Part shown: positions 1 through 44,530 of the stretch, one piece after another
How positions within the stretch are numbered: the stretch's first letter is position 1
How the letters are laid out: every line of letters begins with the position of its first letter
Source of the DNA: a virus
Strand: one strand, 5' to 3'
DNA: 44,530 bases
Virus record (IMG/VR): IMGVR_UViG_3300042888_000872
Span: 1 to 44,530 of that record
Translations under genes and position numbers: made by a program
Notes under the pieces: model-generated
Database searches by the model: none
Seen by the model: only the letters and a program-made list of their open reading frames with translations
What the model was told of the DNA's origin: nothing

Positions 1-1
1 T

Positions 2-376
2 GTGGTAGCCATGATTGGTTCTGGCCGTAGTCCAGATACTTTGCGGTGGCTAAACGCTAGAGCACTTTACTTTGATCAGTTGCGTCAGCAGATGGCTGAG
101 GGTTCTTTAGATATTGATTTCGATGATGAGAAGCTTCTTGACGAGATGCTGATGATCAAATATAAGTTTAGCCCGAAGGGTGCGATCCAGATTGAATCTA
201 AGGATGATATGCGCAGTCGTGGCATAAAATCTCCCGATAATTTGGATGCGGCAGTTTATGCGGCTGCAGATATCTCTAACCTATTGGCCACCCCAGGCAT
301 GGGTATCGGGGATATGGTTGTTCTGGATCCTTGGGAGATGCTGGATCTTGACCAGCGTCGGGGGATGCCGATATAA
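2..376 (+). CDS. terL: Terminase large subunit, C-terminal part (5' truncated by window edge)
   Basis: This is the C-terminal end of a large terminase, the motor and nuclease that packages DNA into the prohead. Only the nuclease-domain end is in the window. The stretch around IQIESKDDMRSRGIKSPD, followed by NLDAAVYAA, matches the conserved end of the RNase H-like terminase nuclease, where the Asp after SPD-x-x is the last metal ligand. The ATPase domain lies outside the left edge, so the true start is not visible. The portal follows, which is the normal order in tailed phages. The assignment rests on this motif and on gene order. Confidence 0.85.
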   Translation: MVAMIGSGRSPDTLRWLNARALYFDQLRQQMAEGSLDIDFDDEKLLDEMLMIKYKFSPKGAIQIESKDDMRSRGIKSPDNLDAAVYAAADISNLLATPGMGIGDMVVLDPWEMLDLDQRRGMPI

Positions 377-394
377 TTGTTTTAGTAAGCCGCA

Positions 395-438
395 CCCGGG
401 AATACCCAGAGTACTGGGCGAGGTAGCCTTCCTACGGG
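395..438 (+). other. Hairpin-rich intergenic segment between terminase and portal
   Basis: Two perfect small hairpins lie side by side just after the terminase stop. CCCAG/CTGGG (405-409 with 414-418) closes a 4-base loop. GTAG/CTAC (423-426 with 432-435) closes a 5-base loop. A weaker outer pairing CCCG/CGGG (395-398 with 435-438) could enclose both. There is no T tract, so it does not look like a simple intrinsic terminator. It may belong to the same RNA as the tRNA-like element that starts at 451. The function is unknown. Confidence 0.3.
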
Positions 439-450
439 ACTTACTGTTTA

Positions 451-530
451 GGACTGTGCTAATTGACTACCATGGATAAATTAGCTAGAGGTGCTCTTTG
501 AGTTTCCGAGGTGCGATTCCTCGCAGTCCA
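451..530 (+). ncRNA. tRNA-like element (acceptor-like stem plus T arm, no canonical anticodon arm)
   Basis: GGACTG (451-456) pairs with CAGTCC (524-529). CGAGG (507-511) and CCTCG (519-523) form a 5-bp stem around the T-loop-like TGCGATT. A third helix, GCTAATT/AATTAGC (458-464 with 479-485), closes a 14-nt loop where a D arm would sit. The 21 nt between this helix and the T arm do not form a proper 5-bp stem with a 7-nt loop, so no anticodon can be assigned. Bases 528-530 read CCA. It may be a degenerate tRNA, a tRNA-mimicking RNA, or a leader or processing element ahead of the portal gene. Confidence 0.35.
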
Positions 531-540
531 CTATTTATTA

Positions 541-557
541 TGCTAAACTAACGTTTA
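541..557 (+). promoter_or_regulatory. Extended -10 promoter at the portal start (likely leaderless)
   Basis: TGC (541-543) directly precedes TAAACT (544-549), giving an extended -10 box. Seven bases later comes the ATG at 557. With normal spacing, transcription would begin at or next to the A of the ATG. There is no SD in the 20 bases upstream, which fits a leaderless transcript. No clear -35 box was found. Confidence 0.5.
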
Positions 558-2008
558 TGGATGAAAAAATTAGTTTAGAAGAGTTAAGTGAGCGTTTTCT
601 AGCATTAGATGCAGAAAACTTCAAATTATCTGAGGCATTGAATAATGTTTCTTTGATGTTGGATGATCGAGGCTGGAACCCAGTTACTGCAGACACTAAC
701 GATCTTGGTGTGTCTTTGAACAACTTGCATGTTGCTTCACGCCAGTTGCGTGAACTTTCTGTCGGAAACCCACTTATCAAGCGTGGTTACAAGTTGCGTT
801 CATCATATGTTTGGGGTCGCTCATTCATTATGCCTAAAGTTTCTAACAGGGTAAAGACCAGAATCACTAACCCTGTGAATGAGAGATGCTTGTTCTCTCC
901 TGCAGCTTACGAAGAGCTTGAACTTACTGCCTACACTGATGGCAACGTTTTTGTTTTAGGTCGCCTATCTGACCAGCAGTTCATGCGTGTACCTCTTTCT
1001 GAGGTTAGCGGTGTTATGACTGATCCTGATAACAACGAAGTTATCTGGGCTGTTCGCAGAACTTGGAACAGAAACACCGGCACAGGTAACGTTGAAACTA
1101 TTACTCGCTGGTATTACACAGACACTTACCCTGAGAACGCTGGTAAGAGCAGAACTATTTTGAGTTCAGCCACCATGATCAACGAGCCAGTTGATCTAGG
1201 TTACGTCATGTTCCATCAAGGCTTCAACGGCCATGTTGGTTGGACTTTTGGTGTGCCTGATGCTCTACCAGTTATTGCTTGGTCAAAACTTTACAGAGAG
1301 TTCCTAGAGAACGGCTCGATCATGACTCGCGCCCTAGCGCAGTTTGCTTACAAGATTTCTTCTAAGCGTGGCTCTGGAGTGAACAATGCTGCAGCTAAAG
1401 TTGCTGTCGCAGATTCATCGCGCATCGGTGCGACAGCAGCGATGGGTGCAGACACAGACCTAACACCAATTGCTAGAGGTAGCGGCTACGACTTTGATGC
1501 AGGTAGATCTCTAGCATCTATGGTTGCTGCTGGTCTTGAAGTTTCTATTGTTGCTTTGCTGGCTGACCCTGGTCAGTCTGGAGCCTACGGAACCGCACAG
1601 ACACTAGACACTCCGACAGTAAAAGCTATGGAAGCTCGCCAGCATGTCTGGTCTTTGTTCTACAAGCGCATTCTTCGCTTCCTAGGCGCACCTAATGATG
1701 TGCAGATTACTTGGCCATCAATTGAAGTTGAGCCTACACACAGAATGGTTCAGGCCCTTGCGATGGCATGGGAAACTGGTGTGCTTTCACCGCAGGAATA
1801 CCACGCAGCAATTATCGATTTACTAGATATTCCTGCTAACGGATCTACACCACCTCAAGGAATTATGATTCCAAACAACCTAAACTTCCAAGACACAAGA
1901 TCTAACGATGCACAGTCTTCAGGTAGCGTTGTTCCAGGCCAAGGTCAGAGTGGTGCTGTAGGTAACTTAGCTGATGGCGATAACGAGCTTAGGGATCAAA
2001 ACCTCTAA
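557..2008 (+). CDS. Portal protein
   Basis: This 483-residue protein would form the ring at the capsid vertex through which DNA is packaged and to which the tail connects. Length and position (after terminase, before protease and capsid) fit the siphovirus portal family. The segment IKRGYKLRSSYVWGRSF resembles the N-terminal wing of actinophage portals. The C-terminal part around TVKAMEARQHVWSLFYKRIL fits the stem and crown helices. The reading frame is open further upstream to a GTG at 491, but that falls inside the tRNA-like element. ATG 557 sits correctly behind a -10 box and is preferred. The last 40 residues are Ser/Gly/Gln-rich and probably flexible. Confidence 0.85.
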   Translation: MDEKISLEELSERFLALDAENFKLSEALNNVSLMLDDRGWNPVTADTNDLGVSLNNLHVASRQLRELSVGNPLIKRGYKLRSSYVWGRSFIMPKVSNRVKTRITNPVNERCLFSPAAYEELELTAYTDGNVFVLGRLSDQQFMRVPLSEVSGVMTDPDNNEVIWAVRRTWNRNTGTGNVETITRWYYTDTYPENAGKSRTILSSATMINEPVDLGYVMFHQGFNGHVGWTFGVPDALPVIAWSKLYREFLENGSIMTRALAQFAYKISSKRGSGVNNAAAKVAVADSSRIGATAAMGADTDLTPIARGSGYDFDAGRSLASMVAAGLEVSIVALLADPGQSGAYGTAQTLDTPTVKAMEARQHVWSLFYKRILRFLGAPNDVQITWPSIEVEPTHRMVQALAMAWETGVLSPQEYHAAIIDLLDIPANGSTPPQGIMIPNNLNFQDTRSNDAQSSGSVVPGQGQSGAVGNLADGDNELRDQNL

Positions 2009-2014
2009 TACTGT

Positions 2015-2024
2015 GTGGTATTAT
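2015..2024 (+). promoter_or_regulatory. Phage late promoter -10 box (TGTGGTATTAT type)
   Basis: TATTAT (2019-2024) is preceded by TGTGG. It lies 34 bases before the ATG of the protease/scaffold gene, which has its own GGAG SD at 2051-2054. The same GGTANNNT core recurs before many late genes. No consistent -35 element is visible. Confidence 0.45.
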
Positions 2025-2058
2025 TACTTTGTAATGTTCCTACCTTTTTTGGAGTTCT

Positions 2059-3042
2059 ATGTTAAGGCTTGACGAGTCTGTTGCGTTTGATGCACAGGCA
2101 TCTGGTAACAAGTGGTCTGTAAAAGTTATTGAATCCGGTTGGGGTTCCTCTGGCTACTACGGCGCAAAAATGCTTGAAGAGTTCGGCCCACAAGTTTTCA
2201 AGGCCGGAACAAAAGTTTTCATGAATCACCCTAGCGTGAACGAAACCTCAGATAGACCTGAGCGTGATGTTCACCAGCTAGCAGGTAAATTAGTCAGCGA
2301 TGCAGTCTTCACTGAAGGCGCACTTTATGCTGACATAAAGTTTTACTCACACTATGCTCCCATCATTAAAGAGATGGCAGACGATGTGGGTTTATCAATC
2401 CACGCTCTTGGACAAGCCTACGCAGGCGAAGCTGATGGTCGTAAAGGAATGATCATTGAATCACTAGTCGCAGATCCTTTGACTAGCGTTGATGTGGTTA
2501 CAGTAGCTGGAGCAGGGGGGAAATTTATTTCCCTGCTCGAAAGTTACACTAGAATAGAAGAAACCACAACAGTGGTGGAAACTGACAATATGGAAGGTAT
2601 AGCTATGTCTATTACTAAAGAAGAATTTGAGGCAGCTATTGCTGACCTTAAAGCTACTTTCGTTGAAGCGATTAGCCCTGTGGTGGAGTCGGTTTCGATT
2701 CTAGCCGAGGCCGCTAAGCCAGCCGAAGCTGAAGAAGGCGTTGAAGAGGAATCTGAAGACGCAATTGATCCAGTAGAGGTTGCTGAAAAGTTTAACGAAT
2801 CAGGATTGCCAAAGGTTGCACTTAAGCGTGTAGCAGAGGCTCTAAAGTCCGAAAGCAACACCAAGTCTGTTGATGAACTACTTGCAAGCGAAAAAGAGTA
2901 TGCAGATGCTCTTCGTGCTTCAGTGGTAACTCCAGCAGCAGTAGAATCAGCAGCAGTCATTGGACACGTCCAAGAAGCAGCTAAGTCTACTACCCTTCAA
3001 GACGAGTTCGATGCCATTGTGGCTCGACGAGTTACTAAGTAG
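2059..3042 (+). CDS. Capsid maturation protease with C-terminal scaffold domain
   Basis: This 327-residue protein appears to be a prohead protease fused to a scaffold. Residues about 1-165 resemble the U35/S78-like capsid proteases: His57 in FMNHPS and Ser113 in DVGLSIHALG fit the catalytic His and Ser. From about residue 183 the protein becomes acidic and helical (many Glu, Ala and Lys), as expected for a scaffold that leaves the prohead after cleavage. It sits between portal and capsid genes. The GGAG SD supports ATG 2059. A second start with its own SD lies in frame at 2605, so the scaffold may also be made alone. Confidence 0.75.
   Translation: MLRLDESVAFDAQASGNKWSVKVIESGWGSSGYYGAKMLEEFGPQVFKAGTKVFMNHPSVNETSDRPERDVHQLAGKLVSDAVFTEGALYADIKFYSHYAPIIKEMADDVGLSIHALGQAYAGEADGRKGMIIESLVADPLTSVDVVTVAGAGGKFISLLESYTRIEETTTVVETDNMEGIAMSITKEEFEAAIADLKATFVEAISPVVESVSILAEAAKPAEAEEGVEEESEDAIDPVEVAEKFNESGLPKVALKRVAEALKSESNTKSVDELLASEKEYADALRASVVTPAAVESAAVIGHVQEAAKSTTLQDEFDAIVARRVTK
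2605..3042 (+). CDS. Putative internal-start scaffold protein (same frame as the protease gene)
   Basis: An in-frame ATG at 2605 is preceded by GGAAGG (2592-2597) at 7-base spacing, a better SD than many real starts here. It falls just at the change from the protease domain to the acidic helical domain. The product would be a 145-residue scaffold beginning MSITKEEFEAAIADL. Phage lambda uses this arrangement (protease C and scaffold Nu3), so a two-product gene is plausible. That the internal start is used is inference. Confidence 0.5.
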   Translation: MSITKEEFEAAIADLKATFVEAISPVVESVSILAEAAKPAEAEEGVEEESEDAIDPVEVAEKFNESGLPKVALKRVAEALKSESNTKSVDELLASEKEYADALRASVVTPAAVESAAVIGHVQEAAKSTTLQDEFDAIVARRVTK

Positions 3043-3055
3043 AAAGGCTTATCTC

Positions 3056-3442
3056 ATGGCTTTTAATGAGGTTTATAACAAAGCAGAATCTTTGGTTCTG
3101 CCAGTTGGTAGCACAATTAAATCAGGTTGGCCTGTAGTTGTCGGTGGCCTTTATGGCGTAGCCGAACTAGACGCTTACACTGGTCCAGATGCTGCTACTT
3201 ACACAACTGTCAAGTTCAATGGTGCATTCCAGTTCGACATGTCAGCTGCATCACCAATCGCTCCACTTGCTACTCTTCAAGGTCAGGCTCTAACTGTTGG
3301 TCAGGCAGTTTACATCACTTCAGGTGGCGTACTAACTACCACAGCTTCAACCAACATCTTGTTCGGTCACGCAATCCGCGCTAAGTCCGCAACTACTGCT
3401 GTAGCTGCTAACGAAGCATTTATCCGCATCTTCGGTTGCTAA
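3056..3442 (+). CDS. Head decoration protein (DUF2190-like)
   Basis: This small 128-residue beta-rich protein lies directly before the major capsid gene. The sequence (SLVLPVGSTIKSGWPVVVGG near the start, later GQALTVGQAVYITSGGVLTT) has the pattern of DUF2190/decoration proteins that bind the outside of the capsid and stabilise it. The reading frame is open upstream to 2960, but AAAGG at 3043-3047 and ATG 3056 give the sensible start, 13 bases after the protease stop. Function is inferred from pattern and gene order. Confidence 0.7.
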   Translation: MAFNEVYNKAESLVLPVGSTIKSGWPVVVGGLYGVAELDAYTGPDAATYTTVKFNGAFQFDMSAASPIAPLATLQGQALTVGQAVYITSGGVLTTTASTNILFGHAIRAKSATTAVAANEAFIRIFGC

Positions 3443-3453
3443 GGAAGGCAAAC

Positions 3454-4569
3454 ATGAATATCACATCCCGTCAATTAGAAGCCGCTAAGGTTTGGGACGA
3501 CGCTCTTCGTGGAGATCGTGCCGCACAGTTGAGAGTAAAGGAAGGTATTTCTACTTCTGACTTCCCAACCCAGATTAGCCCAGTACTAAACCAGATCCTT
3601 TTGGAGCAGTATGCTGCTCTTCCAAAGGTTTGGGACACATTCGCTACCAAGCTAACACTAGACGACTTCCGTCCGCAGAAGTACTTCCAGTTCAAGTTTG
3701 ACCAGACCACAATCCCATCTTCAAACGGTGGAGTTGCGTTCATGGAAGGTGCACTTCCAAACGTAGGCGAGTACGACGAGTACCCAACACTATCTTTCTC
3801 AGCGACTGACCAGTCAATCTCTGTTAGAAAGTCTGGTGAGAGAATCCGTTTCTCATGGGAATCTATCGTAAACGACAACAACTTTGGTGTTCTTGAGCGT
3901 CTACCTAGCGAGCTTGCGCTACACGCTGCCGGTCTTGAAGACATGGAAGCAACAAGACAGCTTGTAGGCGTTGCTGGTCTAAACACCACCAACTTCAACG
4001 CTACCAACCAAAACGTTGGTTCAGTTGCAAACGGTGCTGGTCTAAACCCAACACTAACCCTAAACAACCTACAGCTAGCTATGGCTGCTATCAGCAAACA
4101 GACCTACAACGGTCGCACAATCACCCCAATCCAGCGTTACACACTTGTTGTTCCGCAGGCTCTTGAGTTGACTGCTCGTAACATTCTTTCCATAACAGAA
4201 GTTCGCACAACTGTTAGCGGAGTAGAAACAACTACTGGAAACCCAGTAGCTGGCATGGTTGATCTAGTTGTAAACCCTTGGTTGACTCGCGTTAACACTG
4301 ATGCATCAGCTGCAACTACCTGGTTCTTGATTCCTGCTCCTGCAAACTCATTGAACCCTTCAGTAGTTCTAGCGTTCCTTCGTGGATACGATGTTCCAGA
4401 GCTACGCATCAAGGACACAAACAGCTACACCCTTGCTGGTGGAGAAGTTCCAGTCCGCGATGGTTCATTCGACAACGACGACTTCCAGATGAGAATCCGT
4501 CACCTTGCAACAGGTAACTTCCTAGTTCCTGCTGGAACCTTTGGTTCAAAGGGAACTGGTATCGCTTAA
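3454..4569 (+). CDS. Major capsid protein
   Basis: This 371-residue protein has the size and position of an HK97-fold major capsid protein. It is encoded after protease, scaffold and decoration genes and is followed at once by a strong terminator, as expected for the most highly expressed head gene. The N-terminal region is helical and charged; the middle (MEGALPNVGEYDEYP, then GERIRFSWESIVND) fits the E-loop and P-domain of actinophage capsids. ATG 3454 has a GGAAGG SD and is preferred to the upstream in-frame start at 3436, which overlaps the previous gene. Confidence 0.85.
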   Translation: MNITSRQLEAAKVWDDALRGDRAAQLRVKEGISTSDFPTQISPVLNQILLEQYAALPKVWDTFATKLTLDDFRPQKYFQFKFDQTTIPSSNGGVAFMEGALPNVGEYDEYPTLSFSATDQSISVRKSGERIRFSWESIVNDNNFGVLERLPSELALHAAGLEDMEATRQLVGVAGLNTTNFNATNQNVGSVANGAGLNPTLTLNNLQLAMAAISKQTYNGRTITPIQRYTLVVPQALELTARNILSITEVRTTVSGVETTTGNPVAGMVDLVVNPWLTRVNTDASAATTWFLIPAPANSLNPSVVLAFLRGYDVPELRIKDTNSYTLAGGEVPVRDGSFDNDDFQMRIRHLATGNFLVPAGTFGSKGTGIA

Positions 4570-4590
4570 TCGATCTAGTTCAAAGATTAG

Positions 4591-4625
4591 CCCTCAGCTC
4601 AAAAGGCTGGGGGTTTTTCTTTTGT
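4591..4625 (+). terminator. Intrinsic terminator after the major capsid gene
   Basis: CCCTCAGC pairs with GCTGGGGG (8 bp including one T-G pair) around a 7-base loop (4591-4613). It is followed by TTTTTCTTTT. It stands 21 bases after the capsid stop codon and should end most of the capsid transcript. Confidence 0.85.
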
Positions 4626-4626
4626 C

Positions 4627-4642
4627 TGCTATAATAAATATG
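4627..4642 (+). promoter_or_regulatory. Extended -10 promoter TGCTATAAT
   Basis: TGC plus a perfect TATAAT (4630-4635) lies immediately after the capsid terminator. Transcription would start around 4640-4643, at or beside the ATG of a 29-codon mini-ORF. No good -35 is visible, as is common for extended -10 promoters. Confidence 0.55.
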
Positions 4643-4729
4643 CAGCGTCCTCTCCTTCGCTGTTGTTGTGTACGTAAGGCCCCCTGTCGTAGATTCGTCT
4701 CCAGGGGGTTTTACTTTGTGGTAAAATAA
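4640..4729 (+). CDS. Possible leaderless mini-ORF with three consecutive Cys codons
   Basis: From ATG 4640 a 29-codon frame reads MQRPLLRCCCVRKAPC and continues to a TAA at 4727. It contains three TGT codons in a row (4661-4669) and no SD. It starts where the TATAAT-driven transcript should start. Its second half runs through a terminator-like hairpin (4680-4708). Leaderless upstream ORFs with Cys runs that control attenuation are known in mycobacteria; this has the same layout. It could instead be a chance frame in a small untranslated RNA. Confidence 0.35.
   Translation: MQRPLLRCCCVRKAPCRRFVSRGFYFVVK
4680..4712 (+). terminator. Terminator or attenuator hairpin
   Basis: CCCCCTG (4680-4686) pairs with CAGGGGG (4702-4708) in a 7-bp GC-rich stem with a 15-base loop, followed by TTTT. 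It would end a transcript of about 70-75 nt from the TATAAT promoter at 4630, so either a small RNA is made or this is an attenuator before the next gene. Confidence 0.6.
4718..4727 (+). promoter_or_regulatory. Phage late promoter -10 box (TGTGGTAAAAT type)
   Basis: TAAAAT (4722-4727) is preceded by TGTGG, matching the recurring late motif. It lies downstream of the 4680-4712 hairpin and 25 bases before the ATG at 4753, which has a GGAG SD. It would restart transcription for the fibre and connector genes. Confidence 0.45.
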
Positions 4730-4752
4730 ATGTAAATAGACTTGGAGTTCTA

Positions 4753-5088
4753 ATGGCCCAGAATTATCCGCTTCGCATTGAAGCTGGTGCAACATATACC
4801 CGTCAGTTTAGGTTGACTAACAAAGACGATGGTTCTCTTTACAATTTTACCGGATACACTGGTAAAACTCAGATCCGCGAATATCCTTCTTCTACTCTTG
4901 CCCTTGAAGTTACTACTTCTATCGATGTGCCTACAGCAGTTATTACTATCACTATCACTGCGATTCAGAGTGCAACTTTGACTGATCAAAAATATTATTG
5001 GGGTATGGAAGTTTCTGCTGCCGGCGGTGAGCCTACTATTCGTTTAGTTGAAGGTGAAGTTTCTGTAACACCGCAGGTGGTTTACTAA
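4753..5088 (+). CDS. Small structural protein encoded before the fibre (beta-sandwich, BppU-N-like)
   Basis: This 111-residue protein begins [19 protein letters not shown], has a central [11 protein letters not shown] and ends with [15 protein letters not shown]. This pattern is typical of the short beta-sandwich proteins found beside fibre genes in many phages, similar to the N-terminal domain of baseplate protein BppU. It probably binds or helps attach the large fibre encoded next. The stop overlaps the next ATG (TAATG), so the two genes are translationally coupled. The family is recognised by pattern only. Confidence 0.55.
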
Positions 5089-8000
5089 TGGCTGACGACA
5101 TCATCATTGAAGTTCTCAATGAACCTAATGATGTAATTGAAGTTTCGCATGTTGATGGCACTGCTACCGAAGTTTTTTATGCGTTAGGTGAAACTGGCCC
5201 TCAAGGCCCGACCGGCCCGACCGGTCCGACTGGCCCTACCGGAGCCACTGGTGCTACTGGTGCTAAAGGCGACACTGGTGATCAAGGTATTCAGGGTATT
5301 CAAGGTATTCAGGGCGTCAAGGGGGATACTGGCGATACTGGCCCGCAGGGTATTCAAGGAGTAAAAGGTGATACCGGCGCAACTGGGGCTACTGGTGCTA
5401 CAGGGCCACAAGGTATTCAAGGTATTCAAGGTGTTAAAGGTGATACAGGTGCTAATGGTGCCGATGGTGGTTCTTCTGCTTTCTTTCCATATAGTGTAAA
5501 AACAACAATTCAGTCTGGCGACCCCCTTTCAGGACATGGTATTTGGAATACTGTTGGTCAGATTGACGCAACAATTCTTTCTGCAAGCCACTTTGATAAA
5601 GACGGTGATGATGTAAACCTATTTCTTCATTTAATCAAAGATGGCGACTTCTTGATTATTCAAAGCACAAACAACTCAAGTCAATATCAAAAGTGGGAAG
5701 TAACTGGAGATCCAGTGGAATTTACTGGTTATGACCAGATTCCAGCTAGTTACGTTGAGGGTGGACACATCTTTAGCAATAATGATAGCGTTCTTTTCAT
5801 CATTATTTCCGTAGGCGTTGTTGGTCCTACAGGCCCGACTGGTGCTACAGGTCCACAGGGTGCTACAGGTCCTACAGGGCCTACAGGGCCGTCTGGTGTT
5901 GTAGCTGTAACAGCTCCTATTACTAACTCAGGTACTTCTACTTCAGCGAACATCGGCATTGACCTAACAAACATTGCACAAAGGAACGCAAACAATAACT
6001 TTTCAGGTGCTCAAGTTGTAGTTCCAAGTGGTGTTGCGCAGGTTCCAATGACTTTGAGAAGTCTTGCAAGCCAGACTGCCAACATGTTGGAGATTCAGGA
6101 TGAATTAGCCAATACTTACGCATCTATTACCAGATTTGGTACTACTCGCCTTGGTGGTTCTGTTATGACTGGTGGCCGTCTAATGGTTCAAGCTGGTGGT
6201 GCGTTAGTTGGTTTGCAGGTTCGTGATGGTGGTACTGGTGCGAACATTCAGGAATGGCAGTCAGCTGCTGGTTCAAATCATCTTTGGGTTACTTCTGCTG
6301 GATTTATTCGTCAGTTTGGCGATGCAGGTGGTCAGGTAAGTATCGTTTCTAATCTTGCAACTAATAGAAATCTAGTTCTGCGTGGTGCGGCGAGTCAATC
6401 GGCTAACTTACAAGAATGGCAGTCAAGTGCAGGAACTGTGCTCACGAATGTCAGCCCTAACGGCTCACTCACTGCTCCGAGCCTTACTGTTTCAAGTGGT
6501 GGAACATACACAACAGGATCTATTTATGCAGACTCAAACTGGGGAATGCTATTTAGGGCAAGAACTGCTTCCCCACTAAATGCACAATATCGTTGGGCTA
6601 ACTCCGCTGATACAGAACTTATGCGTTTAGATAACTCTGGTCGTTTGATTGTTAGCACAGCTGGAGGCACTGCTCAGGGAACTGCACAAATTGAAGCAAC
6701 AACAGTAAACGCAACAACTATCGGCATGATTCTTCGTGGTGCAGCGAGTCAGACAGCCAACTTGCAAGAGTGGCAAAATTCTTCAGCGATCCCTCTTACA
6801 GTTATTAGACCTATTGGTGATATTGTTATTGGGGCAACACAAACTGGTAAAAATGGTTCCATAAATAGCTCTGGAGTATCAACATACGGAACATCATCTC
6901 TTTTAGTTAGAGGAACAGCCTCTAACCAAAACATGATTGAGCTTTGGGCTAATGGCAAAGATGCGATCATATCTGGTGCAGTTGGAAACGGAACATCAGT
7001 TGTTTACACAACATCTGTGAATCATACATTTACAACTAGCGATTATGTCACTGTTGGCGGAATTACTCAAACTGGTGGAACTGGATCATTAAATGGCCAG
7101 GGAACTGTAACAGCTGTAACAGGCAATACATTCACAATTGCTAATACTGCAACTGCTACATACACTTCAGGTGGTTATGCTAGAAACGCTGGAACACCAG
7201 CGACCATTCTTCAAGCGTATAGAAACGATGGTTTCGGGCTGTTGACTATTGGCCCAAGCGGTGGAATAGCCAGTGCTGATGTAATCTCAACAACTGCGGT
7301 TGGATATCAAAACGCTGGATTCTCGGCACAGCCAAATGCTGGTATTGTAGGTAACGCAGCTATTAAAGCTTTTGGAACTCAAAGTCAAACTGGAGCTATC
7401 CTTGATGTAAGAAACTTTGTTTCTAAATCTGGTGGAGCAGATCAGTTATTTGGTATTGTGCCAGACTTTTCTGCTTCAGGAAGTGCACAGGGTTATAAGG
7501 CTTGGGTTTATCTTGGAAACTCTACCGCACCAACTTCTAACCCTGTTGGTGGTGGCTACATATTTGTTGACTCTGGTTCTTTAAGATATCGTGGAACCTC
7601 TGGTGCGTCAACAACTATTGTTAACGCTGATGGAACTAATCCTTTGTCTTCGACCAATAACACTTTTAGTGGTGTAAATACTTTTAATAACTCATTGGGA
7701 GTTGGTTCTGGGTTTGCTGGTTCTACTGGTATTGAAATTGGTAATACCACTGGCACTGCAACAACACCATTCATTGACTTCCACTCTGGTGCTACAGCGA
7801 TTGACTTTGACTCTCGTATTGTTGCATCTGGCGGCAATGGCACAGTAGGTCAAGGAACGCTAACTTACACTGCTGCTAGCAGCATATTTACTGGAGCAAT
7901 CACTGCTCAAAGTTCTCTTACCGCACAAGCCAATGCAACTATCTTTGGTGCTAACTCTGGTTCTGTGCCTTTAACTATTAGAGGCAGATCCGGCCAAACA

Positions 8001-10526
8001 GTCAATTTAGAAGAATGGCAAAACTCAGCTGGAACGATACTTGCAAGCATTTCAAATATTGGAAACCTAACTGTAGGTGCTAACCTTACTTTTACAAATC
8101 CTGGTGTTGGAAATGAAACAAAAGTTAACTTCACTAAAACTAGCGACCAAGCATGGCTGGCTGTTACGGAAAGAGTTTCTGACTCTACCACATATGAATT
8201 TGGTATGGCAGACAATCCTGATGGTGGAGATTACTTCCAATGGAGATTTAATGACTGGCAAAATCCTGGAACAGGATGGATGCCACTTCAAATTACTGCA
8301 AACACAAACAGGTTTATTGGAAGAACTACCTCAATGTTTGGAAATATGCAACTTCCATACAACTCCGGATTCTTTACCTACAACAACACTTCGGTCACAA
8401 CTGACAATGAAGTAAATAAATATACTCCAACAAACTCAACATCACAGCAGGTTCCTAAAGATGCTGGAACGGGAACTGGAACATTTACCGTAAATGCTAC
8501 TGCTTTTACTGGTACTGGAGCTACTCCTTATTGGGTTACGATTGATGGTACTGGAACATTTAAATGGGGTACTGGAAGCAACTTCTTATCTACTCCAGTG
8601 GCTACTGGTGTGGTGATTACAGGTGCTGCACAAACTTTGTCTAATGGTCTTACAGTAACTCTTTCAACTACCGGTCATGTGCTAAACGATAGATGGTCGT
8701 TTTCTGCGTATCCTGCTCAACAATTTTCAGTTGGCTCTACGCCACTTAGCTCTGTAATCTCAACCGTAGCTACAAGAGCAAACTTTGTTGGACAAGTTAT
8801 TCGTGGTGCTGCAGCTCAGACGGCTAACTTGCAGGAATGGCAAAACTCGGCTGGCTCAATCTTATCTCGAATAAACTCTGCTGGAGATTTGTTTACCGAC
8901 AGAGTAAATCTTGGTGGAGCTGTTTTTGGTGGTGGAATATACTATGGAAAACTAAACATTCTGCAAGAAGCAGGTGGACACAATATCGGTTTGCTGGGTA
9001 GAGATAACTCAAGTGTAGATATGATGCGTATGCGTCAAGGTGCAAATTCCGTAGCCGATTTTATCACTATGCAGAACAGTAGTGGTACCACACTTAGTGG
9101 TATAAATGCTGTAGGTCAAACTTATACAGGTTCAATAACACCTATAATTACAGCTGTTGGTGCAGGTATAAATGGTGTTTCAGGTAATGGAACAACAGTA
9201 ACCTTTTCAACAACTAACGCACATAACCTAGCAAATGGTGATCGTGTAACTATTGCAGGTTTGACTCCTGCAGGATATAACGGAACATACGTCATTTCAG
9301 GTGTATCAACCTTTAGCTTTAACATTACTAACACTACTACAGGCACTGCTTCAGGTTCAGGAACAGTAAGCGTTGACTCACAAGCAAGCATTACTGCTAG
9401 AAGTGCAGGCACAAAAGGATTGGTTATTCGTGGCGTTGCTTCCCACGCTGTTAACTTACTTGAGGTTCAAGATAACTCTGCAAACGTTTTGGCGGCAATC
9501 AACGGTGCTGGACTAATCTCTTCTGTCAGACAGATCAGCGTGTCTCAAAGCAACGCTGGCGAAACAATGATGTTTGTTCGTGGAGCAGCTTCACAAACTG
9601 GTGATTCTTTTGCTGTTAGAGATTCAAGTGCAAATACTATTGCTGGGTTTAGTGCTACAGGCAGAATTTACTCTGGTGTTTCTGGTAGCGGTCAAACATT
9701 TTTAGGTGGCTTAACTTTAGGTGGCGGATCTGTTGCTTCACAGATGGGTATTGTGGCTGGTGCTGCTACTACTGTCGGTGCTGTGATTCGTGGCTCTGCA
9801 TCTCAGACTGCTAACTTGCAGGAATGGCAAAACAGTAGTGGAACAGTATTATCTCGCATTGATTTAAATGGTTCTATCTCTGTACCGTTTTTAGGTTCGC
9901 AAGTTGCAGGGGCTAGTTATTTACAAACAAATGCTGACACACAATCTTTGAGCATCTTTGCTGGTGCAGCTGCATCTAAAGGTCTTGTTGTTAGAGGCTT
10001 TGCATCTCAATCGGCTAACTTACAGGAATGGCAAAACTCGGCAGGAACAATATTAGCAAGGATTGGTTCTGGTGGTGCATTTGCTGTTAACCAAATGTAC
10101 AATTCAACGAATCAAAGCCCTGCAATTCTGCTTGCTGCTACTAATATAAGAATTGACACTCGGGCAGCAGGGTCCATCGGCCTTATTATTAAGGGAACAA
10201 CATCTCAGACGGCTAATCTACAGGAATGGCAGAATGATGCTGGAACTATAACTGCTCGCGTTACTTCTTCAGGAGAAATTCAATCTGTTACTAATGCTGT
10301 TCGTGGTGCTCAACTCTTTACGTTCCAGTATTGGAATCAGTTACAGGAACGTAACTCTGGTGGCGAATTGACCATGAGTAAGCAAACTGCTACTTCAACT
10401 AACCCTGGAGCGGATTCAGGCAGAATCTATTTTAGAGATGGCACTGTTCCTGGTACACTAAAACTTGTCGTCAGGGCAGGTGCATCCGGTGCGGAAACCA
10501 CTATACTAGATAACATACCTCAATAA
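5088..10526 (+). CDS. Giant collagen-like fibre protein
   Basis: This 1812-residue protein is the largest in the window. After an N-terminal anchor of about 35 residues comes a collagen-like run of Gly-X-Y triplets (about residues 36-128), a globular insert, and a second short collagen stretch (about 244-268). The rest is a beta-rich shaft built from about a dozen copies of a module whose core is [18 protein letters not shown]. Two related inserts (DNA about 6985-7190 and 9165-9390) share a GNGT...NG...F(T/N)I pattern and look Ig-like. Proteins like this form trimeric fibres that bind host surfaces. The gene lies between capsid and connector genes, not after the tape measure, so a capsid-attached fibre is possible. 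Confidence 0.75.
6040..10290 (+). repeat. Repeated fibre module (about a dozen degenerate copies)
   Basis: Within the fibre gene a unit coding for a pattern like (L/V)(V/I)RG-x-ASQ(T/S)ANLQEWQ-(N/S)-x-AG recurs about 10-13 times, including near 6060, 6235, 6385, 6740, 7980, 8810, 9425, 9570, 9785, 9985 and 10190. Cores such as GGCTAACTTGCAGGAATGG are nearly identical at the DNA level in several copies. Spacing is irregular. These are protein shaft repeats, not a CRISPR array, and they could support recombination that changes fibre length. Confidence 0.8.
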
Positions 10527-10550
10527 AAAAATAAACAGGAAGAATAAAAA

Positions 10551-10763
10551 ATGTCACAATTTAACGTATCAAATGAAAACAAGGCAGCAATCCTAAGCCA
10601 GCGTCTAGTCGAGCTGAACGCTGAAGGATACAGCAACGAGCTTGCAATCGTGCAGGCTGGTGTTGTAAACAATGCAGAGCAGATCGCACAGTTCGAAGCG
10701 AACATCGAAGTGATCAAGGCTGCTATTGCTGCTATTGAAGAAGAGCTAGACAAACTAGCTTAG
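10551..10763 (+). CDS. Small helical protein of unknown function
   Basis: This 70-residue protein is almost entirely helical: an Asn-rich start (MSQFNVSNENKAAILSQRL) and a coiled-coil-like C-terminal half (QIAQFEANIEVIKAAIAAI, then EEELDKL). It has an AGGAAG SD and lies between the fibre and the head-tail adaptor. The family is not recognised. The position suggests a minor structural protein or a chaperone for the fibre, but nothing in the sequence proves that. Confidence 0.6.
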   Translation: MSQFNVSNENKAAILSQRLVELNAEGYSNELAIVQAGVVNNAEQIAQFEANIEVIKAAIAAIEEELDKLA

Positions 10764-10775
10764 TTTCAAAACGAT

Positions 10776-10792
10776 AGGGTAGAATAGTCTTA
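10776..10792 (+). promoter_or_regulatory. Phage late promoter -10 box (GGTAGAAT), leaderless layout
   Basis: TAGAAT (10780-10785) is followed by six bases and the ATG at 10792, which has no SD at a usable distance. Transcription would start at the ATG, giving a leaderless mRNA for the head-tail adaptor. The core matches the other late boxes. Confidence 0.5.
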
Positions 10793-11220
10793 TGTCAGAT
10801 ATAATCCCACCAGACTATTCCACCGCTATCGGTCAAGTCAGACTTTTAATCCCAGATACCGAAGTTCTTGAAGATCTTACCGATCCGCTAAAGCCTCTTG
10901 AGTATGTGTTCAACGACGCTCAGATTCAGGCCTTCCTGGCCCTTTACGGAAGTAACGTAAAGAGGGCCGCAGCCGCAGCTAAACTCGTCCTAGCGACCTC
11001 TGAAGCCCTTATAAGCAAGGTTATCAAGACTGACGACCTCAGCACTGATGGAGCTAAGCTTGGAGCCGAACTTCGTGCACAGGCAGAGGTTCTAAAGGCT
11101 GAGGCTGATGAAGAAGACAGTTCAGATGCTTTCACTATTGTCGAGTACGACAGGGATAGCAACTATCCGTACAGCGGAACTAACTACACCAGAAGCTACC
11201 GCCTCAACGATTGGGATTAA
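10792..11220 (+). CDS. Head-to-tail adaptor
   Basis: This 142-residue protein opens with IGQVRLLIPDTEVLED and has an Ala-rich helical centre (VKRAAAAAKLVLATSEALIS). This is the pattern of actinophage head-tail adaptors (gp6/gp15-like) that dock under the portal. Gene order supports it: adaptor, stopper, gp10-like protein and tail terminator follow each other. The start is probably leaderless, as a -10 box lies six bases upstream. The stop is three bases before the ATG of the next gene. Confidence 0.7.
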   Translation: MSDIIPPDYSTAIGQVRLLIPDTEVLEDLTDPLKPLEYVFNDAQIQAFLALYGSNVKRAAAAAKLVLATSEALISKVIKTDDLSTDGAKLGAELRAQAEVLKAEADEEDSSDAFTIVEYDRDSNYPYSGTNYTRSYRLNDWD

Positions 11221-11222
11221 TT

Positions 11223-11687
11223 ATGGCTCTGAATACTAGAGGCATATTAGATTCTAGGTGGCTTGGCCATCATCGTGCAGTTGCTGCAGGTTTTCAGATC
11301 TGTAACATAACTATCTACAATGAGAACTTGGGTGGCAGAACCTATAACGCCACAACTAACGCTTGGACTAACGCAGATACTGCTATTTGGGCTGGCAAGG
11401 CTAGGATTCAAGGCACAACTAGAGCTTCTGACCGAATGGTAAAAGTCAACCCTACTAGCGTTCGTGAAGTAGAATTCCAGATCTCTTTCAACAAAAACAC
11501 GCTTGCAGGCGCTACTGCCCCGATGGCAGATCTTCGCCCAGGCAACTACATTATTGTAAACAACAGCCCTTACGACAGCACTCTTGAAAAGTATTCTTAT
11601 GTTGTCAAGTCTGTTATCAACAACTCTAACCCTTGGCAGAGAACCATCTTAGCTGAGGTTGATATGGAGCTTGATCCTAGTGCCTAA
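11223..11687 (+). CDS. Head-to-tail stopper (DUF6093-like)
   Basis: This is a 154-residue beta-rich protein. Features such as AIWAGKARIQGTTRAS and DLRPGNYIIVNNSPYDSTL fit the stopper family that plugs the connector and keeps DNA inside the head until infection. ATG 11223, two bases after the preceding stop, is chosen over an in-frame start at 11211, which would overlap the adaptor gene. The next gene begins inside its 3' end. The assignment comes from family pattern and order. Confidence 0.65.
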   Translation: MALNTRGILDSRWLGHHRAVAAGFQICNITIYNENLGGRTYNATTNAWTNADTAIWAGKARIQGTTRASDRMVKVNPTSVREVEFQISFNKNTLAGATAPMADLRPGNYIIVNNSPYDSTLEKYSYVVKSVINNSNPWQRTILAEVDMELDPSA

Positions 11688-12192
11688 TATTGATGAGTTT
11701 AGAGTTTACACAAAGAGATATGTTGATAAAGTTTTAGATGCAAGCAAAGACGCTCTAAAGCAAGGCTCGGATGGCGGTGCGGAATACATGCGCGCATACA
11801 TTGAAAAAGATAGCCCTACGGGAACTCCTTGGCATATAAAAAGAAATAACAACAGAGGTACTGACCCTGGTGCCCGTAAAGAAACTGGGGCTATGTTTGA
11901 TGCAGTTACTTCGACCGGAGTTATTGGTAACAAAAAGCTATCTACAAAGTTTGGTTGGGTAAATGCCAAGAAAAATTACTTTGCAATGCAAGATAGCGGT
12001 GGTTACTGGAAAACAGCTTATGGCAAGCCTAGCGGTATTGGTATGGGTTTATTGAACAGAGCTGGCGACGGTGGCGGTCGAGGCACTATTAGAGTGCTAG
12101 GCGCTTACTACCAAAGCCAAACAGATTTTATTGCAGCAATGAAAAAAGCTGGTTTTAGAGAAACTGACAACCAGGGTGGAGAACTATTTTGA
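11680..12192 (+). CDS. HK97 gp10-like tail completion protein
   Basis: This 170-residue basic protein starts at GTG 11680 (MPNIDEFRVYTKRYVDKVL), which has GGAG (11666-11669) ten bases upstream and overlaps the stopper gene by 8 bases. Its content (DGGAEYMRAYIEKDSPTGT, then GALLNRAGDGGG-type loops and a C-terminal helix) resembles the gp10 family of head-tail joining proteins. It lies just before the tail terminator, where gp10 proteins are usual. Identification is by pattern and order. Confidence 0.6.
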   Translation: MPNIDEFRVYTKRYVDKVLDASKDALKQGSDGGAEYMRAYIEKDSPTGTPWHIKRNNNRGTDPGARKETGAMFDAVTSTGVIGNKKLSTKFGWVNAKKNYFAMQDSGGYWKTAYGKPSGIGMGLLNRAGDGGGRGTIRVLGAYYQSQTDFIAAMKKAGFRETDNQGGELF

Positions 12193-12620
12193 GTTTAGAT
12201 ATTTTAGCTGTACATGACCAGATCACTGCAAAGCTCAACGAGCTAAGCCAAGATGTCTACGAGATTTCTGTGCCCGAAGACACAAAGATCAAGATGGGGC
12301 CTAACGGCTTGTTCTTGCCTTACATTGTTGCAGTGTATAGCGACATGCAAGAATCAGCAACTGGCAGAGGGATCTTATCTACAAGAAACAACACAGGCAC
12401 AAGCTTTTGTGTTGTAGAGTGCGTTGCACCAACACAGCGAGCTGCTAGACAGGTTGCCGGACTTGTGCGCGATAAATTGACGGGATTTATCCCGACAGAT
12501 GCCGGTGAACTCAGACTTATTGGGGGTAGTAATTACACAAACATGGACTCCAAAGGTGTGCCAAAGAAGTATATCTCAGAAGTGTCCTTCGTCTTCACAG
12601 TCAATACTGTGGTATCATAA
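12189..12620 (+). CDS. Tail terminator protein
   Basis: This 143-residue protein is in the right size range and order (after gp10-like, before major tail protein) for the tail terminator that caps the growing tail tube and joins it to the head. Visible features: an N-terminal helix (VHDQITAKLNELSQDVY), a central strand region, QRAARQVAGLVRDKLTGFIP, and a final strand (ISEVSFVFTV), as in the gpU/gp10 terminator fold. It starts with TTG 12189 behind a GGAG SD and overlaps the previous stop by 4 bases (TTGA). Confidence 0.6.
   Translation: MSLDILAVHDQITAKLNELSQDVYEISVPEDTKIKMGPNGLFLPYIVAVYSDMQESATGRGILSTRNNTGTSFCVVECVAPTQRAARQVAGLVRDKLTGFIPTDAGELRLIGGSNYTNMDSKGVPKKYISEVSFVFTVNTVVS
12609..12618 (+). 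promoter_or_regulatory. Phage late promoter -10 box (TGTGGTATCAT)
   Basis: TATCAT (12613-12618), preceded by TGTGG, overlaps the tail terminator stop codon. It precedes the TTG start at 12642, which has an AAAGGA SD (12631-12636). It matches the boxes at 2015 and 4718 including the ACTGTG/TTTGTG upstream bases, and would boost the major tail protein transcript. Confidence 0.45.
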
Positions 12621-12641
12621 TATTGGTTTGAAAGGACTATT

Positions 12642-12827
12642 TTGGCTACATTAATTAGAAACATTAAAACAGACGTTATCGATTTAGTGCCAGATCACTA
12701 CCTCGACCACCCAATCTTGGGTGCAGATATCGTTGCCTTAGAGCAAGAAGCTGCCCCCGTATCCACAAAAAAGCAGGCAAAGGTTGTAGAACCTGAGCCT
12801 GACGAAACTACTAACGAACAGGAATAG
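12642..12827 (+). CDS. Small protein preceding the major tail protein
   Basis: This 61-residue acidic protein begins MATLIRNIKTDVIDLVPDHY and has a disordered C-terminal tail rich in Pro, Glu and Lys. Short proteins with the IDLVPDHYLDHPILG motif often precede the major tail protein in actinophages; their role is not known. It starts with TTG 12642 behind a good SD and ends three bases before the next ATG, so the two are co-expressed. Confidence 0.65.
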   Translation: MATLIRNIKTDVIDLVPDHYLDHPILGADIVALEQEAAPVSTKKQAKVVEPEPDETTNEQE

Positions 12828-12830
12828 AAG

Positions 12831-14147
12831 ATGCCAACAAAGCTTCTCCGCCCAAACGTAGGTATCTACATCGCGACAGCCGATGCTTTTGCCAACGCAG
12901 ACATTACCGCATCGGGTTGGCAACCAACCCTTGCACAAGTTTCAGACATCGCTAAGGTATTCAACATCTCACCTGCAGTTACCGATGCTTACACACTAAA
13001 CCTTACAGATTCAGACAGCGATAACTCACTTTCTATCGTTGACAACGCACAGGTTTCAGTACCAACAACTTACAACTACGAAGTTTCACTAGATGGTTTC
13101 CGCGATTCAGCTTCAGCTGCAGATTCTTACTTCAACAAGTTCAAGGCTTTGCTTGCAGACGCAGCAGTTGGAACCAAGTACTACATTATCAAGAGAACAG
13201 CTAAGGCTCACAATGCAGCTTTCGCCCTTGGCGACAACATCAGCGTTTTCGGTGTAACCACTGACTATGCAGATGATCTAGTTGCTGATGGTGAAATGAT
13301 CCGCGTTGGTGGACGCTTCATTCAGACTGGTGAAGTTGCAGTAAACACTACTGTTGCTGCAGGTACTTTAGGAACAGGCCCTTGGGGAACTGTTACCGAC
13401 ACCACTGCAAGACCTACTGGAACTAAGATTCAGTCAAACGGAAACGTTGCTGTATGGTGGGTTCCGGCTGCAGCTGTAACTAACGAAGCTACTTTCATCA
13501 CAGCTCCTACTGCCGCAATCATCAACGGTGCGACTGTGGTAAACCTAACCGAAGCTATCGCTTGGGATGGTTACACTCTTGGTGCAACCGAGTCAAACAA
13601 GATCGACGACAAGGGAATTATTGACAGAACAAACTCTAAGGTTCGTGGTTTTGCACAGTTCTCTGGTGCTCTAACCTTCTTCCGCCCTAGGTTCCCTACA
13701 GTTAGCTTGGCTGCAACTGGTACATCTGCAACAAGCGTAGTTACTTTGACTACACCAGCTGATTCAGCTAAGGTTGAAGTTGGAATGAAGCTTACAGCAA
13801 CTGGTATTGGTACTGGTGCAGTAATTACTGCAATCAACACCTCAACCGGCGCACTAACTGTTAGCGTACCTAACTCAGCTGCAGTCGCAGGCCCAGTAGT
13901 GTTCACAAGCTCATACTCACTAGCATTCGACACATTCAAGGCAGCAACTAACGCACGTCCTAACGGATGGTTGGTTACTCGTGTTGGAAAGAATGCAGCA
14001 TCTGCGCTAATCGCAACTGATGTTGTTTCTGTGTTCAAGTTCACTGCAGACGCAGTTATGGACGACACCGAAGGTGAAGACTCAATGAAGTTCATGGTTA
14101 ACTACATGCCAGCCGGTCTTATCGGAGTAAACCTAACAGTCGCATAA
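12831..14147 (+). CDS. Major tail protein
   Basis: This 438-residue protein should form the tail tube. The N-terminal two-thirds (MPTKLLRPNVGIYIATADAF and VPTTYNYEVSLDGFRDS) match the actinophage tube-protein pattern. The C-terminal part holds an inserted Ig-like domain at about residues 288-363 (ATSVVTLTTPADSAKVEVGM), a common decoration on tube proteins that projects from the tail. The gene lies just before the tail assembly chaperones and is followed by an unusually stable hairpin. Confidence 0.8.
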   Translation: MPTKLLRPNVGIYIATADAFANADITASGWQPTLAQVSDIAKVFNISPAVTDAYTLNLTDSDSDNSLSIVDNAQVSVPTTYNYEVSLDGFRDSASAADSYFNKFKALLADAAVGTKYYIIKRTAKAHNAAFALGDNISVFGVTTDYADDLVADGEMIRVGGRFIQTGEVAVNTTVAAGTLGTGPWGTVTDTTARPTGTKIQSNGNVAVWWVPAAAVTNEATFITAPTAAIINGATVVNLTEAIAWDGYTLGATESNKIDDKGIIDRTNSKVRGFAQFSGALTFFRPRFPTVSLAATGTSATSVVTLTTPADSAKVEVGMKLTATGIGTGAVITAINTSTGALTVSVPNSAAVAGPVVFTSSYSLAFDTFKAATNARPNGWLVTRVGKNAASALIATDVVSVFKFTADAVMDDTEGEDSMKFMVNYMPAGLIGVNLTVA

Positions 14148-14153
14148 TAAACT

Positions 14154-14194
14154 GGTTGGGGAAGGGTTTTACGCCCATTTTCCCTTCCCCAACC
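14154..14194 (+). terminator. Very stable hairpin after the major tail gene (no T tract)
   Basis: GGTTGGGGAAGGG (14154-14166) pairs perfectly with CCCTTCCCCAACC (14182-14194), a 13-bp stem with a 15-base loop. No run of T follows. It may act as a partial, U-tract-free terminator of the kind reported in actinobacteria, or protect the 3' end of the abundant major tail mRNA. Either role would reduce expression of the chaperone genes relative to the tube protein. Confidence 0.6.
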
Positions 14195-14228
14195 TCACAA
14201 CACTAAAGGGCGAAATAAGGATAGAAAA

Positions 14229-14834
14229 ATGGACGAAACAAACGAACAAATGATCGAACAGACTCTCACTCTAGTTGAGAAAGCTCAAGAAAAAGGCACT
14301 TTCGATATTACGGCCTTTGCTAAAGATCGTGCATATCCACAGGACACTGTTACAGCGTACCTAGATGTTGATTCAGCATACAAACTTACAGCCTTGAACG
14401 AGAAGCTTTCTAACACTCTTGCAGGCGAAGAATATGATGCTCTTGAGGTTGAGGCTAATGAGCTTGCTAAAAAGATTATTGAGTCAAAGGTTGTGTTTCA
14501 CCTTCGTGGCGTAAACCAAGAAATTATTGAGCGGGTAACTGACCTTTGCAACAAGGCTTATCCAACAGCTAAGGCTAACTTTGGCCAGGGCGAAGAGGGC
14601 GAGGACTGGATTCGCTACTGGACTACATCGCTAGTTGCAGAGAACCTAATAAAGATTGTGAACTCTAAAGGCGAAGAAGACGAAAAGAAGTTTAGCCAGC
14701 AAGATGTTGTCGAGCTTCGCAAGTATCTGCCTAAAGAAGTTTGGGAGCTTATTGTCGAGAAGATGCAACAACTAACCCTTGCCAGCGCATACTTTAAAGG
14801 TTTGACTGACGCAGGTTTTTTACCGAAGTCCTAA
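14229..14834 (+). CDS. Tail assembly chaperone, short form (G-like)
   Basis: This 201-residue acidic helical protein lies between major tail and tape measure genes, the fixed position of tail assembly chaperones, which hold the tape measure during tail polymerisation. ATG 14229 has an AAGGA SD. Near its 3' end the frame-0 codons GGT TTT TTA form the slippery heptamer T-TTT-TTA (14816-14822), four codons before the stop. A -1 shift there extends the protein into the downstream frame. Confidence 0.85.
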   Translation: MDETNEQMIEQTLTLVEKAQEKGTFDITAFAKDRAYPQDTVTAYLDVDSAYKLTALNEKLSNTLAGEEYDALEVEANELAKKIIESKVVFHLRGVNQEIIERVTDLCNKAYPTAKANFGQGEEGEDWIRYWTTSLVAENLIKIVNSKGEEDEKKFSQQDVVELRKYLPKEVWELIVEKMQQLTLASAYFKGLTDAGFLPKS

Positions 14835-15247
14835 CTTGGCAGCATAACCGCCAATACATCACCAAGATAAAGGCGGCGATCAAAGTTGGGATTAGACCGG
14901 TTGCAATGCTTTTCCATGAACAGCCATCAGATCCTTGGGTTCCACTAGATTTTCTTTTAGTCGAAGCAATGGAGATTCTTGAGGAAGAAACCTGTGCTGA
15001 ATGTGGCAATCCTATCTGGATCTGTCGTAATGAAAACGCCAGTAATGTGGGTTTCAAGATAAAGACTGCAACTTGCTACGCAAAGTTTGAGTTTGACAAA
15101 TGGCAGGAAGCTCAGGAAAAGAAAAAAGATTCTGGCAAGAAACATGGCCAATTCCCCTACATCCATGCATACACATATGACAATAGCGATATGCCTAGCA
15201 GGATGCAGTTTTACAAAGATATGGTTGAAAAACATAAGGTAGAATAG
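14229..15247 (+). CDS. Tail assembly chaperone, frameshifted long form (G-T fusion)
   Basis: A -1 ribosomal frameshift at 14816-14822 (T TTT TTA) would join the G-like protein to a second frame that is open from the slip site to 15247. The fusion is about 339 residues. The added T part reads TEVLTWQHNRQYITKIKAAI, then a Cys cluster (CAECGNPIWIC) and a Lys/Gln-rich C-terminus. This matches lambda G/GT and most siphoviruses. The T frame has an internal ATG at 14906 but no SD, so it is probably made only by frameshift. Heptamer, phase and downstream frame all agree. Confidence 0.85.
15238..15247 (+). promoter_or_regulatory. Phage late promoter -10 box (GGTAGAAT) before the tape measure gene
   Basis: TAGAAT (15240-15245) overlaps the stop of the chaperone T frame. 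The GTG start of the tape measure gene is 28 bases downstream, with GGCGG (15265-15269) as a weak SD. The box and its flanks (AAGGTAGAATAGT) are nearly identical to those at 10778 (AGGGTAGAATAGT). Confidence 0.45.
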
Positions 15248-15273
15248 TAAGAGATAATCTATAGGCGGTATTT

Positions 15274-18200
15274 GTGGCTCTGAACTTTGATGCGAAACTC
15301 TCACTTGATGTTTCGGAATTCCTTGCATCCATTCAAAAGGCCGAGAACGCTGTAGATGGGCTTAGAAAAAAGCTAGCAACCCCAATAAAGATGCCTGGAG
15401 CTTCAGGCACACCTAGCGGCATTCCTGGCCGTCAGCAAGCCTCTAACGACTCTGCTGGCGATAGAATGGGCGACGATGCAGAGAGAAACTCTGCTAGAGC
15501 CAGATACGCGCTTTATGATGTAGCCGCTGCATACCAGCAAGTTCAACAAATCGGTACTGAAGCGCTAAAGGCTATGATCGGCACAGCTGCGGAATACGAA
15601 AGATCTTTTGCTAACGTAGCAAGAACAACAGACTTTGTTAGCGTAAAAATAGGCGAAGCTGCTGAATCTATGAAATATTCCCTAAGTCAGCTTGCGGAAG
15701 AAATACCTGTAACCTTTAGCAAGATTACAGAAATTGCCACTGTAGGAAACCAACTTGGTATTGCGCAGGGAGAACTTGTTGGTTTTACTAAAACAGTTGC
15801 TCAGTTCGCCACCATCACAGGAATTAGCGTTGACCAAGCCGCTCTAAGCTTTGGTCGTATCGGTGAGCTTTTAGCTAAGACCGGTGAATCAACAGACTTT
15901 AATGCTTTGGGCTCATCCATTGCCTATGCCGGTGTAAAAGCTGTGGCTACTGAAACACAGATTCTTTCTGTAACAAAAGAAATTGCCACAACAGCAAAGA
16001 TGGCTAAGTTTGGCACAGCGGATGTAGTTGGTCTGGCTACTGCGCTTTCATCTCTTGGTATTGCACCTGAAGCTGCTCGCGGATCTATTATTAGAAGCTT
16101 TGCTCTAATCAATCAAGCTGTTGGTGAGGGTGGGGATAAACTCAAGGCTTACGCAGATGTCGCTGGTCAGCCTGCCGAAATTTTTGCACAAACATGGACA
16201 ACTAATGGTCAAAAAGCATTTGGTCAGTTCTTGCAAGGTTTGCAGTCACTAAGCGATGGCGGAAAAAACCTTGATACTGTTCTTCGTGGCCTTGGTGTGC
16301 AGAACGTTCGTGACATTCAAACGATCCAAAAACTTGGTGACAACTATGAAGTCTACGCTGATTCTATTAGAAACGCAAACAAAGGTTTTGAAGAAGGTAC
16401 TTTCCTTGCGGCTGCATATGGTCAAATTCAAGAAACAGTTGCAGCAAAAATTGAGATTGTTCAAAACAAATTTAACAACTTTTTAGCAACTACCGGAGAA
16501 GCCTCTTTCCCAGGAGTTCAACTTCTGCTAGATCTTCTAGGATCATTGATTGATCAATTAAACTCTTTTGCTAGAAACCCTTTTGGAAAAGTAATTATAG
16601 GTTTTGTTACAGTTGCTACGGCACTGGCTGTGGCAATTGCTGCCATTAACGCAGTTGTTGCTATCACTAAAGCAACGATGATGGCTTATGCAATCGCGAT
16701 GGAAACAACAGCGGTAGCAAGCTCATCGGCAGCAGCTTCTACTGCAGCAGTTGGAACAGCAGCTACCGCAACCACAGCACAGGTAGGGTTTGCAACAATT
16801 GCGCTTAGAGCTTTTCAAGTTGCCGCAAAAGCCTCTGGCTGGTTGCTGGTTGTTTATGCCGGTATTCAAGCAGTCAGTTACCTTGGTGACGCTTTTGAAA
16901 AAGCAACTAATTCAGCTGAATACTTTGCGCGAAAAGCTGAAGAATCTTTAAATGGTTTTGCCGGAATGCAAGAGGCCTTAGCTGCAGATTATTCAGCCGC
17001 TTTAGAAAAGTATGGAAGTGAAGCTGCAGTAAATGCAGCAATCGCTTCGGGTGAGCTTGACGGCATGACTGCAAGCATGGAGAACAATAGCGAAGAAGCT
17101 CAAAAAGCTCAGCAAATAGCTGAAGGCTATGGTGTGATGCTTGGCACAAATGTGGTTGATGGGGTCGAAGACGCAACAAGTGCAATCGAGGAGCAAAACA
17201 TTGTTCTTGGTGAAAACTATAAAGCTTGGCTCAAAAACAGAATATTACAAAGTGGTACTTTTTCAGGTTTAGCAAATAGTGAAATGGCTATAAACGCTCT
17301 TCGTGAGGTTGGCTACTCATTTGAAGGAATAATGAAGGCCTCAGAAGATGGGGAGCAAGGTATTAATGATTACCTTGACAGCTTGGCCAGGGCTAGCGGT
17401 TACAATGGTATTCTAGGTTTTAAAGATAGCCTTAATGCTGTTACACAAGGCGCAATGACTAAATTTATTGAGGCTATCGTTGGAGCTAGATCAGAATCTT
17501 TCTTACTTGGATATGGCTTAACTGAAGCGGCTGAAGCGGCTGAGACTTTAGCTAAAGCTCCTGAAAGATTCCTAGAATCCACAAAGAGCATAGCTAAGGC
17601 ACGAACTATCTGGGATTACATGACAGAGGTTCAAGATAAACTTCAAACTGCTTTTGACTGGCGTTACGCTTCAAAGAATGCGGCAGATGAACTTTATACT
17701 GCATGGAAAAAAGTTTCTATCAGCTTTAAAGAAGCTAATAAAGAAATAAGAGAACTAAAAACTTCTATGAGCAGTTTGACCGCTGATAGATCCATCCTTG
17801 AATACCAACTTTCTATTGCAATTAAATATGGCGACACTTTAAGAGCTAATGCAATTCAAGCTGAGCTAAATGCTAACTCGGACAAAATGGCCGAAAACAG
17901 AGCAGCTCAAGCCAAAGCGACACAAGATGCGAGCACAGCTTTGAAGGGGAATAGCGATGCAGCTATTAGAAACCGCCAAACAATGCAAAGCCTTACGCAA
18001 ACAGACTTGTCATATTTGACAACTTTGAAAACAACTACAAAAGACACAGCATCGCTTATTGCTAAAGCAACTAATGCTAAAGAGGATTTTATCTCTAGGG
18101 GTGTTGCGCTTGGTTTTAGCCAAACGGATCTTGATTATTATGCTAAGGATTACGATAACTTTATCAAGATAATTAAAAACACTTCAAGCAAAATTGATCT

Positions 18201-18804
18201 ACCGATGAGTGTTTATCTTGGTTTTGATGGAGCAGATGCGGCTCTTCATAAGTGGAAAGTTGCAAACCAAACTCTCAGCGTAAAAGTAAAAGTAGAAAAC
18301 CCTGATTGGCTTGCCTACCAAGCTGGTATCAGCGCTCAAGATTTACAGCAATACCAAACCGCAAAGCAGGCAATAAAAGATGGTACAAGAAACCCACCTG
18401 CTCCAGCAAAATCTTGGCAAATGATTGTCAATGACTTTGAAAAGAAGTATGGCAAAAAATTTGCATCAGGTGGTTTAGTAACCGGCCCTGGCACTGGCAC
18501 TAGCGATAGTGTGCGAGCTAACCTATCCAATGGTGAATATGTTGTAAAAGCCTCTGCAGTTAGTCGTGTTGGTGTTGGATTCTTAAATGCTCTAAATAAT
18601 CAACAAGGTTTATCAATGCCAGCAAGTTCAGTTGTTTCTGCAAGCTCTTCAGGTGGATCAAATGTTGTTTATCTTTCCCCTGATGATCGTGCCCTACTTC
18701 GTGCAGCTATCGATAGACCTGTAAACTTGTACACAGATAACGCTAAGATTGCACAGTCAGCTAATGAAGGAAATGTTTTGTTAGCCCAGAGAGGTAGAAA
18801 CTAA
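15274..18804 (+). CDS. Tape measure protein
   Basis: This 1176-residue protein sets tail length and is ejected during infection. It is long, helical and Ala/Lys/Gln-rich, and follows the tail assembly chaperones. There is a hydrophobic block at about residues 438-480 (VIIGFVTVATALAVAIAAIN) and another near 515-540, likely membrane-interacting as in other tape measures. The C-terminal part (FASGGLVTGPGTGTSDSV) has the Gly-rich motif common at the end of tape measure proteins. By the usual rule of about 0.15 nm per residue the tail would be about 175 nm. It starts at GTG 15274 and overlaps the next gene by one base. Confidence 0.9.
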   Translation: MALNFDAKLSLDVSEFLASIQKAENAVDGLRKKLATPIKMPGASGTPSGIPGRQQASNDSAGDRMGDDAERNSARARYALYDVAAAYQQVQQIGTEALKAMIGTAAEYERSFANVARTTDFVSVKIGEAAESMKYSLSQLAEEIPVTFSKITEIATVGNQLGIAQGELVGFTKTVAQFATITGISVDQAALSFGRIGELLAKTGESTDFNALGSSIAYAGVKAVATETQILSVTKEIATTAKMAKFGTADVVGLATALSSLGIAPEAARGSIIRSFALINQAVGEGGDKLKAYADVAGQPAEIFAQTWTTNGQKAFGQFLQGLQSLSDGGKNLDTVLRGLGVQNVRDIQTIQKLGDNYEVYADSIRNANKGFEEGTFLAAAYGQIQETVAAKIEIVQNKFNNFLATTGEASFPGVQLLLDLLGSLIDQLNSFARNPFGKVIIGFVTVATALAVAIAAINAVVAITKATMMAYAIAMETTAVASSSAAASTAAVGTAATATTAQVGFATIALRAFQVAAKASGWLLVVYAGIQAVSYLGDAFEKATNSAEYFARKAEESLNGFAGMQEALAADYSAALEKYGSEAAVNAAIASGELDGMTASMENNSEEAQKAQQIAEGYGVMLGTNVVDGVEDATSAIEEQNIVLGENYKAWLKNRILQSGTFSGLANSEMAINALREVGYSFEGIMKASEDGEQGINDYLDSLARASGYNGILGFKDSLNAVTQGAMTKFIEAIVGARSESFLLGYGLTEAAEAAETLAKAPERFLESTKSIAKARTIWDYMTEVQDKLQTAFDWRYASKNAADELYTAWKKVSISFKEANKEIRELKTSMSSLTADRSILEYQLSIAIKYGDTLRANAIQAELNANSDKMAENRAAQAKATQDASTALKGNSDAAIRNRQTMQSLTQTDLSYLTTLKTTTKDTASLIAKATNAKEDFISRGVALGFSQTDLDYYAKDYDNFIKIIKNTSSKIDLPMSVYLGFDGADAALHKWKVANQTLSVKVKVENPDWLAYQAGISAQDLQQYQTAKQAIKDGTRNPPAPAKSWQMIVNDFEKKYGKKFASGGLVTGPGTGTSDSVRANLSNGEYVVKASAVSRVGVGFLNALNNQQGLSMPASSVVSASSSGGSNVVYLSPDDRALLRAAIDRPVNLYTDNAKIAQSANEGNVLLAQRGRN

Positions 18805-19691
18805 TGGCCGGTCAAGTTTATTTTGGTAACGCAAACTTTCAAACTTTTATCGTTGCTCCGCAAAGTGGTATGACTGCTAGTTCATCTGGGTATTCTGCTA
18901 CAACTGAATTGTTAAATGGTAGATCTTTTGTTAAGCGTTCTTTTGGAGCTTCTAGAAAGTTCAATGCTTCCTGGATTGGCCCAATGAACTCTACGGACAT
19001 GTCGACTAGCCTTCAAACCATAAAAGATTTTGCGGATGGTTTTTATGGTAATGGTAAATGTTTTTGGCTTGACCCTTATGCAGTAAACCAAAATGTTATG
19101 CCCACACATTGGGCCTCTCCGGCTTTAGCAGAATACGACTGGCCAGCAATCTCAGCCACAGTTACCCCGACTTTTAACAGCCTTAGCCCAGCAAATGGAT
19201 TCCCTTCAAAGCTAGCCAGCTATGTGTTACCGGCCAATCACGTTGATGCTCGCAAATTGACAATTATAATTCCATCAACACATACTTTACATATTGGTTG
19301 GCATGCATCAGCAGCTGGCATAAGTGCTTCTTCAGCGGCTGGAATAAGGATGGCTGGCTATAATATCAGCGGATCTCCGCAGTCAGCAGTGAACCCAGTA
19401 AGCCTGCTTACAGGTGGCACTACTAGAACTAACCAAACTTTTAGCGGATCAACAACTTCTAGGGTTGAAATATATCTTGCAAATGGTGGCGGAAGCAGCT
19501 CGACTGTTTTGCTGTCTGCAATAATTGCACAGGTTTTACCTACCGGAACTTCTGTTGCGTCTGGTGGATTTATTGACGGCAAGGGAACCACAGCACTTCA
19601 ATTTGCTGGCCCTTTGGAAATAGAATATTACAGCTCTGCCGTAAACAGCGGGCAGATTGGTTTATCTACAACTTTCGTTGAGGTTGACTGA
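18804..19691 (+). CDS. Minor tail protein, distal-tail (Dit)-like
   Basis: This 295-residue protein begins directly after the tape measure (TAATG overlap). Distal tail proteins occupy this position; they form the ring at the tube tip. The N-terminal half contains SFVKRSFGASRKFNASWIG, a pattern shared with actinophage minor tail proteins of this slot. The C-terminal half is a Ser/Gly/Thr-rich beta domain that looks like a carbohydrate-binding or decoration module. Assignment is mainly by gene order. Confidence 0.6.
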   Translation: MAGQVYFGNANFQTFIVAPQSGMTASSSGYSATTELLNGRSFVKRSFGASRKFNASWIGPMNSTDMSTSLQTIKDFADGFYGNGKCFWLDPYAVNQNVMPTHWASPALAEYDWPAISATVTPTFNSLSPANGFPSKLASYVLPANHVDARKLTIIIPSTHTLHIGWHASAAGISASSAAGIRMAGYNISGSPQSAVNPVSLLTGGTTRTNQTFSGSTTSRVEIYLANGGGSSSTVLLSAIIAQVLPTGTSVASGGFIDGKGTTALQFAGPLEIEYYSSAVNSGQIGLSTTFVEVD

Positions 19692-21250
19692 TGCCTACTA
19701 AGCTAATAACTTCTGGCACAGGGAAGATAGTAAGTGATTCACTTATATCGTTTTCCTACTCCGAGGATGCCACACCTTTAGAGCCTACTTCTAGCAATGG
19801 TGGAACTAGCCAAGTTTCTTTTTCTGGCGTTGAGGAAACATCAAATGCTGGACTAGTAAACACAAAGCTAATGATCGGCAACCAGACCAGCATTCAAGAT
19901 AGTGATTATGGCACTGTGCAGTTTAATGTCAAAAAAGTTTCCACTAACGCAGCTGGTATTGCGACTGTTATTGGCGATTCAATTCAGTCAAGACTAAATG
20001 TAATTAAGACTGCAGCACCTTTTTCTGGCACCTTAGCGGGAGCAATAGATTACTACTGCGGGCTTTGCGGTATTACCGGATCATCTAGGGTTATAGACAT
20101 TGCACTCAATGGTAGATCAGTAAACTTTATTGGCTGGAGCGGTAACGTCTGGGAGTACCTAAAAGATCTGTGCTCTGTAATGAGTTACAACACAACAGAT
20201 AGATCGCCAGTTGAAATTTACTTTACTGGCACAGCCGTTGGGTTCAGGCCTGCTTTGACCTCAACGGTAAATCTTTCTGAATACCAGTCTGATGTAAATC
20301 AGTCTGTCGAGATCTTTGAAGTTGCCCAAACTATTGATGTTTATTCATACAACACAGTTGCTAAAACTAACGCAATTGTTTATGACTTAGAGTATTACAA
20401 TCCCGATCGCAGCAATCCTCAAAAATCATTTTTATCTAGCTTTTCAGATTCTTTTGAAGTCAACCCTGGCCAAAGCGTTACCAAAGTTTTTAAGATTGAT
20501 GCCAGCCTTATTAGCATCAAGCAACCTGACTGTGTTTCAACAATTTCCCCTTTTCCGTACGATCCTTCAACTTCTGGTAATGGCCAGTATGTTATTGCCG
20601 GATCTGATGGACTGCCAATTCAGCCTGCACAGTGGTTAGGTCAGGGTGGAAGTTTAGTTGTTGCCATTGGAGATAATCCTAATGAGATTAAGATAACAGT
20701 AACCGCACCTGCTGTAAATGGTATTTTAAAGACAAATGGGGAACTTGGATTTGCGCCATACAGAATCGGTAAAGAAACCGCTGGCTCCGGTTTTGACTAT
20801 CCTGCAATCTATATTGTGGGTAACGGAATATTTTACAATAAAGTAAAATCAACTTTTACTACCGGAGCAGATGCTGGGATTACAACTAACCCTGAAGCTC
20901 CTGAAGTAGACAACATTTTTATTACAGATAACTTTACTTTAGCCAATGCCAGCCTTGCCGCAGCACAAGCAATCTGTGCTCCTAAAATTTCTGTAAACGG
21001 ATCTTCTGCTTCAGGCTTTTCTTTTGGGTCAAGCATTGGAAAGTCTTTCAACTTAAACGCAAATAGATTTAGACTAAATTCTATTTCTTTCAATGAATCC
21101 GGTGTTTCATGGTCGGCAGAAGAAGCTGTAACTTTTGCAGATTTTAACTTAGTAAATACTGGCAAAACTTTTTCTCAATTCAACTCAGTAATTACTGCTA
21201 ATATGACATTTACAGATCTTTCTATCATCCCTTTGACGACTGGAGTGTAA
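19691..21250 (+). CDS. Minor tail protein, tail-hub (Tal/gp27)-like
   Basis: This 519-residue protein is in the position of the tail-associated hub protein. The first 60 residues suggest beta strands (ISFSYSEDATPLEPTSSNGG). A middle part with GTLAGAIDYYCGLCG and NFIGWSGNVWEYLKDLCSV resembles hub proteins that form the base of the central spike. The C-terminal third is beta-rich. It overlaps both neighbours by one base, so the minor tail genes are coupled. Function is from order and weak pattern. Confidence 0.55.
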   Translation: MPTKLITSGTGKIVSDSLISFSYSEDATPLEPTSSNGGTSQVSFSGVEETSNAGLVNTKLMIGNQTSIQDSDYGTVQFNVKKVSTNAAGIATVIGDSIQSRLNVIKTAAPFSGTLAGAIDYYCGLCGITGSSRVIDIALNGRSVNFIGWSGNVWEYLKDLCSVMSYNTTDRSPVEIYFTGTAVGFRPALTSTVNLSEYQSDVNQSVEIFEVAQTIDVYSYNTVAKTNAIVYDLEYYNPDRSNPQKSFLSSFSDSFEVNPGQSVTKVFKIDASLISIKQPDCVSTISPFPYDPSTSGNGQYVIAGSDGLPIQPAQWLGQGGSLVVAIGDNPNEIKITVTAPAVNGILKTNGELGFAPYRIGKETAGSGFDYPAIYIVGNGIFYNKVKSTFTTGADAGITTNPEAPEVDNIFITDNFTLANASLAAAQAICAPKISVNGSSASGFSFGSSIGKSFNLNANRFRLNSISFNESGVSWSAEEAVTFADFNLVNTGKTFSQFNSVITANMTFTDLSIIPLTTGV

Positions 21251-21879
21251 TGCCTTTACCTGACAGTAATTTACCTACATCATCCTTGCCTTGGGCCAGA
21301 GAGGTTGAAAAGCAATTAGCTACAGTAAGCAATACTGTTTCAATCAATGAGATAAATAACTCTGCTAGAGATGCTGCTAGTGAAACTAACTTGAACAATT
21401 TGCTAGGGCTTATGGCAGATCAAATTGAGCTAACTACCTACTCAAAAGAACTATCTTTTGGGGCTAACCAGTCGGTTAGTTTTACTTCTGGCCCAGGAAA
21501 CTTTGTTTCAAATACTGCTGATTTGAATATAAACATAAATTTAAATAAAGCAAGAAACCTTTTAATAAACTACTCAACTTATTACATAGCGCAAACAGAC
21601 ACAATTAACGCCACATCTAGTAGCTATGTATTTTCTACAACACTTTTTGTTGACGGAGTTCAGGTTGATTTTCAGTCAAATGGTAGTTCGCAGCTAATAA
21701 ATATAGCGGGTAATCAGCTTGTGGACTATGGTTCCATAAACCTTGTAAAGCTAGTGCCAGTTTTGCCTGGAATTCACACAGTTTCTGTAAAAGTAGAGTA
21801 TTTTGGATCGCCACCAACCGGAGGCTCGGTCTTGATGAACACCTCCGGAGACAACCTAATTGTCACAGTAGTACAGTAA
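21250..21879 (+). CDS. Minor tail protein
   Basis: This 209-residue protein follows the hub protein with a one-base overlap. The first 70 residues are helical (LPWAREVEKQLATVSNTVS), and the rest is a beta-sandwich-like domain rich in Asn, Ser and Thr (NININLNKARNLLINYSTYY). This layout, a helical anchor plus beta head, is usual for short tail-tip proteins. No specific family is recognised. Confidence 0.55.
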   Translation: MPLPDSNLPTSSLPWAREVEKQLATVSNTVSINEINNSARDAASETNLNNLLGLMADQIELTTYSKELSFGANQSVSFTSGPGNFVSNTADLNININLNKARNLLINYSTYYIAQTDTINATSSSYVFSTTLFVDGVQVDFQSNGSSQLINIAGNQLVDYGSINLVKLVPVLPGIHTVSVKVEYFGSPPTGGSVLMNTSGDNLIVTVVQ

Positions 21880-21895
21880 GGTATAATATAAGTTA
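21860..21895 (+). promoter_or_regulatory. Promoter TTGTCA-16-TATAAT with leaderless layout
   Basis: TTGTCA (21860-21865), a 16-base spacer and a perfect TATAAT (21882-21887) form the best late-arm promoter. Seven bases later comes ATG 21895, with no SD between, so the receptor-binding-type protein would be translated from a leaderless mRNA. Confidence 0.65.
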
Positions 21896-23070
21896 TGGCA
21901 GCTAATACATCAAGAGGTATAACATACCCAACTTCAGGAGATTCAGTAGCTCCACTAGAAACAGTCTTTAACGTTCTAGCGACTACTACTAACACAGCTA
22001 TGGGCAACCTAGCAGCAACCGATATCGTTTCGGGTACATTGCCTATTGCAAGAGGTGGAACTGGCGGCACAACTCAGGCGACTGCACTTTCGGCTTTAGG
22101 TGCTTTGGATTTTGGTAAAAACCATATTATAAATGGTGCTTTTGATATTTGGCAGAGAGCTAGTACTGGAACAAGCACAACTGCTACCGGATACTTTGCT
22201 GATCGCTGGAGATATTTAGTAGCCGGTGGAACCTCTAAAGTATTTACTCAATCTAGGCAAACCTTTACTGCGGGAACAGCCCCAGTAGCAGGCCAAGAAG
22301 GCAGATTCTTTTATAGAGTTGCAGTTACTACTGCAGGAACTTCATATACTTCAGAACTTGTTGAACAACCTATTGAAGATGTAAGAACCTTTGCTAACTC
22401 TCAAGTTACAGTAAGCTTTTACGCTAAAACAACGTCAGGAACGTTGGCTGTAACACCACGCCTTGTGCAGAACTTTGGTACAGGTGGAGCCCCTTCAGGT
22501 AACGTAACAACTGCTGCAAGCGCTGTAACATTAACTACTTCTTGGCAGAGATTTACTGCAACACTAACTGTGCCAAGCATTGCTACCAGAACTATTGGAA
22601 GCAATGAAGATTCAGCACTAGTTCTTTCCTTCTTATTGCCTAATAACACTCTTTATACAATGGATCTTTGGGGCGTGCAAGTAGAGCAAGGTTCTGTCGC
22701 AACAAACTTTGCTACATCAGGAGTTTCACAGCAAGCAGAGCTTAGTTTAGCTCAAAGGTATTACTACCGTCTTTATAACCCATCTGGAACCGCAACAACA
22801 TTTGGAACCGGTGTAAGATTTAGCACTACGGTCGCTTGGGTTTATGTTAAATTCCCGATCACAATGAGAATATCTCCAAGTGCTCTGGAAACTGGCGGAA
22901 CAATAGATGTTGTTACTACTAGCGGACTAAGCTCTACCACAACTTTTGGTGAAGCTAACCCTGACGGTGCAAGAATTATTTGCACAACTACAGCAGTTGC
23001 AGCTTCAGGTGTAGCAGTAGTATCTAGGTTAAATACAGGTGCTTTTGTTGGCTTTAGTGCGGAGCTATAA
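21895..23070 (+). CDS. Receptor-binding / tail fibre protein with lectin-like domain
   Basis: This 391-residue protein has a short N-terminal anchor (MAANTSRGITYPTSGDSV), the ARGGTGGTTQA motif common in tail fibres, then NHIINGAFDIWQRASTG, which is typical of phage tail proteins with a carbohydrate-binding module. The next 150 residues are predicted beta. A C-terminal domain of about 120 residues may be a separate binding head. It likely recognises the host surface. It has its own promoter and is followed by a small coupled gene (TAATG overlap). Confidence 0.7.
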   Translation: MAANTSRGITYPTSGDSVAPLETVFNVLATTTNTAMGNLAATDIVSGTLPIARGGTGGTTQATALSALGALDFGKNHIINGAFDIWQRASTGTSTTATGYFADRWRYLVAGGTSKVFTQSRQTFTAGTAPVAGQEGRFFYRVAVTTAGTSYTSELVEQPIEDVRTFANSQVTVSFYAKTTSGTLAVTPRLVQNFGTGGAPSGNVTTAASAVTLTTSWQRFTATLTVPSIATRTIGSNEDSALVLSFLLPNNTLYTMDLWGVQVEQGSVATNFATSGVSQQAELSLAQRYYYRLYNPSGTATTFGTGVRFSTTVAWVYVKFPITMRISPSALETGGTIDVVTTSGLSSTTTFGEANPDGARIICTTTAVAASGVAVVSRLNTGAFVGFSAEL

Positions 23071-23225
23071 TGAAATACGAAATAATTGAAGTCCAGGGAA
23101 TTGATGGCGTGGAAGAACATGTAATCGTAGAAACTGCAAATAACGAATACATTACTTTTCCTGCCCTTGATTCAAACCCAAACTACATCCAATTCAAAAA
23201 ACAACTTGCTGAGGAGCAAAAATGA
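23070..23225 (+). CDS. Small 51-residue protein between fibre and endolysin genes
   Basis: An ATG at 23070 overlaps the fibre stop (TAATG). The 51-codon frame reads MKYEIIEVQGIDGVEEHVIV and ends in a charged helix (KKQLAEEQK). Its TGA overlaps the endolysin ATG (ATGA). Perfect coupling at both ends and ordinary codon use argue that it is real. The family is not recognised; such proteins at the end of fibre operons may be assembly helpers, but this is a guess. Confidence 0.7.
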   Translation: MKYEIIEVQGIDGVEEHVIVETANNEYITFPALDSNPNYIQFKKQLAEEQK

Positions 23226-23806
23226 TTCAATACCCTTTTGATAAACTTCCACAAATCACTAGCCCTTATGGCTGGAGAGTTCACCCAACACAGAAGACTA
23301 AGAAGCACCACAATGGCGTAGACCTTGTTGCTCCTGCTGGTAGCTGGGTCGAATCTTTTGCACCTGGTCGTGTTGTGCATGCAGGCCCAAGCAAGTCTAA
23401 GAAGTCTGACGGATCTGTCGGTGGGTTTGGCTACCATGTTATTATCCGCCACTTGATCAATGGTGAATATGTTACTAGCGTTTACGCACACTTGCGCAAA
23501 GACAGCATTCAGGTAAAGGCTGGTCAAAAGATTCAGGCCGGAACACCAGTTGGTCGTCAAGGAACAACAGGTGATTCAACTGGTGAGCACCTTCACTTTG
23601 AGATCTGCAAAGGCAAGACTTACCGCTGGAGCAACGACGGATCAAGTTTCTATTCTCCACTTGAATTTATCAAGCATGCTAAAGAGGGTGAGGCTTTGGC
23701 TAAGAAAGCTAAGGCAGCTACTCCAGCAGATGAGCCTGCTCACGAAATGCCAGAGCACAGTATTGCTCCGGTAAAAAATGCTCCGGTAGCTCCAAAAACT
23801 CTATAA
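23222..23806 (+). CDS. Endolysin, M23 family metallopeptidase
   Basis: This 194-residue peptidase cuts peptidoglycan cross-links. The M23 zinc site is complete: His30 and Asp34 in HHNGVDL, His90 in YAHL, and His123/His125 in GEHLHFE. The core (ITSPYGWRVHP at the start) is a standard LytM-like fold. A C-terminal tail of about 45 residues rich in Ala, Lys, Pro and Glu is probably flexible, and no classical wall-binding repeat is visible. There is no signal peptide, so release should depend on the membrane proteins encoded next. It overlaps the preceding small gene by 4 bases. Confidence 0.85.
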   Translation: MIQYPFDKLPQITSPYGWRVHPTQKTKKHHNGVDLVAPAGSWVESFAPGRVVHAGPSKSKKSDGSVGGFGYHVIIRHLINGEYVTSVYAHLRKDSIQVKAGQKIQAGTPVGRQGTTGDSTGEHLHFEICKGKTYRWSNDGSSFYSPLEFIKHAKEGEALAKKAKAATPADEPAHEMPEHSIAPVKNAPVAPKTL

Positions 23807-23823
23807 GGTATACTTGTAAATAT
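23807..23823 (+). promoter_or_regulatory. Phage late promoter -10 box (GGTATACT)
   Basis: TATACT (23809-23814) is just after the endolysin stop and eight bases before a TTG start at 23823. It matches the GGTANNNT late core. It would give the holin candidate a leaderless or nearly leaderless mRNA. Confidence 0.4.
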
Positions 23824-24122
23824 TGGGCGAGATTGGTGTAAAAATGCAAACACGCATTAAAGAAATTCTTGCTATCCTAGGCGTTCTAGCTTGGCGTGGC
23901 TTCGGCGTATTCCTATTTATTCTTGGTGGTGCAGCTGGTTCAGGTGCAGTCATTACAGGTAATCCTCTAACCGGTATTCTTATCGCTTGGGTAACTCTCA
24001 TGCTAGGTATTGTTGGTGCAGTTGGTTATGCAATTGCTGTTACTGGCAGTGTAACCACAGATGATGTTGCTAAGGCAACCAAAGACGCTGTACAAAAGCA
24101 CATAGACGAAACCGAAAAGTAA
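23823..24122 (+). CDS. Holin-like membrane protein
   Basis: This is a 99-residue protein (92 from ATG 23844). There are two hydrophobic segments, about residues 15-42 (ILAILGVLAWRGFGVFLFIL) and 48-75 (TGILIAWVTLMLGIVGAVGY), and a charged C-terminal tail (KATKDAVQKHIDETEK). Size, two membrane spans and position beside the endolysin fit a class II holin. The start is uncertain: TTG 23823 is eight bases after a -10 box, while ATG 23844 has no good SD. Confidence 0.7.
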   Translation: MGEIGVKMQTRIKEILAILGVLAWRGFGVFLFILGGAAGSGAVITGNPLTGILIAWVTLMLGIVGAVGYAIAVTGSVTTDDVAKATKDAVQKHIDETEK

Positions 24123-24364
24123 TGTCTAACGAGCAACCAGAATTATATGTATCTTTAGGGCGACTTGAAGAAGGCATGAGATTTGTTAGAGAATCGCAGG
24201 AGCGTATGGAAAGAAAACTTGACGCACAAGATACTCGTATCAACGAGATCGAGCTTGACGTAAAAGAATTGAAAACCCATAGAACAAATAAAGCCAATTC
24301 AATCGCAATCTGGATCTCAGTGGTTGCAGTGCTAGTTTCGCTAATTTCAAGCTTTATGCCTTAG
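24122..24364 (+). CDS. Membrane-anchored coiled-coil protein (XhlA-like)
   Basis: This 80-residue protein has a long charged helix (RLEEGMRFVRESQERMERKL, INEIELDVKELK) followed by a C-terminal membrane segment (SIAIWISVVAVLVSLISSFM). This is the arrangement of XhlA/hemolysin-like lysis helpers that work with a holin. It overlaps the holin stop (TAATG). It probably acts in lysis timing; the family match is by architecture only. It is the last rightward gene before the terminator. Confidence 0.65.
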   Translation: MSNEQPELYVSLGRLEEGMRFVRESQERMERKLDAQDTRINEIELDVKELKTHRTNKANSIAIWISVVAVLVSLISSFMP

Positions 24365-24386
24365 CAGGCAGAATTACCCGACAAAG

Positions 24387-24421
24387 AAAGTCTCTAGTTT
24401 TTTCTAGGGGCTTTTCTTTTT
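24387..24421. terminator. Bidirectional intrinsic terminator at the convergent junction
   Basis: AAAGTCTCTAG (24387-24397) pairs with CTAGGGGCTTT (24404-24414), 11 bp with two T-G pairs and a TTTTTT loop. TCTTTTT follows on the plus strand and a T/C-rich run follows on the minus strand. It separates the rightward late genes from the leftward genes. The stop codon of the leftward gene lies inside the stem. Confidence 0.8.
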
Positions 24422-25059
24422 ATGCCGTAGGCAGACTTTTTGGCTTCTTCTAAGTTGATTCTATTTACCCATGCCTGACCGGCTGTGCCACCCCAAGCGT
24501 CCCACGCCACTCTGCCTGGACTCGGGTAGCCTTCTTGTCCAGAGTTGAATCCGGTAGCTTTACGATCCACTGCGTGTCTAGCAAAATATGATTTCATACG
24601 AGCAACTGTATCGCGACTAACGGATGCGCCTGATGCTAATTGAGCCGCTCTGCGCCTTCCTACGGACGTAAAGCCTGATCCCGCCTTACCATCCGAAATC
24701 CAGCCTAAAGCCCTTCTAGCGGCGTTCTGGACGCCCTGTGGTGGTTTGTATGTGTCGCCTGCGGCCTCAGAAACATTTACTAGCCCTGGCGGAATAGCTG
24801 CAAATCTGCATGCACCATCTTCTTCGATGTCCTGTTCAATTGCACTGCATTCAATGTTTGCTCCTTCACCCATGTGAAACACACAGTTACCACATTTAAC
24901 GCCAATTGCTAGGTTTGGATTATTTGCAGCATTGTCATAACCTGCATTTACTTGACTACCTTCTGACTGAAACTTTCCAGTCTCAGTAACGATAAGAACC
25001 ATCGCATCTACTAGAGCTTTTTCATCGCCACTTATTTGTGAGTAAAGTTCTTTATCCAT
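24394..25059 (-). CDS. Cys4-type phage protein with conserved C-terminal domain, function unknown
   Basis: This 221-residue protein has an N-terminal four-Cys motif (Cys56, Cys59, Cys71, Cys84; VKCGNCVFHMGEGANIEC) that probably binds zinc or an Fe-S cluster. A C-terminal block then contains KPPQGVQNAARRALGWISDG and YPSPGRVAWDAWGG. The C-terminal block is widespread in actinophages, sometimes near head genes, but its role is unknown to me. The gene overlaps the upstream zinc-ribbon gene by 8 bases. Its last codons lie inside the bidirectional terminator. Confidence 0.6.
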   Translation of the reverse strand: MDKELYSQISGDEKALVDAMVLIVTETGKFQSEGSQVNAGYDNAANNPNLAIGVKCGNCVFHMGEGANIECSAIEQDIEEDGACRFAAIPPGLVNVSEAAGDTYKPPQGVQNAARRALGWISDGKAGSGFTSVGRRRAAQLASGASVSRDTVARMKSYFARHAVDRKATGFNSGQEGYPSPGRVAWDAWGGTAGQAWVNRINLEEAKKSAYGIKRKAPRKN

Positions 25060-25243
25060 TGCTAGTTACCTTCTTGTCTGTGCTATAAAAACCAGGGCCT
25101 TTGAATATAGCGTTTATATTGTATTTTCTAGTAGCTTTTTCACTGCACAGCTGGCAGAATGAGTCTTTATCGGACTCGCTCATAGGTCGCTCTTCAAGGT
25201 AGTCCACCTTGCAGTTATCACACCAAAATTCGTATGAAGCCAT
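25052..25243 (-). CDS. FmdB-family zinc ribbon protein
   Basis: This 63-residue protein starts MASYEFWCDNCKVDYLEE, has Cys8/Cys11 and Cys30/Cys33 as two zinc knuckles, and ends with FKGPGFYSTDKK. That ending is diagnostic of the FmdB/CxxC-CxxC ribbon family. Such proteins are small regulators or chaperone-like factors; the role here is unknown. A TAGGAAC SD supports the ATG. A TATAAT box stands about 100 bases upstream. Confidence 0.8.
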   Translation of the reverse strand: MASYEFWCDNCKVDYLEERPMSESDKDSFCQLCSEKATRKYNINAIFKGPGFYSTDKKVTSNG

Positions 25244-25344
25244 TTGTTCCTAAAGTTTAGATGCGGCAGGGGGTATTTTAGTCTGCCGCATAGATGTGTT
25301 CTGTGAATCGTTCTTATGAGTGATGCTAACGACATCTTACATAA

Positions 25345-25354
25345 ATTATAGCAT
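25345..25354 (-). promoter_or_regulatory. Leftward extended -10 promoter (TGCTATAAT)
   Basis: On the minus strand, TGC followed by TATAAT (25350 to 25345) lies just after the stop of the upstream zinc-ribbon gene. It would drive the last two leftward genes. The extended -10 form is the same as at 4627 on the plus strand. Confidence 0.5.
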
Positions 25355-25690
25355 TTATCCGCGTTGATCCACATACATATTGTATTTTTGACATCTAGGG
25401 CAAGTATTTTTGTTGCCCCAGCATTCATAGTCGCAGTGCTGGCAGAAGAAAAAGCCTTCATATTCCATTGTGTAAGAAATCACAGGTAGCCCGCAACTGC
25501 AGATAAGTGTTACTTCGTAGATCTCGTCTTCGTCCTCGTCGTAGATCTCTACTCTTACCTCAGAACCTGCTTGTCCTGGAAGCGGTCTGAAGTCGTCACT
25601 ACCCAACTGTTCATCCCATGCTTTGGTTTGTGTCCGGTTGCTTCTACGAAATAATGACTTCCACCATCCATTGTTGGATTTTGAACCCAT
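25355..25690 (-). CDS. Zinc-ribbon protein, start uncertain (overlaps the phosphoesterase gene)
   Basis: The C-terminal 60 residues look real: an acidic strand (YDEDEDEIYEVTLIC), then Cys pairs in LICSCG, FFFCQHCDYEC and TCPRCQ, a probable two-metal ribbon. The start is unclear. ATG 25690 (MGSKSNNGWWKSLFRRSN) would overlap the metallophosphoesterase gene by 136 bases; without it there is no ATG, GTG or TTG with an SD near the end of that gene. Either a long out-of-phase overlap is used, or the protein starts at the internal Met (MEYEGFFFC). I place the start at 25690 with low confidence. Confidence 0.45.
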   Translation of the reverse strand: MGSKSNNGWWKSLFRRSNRTQTKAWDEQLGSDDFRPLPGQAGSEVRVEIYDEDEDEIYEVTLICSCGLPVISYTMEYEGFFFCQHCDYECWGNKNTCPRCQKYNMYVDQRG

Positions 25691-26859
25691 AGCGTTGCGC
25701 CCCAATCTTCTAGTGCATCGTGGTGAAAATGATGCGTAACTAATACATCTGCATTTCCAACTGCGTGGCGATTTGCCGACATAGTTTTGAACCAGTTGAA
25801 AACTTTGTTTCTAATTCCATTTCCGGATCCTCGGCCATAAACATCTCCATGTGTTATTCCGTAAGTCCAACCCCTAATATCAGTAACTACCGACATCTCA
25901 TGATCAGCTATCTCGAAAGATACATGGCTAAAGTTAGGGTCGTTTGCAAGACCAAGTTGAGCGATCTCAAATACTAAAAGATCATCGTTGTCACCTAGTT
26001 CAGTTTTGTAGCCATTGATTCTGTGCTCACCATGGTTTCCTGGAGCTACTATTACTCGAACTTTATCGAACATTGGTGCAAGGACATAAAGACCGTTCAG
26101 AATAGTTGCAACAGTTGTTTTGATTTGGTTTCTTCTACTCATGTCAATACCAAATGATTGCTGTGGATAAATCACACAACCTTCAACCATGTCGCCACCA
26201 CCGATAACAACTAGTTCATCTAATGTTCTGCCAGTTTTGCGTAGCTCAGTAATTCTTTCTACCGCAGCTGTCATTGCATCGTCAAATCTGTTTAAGAACT
26301 CAGCAGTTCCGCCACCCTCTTTTTTACCAACCTGCCAGTCAGCCCAGTCAAGCACAAAAGTAGAATCTGTGCCTGCTGATGTTTTTGCTAACTTAGGTTT
26401 TGATTTTAGTTTTAATTCTTTTATTAGTTGAATAGGATCAACTGTATCTACGCCTTGTTTTCTCTTCTGCACAGAAAAAGCATAGGAATGCTTCCAGATT
26501 TTGCGATCTAAGTCGCGTGAGTAGTATTCGCTGTGGCGTTCGCGAAGCAAACCAACCATCTCAGTTTCTTCAGGGTTGTGCCCAAAAAGCTTTAGGACTG
26601 ACTCTGGTGAAATGTCTGCTAGCGGAGCATCTAGCGCGCCTGTACGCAATTCGCCGGAATCTCCGTTCCAGATAATTTCGCGCATGTCGTCTTTATCAAA
26701 TTGCTTCAATAATGGGTTTTTTGCACATTTAGTATTGTGTCTGCTTACAGTCGATCTACTAAAGTCATAAAGCTCTGCAAGTTGTCTTGTAGATTTTTCT
26801 AGCAGATTGCTTTCTAGCTCCCCGTTCGGCAGCATCGCACATATCTTACAAGTGGTCAT
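25555..26859 (-). CDS. Metallophosphoesterase with N-terminal zinc/HTH domain
   Basis: This 434-residue enzyme has a calcineurin-like phosphoesterase domain. Metal-binding motifs appear in order: DWADWQVGK, GGGDMVEG, APGNHGE, GITHGD and THHFHHD. The N-terminal 45 residues form a possible zinc-HTH unit (Cys4, Cys7 and Cys45, with QLAELYDFSRSTVSRHNTKC), suggesting DNA binding. The substrate may be DNA ends or a nucleotide; the sequence does not decide. The closest functional parallel among phages would be SbcD/Mre11-type nucleases, but the order of domains differs. Start ATG 26859 has an AGGA SD at five bases and is preferred to ATG 26865, which overlaps the SD. Confidence 0.8.
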   Translation of the reverse strand: MTTCKICAMLPNGELESNLLEKSTRQLAELYDFSRSTVSRHNTKCAKNPLLKQFDKDDMREIIWNGDSGELRTGALDAPLADISPESVLKLFGHNPEETEMVGLLRERHSEYYSRDLDRKIWKHSYAFSVQKRKQGVDTVDPIQLIKELKLKSKPKLAKTSAGTDSTFVLDWADWQVGKKEGGGTAEFLNRFDDAMTAAVERITELRKTGRTLDELVVIGGGDMVEGCVIYPQQSFGIDMSRRNQIKTTVATILNGLYVLAPMFDKVRVIVAPGNHGEHRINGYKTELGDNDDLLVFEIAQLGLANDPNFSHVSFEIADHEMSVVTDIRGWTYGITHGDVYGRGSGNGIRNKVFNWFKTMSANRHAVGNADVLVTHHFHHDALEDWGATLWVQNPTMDGGSHYFVEATGHKPKHGMNSWVVTTSDRFQDKQVLR

Positions 26860-26906
26860 TTTCATCCTTTTGTTTGTGTCTCAGATTTAATTTGTTGTCT
26901 TACTCA

Positions 26907-26912
26907 ATTATA
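26907..26912 (-). promoter_or_regulatory. Leftward TATAAT box before the phosphoesterase gene
   Basis: On the minus strand a perfect TATAAT (26912 to 26907) overlaps the stop codon of the upstream methyltransferase gene and lies about 45 bases before ATG 26859. The gap between these two genes is the only real one in this operon, which supports a separate promoter. Confidence 0.5.
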
Positions 26913-27642
26913 GCCGATCTATGGTGAAATAAACCCTAAGAAAGTTTGTGTATTGCACCGAGTTGATTACAGTTAGCCTTTTGCCCTGCAACAAAGCCCT
27001 GTTTTGTACTGTATTTATAAACCTATCTTCGGTAAAATCTTCCATAGACCAGACTCCATATCTTGGCCCCACATAGTCATATCTAAGCCATCTTTTTTGC
27101 CCCCATTCACCAAAAGACACTATCAAAGCTGAGTCTGCCTGCTTTATGGCTAGATCAAGGCATTCGTATGCAGAGCCATACGGATCAAGGTCTATTAGGT
27201 CAAACCTTTTACCCTCAAGGGTTAGTTTGCACAGGAGTTTTAGTGCATCAAGATGGTAGTCGGTATCAAACTTTTCGTCTTTATCATTTGTAGTTAGCTT
27301 CACCTTTGGGTACCTTTTATACCAACTGTCGCCAGCATAGAGGTCTAAAACAGTAACAGGCTCGACTTTTTGTAGGAAATCTTTGTTTGCCAAATATTTT
27401 ACATCTCTAGTGTCTGAATTGTAAATATTCTTTACCTTTTTCACCCTTGCAAGCTTTATCTGCAAGGAAACTTCACTTCGCCCAATAGCTTTTGCTATTT
27501 GATCATTCTTGTAACCCAAAGCTTTTCTTTGAAGTATCCATTCAACTTCAGCATCTGTCCATATTCTAGGATTAGTTTTTACCGATCCATTTGACTTTAT
27601 TGCATCGCCATAAAACTCTGCGGGCATTACTAAATCATTCAT
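26908..27642 (-). CDS. HTH plus Trm1-like SAM-dependent methyltransferase
   Basis: This 244-residue protein has a Myb/HTH-type helix unit at about 27-70 (WTDAEVEWILQRKALGYKND, then QIAKAIGRSEVSLQIKLARV). It is followed by a Rossmann methyltransferase: motif I VLDLYAGDSW, TTNDKD, YHLDALKLLCKL and the catalytic-type motif DLIDLDPYGSAYECLDLA. The DLDPYGS motif resembles the Trm1 family, which makes N2-methylguanine in tRNA, rather than the DPPY of DNA N6/N4 methylases. With a DNA-binding-type HTH attached, the substrate is open: tRNA or DNA guanine. It overlaps the RuvC-like gene by 8 bases. Confidence 0.65.
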   Translation of the reverse strand: MNDLVMPAEFYGDAIKSNGSVKTNPRIWTDAEVEWILQRKALGYKNDQIAKAIGRSEVSLQIKLARVKKVKNIYNSDTRDVKYLANKDFLQKVEPVTVLDLYAGDSWYKRYPKVKLTTNDKDEKFDTDYHLDALKLLCKLTLEGKRFDLIDLDPYGSAYECLDLAIKQADSALIVSFGEWGQKRWLRYDYVGPRYGVWSMEDFTEDRFINTVQNRALLQGKRLTVINSVQYTNFLRVYFTIDRL

Positions 27643-28069
27643 CTGGCCATCCAGCCTTCATGGTGGGGATATGATTTTCTTTTACTCTCAAATAAGCAAC
27701 TGCATGCCTAACTGCATCTCGGGCGTGTTGCTGGCCAACTATGTAAAAGCCAAGCCGTTTGAGCGCATCATTATCGCAGAAGACTTTGTAAGATGGCGGA
27801 TACATGACTACTTCTTGACTGGCTAAAGCATAAAGAACGCCAATAACATAGCATGGTTCAAGATTTACGCTGGGCATTCCGGGGCGAAGGCTAAATGATT
27901 CGCACACTATGACATCAGGATCGATACCTGAATTTAGGTAAAACTCTTTGAAACCTTTGTATCCACCTGCGATTTGACCATATTGAATTAGCTTTGACTG
28001 TTTTTCATCGTACTCGACAACTGCCCAACCAGTCGTGCCCCCAGGATCAAATGACAATATTTTAGTCAT
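27635..28069 (-). CDS. RuvC-like Holliday junction resolvase
   Basis: This 144-residue RNase H-fold nuclease is likely to cut branched DNA before packaging. Conserved residues are visible: Asp8 in LSFDPGGTTGW, Glu57 in VIVCESFS, and His115/Asp118/His122 in QQHARDAVRHAVAY. Size fits the phage RuvC-like family. It lies between a small gene and the Trm1-like methyltransferase, overlapping both by 8 bases, inside the replication and recombination operon. Confidence 0.8.
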   Translation of the reverse strand: MTKILSFDPGGTTGWAVVEYDEKQSKLIQYGQIAGGYKGFKEFYLNSGIDPDVIVCESFSLRPGMPSVNLEPCYVIGVLYALASQEVVMYPPSYKVFCDNDALKRLGFYIVGQQHARDAVRHAVAYLRVKENHIPTMKAGWPDE

Positions 28070-28232
28070 CTTTTTGTTCTTGTTTCTGAGCTTCAGTCAT
28101 GATTAGCTGAAAGCACAGGGTAGCAAGGAGATCTCTATCGCCCAGCCTAAACCTACTGTAATGATAAGTAACTGCTTCCATGTCTTGCTTTACAAGTTCA
28201 AAAGGTGATTTTTTAGAATATAGTGGAACCAA
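28062..28232 (-). CDS. Small 56-residue protein, unknown
   Basis: This is a short basic-acidic protein with the core FELVKQDMEAVTYHYSRFRL and GDRDLLATLCFQLIMTEAQK, probably two helices. The frame is open further upstream, but that part lies inside the methyltransferase gene. TTG 28232 gives 56 residues with a 20-base overlap; ATG 28181 would give 39 residues. It is coupled to the RuvC-like gene. No family is recognised. Confidence 0.5.
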   Translation of the reverse strand: MVPLYSKKSPFELVKQDMEAVTYHYSRFRLGDRDLLATLCFQLIMTEAQKQEQKDD

Positions 28233-29541
28233 AGAGATCGTCTTCTTTCTGCATTTGACTTTCTGCGTGAGCAAGCCTAGCTTCAATAATTGGTATGTAT
28301 TCGGATGTTAATTCTATCCCAATAAAATTGAAGCCTTCAAGAATCGCTGCTTTTCCAGTTGAACCAGAGCCAGTAAAAGGATCTAATACAGTTCCGTTTG
28401 GTGGAGTAACGAGCTTTACAAGGTATCTCATAAGCTCTGTTGGCTTTACTGTTGGATGTGTATTTGATGCATCACCTTCATTACGATCTTTTTTATTTGC
28501 CTTAGATACATAAAAGAATCTGCTAGCACCGGCATTCTGTTGTTCTAATTCTTTTGCAGAACACCCATCGGCACAATCATAGACTGCAGTTGAAACAGTT
28601 TGTTCTGAGCTTTTATAGTCCGGTCTTTCTTTTTGTCCAAACCCAGTCCATTCTTCAGTCTTATTTATCACATAAGTTTCTTCTGCAAAGCCAGTTTGAA
28701 CACAATTTTCTGTGTGAGAAAATACAGTATTAGCAGGCCAGCGACCCTGATCTTTTATATCAACAACAATCCTGTTTGGGTATTCTTCATTCCCCTGATT
28801 GTAATTATCGCCAGTGATGTTTGGATAGCTTGTTTGCTTTGTTTCGCCAGTTCCGGAACCAATCCTAGATGCATCAATGTTCATGCCACCAGTCCCATAC
28901 TGCAATACATTTTCTACAACAGTTCCGATAAGTGGTTTGCGAGCAACAATAATAGGTTCAAATGATGGCTTTAGAGCTGTGCCCCAACCCTGCCAATCTT
29001 TAGCATTATCTGTATCTGCAACATGTCGCATTTCATCACGACTAGCTCCAAGCCCTTCCGGATCACGAAGATCTCTGTCGCCATATTCTCCAGCAACTTT
29101 GAAGGCTTTGCCAACTTTTACTTTACCGCCCTCAACCTTATCGATTGCCTTGCTGATGTTATGCGACTTTGGAAAACCTGAACTGTAAAGCCAAGCTATG
29201 CTATCTCTAATCTCAAAGCCAGCTAACCTGATAGACAAGGCACCGATATCCTGTGTGCGAGAACCAAAGAACGCAAGTAAGTGCCCACCCGGCTTTAGCA
29301 CACGCAAACATTCATCCCAGACTGCAGGTGGTGGAACGAATGCATCCCAAGCTTTACCCATAAAACCTTTGGCGTTAGGGATGAATTCTCTGTCCCCAGC
29401 TATCCATTTAGCGATAGTATCTGCAACATAATCATTACTGCTAAGGCCGTAAGGTGGATCAGTAACAATCGAATCGATACTATTATCTTCAATGTTTTTT
29501 AGAGCATCTAAACAGCTTTCGTTTATTACTAGATAACTCAT
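28213..29541 (-). CDS. DNA methyltransferase, beta-class (N6-adenine or N4-cytosine)
   Basis: This 442-residue enzyme methylates bases in DNA using SAM. The catalytic motif IV DPPYGL (Asp28-Tyr31) comes first and the SAM-binding motif I DPFTGSGSTG is near residue 395, so it belongs to the beta group. The HPTVKP motif before motif I is also typical. A large middle region (about 130-370) probably holds the target-recognition part. No matching restriction enzyme gene was recognised, so it is an orphan, likely protecting phage DNA from host restriction. It has a clear AAAGGAG SD. Confidence 0.9.
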   Translation of the reverse strand: MSYLVINESCLDALKNIEDNSIDSIVTDPPYGLSSNDYVADTIAKWIAGDREFIPNAKGFMGKAWDAFVPPPAVWDECLRVLKPGGHLLAFFGSRTQDIGALSIRLAGFEIRDSIAWLYSSGFPKSHNISKAIDKVEGGKVKVGKAFKVAGEYGDRDLRDPEGLGASRDEMRHVADTDNAKDWQGWGTALKPSFEPIIVARKPLIGTVVENVLQYGTGGMNIDASRIGSGTGETKQTSYPNITGDNYNQGNEEYPNRIVVDIKDQGRWPANTVFSHTENCVQTGFAEETYVINKTEEWTGFGQKERPDYKSSEQTVSTAVYDCADGCSAKELEQQNAGASRFFYVSKANKKDRNEGDASNTHPTVKPTELMRYLVKLVTPPNGTVLDPFTGSGSTGKAAILEGFNFIGIELTSEYIPIIEARLAHAESQMQKEDDLFGSTIF

Positions 29542-29939
29542 TTTATCTCCTTTATTTTTCTGCTAATAGAACTTTGATCTATCCCAGTCAGTTTTGAGAG
29601 CATTCCTTGAGATGTTCCATTTTCAATAATTTCTTTTGCTAATGCATAGTTTGTTGAACCATTTGATTTTGTGTAAAAAAGATCTCTGATCTTCTCTAAG
29701 TCAAATATGTAAAGATTGCCACCGGTTCTATCCGATTTTTTGCACAGCTTAGATATCCTTTGGCGAGAGATGGTGTTGTTAGCAATAGACTGTATTTGCC
29801 TGGCAGAAAATATACCATACTCACCAATATCAATAATGACTTTTATCAACTGCTCTTTATCCAATGTTTCTGCGCGATCCCTGATCCAGATTGCTTCATT
29901 GATAGCTCTAAGCCTATTTACATCTGCATCAACTTGCAT
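29538..29939 (-). CDS. HTH DNA-binding protein
   Basis: This 133-residue protein has two helix-turn-helix-like stretches: FSARQIQSIANNTISRQRIS in the middle and QGMLSKLTGIDQSSISRKIK at the C-terminus. The latter resembles a resolvase-type HTH. It is probably a regulator or a DNA-binding partner of the adjacent enzymes. It overlaps the primase gene by 11 bases and the methyltransferase ATG by 4. Confidence 0.6.
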   Translation of the reverse strand: MQVDADVNRLRAINEAIWIRDRAETLDKEQLIKVIIDIGEYGIFSARQIQSIANNTISRQRISKLCKKSDRTGGNLYIFDLEKIRDLFYTKSNGSTNYALAKEIIENGTSQGMLSKLTGIDQSSISRKIKEIK

Positions 29940-32130
29940 TTGCGGTCTCCAAGAATATCTTTGAATTATCTACAACGATTGTTAGTCGTGCCTGCGATTT
30001 CAGAGCATCGATCATCTCATCAAACTCACGCTTACGCTTGTTTGAGAAACGCTTGTAGGCCTCTTCATAACGCAGACGACCACCCTTTTGTGCAATCAGG
30101 TCTTCAAGGGAATCGACTTCTCTTTGCCATTCTGATGCAGAGATAGCTCCAGCCATGCGCACAAGGTTTCTAAACCATTCTTCTGAGTAGTGAATTGCTA
30201 CCAACATATGTTTTAGTTGCACTTCATCTGACCGGTCATACATAGCCAATAAGACTGCGCACTTCCAAATAGATAGAGCTAGACGCTGGCGTGAAGGCTC
30301 GATAGATTCTTCCTGTTCGTGCCCTTCGGTGTAGTTACCCATCTCCCATTTGAACGCGTTGAAGCGTTCTAGGGCTTCATCAGTAAGTCTGATTGGCCTT
30401 GGGAATGGCGCACCTTTTTTCTGCCAATAAAGGTAAGACTCGTAAAGGCTACGAATCATCGCATCCATTTCTTCATCTCTAGTAATAACTTCAACTGCAT
30501 CTGCCTGCTGGATAGCTTCAGTTTGGTATGAACGATCTGGCGCATCAGCAATTACATAAATGAATCGAGCCAAGAAACCGCTACGGAAGTATTCTGTGGT
30601 GAGCACATCGGCAGTCTTGCTAGTGATCCCCATAAGGTACATCAAAAAGTTTGTTTCTGCTCTTTCAGACTGCATTCCACGCCCAGGAGTGGTTCCACCG
30701 GTTGAGCGGACTACAACAGGCACATGGCCATCATAAAGCTCTGTGAAGCGCTCTGCGGCTGTTGCCATGTAAGTCTTGTTGATAAAGTCCTTGAACATAC
30801 CTTGGACTTCATCGCGGTGGAATAGTGATGTCTGCTTATCTCTTGCTGAGAGAAGCTTTACTAAACCTTCCGCAGTAACATCGGATCCGACATCAATCTG
30901 ATAGCCAGCAAACTTTTCGTATTCTCTCACGACACGCAACATTAGTTGGCGTGAAGTTGATTTACGACTGCGTGTTGTTTCACCAAGAATCATGAACCAA
31001 AGGTTCAAACCCATTTTTCCATACTTAGGAACTGCATGGCCAGTATCTGAGAACGCAGAAGATAGCACTGTGAATGCGCTTGCAATCTGGTATTCATTAG
31101 CGGCATCAGTTTTCTTTGAAGCCCAGTCAATGTACTTGTCGATAAATGTAGGCGACTGAGCCACAATCTCTCGTTCTTCTTTAGTTAGGAAGTCAACCGG
31201 CTTTTCTGGTTCATCCGCAATTAGCTCTGCCTTGAACGCAGAATTGCCTTCAAGCGCATAAGTTTGTTCAGCTCTTTTTACTTCACGCCAAAGGTCGCCA
31301 TCAGGATCTAGACGCTTTAGGCGGTCTGCGCGGTGATACTTGTTGCACTTAGCATGGCGCACAACCGAGAAGACTTCCTGTGAGCTTAGCCCTGCACGAA
31401 ACAGCTCTAGTTGAAGTTTCCAAAGTCTGCGAGATAAGTCTGCTCCGGGTGGTGGCTCTTGTAGGTATAGAGAGATAATCTCGGGGTTGTTTGGGATCTT
31501 CTTGAAGATCTCGACAACATCAATGCTCTGCTCTGGCATAGGTTCCATTGATGGCTCAATAACTGCATCAACCTTGATGTCGTTATAGATTTCACCGACT
31601 TCAGCAAGCGTGTAAACAACACCATTAGTTGTTGCGCTTACTGTATAGCTTTTATCGTATTTGCGGTTGCTAGTATTTACAACGCGAAGTAGCTTTGTCG
31701 GATTCCATCCAGAGAGATCGCAACCATCGTCTTTGTGTGCGTAAGCAATCTTCTTGGCCATAAGAGCTACTTCTGCAGGCTCGTATGCGCGGTCAAGGAT
31801 CCAATAGCAGTGCCAGCGATTAGGGCTGGTTTCAACTGAGATGCTTGGTGTTAGTAAAAACTTTTCTGGTGGGCAGGTATCTGCATCGGCATAAACTACT
31901 GAAACGCACTTAGCGTTTTCGCGAATGCGTCTTTGTTCATAAAAAATAATCGGCGAGAAGTAAACATCTTCGCTAGCAAATTTATTTGAGTAGTCAACCA
32001 TGTCGTCAAGTTCATCAGGGTAGCTGAAAAACTTTTGCACAGTAGGTTGCCCATGCGCATCTTTAATTACTGCGGTCGCATAACCTGCAGACTGTCCTAG
32101 TATTAGTTCTAGGAATTCCTTAGTTTCCAT
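29929..32130 (-). CDS. Primase / replicative ATPase fusion (RepB-like AEP plus DUF3987-type ATPase)
   Basis: This 733-residue protein is the probable initiator or primase-helicase of the phage. The N-terminal region (VVYADADTCPPEKF, then SPNRWHCYWIL) has the pattern of archaeo-eukaryotic primases of the RepB/PriCT type. The C-terminal region about 330-700 is like DUF3987 ATPases: a P-loop-like LGETTRSRKSTSRQ, then HRDEVQGMFKDF as a Walker B-like element, and LTDEALERFNAF. The P-loop has Arg where Gly normally precedes Lys-Ser/Thr. The SD is AAAAAAGGAG. Its leader holds a structured RNA. Confidence 0.75.
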   Translation of the reverse strand: METKEFLELILGQSAGYATAVIKDAHGQPTVQKFFSYPDELDDMVDYSNKFASEDVYFSPIIFYEQRRIRENAKCVSVVYADADTCPPEKFLLTPSISVETSPNRWHCYWILDRAYEPAEVALMAKKIAYAHKDDGCDLSGWNPTKLLRVVNTSNRKYDKSYTVSATTNGVVYTLAEVGEIYNDIKVDAVIEPSMEPMPEQSIDVVEIFKKIPNNPEIISLYLQEPPPGADLSRRLWKLQLELFRAGLSSQEVFSVVRHAKCNKYHRADRLKRLDPDGDLWREVKRAEQTYALEGNSAFKAELIADEPEKPVDFLTKEEREIVAQSPTFIDKYIDWASKKTDAANEYQIASAFTVLSSAFSDTGHAVPKYGKMGLNLWFMILGETTRSRKSTSRQLMLRVVREYEKFAGYQIDVGSDVTAEGLVKLLSARDKQTSLFHRDEVQGMFKDFINKTYMATAAERFTELYDGHVPVVVRSTGGTTPGRGMQSERAETNFLMYLMGITSKTADVLTTEYFRSGFLARFIYVIADAPDRSYQTEAIQQADAVEVITRDEEMDAMIRSLYESYLYWQKKGAPFPRPIRLTDEALERFNAFKWEMGNYTEGHEQEESIEPSRQRLALSIWKCAVLLAMYDRSDEVQLKHMLVAIHYSEEWFRNLVRMAGAISASEWQREVDSLEDLIAQKGGRLRYEEAYKRFSNKRKREFDEMIDALKSQARLTIVVDNSKIFLETANAS

Positions 32131-32152
32131 TTGGTATATCTCCTTTTTTCCG

Positions 32153-32220
32153 TACCCCTATCAAGAATCGAACTTGATTACACGATGGAAAAGGAGAAAA
32201 TCGTGTATTCCAAAAAGGGT
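32153..32220 (-). ncRNA. Structured primase leader: T-arm-like hairpin and anti-SD loop
   Basis: On the minus strand, ACCCTT (32220-32215) can pair with AGGGGT (32159-32154). ACACGAT/ATCGTGT (32206-32200 with 32186-32180) makes a perfect 7-bp stem. TCAAG-TTCGATT-CTTGA (32177-32161) is a textbook T arm. There is no D arm and no 7-nt anticodon loop. The 13-nt loop of the long hairpin contains TCTCCTTTT, which is complementary over 9 bases to the AAAAGGAGA of the primase SD about 45 bases downstream. This suggests translational control. A degenerate tRNA is an alternative. Confidence 0.4.
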
Positions 32221-32224
32221 TTGT

Positions 32225-32246
32225 ATGCGTTTTATAGTAGACGCAT
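32225..32246 (-). promoter_or_regulatory. Perfect 6-bp hairpin upstream of the T-arm element
   Basis: On the minus strand ATGCGT (32246-32241) and ACGCAT (32230-32225) enclose a 10-base loop CTACTATAAA. The loop contains TACTAT and TATAAA, so the segment could be a -10 region inside an operator-like inverted repeat, or part of the folded leader of the primase gene. No good -35 box is visible. Confidence 0.3.
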
Positions 32247-32275
32247 CCCTACTGCCCATTGTAGCGAGAGCTATG

Positions 32276-32758
32276 CTACCAGGTTGCTCCGGTGTCTACT
32301 GGAGTTGCACCGAGGGTGCTTTTCAGCAGATCTTCCACCGGAAGTTCTGAGCCTGGCTCGAATCCAGAAACATTATTGTCTGCCGGATAGTCGCCCTGTG
32401 CCTCACGAATTGTTACTCGTGCACCCAGTGCTTTGCCAAGGAGATCCTTGGTTTCTGGAACTTGGAAGTTGCCCTTCATTGGAATGCCAAGCGCTTCAAA
32501 GAAGCTTTGGGTCTTCCAGAAGTCCCCTGCCACATAAAGTGGGATTAGGGTGAACAGTCTTCTGTTCTCGTACTGGCCTGATACAACCTTTAGTTGCACC
32601 TTCCAGCGTGGCTTACCAGCATTGTCGCCACTCTTCACAGTGTCCTGTTGAATGTCGTAAATGGTGGTTTCGTACTTACCCTTTGGTAGCGGTTCGTATG
32701 ATGTTGATGATGCACTGCTCTGTGGCAGATTATCTGGGATGTTGATAAATGTACTCAT
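32276..32758 (-). CDS. DUF669-like / putative ssDNA-associated protein
   Basis: This 160-residue protein has YEPLPKGKYETTIYDIQ, then KPRWKVQLKVVSGQYENRRL, then LFTLIPLYVAGDF, the pattern of DUF669. That family is often encoded beside Sak4-type ATPases and is thought to bind single-stranded DNA in recombination. The C-terminus is acidic and flexible. It is followed by a 145-base gap before the primase gene, which holds the structured leader. Confidence 0.65.
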   Translation of the reverse strand: MSTFINIPDNLPQSSASSTSYEPLPKGKYETTIYDIQQDTVKSGDNAGKPRWKVQLKVVSGQYENRRLFTLIPLYVAGDFWKTQSFFEALGIPMKGNFQVPETKDLLGKALGARVTIREAQGDYPADNNVSGFEPGSELPVEDLLKSTLGATPVDTGATW

Positions 32759-32762
32759 GACT

Positions 32763-33491
32763 TTACTTTTCTCCTAGGTCTTTGATCATAGTCATAATTG
32801 TTTTCATGGTAGGCTCGTAAATTTTTGCTGGCAAACCAAAGCGGTTTCCCGATACGAGTCTATCTGAAGACTGGCAGTAAAGCACACGCTTTAGCCCTTC
32901 TTCAGTGCGTTCTGCAGTCATGTAACCGATAATATCCGGAATGGCTGGCAGGGTGTTCTTTGCTGAACCAGCAAGCATTGGCAAGATCTTTACCGCACCT
33001 GTTGATTCGTCCTTTTCATCCTGTGCGTGAGCAATCAGGATTGATAAGAATGGGGCAGAGTGGAGTTTGCGAGTGAGCTGTGTAGTCCACTCCTTCAAAT
33101 CTCCCCACTTGCCAAATCTGTTGTTTTTGTTTTCAGGCTTTTCAGCAAAGAACTTTTCAGCACGATCCATTGCAACACCTAGGGTGTCAATGATTACTGT
33201 CTTGTACTTATGCTCCTGGGTAGTTAGACCAGTAATAACTGTTTCTAACTGCTCGTGTGTTTCGACATTGATTACATCAACATCTTTCCAATCGCGAGCG
33301 ATAGCTGATGCTCCGCCTTCAACATCGATCAGCAAGACCGGTGAAAGCTCTGCTAGTTCTGCAGCTGAGTTTGCCAGCCATGTTTTACCACTCTTTGGAT
33401 CTCCATAGAGCAGAATTGTTTTAGGCACATTTAGCTGTTCAGCTTTTTTGATGAACTGCGCAAATGGTAGTGCAGGAATTTGAGTTCCCAT
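32763..33491 (-). CDS. Sak4-like RecA-fold ATPase
   Basis: This 242-residue ATPase has Walker A GDPKSGKTW (Gly30-Thr37) and Walker B KTVIIDTLG near residue 100, followed by a RecA-like core. Phage Sak4 proteins anneal or exchange strands during recombination-dependent replication. The neighbours fit: a Cas4-like exonuclease upstream and a DUF669 protein downstream. ATG 33491 has an AAGGAG SD. The frame is open upstream to 33530 but the promoter lies there. Confidence 0.8.
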   Translation of the reverse strand: MGTQIPALPFAQFIKKAEQLNVPKTILLYGDPKSGKTWLANSAAELAELSPVLLIDVEGGASAIARDWKDVDVINVETHEQLETVITGLTTQEHKYKTVIIDTLGVAMDRAEKFFAEKPENKNNRFGKWGDLKEWTTQLTRKLHSAPFLSILIAHAQDEKDESTGAVKILPMLAGSAKNTLPAIPDIIGYMTAERTEEGLKRVLYCQSSDRLVSGNRFGLPAKIYEPTMKTIMTMIKDLGEK

Positions 33492-33520
33492 TTTATTCTC
33501 CTTATTGTTTGTGTTATTTG

Positions 33521-33549
33521 ATGCTAACATACTTATTCGTTTATTACAA
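33521..33549 (-). promoter_or_regulatory. Leftward promoter TTGTAA-17-TAGCAT
   Basis: On the minus strand TTGTAA (33549-33544), a 17-base spacer and TAGCAT (33526-33521) stand about 30 bases before the ATG of the Sak4-like gene. The -35 overlaps the end of the upstream gene. The same TAGCAT -10 with a TTGNNN -35 at 17 bases precedes ssb. Confidence 0.45.
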
Positions 33550-33748
33550 TAACTTTTTTCAAAATTGTTAAAGTTCTAAAAAGTTTCCTTATAGACAAAA
33601 CAATAATTACTGAGCTGATGGTTATAAGTATGTAACTTATTAGCATGGTTTTCGAATCAACTGCGGCTATGTAAAGTAAACCAGCAAAAGCTAACCTAAT
33701 AAAAGCCATGACACAAATAGTTGTATATATCGCTAGTTTAGGGTTCAT
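33533..33748 (-). CDS. Small membrane protein
   Basis: This 71-residue protein begins MNPKLAIYTTICVMAFIRLA and has two hydrophobic segments, about residues 5-28 and 34-53 (MLISYILITISSVIIVLSI), then a basic tail. It overlaps the exonuclease stop by 4 bases (ATGA). It is probably an inner-membrane protein; no family is recognised. Phages often encode such proteins for superinfection exclusion or host takeover, but nothing here shows it. Confidence 0.65.
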   Translation of the reverse strand: MNPKLAIYTTICVMAFIRLAFAGLLYIAAVDSKTMLISYILITISSVIIVLSIRKLFRTLTILKKVIVINE

Positions 33749-34449
33749 GCTGGATCCGTTACCTTGCATTTGAAACATTGTTCCTGTCTATTAAACTGTT
33801 CTGGGTCTGGATTTATTCCCAGATTTTCCCAAATTGCTTCTAATCTTTTCCATGCCATTTCAGCGTGTGCCTGCTCATACTCAAAAGTGTATGACCAAAC
33901 ATCTGCATCATTGGTTCCATCCCTGTTTATAAAAACCAGAGAACATGAATCGATTGGTGTTCCAGCTTTACCTAGACCCCATGCGTAGATCTGTGCTTGG
34001 GTGTAGTACTTCTGTAAGTTATACAATACACCGGCATCCTGACTTTCTCCAAACACGACACGCTGATATTTTCTAGTTTTATCTCTGGTGCTGGTCTTCC
34101 AGTCCACAATGTGTCGATCATCTACTAGCACAAGGTCGGGCTTGCTGTGAATCTCACCATAGCCTTCTAGTGTTCCCAGAAAGATCTTTTGCTCAACGAC
34201 CGCTGAGGCTATCTCCGGCAGGTCTGACTTGGTTATCGCATCTTCTAAAAAGCTATGCGTGGCGGTGCCAATCTTGGCTCCTAACCAATACTTGAATGGT
34301 GCTTCTGGCATGCCAAGAAGCTTTTTTGCTAGATGATAGTCGCATGGATCAGAGAAGTCTGATGCGCCTATTTTCTTTTGTCTATCTCTATCTGACTCTT
34401 GCTTTAGTAGCGATAAAGTCATTTCGAGCATTCTATCGTTTGTTATCAT
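33745..34449 (-). CDS. Cas4/RecB-like PD-(D/E)XK exonuclease
   Basis: This 234-residue nuclease has His65 in GTATHSFLE, Asp105 in SKPDLVLVDD, Asp116/Lys118 in HIVDWKTS, and a QAQIYAWG motif. This is the order of the Cas4/RecB nuclease core, with Asp in the D/E-x-K position. Cys36 and two C-terminal Cys (EQCFKCK) suggest a possible Fe-S cluster, as in Cas4, though only three Cys are visible. It should produce 3' single strands for Sak4. ATG 34449 has an AGAGGAG SD and overlaps the WhiB stop by 4 bases. Confidence 0.85.
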   Translation of the reverse strand: MITNDRMLEMTLSLLKQESDRDRQKKIGASDFSDPCDYHLAKKLLGMPEAPFKYWLGAKIGTATHSFLEDAITKSDLPEIASAVVEQKIFLGTLEGYGEIHSKPDLVLVDDRHIVDWKTSTRDKTRKYQRVVFGESQDAGVLYNLQKYYTQAQIYAWGLGKAGTPIDSCSLVFINRDGTNDADVWSYTFEYEQAHAEMAWKRLEAIWENLGINPDPEQFNRQEQCFKCKVTDPA

Positions 34450-34796
34450 TTTTCTCCTCTTGGATATCTGTGTTCTGTAAAATCTATTCCGCCCCAAACG
34501 CCAAATCTTTCTTCATTTAAAACTGCGAAGTCATAGCATAGCTTAAGCAAAGGACAATCTGCACAAAGTTCTTCACACTGATCTTCTGTAAGCACCCTAG
34601 TGCCACCGGAGTCGTTTTCAAATCCAACATTGTCATAATCAGTATAAAAGTATGGATTATCTTTACATGGCCAAAACTTTACTTCATCCATGGCTTCGTG
34701 CAGCTGACTATATGCAGTTACGGCTTCTTTTTTTACCCCTAAAAATACAGGCCTTTCTGCCCCTTGTCTTTTAATCTTGTTCGTCATAATTGCCAT
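34446..34796 (-). CDS. whiB: WhiB-family Fe-S regulator
   Basis: This 116-residue protein has the four cluster Cys of WhiB proteins: Cys44, then Cys78, Cys81 and Cys87 in CADCPLLKLC. It is followed by FGVWGGIDF, the sigma-factor contact loop. WhiB proteins occur only in actinobacteria and their phages, where they change host or phage transcription. It overlaps a 46-residue membrane gene at its start and the exonuclease gene at its end. ATG 34787 is a possible alternative start. An extra Cys74 is present. Confidence 0.9.
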   Translation of the reverse strand: MAIMTNKIKRQGAERPVFLGVKKEAVTAYSQLHEAMDEVKFWPCKDNPYFYTDYDNVGFENDSGGTRVLTEDQCEELCADCPLLKLCYDFAVLNEERFGVWGGIDFTEHRYPRGEK

Positions 34797-34911
34797 AGTC
34801 CTCTATGTAATCTTCTTTAAGATTCTCTATTAAGACCATAGCGTAGAATCCGGCAAAAAGCAATACTGAAATAAAAATTATTACAGCTGTTATTGTCAAA
34901 AATACATTCAT
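34771..34911 (-). CDS. Mini membrane protein, 46 residues
   Basis: From ATG 34911 a 46-codon frame encodes one membrane span (MNVFLTITAVIIFISVLLFA, then GFYAMVLIENL) and an acidic cytoplasmic or external tail (EDYIEDYGNYDEQD). It starts one base after the upstream stop and overlaps the WhiB start. It fills an otherwise empty gap in a tight operon, so it is likely real. Function unknown. Confidence 0.65.
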   Translation of the reverse strand: MNVFLTITAVIIFISVLLFAGFYAMVLIENLKEDYIEDYGNYDEQD

Positions 34912-34912
34912 T

Positions 34913-35122
34913 TTACATTCCCAATGCAATCATCATCGATTCAAGTATTTTGTCCGCATCTTCATTGTTCTGAACAAGTGCAACCATCGAATCTAGCAGC
35001 TCCTGATTGGATATATTTCTTAAGTGAATAGCATATTCTTCCGGACTAAATGTTGGTGGATCAAGTTTGTTATCGTTCACCCAGGCTAAATAGTTTTCAA
35101 TGAACTGTATTTTATCTTGCAT
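34913..35122 (-). CDS. Small helical protein, 69 residues
   Basis: This acidic helical protein starts MQDKIQFIENYLAWVNDNK and has PPTFSPEEYAIHLRNI in the middle. ATG 35122 has an AGGAG SD at seven bases and overlaps the DUF3310 stop. The frame extends upstream to 35158 but inside the preceding gene. Its family is not recognised. Confidence 0.65.
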   Translation of the reverse strand: MQDKIQFIENYLAWVNDNKLDPPTFSPEEYAIHLRNISNQELLDSMVALVQNNEDADKILESMMIALGM

Positions 35123-35339
35123 CTTCGTTCTCCTGTATTCTTTTAATTTCATCTTCAATGTAAAAGATCGCTTTACGAAGATCCTGGATAGTTGTGTCTT
35201 TATTTTTTAGTCCAGCTCTCCAAAGGTATTTGAATGCGTTGCCAATGTTAAAATTCCTGTGTCTAGTTATTTCAATGCATTCAACGCCACTAGGGTCGCT
35301 AGTGTAATGCACAGGGTGATTTACTGCATCATTTTTCAT
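35112..35339 (-). CDS. DUF3310 protein
   Basis: This 75-residue protein has VNHPVHYTSDPSGVECIEIT, then FNIGNAFKYLWRAGLKN and DLRKAIFYIEDEI. This is the complete pattern of DUF3310, common in phage early regions and often annotated as a nucleotide kinase without proof. ATG 35339 overlaps the end of a 50-residue membrane protein gene. Confidence 0.85.
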   Translation of the reverse strand: MKNDAVNHPVHYTSDPSGVECIEITRHRNFNIGNAFKYLWRAGLKNKDTTIQDLRKAIFYIEDEIKRIQENEDAR

Positions 35340-35481
35340 TGTGATTCTCGCAATTTTCAATAGCTGTTTGTTCGGTTGTGTACTGCGACCAACAGTTAGT
35401 TTCAATTTTGTTGTTTAATATTAGAAATAACAAAATCAAAAGTATTGAAATAAAAACTATTAGAACTAATTTAGCTTTCAT
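35329..35481 (-). CDS. Mini membrane protein with two external-type Cys, 50 residues
   Basis: ATG 35481 opens a 50-codon frame: a strong N-terminal membrane segment (MKAKLVLIVFISILLILLFL), then a short soluble tail with two Cys in NCWSQYTTEQTAIENCE. The Cys are placed as if to form a disulfide outside the cytoplasm. It overlaps the upstream stop and the DUF3310 start, so it is coupled on both sides. Function unknown. Confidence 0.7.
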   Translation of the reverse strand: MKAKLVLIVFISILLILLFLILNNKIETNCWSQYTTEQTAIENCENHNEK

Positions 35482-35656
35482 CTGTTTCTCCCTTGATAAT
35501 AGACACTACATAGTCAAACATCTCTTGAGAGATATAATAACGCTCACCCTCGTATTCTAGTGCCTTGATGATGCGTTCACGTTCGCGCTCCGCACCCTGA
35601 TCCCTATAAAGATCTCGCACACTATCTGCGTTCTCAAAACGATTTTGATCAGTCAT
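35471..35656 (-). CDS. Small charged helical protein, 61 residues
   Basis: This protein starts MTDQNRFENADSVRDLYRDQ, followed by GAERERERIIKALEYEGERY and a final YVVSIIKGETDES. It is highly charged and helical; similar short proteins with RERERII motifs are common in phage early operons without known function. ATG 35656 overlaps the prepilin-peptidase stop (TAATG). Confidence 0.65.
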   Translation of the reverse strand: MTDQNRFENADSVRDLYRDQGAERERERIIKALEYEGERYYISQEMFDYVVSIIKGETDES

Positions 35657-36120
35657 TATTTTGCCACCAATGCAACTGTAAGTATCGAAGCAAAAGCAAA
35701 TATAACTATCGGCCCTAATGGAAGATGCGTGATTGAACGCTTTAGCAAAATAACTATTGTAGCTAAAAAGCCCAGAGCAAGCGATATAGGTGCCAACAAA
35801 AGTGCGCCTAGTGGGGTAAACCACGCTAAAAGCATTGTAAGTCCAGTCAAAAGTTTTACATCACCCATACCGATATGGTTTTTATAGTTCATAAATACAC
35901 CTAGAACAAATACAACAAATGCTATGCCCAGTGAAATTCCAAAAGTTGCCCAAGCCGATGTCAATATCGCTAACGATAGCTGTGATACAAAAGTGATTGA
36001 AATCATCGGCAACACAATCTTGTTCGGAAGCCTGTGTTGCTTCATGTCAATTACTAAAAGTGGTAATGCTGTTACTGCTATATATGCTACCGGCAGTCCG
36101 GTGATTATTGTTTCTAACAT
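35656..36120 (-). CDS. Prepilin-peptidase-like protein (A24 family, TadV/CpaA size)
   Basis: This 154-residue multi-span membrane protein carries both active-site motifs of the aspartic prepilin peptidases: Asp25 in VIDMKQHRLPN and Asp87 in GMGDVKLLTG. The usual C-terminal PLGP(I/V) element is also present (HLPLGPIVIF). It lacks the N-terminal Cys4 and methylase part, as in the short TadV/CpaA type that processes Flp/Tad pilins. It should act in the membrane and cut leader peptides. No pilin-like substrate was found in the window. It may act on host pilins. It lies between a Cys-rich mini-gene and a charged small gene in one operon, with an AAGGAG SD. Confidence 0.8.
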   Translation of the reverse strand: MLETIITGLPVAYIAVTALPLLVIDMKQHRLPNKIVLPMISITFVSQLSLAILTSAWATFGISLGIAFVVFVLGVFMNYKNHIGMGDVKLLTGLTMLLAWFTPLGALLLAPISLALGFLATIVILLKRSITHLPLGPIVIFAFASILTVALVAK

Positions 36121-36129
36121 GATCTCTCC

Positions 36130-36246
36130 TTAATCATTATTTTCTGTGCACCATGCACATCTTTTACCATAGCAAGAACATTCTGGATCTCCGCATGGAT
36201 CGCATTCGCATTCGGTAATCTCATTACCATCTTCATCTATAATCAT
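36130..36246 (-). CDS. Cys-rich mini-protein, 38 residues with seven Cys
   Basis: ATG 36246 overlaps the NlpC/P60 stop (TAATG). The 38-codon frame reads MIIDEDGNEITECECDPCG and later ECSCYGKRCAWC. Seven Cys (13, 15, 18, 23, 25, 30, 33) suggest metal binding, with no membrane segment or signal. It is followed by an SD and the prepilin-peptidase gene. Coupling and Cys spacing support a real gene. Function unknown. Confidence 0.65.
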   Translation of the reverse strand: MIIDEDGNEITECECDPCGDPECSCYGKRCAWCTENND

Positions 36247-36803
36247 TATTTTTCTCCTAAAATAAGCTGTGTTTTCTCTTGTTCAAGAACCCTTACAAAC
36301 CTAATCTGACTTTTTGAATAGTTGCTCAAAGGTTCAAGAACTGTTGTTCCATACATCAGATTAGCATTTACTACCATGTTTTGTCCAGCATAAATTGCAG
36401 AATGATAAAAGTTTTTTGAACCCTGATAAGCGAACACAACAATGTCGCCAACATTAGGTTTAGAAACTCTTTTACCAATATGTGCCTGCTTGTTTGCTGA
36501 ATGAGGTAGCTCCATGCCAAAGTGCGTGTAAGTCCATCGCACCATGCCTGAGCAGTCCCAGCCACGAGTGTTTGAACCTGAAAATACATAAGCAGTTTTG
36601 TTTACGCGAGAGATCAGAGCTTTCACTGTTTTTTGCATCATCGCATAATTCTTCTTTTCTTTAGTTATCTCCAAAAAATTATTTGACTCAAGAAACACAG
36701 TTGGCTTTTTTACATCAATAGAATTGTTTAACGCTGGTGTTGCGCATCCAGTCAAAACAAATGTTGCAACTCCTAATGATAGAAACATTTTTCTCTTAGA
36801 CAT
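36246..36803 (-). CDS. NlpC/P60 lipoprotein (cell-wall hydrolase type)
   Basis: This 185-residue protein begins with a lipoprotein signal (MSKRKMFLSLGVATFVLTGC), with Cys20 as the lipidation site. The NlpC/P60 domain follows: Cys84 in RGWDCSGM, LPHSANKQ, GDIVVF and His134 in YHSAIYAG form the catalytic set. Such enzymes cut the peptide part of peptidoglycan. As a lipoprotein it would be fixed outside the membrane, unlike the cytosolic M23 endolysin. ATG 36803 has an AAGGAAG SD. Its position in the early operon points to host-envelope change or exclusion rather than final lysis. Confidence 0.8.
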   Translation of the reverse strand: MSKRKMFLSLGVATFVLTGCATPALNNSIDVKKPTVFLESNNFLEITKEKKNYAMMQKTVKALISRVNKTAYVFSGSNTRGWDCSGMVRWTYTHFGMELPHSANKQAHIGKRVSKPNVGDIVVFAYQGSKNFYHSAIYAGQNMVVNANLMYGTTVLEPLSNYSKSQIRFVRVLEQEKTQLILGEK

Positions 36804-37021
36804 TATTCCCACTTCCTTTCTTTTGCTCCACGAAGAATTCTAGTTCCGATATCTGACAAAAACAAGATCCCCTTAGTATCTTTTGCAATCACATATTCCT
36901 TGGTCATAACGCGCGTGATGTTCAATACGCGCTCTCTCTCCGCCAGCACACCGGTGATAAAGATCTCGCGTTGCCCATCGGTCATATCAGCGTAAAGCAT
37001 CTGCAGCTCCTGTTCATTCAT
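36803..37021 (-). CDS. Small protein, 72 residues, unknown
   Basis: This protein starts MNEQELQMLYADMTDGQREI and has a middle FITGVLAERERVLNITRVMT and a C-terminal basic end (GAKERKWE). It is probably helical and cytosolic. ATG 37021 overlaps the helicase stop by 8 bases, and its stop meets the lipoprotein start. No family is recognised. Confidence 0.6.
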   Translation of the reverse strand: MNEQELQMLYADMTDGQREIFITGVLAERERVLNITRVMTKEYVIAKDTKGILFLSDIGTRILRGAKERKWE

Positions 37022-38477
37022 CAAATACATCCAAAAATTCATTTACACCAAGTCGGTTATATGTTGCTTGCGCTTGTGGAGCAATTTCTTCATCTGCATC
37101 TCTGCGCAAGCTCCTGTTCATATTCATCTGATCCACCAAAAGTTTAGACAACTGACCCTCGTCATAAGTGTCCTCAGCAATAATTTCATATGAAACAACA
37201 GCCCTAGTTTGCCCACGCCTATCCAATCTACCCATTGCCTGCTCATTTAGCAACCTATTATCGTCTTTGGATAGCCAGACCATCGTTGAACAGCGTTCTT
37301 GCAGTCCATCAGTGCCCTCACCAATTGCGGCAATTACACCTACAATGAACTGAATATCACCAGCAATAAAGTCTTCTAGAGCCTTGTCGCGCTCCTTTTG
37401 AGGTGCCTGACCTGACCACTCAAAGGCGGTAAAACCAGCCTTGGCTAACCTCGCAACAACTACCTTGGCAAACTTCTGGCTATGTGTAAGTACCAGCATG
37501 GCATCACCATCAGGGTGGTCTTCAATAATGTTGAATAGTTCATCGATCTTTGAAGACTTGCAATCATCGGCAAAATAAACAACATCATCAGGACTAATGC
37601 TTGGCGTACCTAAAGTTATCTGTCGCAACCTGATGCGTGTAGCAACCGGAATTTCCGCAGTCAATGGATGCTCACCAAGCCACACAAGAAGATCCTTTTC
37701 CATCTTTCTGTATATCCTGCGTTGTTCTGGAGATAGCTGTACTGTGCGTTCGATAGAAACAAGACTTGGTAAATCTGCATCCATGCCATCTGGGTGGAAC
37801 TCACAGCACTCCTCGCGTTTTAGGTGGCGAATGTAGCATGGAATACTTTTAGCAATCTCCCCAGACTTCTTCTCACCAACAACAATCTGACCAGCAAAAT
37901 AATCTGGCTTAGTTAGGCAGTAGGTATTTACCCAACGCCAAAAAGATCTTCCAGCTATATCTGGATATATCCAGCGCAATACAGACCAAAAACCTTCAAT
38001 ACGATTACCAGCAATTGTTCCAGACATTCCAATGCGTTGTTTAGCTTTTAGAGTTAAAAGCATCTTGGCAGTTTTACTATCGCGATTTGATGCTCGATGG
38101 ATCTCGTCAAACACTGCAAGATCTGGCGTAATGCCAATCCAAGTCATAGTCCTAAAGAACTCTGGACTAATCAAATACCAACCAGACTCACTGTTCTCGA
38201 TGCCTGCCATCGCCTGATGCCCTTGTGGTGATGAATTTATGTATTTCACTTCCGCATCTGGGATCTGGCGCAAAATAGTTTTGTGCCAAGCTCTCCGGTG
38301 CGTTCCCTTTGGAGCAATAACTAGCACACATTCTGCGCCAATATGTTTGGCAACTTCAATTGCAACAAGTGTTTTACCGCCACCAACCTGCGTTGCGATA
38401 ACACCTGTTCCGCCATTGTTGGCAATTTGATCTATATCTCTCTGTTGGTATGGGTAAGGCTTAAGTGGCTCTTCCAT
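37014..38477 (-). CDS. SNF2/DEAD-type DNA helicase
   Basis: This 487-residue superfamily 2 helicase has motif I QVGGGKT (Lys35), motif II DEIH, motif III RIGMSGTI, and C-terminal motifs IAAIGEGTDGL and QAMGRLDRRGQ. These are the SNF2-like set, suggesting DNA translocation or remodelling in replication or recombination. ATG 38477 has an AAAAGGAA SD and overlaps the preceding small gene by 17 bases. No nuclease domain is attached. Confidence 0.9.
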   Translation of the reverse strand: MEEPLKPYPYQQRDIDQIANNGGTGVIATQVGGGKTLVAIEVAKHIGAECVLVIAPKGTHRRAWHKTILRQIPDAEVKYINSSPQGHQAMAGIENSESGWYLISPEFFRTMTWIGITPDLAVFDEIHRASNRDSKTAKMLLTLKAKQRIGMSGTIAGNRIEGFWSVLRWIYPDIAGRSFWRWVNTYCLTKPDYFAGQIVVGEKKSGEIAKSIPCYIRHLKREECCEFHPDGMDADLPSLVSIERTVQLSPEQRRIYRKMEKDLLVWLGEHPLTAEIPVATRIRLRQITLGTPSISPDDVVYFADDCKSSKIDELFNIIEDHPDGDAMLVLTHSQKFAKVVVARLAKAGFTAFEWSGQAPQKERDKALEDFIAGDIQFIVGVIAAIGEGTDGLQERCSTMVWLSKDDNRLLNEQAMGRLDRRGQTRAVVSYEIIAEDTYDEGQLSKLLVDQMNMNRSLRRDADEEIAPQAQATYNRLGVNEFLDVFDE

Positions 38478-38628
38478 TCTGTTCCTTTTCAAAATTATTA
38501 TCTTCATGGCAGGCGCAGGTGCAAGTCCAAGACTTGTCATACCAATTTATTGTGTGCCTGCACTTATCGTGGGTCTGGGTGTGGCAGAACCCCGACACAT
38601 ATTGGGGCTCCACCTTTTCCACAGACAT
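38461..38628 (-). CDS. Small Cys/His-rich protein, 55 residues
   Basis: ATG 38628 overlaps the HTH gene stop (TAATG). The frame encodes SGFCHTQTHDKCRHTINWYD and KSWTCTCACHEDN, a C-H-H-C-H ... C-C-C-H pattern that is common in actinophage mini-proteins and likely binds zinc. The end overlaps the helicase start by 17 bases. Role unknown. Confidence 0.75.
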   Translation of the reverse strand: MSVEKVEPQYVSGFCHTQTHDKCRHTINWYDKSWTCTCACHEDNNFEKEQNGRAT

Positions 38629-39113
38629 TATCTACCTAATGCGTTTAGGATATTGTTTAGCAAATTGTTGCGGTAAATTTGTGTTATCACCGCAAGGTCG
38701 CCATCAATAAATTCAAGCTCACCATCAGGGCTAACAGACATAAACGCAGATCCTGTAAAACCACTGTCGCCAACATCAGTTAGATAGACTTGGCAACTGT
38801 TCTCAGACATGACATCGATCTTTAGCTTTTCCGCACCAATAATGCTGGCATTAACTTCAGTAAAGGTCGGTCCAAGTATCTCCTGAACAGTCTTGTAGTT
38901 GCTCGTACCGATTGCTTTACCCAATTGGGTCTTAGGCACACCTGCTTGAACCGCGTAGCGTAAAGCGTTGTCGCGTTCATTCTTGATGTTTTCTAGGCGG
39001 ATGCCAAGCTCACGCTTTAACTCTGCTTCAATGTTTGCCTTAGCAATTGTGTAGGCTAGGTGTTTTTCGCGCACAGTTTCTAGCGCGGATCTTGCTGGCG
39101 GTGATAACTTCAT
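38628..39113 (-). CDS. HTH DNA-binding protein
   Basis: This 161-residue protein has a long N-terminal helix (LETVREKHLAYTIAKANIEA, continuing with KNERDNAL), then a helix-turn-helix (GVPKTQLGKAIGTSNYKTVQ), then a beta-rich C-terminal half. Proteins with a coiled-coil plus an HTH like this occur in many actinophages as DNA-binding proteins of unknown target. It starts directly after the preceding stop. Confidence 0.65.
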   Translation of the reverse strand: MKLSPPARSALETVREKHLAYTIAKANIEAELKRELGIRLENIKNERDNALRYAVQAGVPKTQLGKAIGTSNYKTVQEILGPTFTEVNASIIGAEKLKIDVMSENSCQVYLTDVGDSGFTGSAFMSVSPDGELEFIDGDLAVITQIYRNNLLNNILNALGR

Positions 39114-39389
39114 TTACTTCACCGACACCAACAAGGTGCTATACGACCTGCTAATCATGTTCGTTAGCATCACGAAGTCTAAGGTCGTTGCCTTGACTTT
39201 GACGATGCCCACAAGTTGATACGGATCTTTTTTGACTGGCTTCAGATCGATTGACTGAACCTCATAGTCGTCAAACTTGAAGCTGTCGCTCTCTCCTGCA
39301 ATCTCGTATCTAATCTTTTTATCTTTAATGGCATCAATGGCGTAGCCAACAGTTTCGGCGTTGCCAGTGATTTTTATATTTTTAATCAT
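39114..39389 (-). CDS. Hypothetical protein, 91 residues
   Basis: This protein starts MIKNIKITGNAETVGYAIDA and has alternating strands and helices; the middle reads FDDYEVQSIDLKPVKKDPYQ. ATG 39389 follows a GGAG SD. No family is recognised. Upstream is a 129-base gap with a possible promoter and hairpin. Confidence 0.6.
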   Translation of the reverse strand: MIKNIKITGNAETVGYAIDAIKDKKIRYEIAGESDSFKFDDYEVQSIDLKPVKKDPYQLVGIVKVKATTLDFVMLTNMISRSYSTLLVSVK

Positions 39390-39518
39390 TTTATTCTCCA
39401 ATGTTTGTATTTGTAGTGAACAGTTTACACACATGTTCAGGTGATGTTTGACTAACGCAAGCCCTGTGATTTACTCTTACGAAACAGGGGGCTAGGGGAA
39501 GTCAAGTATATTTAGCGA
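39390..39518 (-). promoter_or_regulatory. Intergenic region with hairpin and possible -10 box
   Basis: On the minus strand CCCTGT and ACAGGG form a 6-bp hairpin with a 16-base loop after the zinc-ribbon stop, without a T tract. Further downstream, GTGTGTAAACT offers a TAAACT -10 like those at 544 and 44220, about 35 bases before ATG 39389. No convincing -35 is seen. It probably holds a weak promoter for the HTH/helicase operon. Confidence 0.35.
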
Positions 39519-39734
39519 TTACCAGTCGCCAGCACCTGTGTCTGCTGTGTTCATAACACCACATTCTACACATTCTACATAGACTTCTTCATCTCTGCGA
39601 CCGGCAACTGCATCAACATTCTCGTTGTACACTTCGCACGACTTGCATTCGAATGAAACACTAACCTCAACTTCATCATCCCAAGGGGTTGAAAGTTTCC
39701 AGCCATCGTAGCCACCGCCAATATCATAACTCAT
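39519..39734 (-). CDS. Small zinc-ribbon protein, 71 residues
   Basis: This protein starts MSYDIGGGYDGWKLSTPWDD, then has two CxxC knuckles, CKSC and CVEC, about 20 residues apart. It is acidic, and the knuckles probably bind one zinc. ATG 39734 lies directly after the ssb stop with GGGGTG as SD. No family is recognised. Confidence 0.65.
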   Translation of the reverse strand: MSYDIGGGYDGWKLSTPWDDEVEVSVSFECKSCEVYNENVDAVAGRRDEEVYVECVECGVMNTADTGAGDW

Positions 39735-39736
39735 AA

Positions 39737-40129
39737 TTACACCCCACAATTGTTGCATGAGCAACTGTGTGGAGCTGGCAGATCTTGCGCAGGGGTAGCG
39801 TTAGGCGTGTAAGTTGTTCTAGTAAACACCGATGATCCGTAGTTCATGTCGTGCCCAATGCTTGTGGCTTCGACTTCTACTGATGTCCCACCGCGTTCAC
39901 CATTGTCCCAGTCGCGAATGCGTAGGTTTCCGGTAATAACAACGCGGTCGCCCTTGCTAGCGCTCATAGCAACATTTACTGCTAGGGCTCTAAACGAAGT
40001 GATGGTAAACCAATTTGTGTTATCGTCGGCTTCTGAAGCTAAACGGAACGATGTAATCGGCAGACCATCTTGGGTTACAAGATGGCGTGGTGTTGTGGCT
40101 ACTAAGCCGGTGATAGTAATTTCTGACAT
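39737..40129 (-). CDS. ssb: Single-stranded DNA-binding protein
   Basis: This 130-residue OB-fold protein has the SSB pattern: ITITGLVATTPRHLVTQDGL, then SFRLASEA, NWFTITSFRALAVNVAMSAS, and GDRVVITGNLRIRDWDNGER. It protects single-stranded DNA in replication and recombination. The usual acidic C-terminal tip that binds partner proteins is missing; the tail instead ends in HSCSCNNCGV. The AAGGAG SD and a TTGCAT-17-TAGCAT promoter lie upstream. Confidence 0.85.
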   Translation of the reverse strand: MSEITITGLVATTPRHLVTQDGLPITSFRLASEADDNTNWFTITSFRALAVNVAMSASKGDRVVITGNLRIRDWDNGERGGTSVEVEATSIGHDMNYGSSVFTRTTYTPNATPAQDLPAPHSCSCNNCGV

Positions 40130-40161
40130 AATTTTTTCTCCTTATTTATTGTCGTATTTCA

Positions 40162-40190
40162 ATGCTACACTAAAAATTGCATTTATGCAA
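40162..40190 (-). promoter_or_regulatory. Leftward ssb promoter TTGCAT-17-TAGCAT with overlapping palindrome
   Basis: On the minus strand TTGCAT (40190-40185) and TAGCAT (40167-40162) are 17 bases apart. The -35 is part of an inverted repeat TTGCAT-AA-ATGCAA, a possible operator. It has the same -10 as the Sak4-gene promoter. Confidence 0.5.
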
Positions 40191-40192
40191 AT

Positions 40193-40462
40193 CTAGTTCT
40201 TGAAGTCCCAAGTCAATTGGTCAAGCAATTCACAGAGATCGTTCTCATTCACGACCGCATCCTTGAATGCCTGTGAACAATCACACGCAAACCAGTCAAT
40301 CTCATAGCCATCAAAATCTGAATGATAAAGTTTGATAACCACAAGCTCGGGCGCATCAGCATCTGGTGCAGTCCACTCAAAGCGGATCAATCTGCTCCAC
40401 GCCAAAGTTTCCTCTTGCGAATGCTTTATTGCGATGTTGTTTTCCTTGATGTCATTATTCAT
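40193..40462 (-). CDS. Hypothetical protein, 89 residues
   Basis: This acidic soluble protein starts MNNDIKENNIAIKHSQEETL, with a middle LIRFEWTAPDADAPELVVIK and an end DLCELLDQLTWDF. It starts inside the end of the upstream 51-residue gene. No family is recognised. Confidence 0.6.
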   Translation of the reverse strand: MNNDIKENNIAIKHSQEETLAWSRLIRFEWTAPDADAPELVVIKLYHSDFDGYEIDWFACDCSQAFKDAVVNENDLCELLDQLTWDFKN

Positions 40463-40610
40463 TGTTATCACCAAGAACCTCTGTTAGCTCCCAGATGCGA
40501 TGAACCAAAGCATCTAGAATGTTCTCTTTGGCATTTTCATCCCAACCAATGTCCTGTTCAAGATCCGCGATAACCTGCTTATAGGCTAATACTAATTCCG
40601 CATTACTCAT
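40455..40610 (-). CDS. Small helical protein, 51 residues
   Basis: ATG 40610 opens a 51-codon frame, MSNAELVLAYKQVIADLEQD, with the C-terminal half DALVHRIWELTEVLGDNNE. It overlaps both neighbouring genes by 8 bases, has an SD (GGAG) upstream and fills the gap completely. It is helical; function unknown. Confidence 0.65.
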   Translation of the reverse strand: MSNAELVLAYKQVIADLEQDIGWDENAKENILDALVHRIWELTEVLGDNNE

Positions 40611-40914
40611 TTGTTTCTCCTTGCTTGGCTTCCACCATTTGATTTAGCATGACGCACACTCTCGCAAGTGTTTCAATAACATGCTGGTTAGTTTTGATCT
40701 CTGCATCACTGGTCGCTTTACGCCAGCCACCGAACTTCTCGTCATAGATGGTATCTACATTATCGATGTCTGCGCTAACGCTAAACATTCCGGTGTGCAG
40801 GTTGTAGCGCACGACTGTATTGATGTCGAACGGATACTGCTTACCCAGCGTCTTTTGGAACGCAGGATGCTTCGCCTTAGCTTCGGCAATTTTTTGCTCT
40901 TTAGATTTACTCAT
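40603..40914 (-). CDS. Hypothetical protein, 103 residues
   Basis: This protein starts MSKSKEQKIAEAKAKHPAFQ, followed by FDINTVVRYNLHTGMFSVSA and a helical end VIETLARVCVMLNQMVEAKQ. AAGGAG precedes the ATG. It overlaps the upstream gene by 8 bases. No family is recognised. Confidence 0.6.
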   Translation of the reverse strand: MSKSKEQKIAEAKAKHPAFQKTLGKQYPFDINTVVRYNLHTGMFSVSADIDNVDTIYDEKFGGWRKATSDAEIKTNQHVIETLARVCVMLNQMVEAKQGETNE

Positions 40915-41137
40915 TGTTTTCTCCTTGTAAGGTTAGTGCTTCTTGTTCGGTTAGTTCTCTTACTGCAAAAGGATCAGATAACATCTCCGTACCTTTTACA
41001 AAAATTATGTCGCAGTCCTGCAACTCATTCACATTGGTTTTGCCATTCAAAAATTCCCTAGCATCTTCAATAGTGTCTGCATCAAACACAATTTCGTATT
41101 TTGCGGTCTGCCACATTGTTATTGCATACTTAGCCAT
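40907..41137 (-). CDS. Hypothetical protein, 76 residues
   Basis: This protein starts MAKYAITMWQTAKYEIVFDA and has the pattern FDADTIEDAREFLN, resembling the short beta-alpha-beta modules of phage early proteins. It ends with EQEALTLQGENNE. GGAG lies 8 bases upstream of ATG 41137. Function unknown. Confidence 0.6.
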   Translation of the reverse strand: MAKYAITMWQTAKYEIVFDADTIEDAREFLNGKTNVNELQDCDIIFVKGTEMLSDPFAVRELTEQEALTLQGENNE

Positions 41138-41324
41138 TTTCATCTCCATAACATTCGGTACATCCATAACCCTCTACGAGTTCGTAGAGATCTTTATCTT
41201 CATCGAGTACCCAACTTACCGCTTCTGGGTAAGTAGATACTGTGATACGATCCACAAATCGACCAGAGCCGAATGATGTGTCCTCATAACACCATACACA
41301 CTTATTGCCAATATCCAAAATCAC
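41130..41324 (-). CDS. Hypothetical protein, 64 residues
   Basis: This protein starts at GTG 41324, overlapping the upstream stop by 4 bases (GTGA). It reads MILDIGNKCVWCYEDTSFGS, with CVWC and later CTEC as two Cys pairs about 46 residues apart that could bind one metal ion. Acidic; no family is recognised. Confidence 0.6.
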   Translation of the reverse strand: MILDIGNKCVWCYEDTSFGSGRFVDRITVSTYPEAVSWVLDEDKDLYELVEGYGCTECYGDENG

Positions 41325-41731
41325 AGGTTGAACTCGCTTTCAACTGCGGTCAAAAAGGTCTTTACAGCTTCGCCATACGCTAAAATAAACGCAAGGTTCT
41401 TGGCATCAACAGTAGATACAAAGTTGTCGCTATCAGTGCCGACACCTGTAATCAGCACATTACCGCGGACTACATCTACTTGGTTTTGATAAATAGTCCT
41501 GATAATCATTGTTGCAATCGGGTTAACTGGCAAACTGTGGTAGTCCGCATCGTCCTTACTGCTCCAAATAACTTCTGGGCTAGCGGTTAGGTACACTTCC
41601 CAAGGCTCAGGAGCCACCACAAACGACTTGATGAAGTCATGGGCAACAACTGCCGGTCGAGGTAAACCAACCTGCATCACCTGCCCCTTAGTAGTAATGG
41701 CAATAGCCTGCTTGATATCTTGTTCAGTCAT
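41321..41731 (-). CDS. Hypothetical protein, 136 residues (weak DUF3846-like pattern)
   Basis: This protein has IAITTKGQVMQVGLPRPAVV near the start, SLPVNPIATMIIRTIYQ in the middle and VVRGNVLITGVGTDSDNF. The order is weakly like DUF3846 proteins of phages. The ATG 41731 has a GGAG SD. Function unknown. Confidence 0.6.
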   Translation of the reverse strand: MTEQDIKQAIAITTKGQVMQVGLPRPAVVAHDFIKSFVVAPEPWEVYLTASPEVIWSSKDDADYHSLPVNPIATMIIRTIYQNQVDVVRGNVLITGVGTDSDNFVSTVDAKNLAFILAYGEAVKTFLTAVESEFNL

Positions 41732-41924
41732 TTTGTTCTCCAATCGAATAGTCAATAAATAGTGCAAAGATCAGTGCGCCCATCACCCAACCAGTGAGAG
41801 ATGCCTGCCCTGCGAGTTCGTGATGCAACTCAAAGTTATGCATGTTCTGCACCATCTGGATCACTGTGAATAGCCAGTGCCCAGACATCAGTAGCAATAG
41901 TCCAGCAAGAATTAGTCTAAGCAT
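41724..41924 (-). CDS. Small membrane protein, 66 residues
   Basis: ATG 41924 overlaps the upstream stop. The protein has two hydrophobic segments, MLRLILAGLLLLMSG and TGWVMGALIFALFIDY, separated by a polar part with His and Asn. Likely two spans. Function unknown. Confidence 0.6.
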   Translation of the reverse strand: MLRLILAGLLLLMSGHWLFTVIQMVQNMHNFELHHELAGQASLTGWVMGALIFALFIDYSIGEQND

Positions 41925-42150
41925 TAGGCAACTCCCAATCATTAGTTAGCGCGACAATCTCTTGATACTTCTGCTGAATGCCTGCAAGCAAGCTCTCAAC
42001 ATACTTGGCTTCGAGCACCATTGCCCCTGTGTGAGCTTCTGGTAGTGAACGACCTGTACCAAACCATTCAGCAAGGTTGCTAGCCATCATCTCGATGTCA
42101 ATTTCGCGGTCAAGAATTTCAAGTTCAACTGCATCAGTCAATTTACGCAT
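41917..42150 (-). CDS. Hypothetical helical protein, 77 residues
   Basis: This protein starts MRKLTDAVELEILDREIDIE, then ASNLAEWFGTGRSLPEAHTG, then YVESLLAGIQQKYQEIVAL. All-helical, acidic. It overlaps the previous stop by 8 bases. No family is recognised. Confidence 0.6.
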   Translation of the reverse strand: MRKLTDAVELEILDREIDIEMMASNLAEWFGTGRSLPEAHTGAMVLEAKYVESLLAGIQQKYQEIVALTNDWELPNA

Positions 42151-42562
42151 TACCGACCACCGCCTGAGTGTTTTCTAGGCTTGACTTGATGATGTCAATT
42201 AGGGTGTTCACATTCACGCCATTGTTGATGTCGTTCTGTGGCCTTACCTCCATTTGGTCAATCTGCTCAAGTGCAAAGATCAGTGAACGCCACTCACCCA
42301 TGCGCATTGCCACCGGCTTGTGTTCTGCCCTAGTCATGCCATTAGATTTTGCGCGCTCCTTTGAAGTAGCGAGCACTACCATGTTCTCAACCTCTGCGTT
42401 GATAAAGTCGGCAATGACATTATCAAAGTTGGTAGGTTCTGTTTGTTTGCCCAAAAGCTCCACCATGTCGGCAGGATCGATATCTGATGTGGTTGTGCCT
42501 ACAACTTGGTAGACCTGTGTTTCGTCGTCGAAGCCGACAACTGTGTATAAGGTGTTTTTCAT
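42143..42562 (-). CDS. Possible internal-start product (C-terminal domain)
   Basis: ATG 42562 lies in frame, with AAGGAG eight bases upstream, better than most SDs in this arm. The product would be 139 residues beginning MKNTLYTVVGFDDETQ. It coincides with the border between the Cys-rich part and the second domain, as if two genes had fused without loss of the inner start. Use of this start is inferred. Confidence 0.45.
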   Translation of the reverse strand: MKNTLYTVVGFDDETQVYQVVGTTTSDIDPADMVELLGKQTEPTNFDNVIADFINAEVENMVVLATSKERAKSNGMTRAEHKPVAMRMGEWRSLIFALEQIDQMEVRPQNDINNGVNVNTLIDIIKSSLENTQAVVGNA

Positions 42563-42799
42563 TTGCGTATCTCCTTGTTGTTGTGTTGTATTTGTTTCAG
42601 GTGAAGTCTGGTTATTGTTAAAGTCTGCGACAACGCCAAAGCTAAGGTCGCATGTACCGCATTCGCTAGATGAACTAACGCCATCCTCGTAAGGCGTATC
42701 TGCGCCACAGGTTGAGCATTGGTAGATGCAGAATTGGCATGTTTCATTGTAGTCATAGTGGACTGGGTTATCACCGCAGTAAGCGCATGTTGGGTTCAT
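42143..42799 (-). CDS. Two-zinc-ribbon protein with separate C-terminal domain
   Basis: This 218-residue protein starts MNPTCAYCGDNPVHYDYNET and has eight Cys in four CxxC-type pairs within the first 50 residues, giving one or two zinc ribbons. A Gln/Asn/Thr-rich linker follows, then a domain from about residue 80 (MKNTLYTVVGFDDETQVYQV). ATG 42799 has an AAGGAG SD. The linker DNA itself contains a second AAGGAG and ATG at 42562, so the C-terminal domain may also be made alone. Confidence 0.65.
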   Translation of the reverse strand: MNPTCAYCGDNPVHYDYNETCQFCIYQCSTCGADTPYEDGVSSSSECGTCDLSFGVVADFNNNQTSPETNTTQQQGDTQMKNTLYTVVGFDDETQVYQVVGTTTSDIDPADMVELLGKQTEPTNFDNVIADFINAEVENMVVLATSKERAKSNGMTRAEHKPVAMRMGEWRSLIFALEQIDQMEVRPQNDINNGVNVNTLIDIIKSSLENTQAVVGNA

Positions 42800-42830
42800 A
42801 ATTCTCTCCTTGTTGCATCGAATGTGGGCG

Positions 42831-43095
42831 ACCATATTCAATGAATTGTTATGTTTTGTATTATTTATTGTTGTAATAAATATAATACACTATTTTGGTT
42901 TATTATTCCTAATAATACAAAATGTTGATAAAAAAGTTATTCTTTTGTTATTTAGTTGTTTTTGGATCAATTTTGCTCATTGAATATGGTTAGAAATTGG
43001 ATAAAAGCTAACCACATCCAATGAAACTGATGAAGATCTTGGAACATGCTATCTATATACATTATATATAATTATATTATTTATATAAATAATGT
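42831..43095. promoter_or_regulatory. AT-rich intergenic region with nested inverted repeats (possible early operator or origin)
   Basis: Nearly 260 bases have no gene. ACCATATTCAATGA (42831-42844) is exactly inverted at 42977-42990, and a related copy ACCACATCCAATGA sits at 43011-43024. Nested inside, TGGTTAG/CTAACCA (42987-42993 with 43008-43014) and ATTGGAT/ATCCAAT (42996-43002 with 43016-43022) form further inverted repeats. A very AT-rich palindromic stretch with TATACATTAT and ATAATGTATA ends lies at about 43055-43097. Several TATTAT and TATAAT boxes are present on the minus strand. It may be an operator with promoter, or a melting region of an origin. Confidence 0.5.
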
Positions 43096-43105
43096 ATAGA
43101 GGGGG

Positions 43106-44167
43106 CTAGTCCCAAAAATCTCTATCGGTCTGGTCGGCAAAACTTGAGTAATCTCTGCGACCACGAATGGGTGGTAAATAGCCCATCTCGACTAAATCAT
43201 CGAATGAACCCATGAACTGCCCATCAAGGTCAAAGTACTCACCGAACTCATTTACAGTGTAATTCTCGACCGGTGGAAACTCGCTGACAAGACTTGGAAC
43301 ATCGCCATCATACTCCTCGTCATACCAATCAGCTGGGATAAATACATCACCCAAATCTGATGCAACATAACGACCGCCAGCTGACGGAACTGCGCAAGTT
43401 GGATCAGACTTATTGCCCGAAGTCATGTTGCGGTAATACGAAGTTGAATAATTAAACTTCTCTTCATACTCGCGGTTCTGCGCAGGCAACGCTTCTACTG
43501 TGTCAAGACGACCAGCTCGAACAGTTAGCAATGTGCGTTCCGGAACATTCTCTAAATAGATTGGCTTCTGCCCGATAGCCTTGAGCGCAGACATAAGAAT
43601 GCTCTCTGTCGATGCGAACACGAACGAACCATCTTTTAGCTGAGCAACACACAACGGACTGTGTGAGATACGCGCAACCTTAAGGGTCATGCGTTCAGCT
43701 TCGTCAAGCCATGCAACGCTAGCATCGCCATCGAGCATCTCTAACTTAGACAAGTCATTTGGATATTGAGATAGCAATGCAGGGATAACAGAACTGTCTA
43801 CCTCTGGAAGTTTGGCATCGATGTAATTGCGGACTGTGTTGTGGTTATAGATCACGCCATTGTGTACTAGGGCAATCTGGCTATCCGGAGATAGAACAGG
43901 GTGGTTATTAGCCATAACCTTGATAGACCCATGAGTAGCGTAGCGAGTGTGCAAGACTGCAACATGGGCTTCTTTGGGCATAGTCTTAAGGTTAAGACGA
44001 GCACCAGCGACATCATTCTTGAATAAGCCTGAGCCAGCTTTTGACTGCCAAGCGAAACCTGATGCCTGATTACCGCGGACATCCATCTCTACAAGTAGAG
44101 CATGAGATAACCTGCGTGGATTGATTTTTGAATTGTTTGATAATGAGAAACCTGCGATTGAACACAT
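43106..44167 (-). CDS. Class II glutamine amidotransferase (Ntn-type)
   Basis: This 353-residue protein has the glutaminase domain of the PurF/GlmS type. Cys2 right after the initiator Met (MCSIAGFS) is the nucleophile. TRYATHGS, ANNHPVLS and VHNGVIYNHNTVRNYI are the classic motifs, and DGDASVAWLD follows. It should release ammonia from glutamine. No synthase or sugar-isomerase partner domain is visible; the last 120 residues (rich in Asp, Tyr and Gly) are unassigned. The start is set at ATG 44167, which puts Cys at position 2; ATG 44173 has better SD spacing but would need propeptide removal. Confidence 0.8.
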   Translation of the reverse strand: MCSIAGFSLSNNSKINPRRLSHALLVEMDVRGNQASGFAWQSKAGSGLFKNDVAGARLNLKTMPKEAHVAVLHTRYATHGSIKVMANNHPVLSPDSQIALVHNGVIYNHNTVRNYIDAKLPEVDSSVIPALLSQYPNDLSKLEMLDGDASVAWLDEAERMTLKVARISHSPLCVAQLKDGSFVFASTESILMSALKAIGQKPIYLENVPERTLLTVRAGRLDTVEALPAQNREYEEKFNYSTSYYRNMTSGNKSDPTCAVPSAGGRYVASDLGDVFIPADWYDEEYDGDVPSLVSEFPPVENYTVNEFGEYFDLDGQFMGSFDDLVEMGYLPPIRGRRDYSSFADQTDRDFWD

Positions 44168-44212
44168 ATGCATCACCTAGTCCTTTTCTTGTTAGTTGTG
44201 AATTGTTATTAC

Positions 44213-44248
44213 ATTATATAGTTTAGTCGAATTCTGGTTGGTTGTCAA
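44213..44248 (-). promoter_or_regulatory. Leftward promoter TTGACA-17-TAAACT
   Basis: On the minus strand TTGACA (44248-44243), a 17-base spacer and TAAACT (44225-44220) lead to the amidotransferase gene about 50 bases downstream. A TATAAT (44218-44213) partly follows and could also be used. The consensus -35 and spacing make this one of the strongest leftward promoters. Confidence 0.7.
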
Positions 44249-44261
44249 ATTGAGTGGTTGA

Positions 44262-44371
44262 TTAGAAAGCGGGGGAGCAACCTGATCCAACCAAAAATCA
44301 TGCTCAAGTCCAGCTGAAAGATATAAAACCGGAGAGAGTGGTTGCTCACCCTAGCGCCATTATTTGCGCCT
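44262..44371 (-). ncRNA. Structured leader or small RNA upstream of the amidotransferase promoter
   Basis: On the minus strand a transcript from the promoter at 44378-44406 would start near 44371. It contains GAGCAACC (44347-44340) pairing exactly with GGTTGCTC (44282-44275), extended by GGG/CCC with one bulge: an 11-bp closing helix. Inside is a smaller TCCGG/CTGGA hairpin. It has no ORF, and another promoter lies downstream, so it may be a separate small RNA or part of a long leader. No known RNA family was recognised. Confidence 0.45.
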
Positions 44372-44377
44372 AAGAAG

Positions 44378-44406
44378 ATTATGACAGCTTTACATAACAT
44401 TGTCAA
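44378..44406 (-). promoter_or_regulatory. Leftward promoter TTGACA-17-CATAAT
   Basis: On the minus strand TTGACA (44406-44401), a 17-base spacer and CATAAT (44383-44378) make a near-consensus promoter. It drives the structured RNA region and, if not terminated, the amidotransferase gene. It is back to back with the rightward promoter at 44441. Confidence 0.7.
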
Positions 44407-44440
44407 TACGAAACGCCCAAATAAATAAATAAGTTTCAGC

Positions 44441-44469
44441 TTGACAAAGATCTCCGGCCTGTGTTATAC
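44441..44469 (+). promoter_or_regulatory. Rightward promoter TTGACA-17-TTATAC at the window edge
   Basis: TTGACA (44441-44446), a 17-base spacer and TTATAC (44464-44469), or TATACG at 18 bases, form a near-consensus rightward promoter. Its target lies outside the window. If the genome closes on itself this would feed the small and large terminase genes. The divergent promoters are separated by AAATAAATAAATAAG (44419-44433). Confidence 0.65.
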
Positions 44470-44530
44470 GCGTGTGCGCCTGCTCCTTATTAAGATCCGC
44501 GAATTCGACCAATTTAGGAACTCGCGCTCG

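Follow-up and report, generated by a model that had tools for sequence, protein, structure and literature searches.

A virus-borne A24 prepilin peptidase gene carried by actinophages and its possible action on host Tad/Flp pili

Why should a phage carry a gene for a prepilin peptidase when no pilin gene accompanies it? The question is raised by a virus record in IMG/VR, which was analysed over its whole length of 44,530 nucleotides (44.5 kb, 43% GC; hereafter the window). The initial annotation had placed a reading frame with both catalytic motifs of A24 aspartic prepilin peptidases at 35656–36120 on the minus strand. The frame lies exactly there. It starts with ATG, encodes 154 aa, ends with a stop codon at 35656, and contains both IDMKQHRLPN (with D25) and GMGDVKL (with D87). 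The stop codon and the start of the downstream 61-aa reading frame overlap as TAATG, and thus the two are probably translationally coupled (Table 1). Overlapping frames at 35645–35887 and 35924–36133 on the plus strand, together with an upstream extension of the downstream gene, were rejected as spurious.

Around the peptidase gene, a leftward block encodes a helicase, an SSB, a DUF3310 protein, a WhiB protein, an AAA ATPase, a DUF669 protein, a primase, and a DNA methylase, and the structural genes run rightward, opposite to this block. Judged by this neighbourhood, it is reasonable to place the gene in a predicted early/replication operon, as had been proposed. We searched the window for pilin, tad, and secretion genes and found none, in line with the earlier reading; the peptidase gene is thus neither within nor beside a tad locus. 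The leftward block starts with a GATase_6-type glutamine amidotransferase domain protein (43106–44176, minus strand), which belongs to PHROG 14519 in the category moron/host takeover. On the plus strand, an unusually long reading frame of 1812 aa (5088–10526) separates the capsid gene from the tail tube gene; at its start, it is similar to collagen-like tail fibre proteins (PHROG matches at about residues 20–130).

Table 1. Features at and near the predicted peptidase gene (positions in the window)
Feature	Position	Strand	Evidence or remark
Predicted A24 (TadV/CpaA-type) prepilin peptidase	35656..36120	-	PF01478, viral alignment, AF2 model
Shine-Dalgarno AAGGAGAGATC immediately 5' of the peptidase ATG	36121..36131	-	sequence read directly
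Cys-rich small ORF, 38 aa, between the NlpC/P60 and peptidase genes	36130..36246	-	
NlpC/P60 peptidoglycan endopeptidase, lipoprotein signal LTGC	36246..36812	-	PF00877, 67 bits
61-aa ORF (MTDQNRF...)	35471..35656	-	start overlaps peptidase stop
50-aa single-span membrane protein without canonical prepilin signal	35329..35481	-	
WhiB-family regulator, actinobacterial-host marker	34446..34796	-	PF02467, 38.8 bits

The sole Pfam match of the encoded protein was PF01478, Peptidase_A24 (E 1e-10; 42.4 bits against a cutoff of 26.5). This is far beyond chance and agrees with the family that the initial annotation had named. A search of the virus record with PF01478 hit this gene and no other place, and all 24 members of an alignment of viral relatives (see below) match the same model. 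The first catalytic aspartate is D25 and the second, D87, stands in the GxGD form (G84-M-G-D87). D25 is kept in 23 of the 24 aligned members and D87 in all 24; since GMGD, and not D25, was part of the search patterns of the second IMG/VR scan, the invariance of GMGD is partly built in. Four further members that were found without the A24 motifs keep both aspartates. In the lineage L094–L096 (A24 gene at 9992–10465 of L094), Asn replaces D25 and GMGD is kept; this homologue is possibly an inactive or dominant-negative form.

An AF2 model based on the 24 viral sequences has six helices (mean pLDDT 92), which fits the membrane-span pattern described before. In this model, helix 1 carries D25 near its end and helix 4 carries D87 at its start, and the two residues adjoin the positive loops KQHR and KRS. 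From the helix order and these loops, we infer that both aspartates would lie on the same, cytoplasmic, face of the membrane. With 154 aa and PF01478 as the only domain found, the protein has no N-terminal methyltransferase domain of the kind present in PilD. The missing tad locus leaves a TadV type possible, since an unlinked tadV is normal in actinobacteria; the surface Flp of Micrococcus luteus depends on a lone, unlinked tadV (PMC4322843). By its sequence, the window protein is a single-domain TadV/CpaA-type A24 prepilin peptidase with the residues of an active enzyme, and no other polytopic family gave a better match in which the two aspartates fell outside the active site.

Membership in the FlaK equivalog family was rejected (NCBIfam NF040695, 19 bits against a cutoff of 330), and a PDB sequence search with the window protein gave no match. 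When structures were compared with Foldseek, a first model had FlaK (3s0x) among its top two PDB matches (probability 0.60, TM 0.55). A better second model did not retrieve FlaK and matched unrelated membrane proteins only, and therefore the fold comparison was discarded as evidence. In BFVD, two unnamed viral proteins were matched (A0A5Q2W8A6 and A5Y2D8; probability 1.00, TM 0.60). They may share the A24 fold, so that further viruses may have A24 genes as well.

The gene has relatives in other viruses. A first alignment-based scan of IMG/VR gave five, one of them 62% identical, and the second gave 39 loci that represent about 24 distinct proteins, the window's included. Four more members were found among phages picked solely by their NlpC gene, which brings the family in IMG/VR to about 28 distinct A24 relatives in otherwise largely unrelated phages. 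A pattern search of IMG/VR with the single protein gave no match, so that an alignment-based search was required, and the diversity within the mixed alignments A1 and A4 was too great for use as queries. INPHARED contained no relative by protein search or megablast. PHROGs v4 gave no match for the window protein and one weak match (E 0.0028) among the 24 members. Pairwise dN/dS of viral A24 genes was 0.14–0.38 (ten pairs), indicating that the protein is under purifying selection. Judging from this distribution, A24 is a recurrent viral clade and not a one-off gene, and many actinophages that are for the most part unrelated have it as a moron, or cargo gene.

Among the relatives of the window phage, the gene is sporadic. 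We found 58 relatives through the primase, and PF01478 was absent from all 48 that were searched. The closest ones are L031 and L014, with about 78% identity to the window phage over the replication genes. They share the order of an NlpC/P60 gene, the Cys-rich small ORF (kept in both A24-less phages), small membrane ORFs, and DUF3310, and a small membrane ORF occupies the place of the peptidase. Thus, the peptidase is a local insertion or replacement. A small membrane protein (the 50-aa one of the window; 6568–6729 of L031; 5011–5328 of L065) has a common C-terminal pattern, CW followed by TE..AI..CE, and occurs in phages with few other genes in common.

When a genome collection was scanned, Luna-cluster genomes of aquatic Microbacteriaceae-like bacteria (Rhodoluna, Aquiluna, and relatives) were on top among the matches listed. 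We built a tree of 53 A24 proteins, leaving out L094 as a long branch. The viral proteins formed one clade (support 95/88), and this clade and the chromosomal A24 proteins of the Luna cluster formed one branch (99/97). A wider quick tree of 106 proteins agreed, though support for the viral clade was lower there (70). The comparison with host TadV homologues that had been suggested at the outset thus nests the viral clade inside the Luna-cluster branch, which points to a single capture followed by spread. The virus-borne form is roughly 25–40% identical to cellular forms. WhiB, which has been argued to be a sign of an actinobacterial host in freshwater actinophages (PMC10202952), is found in 16 of the 31 A24 contigs and indicates such a host here. 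Judged by WhiB and by its place in the A24 tree, the window phage probably infects a Luna-cluster-type (Microbacteriaceae-like) aquatic actinobacterium, in a host comparison that took in Luna-cluster genomes. The same two signs could also show merely the source of the gene and not the host.

If such bacteria are the hosts, pilins are at hand. The 18 Luna-type genomes among the matches listed have one A24 gene each, except for one genome with two. T2SSE-family matches are present in 17 of them, and T2SSF and TadE in most. Most of their tad loci lie apart from the chromosomal A24 gene, and the Flp-like and TadE-like proteins that the loci encode have canonical cleavage sites (such as RG^ASAIEYALL and DG^ATTAEYVII). 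In three Luna-cluster genomes (L232, L233, L238), one of two tad loci adjoins a topoisomerase I-like gene, and this locus encodes a Flp-like pilin with G^A(T/S/I)TAEY that is missed by the Pfam model Flp_Fap.

In the phages, a search of 28 A24 records with Flp_Fap and N_methyl gave no match; because Flp_Fap also misses most Luna hosts, its negative result in the phages is weak by itself. A prepilin motif scan gave 16 matches in 72 kb of host tad loci, which served as the positive control. The same scan of 893 kb of A24-phage DNA gave five matches (overlaps counted), none of them with G^xxxxE. No conserved substrate gene recurs beside A24 across lineages, and the 50-aa membrane protein is kept in A24-less relatives and is thus unlikely to be a substrate. 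Since no pilin candidate was found in the phages and canonical pilin sites are present in the Luna tad loci, we infer that host Tad/Flp prepilins would be the likeliest substrates of the phage peptidase. The initial annotation is therefore upheld in the identity of the enzyme and in naming host Flp/Tad pilins, whose genes a search of the Luna relatives did find, while its alternative, that the enzyme acts on small membrane proteins of the phage itself, is weakened, as scans of the window and of other A24 phages turned up no canonical prepilin signal.

We propose that an A24 moron of Luna-cluster origin acts on host Tad/Flp prepilins by cleavage and alters the pili of the infected cell, most likely against competing phages, and we give this reading as a whole a probability of about 0.5. 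The peptidase would be made early in infection and inserted in the host membrane. At the cytoplasmic face, it would remove, by a cut at G^xxxxE, the leader from host Tad/Flp pilins and from TadE-like pseudopilins, and its activity would add to or override that of the host peptidase. Altered Tad filaments on the infected cell might then help it to exclude phages that use the pilus or the cell surface. This last step has the least support; exclusion is our guess at the benefit, as the disabling of type IV pili by phages is known to serve this end. Several observations count against the proposal. Luna-cluster hosts already encode an A24 peptidase of their own, so that an extra copy would bring no obvious gain, and one viral lineage (L094–L096) has Asn in place of D25. 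Moreover, the known anti-pilus proteins of phages bind assembly proteins (PMC8764522) and involve no proteolysis.

The gene next to the Cys-rich ORF may bear on this function. Eight other A24 phages were compared in full, and the window phage has only two genes in common with every one of them, A24 and that of the NlpC/P60 lipoprotein; with three of the eight it shares nothing else. A profile of the lipoprotein matched 22 of 24 A24 records (20 of 22 without the two chosen through NlpC), a set that includes a few near-duplicates, and 4 of 18 A24-less relatives of the window phage. The lipoprotein is far commoner than A24, with about 150 loci in IMG/VR, and A24 was present in 4 of the 26 NlpC contigs tested. 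The NlpC/P60 gene of the window lies in the early block, separate from a late M23 peptidase gene (23222–23806, plus strand). The two genes might form an envelope-remodelling pair that controls host pili across very different phages: the membrane-anchored wall hydrolase would open peptidoglycan, and the peptidase would mature or disarm the Tad filaments that cross it. Since a shared host group could also explain the association, a joint function is no more than possible, and we regard such a pair as a long shot.

Other explanations of the gene were weighed against a change of host pili aimed at competitors. Instead of blocking them, the peptidase might keep host pilin processing and Tad functions such as adhesion and DNA uptake running. 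Conserved catalytic residues suit a supply of activity as well as its disturbance, and actinobacterial Flp systems do drive DNA uptake (PMC4322843). However, no competence or adhesion gene stands alongside the peptidase in the window. Membrane peptidases are, besides, usually stable enzymes that need no replenishment, and we consider upkeep of this kind unlikely. Less probable still is a substrate encoded by the phage itself, a membrane protein whose leader departs from the canonical form. Genes for small single-span proteins do lie near by (34771–34929 and that of the 50-aa protein), and phages may have substrates that motif scans miss, but the positive control shows that the scan works, no candidate family recurs beside the gene, and the window's small membrane proteins are also present in relatives without A24.

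The gene might also be a host-derived passenger with no selected role in pili, encoding a catalytically idle or moonlighting membrane protein. Its sporadic occurrence, with absence from the 48 relatives and presence in few of the NlpC-bearing contigs (4/26), would suit such a passenger, as would D25N in L094–L096. The low dN/dS, the retention of the catalytic residues in nearly all members, and the single viral clade spread across largely unrelated phages all argue against it, and we hold a passenger to be quite improbable.

A24 enzymes as a family have long been well known. We found no paper on a phage-encoded prepilin peptidase under that or variant wording, and the word "prepilin" is absent from a review of superinfection exclusion. 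The stand-alone, virus-borne A24 clade in many actinophages is previously uncatalogued in PHROGs, INPHARED, and the literature searched. Phages are known to block pili by means of proteins that attach to the assembly machinery; carriage of the processing protease itself, if true, would be a new route to this host system. A24 recurs in phages of planktonic actinobacteria, and the pili of these bacteria have, to our knowledge, received little study. Cultured strains of the Luna cluster exist, such as Rhodoluna lacicola (PMC4156110), and thus the pilus idea can be put to the test.

Among known systems, the archaeal preflagellin peptidase FlaK (PDB 3s0x) is a GxGD protease and was the best GxGD match of the first model. 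A close likeness is to actinobacterial TadV (M. luteus Mlut_05160 and the chromosomal A24 of the Luna cluster), which is similar in length (about 150–170 aa), has a single A24 domain with two conserved aspartates and no N-terminal methyltransferase domain, and is encoded apart from the tad loci (PMC4322843). Unlike these genes, the window gene is virus-borne, and the phage early operon in which it lies includes no pilus gene. A24 on mobile DNA is also found in Micrococcales plasmids and in thaumarchaeal integrative-conjugative elements (PMC6563490). In the latter, and in at least an Arthrobacter plasmid, it is accompanied by pilus or tad genes, whereas the window gene stands alone. Tip of phage D3112, Aqs1 of DMS3, and PfsE of Pf4 are likewise phage cargo directed at a host type IV filament, the kind of target that we propose here. 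These proteins bind PilB or PilC (PMC8764522), whereas the window protein is a homologue of a host processing enzyme and would act by cleavage.
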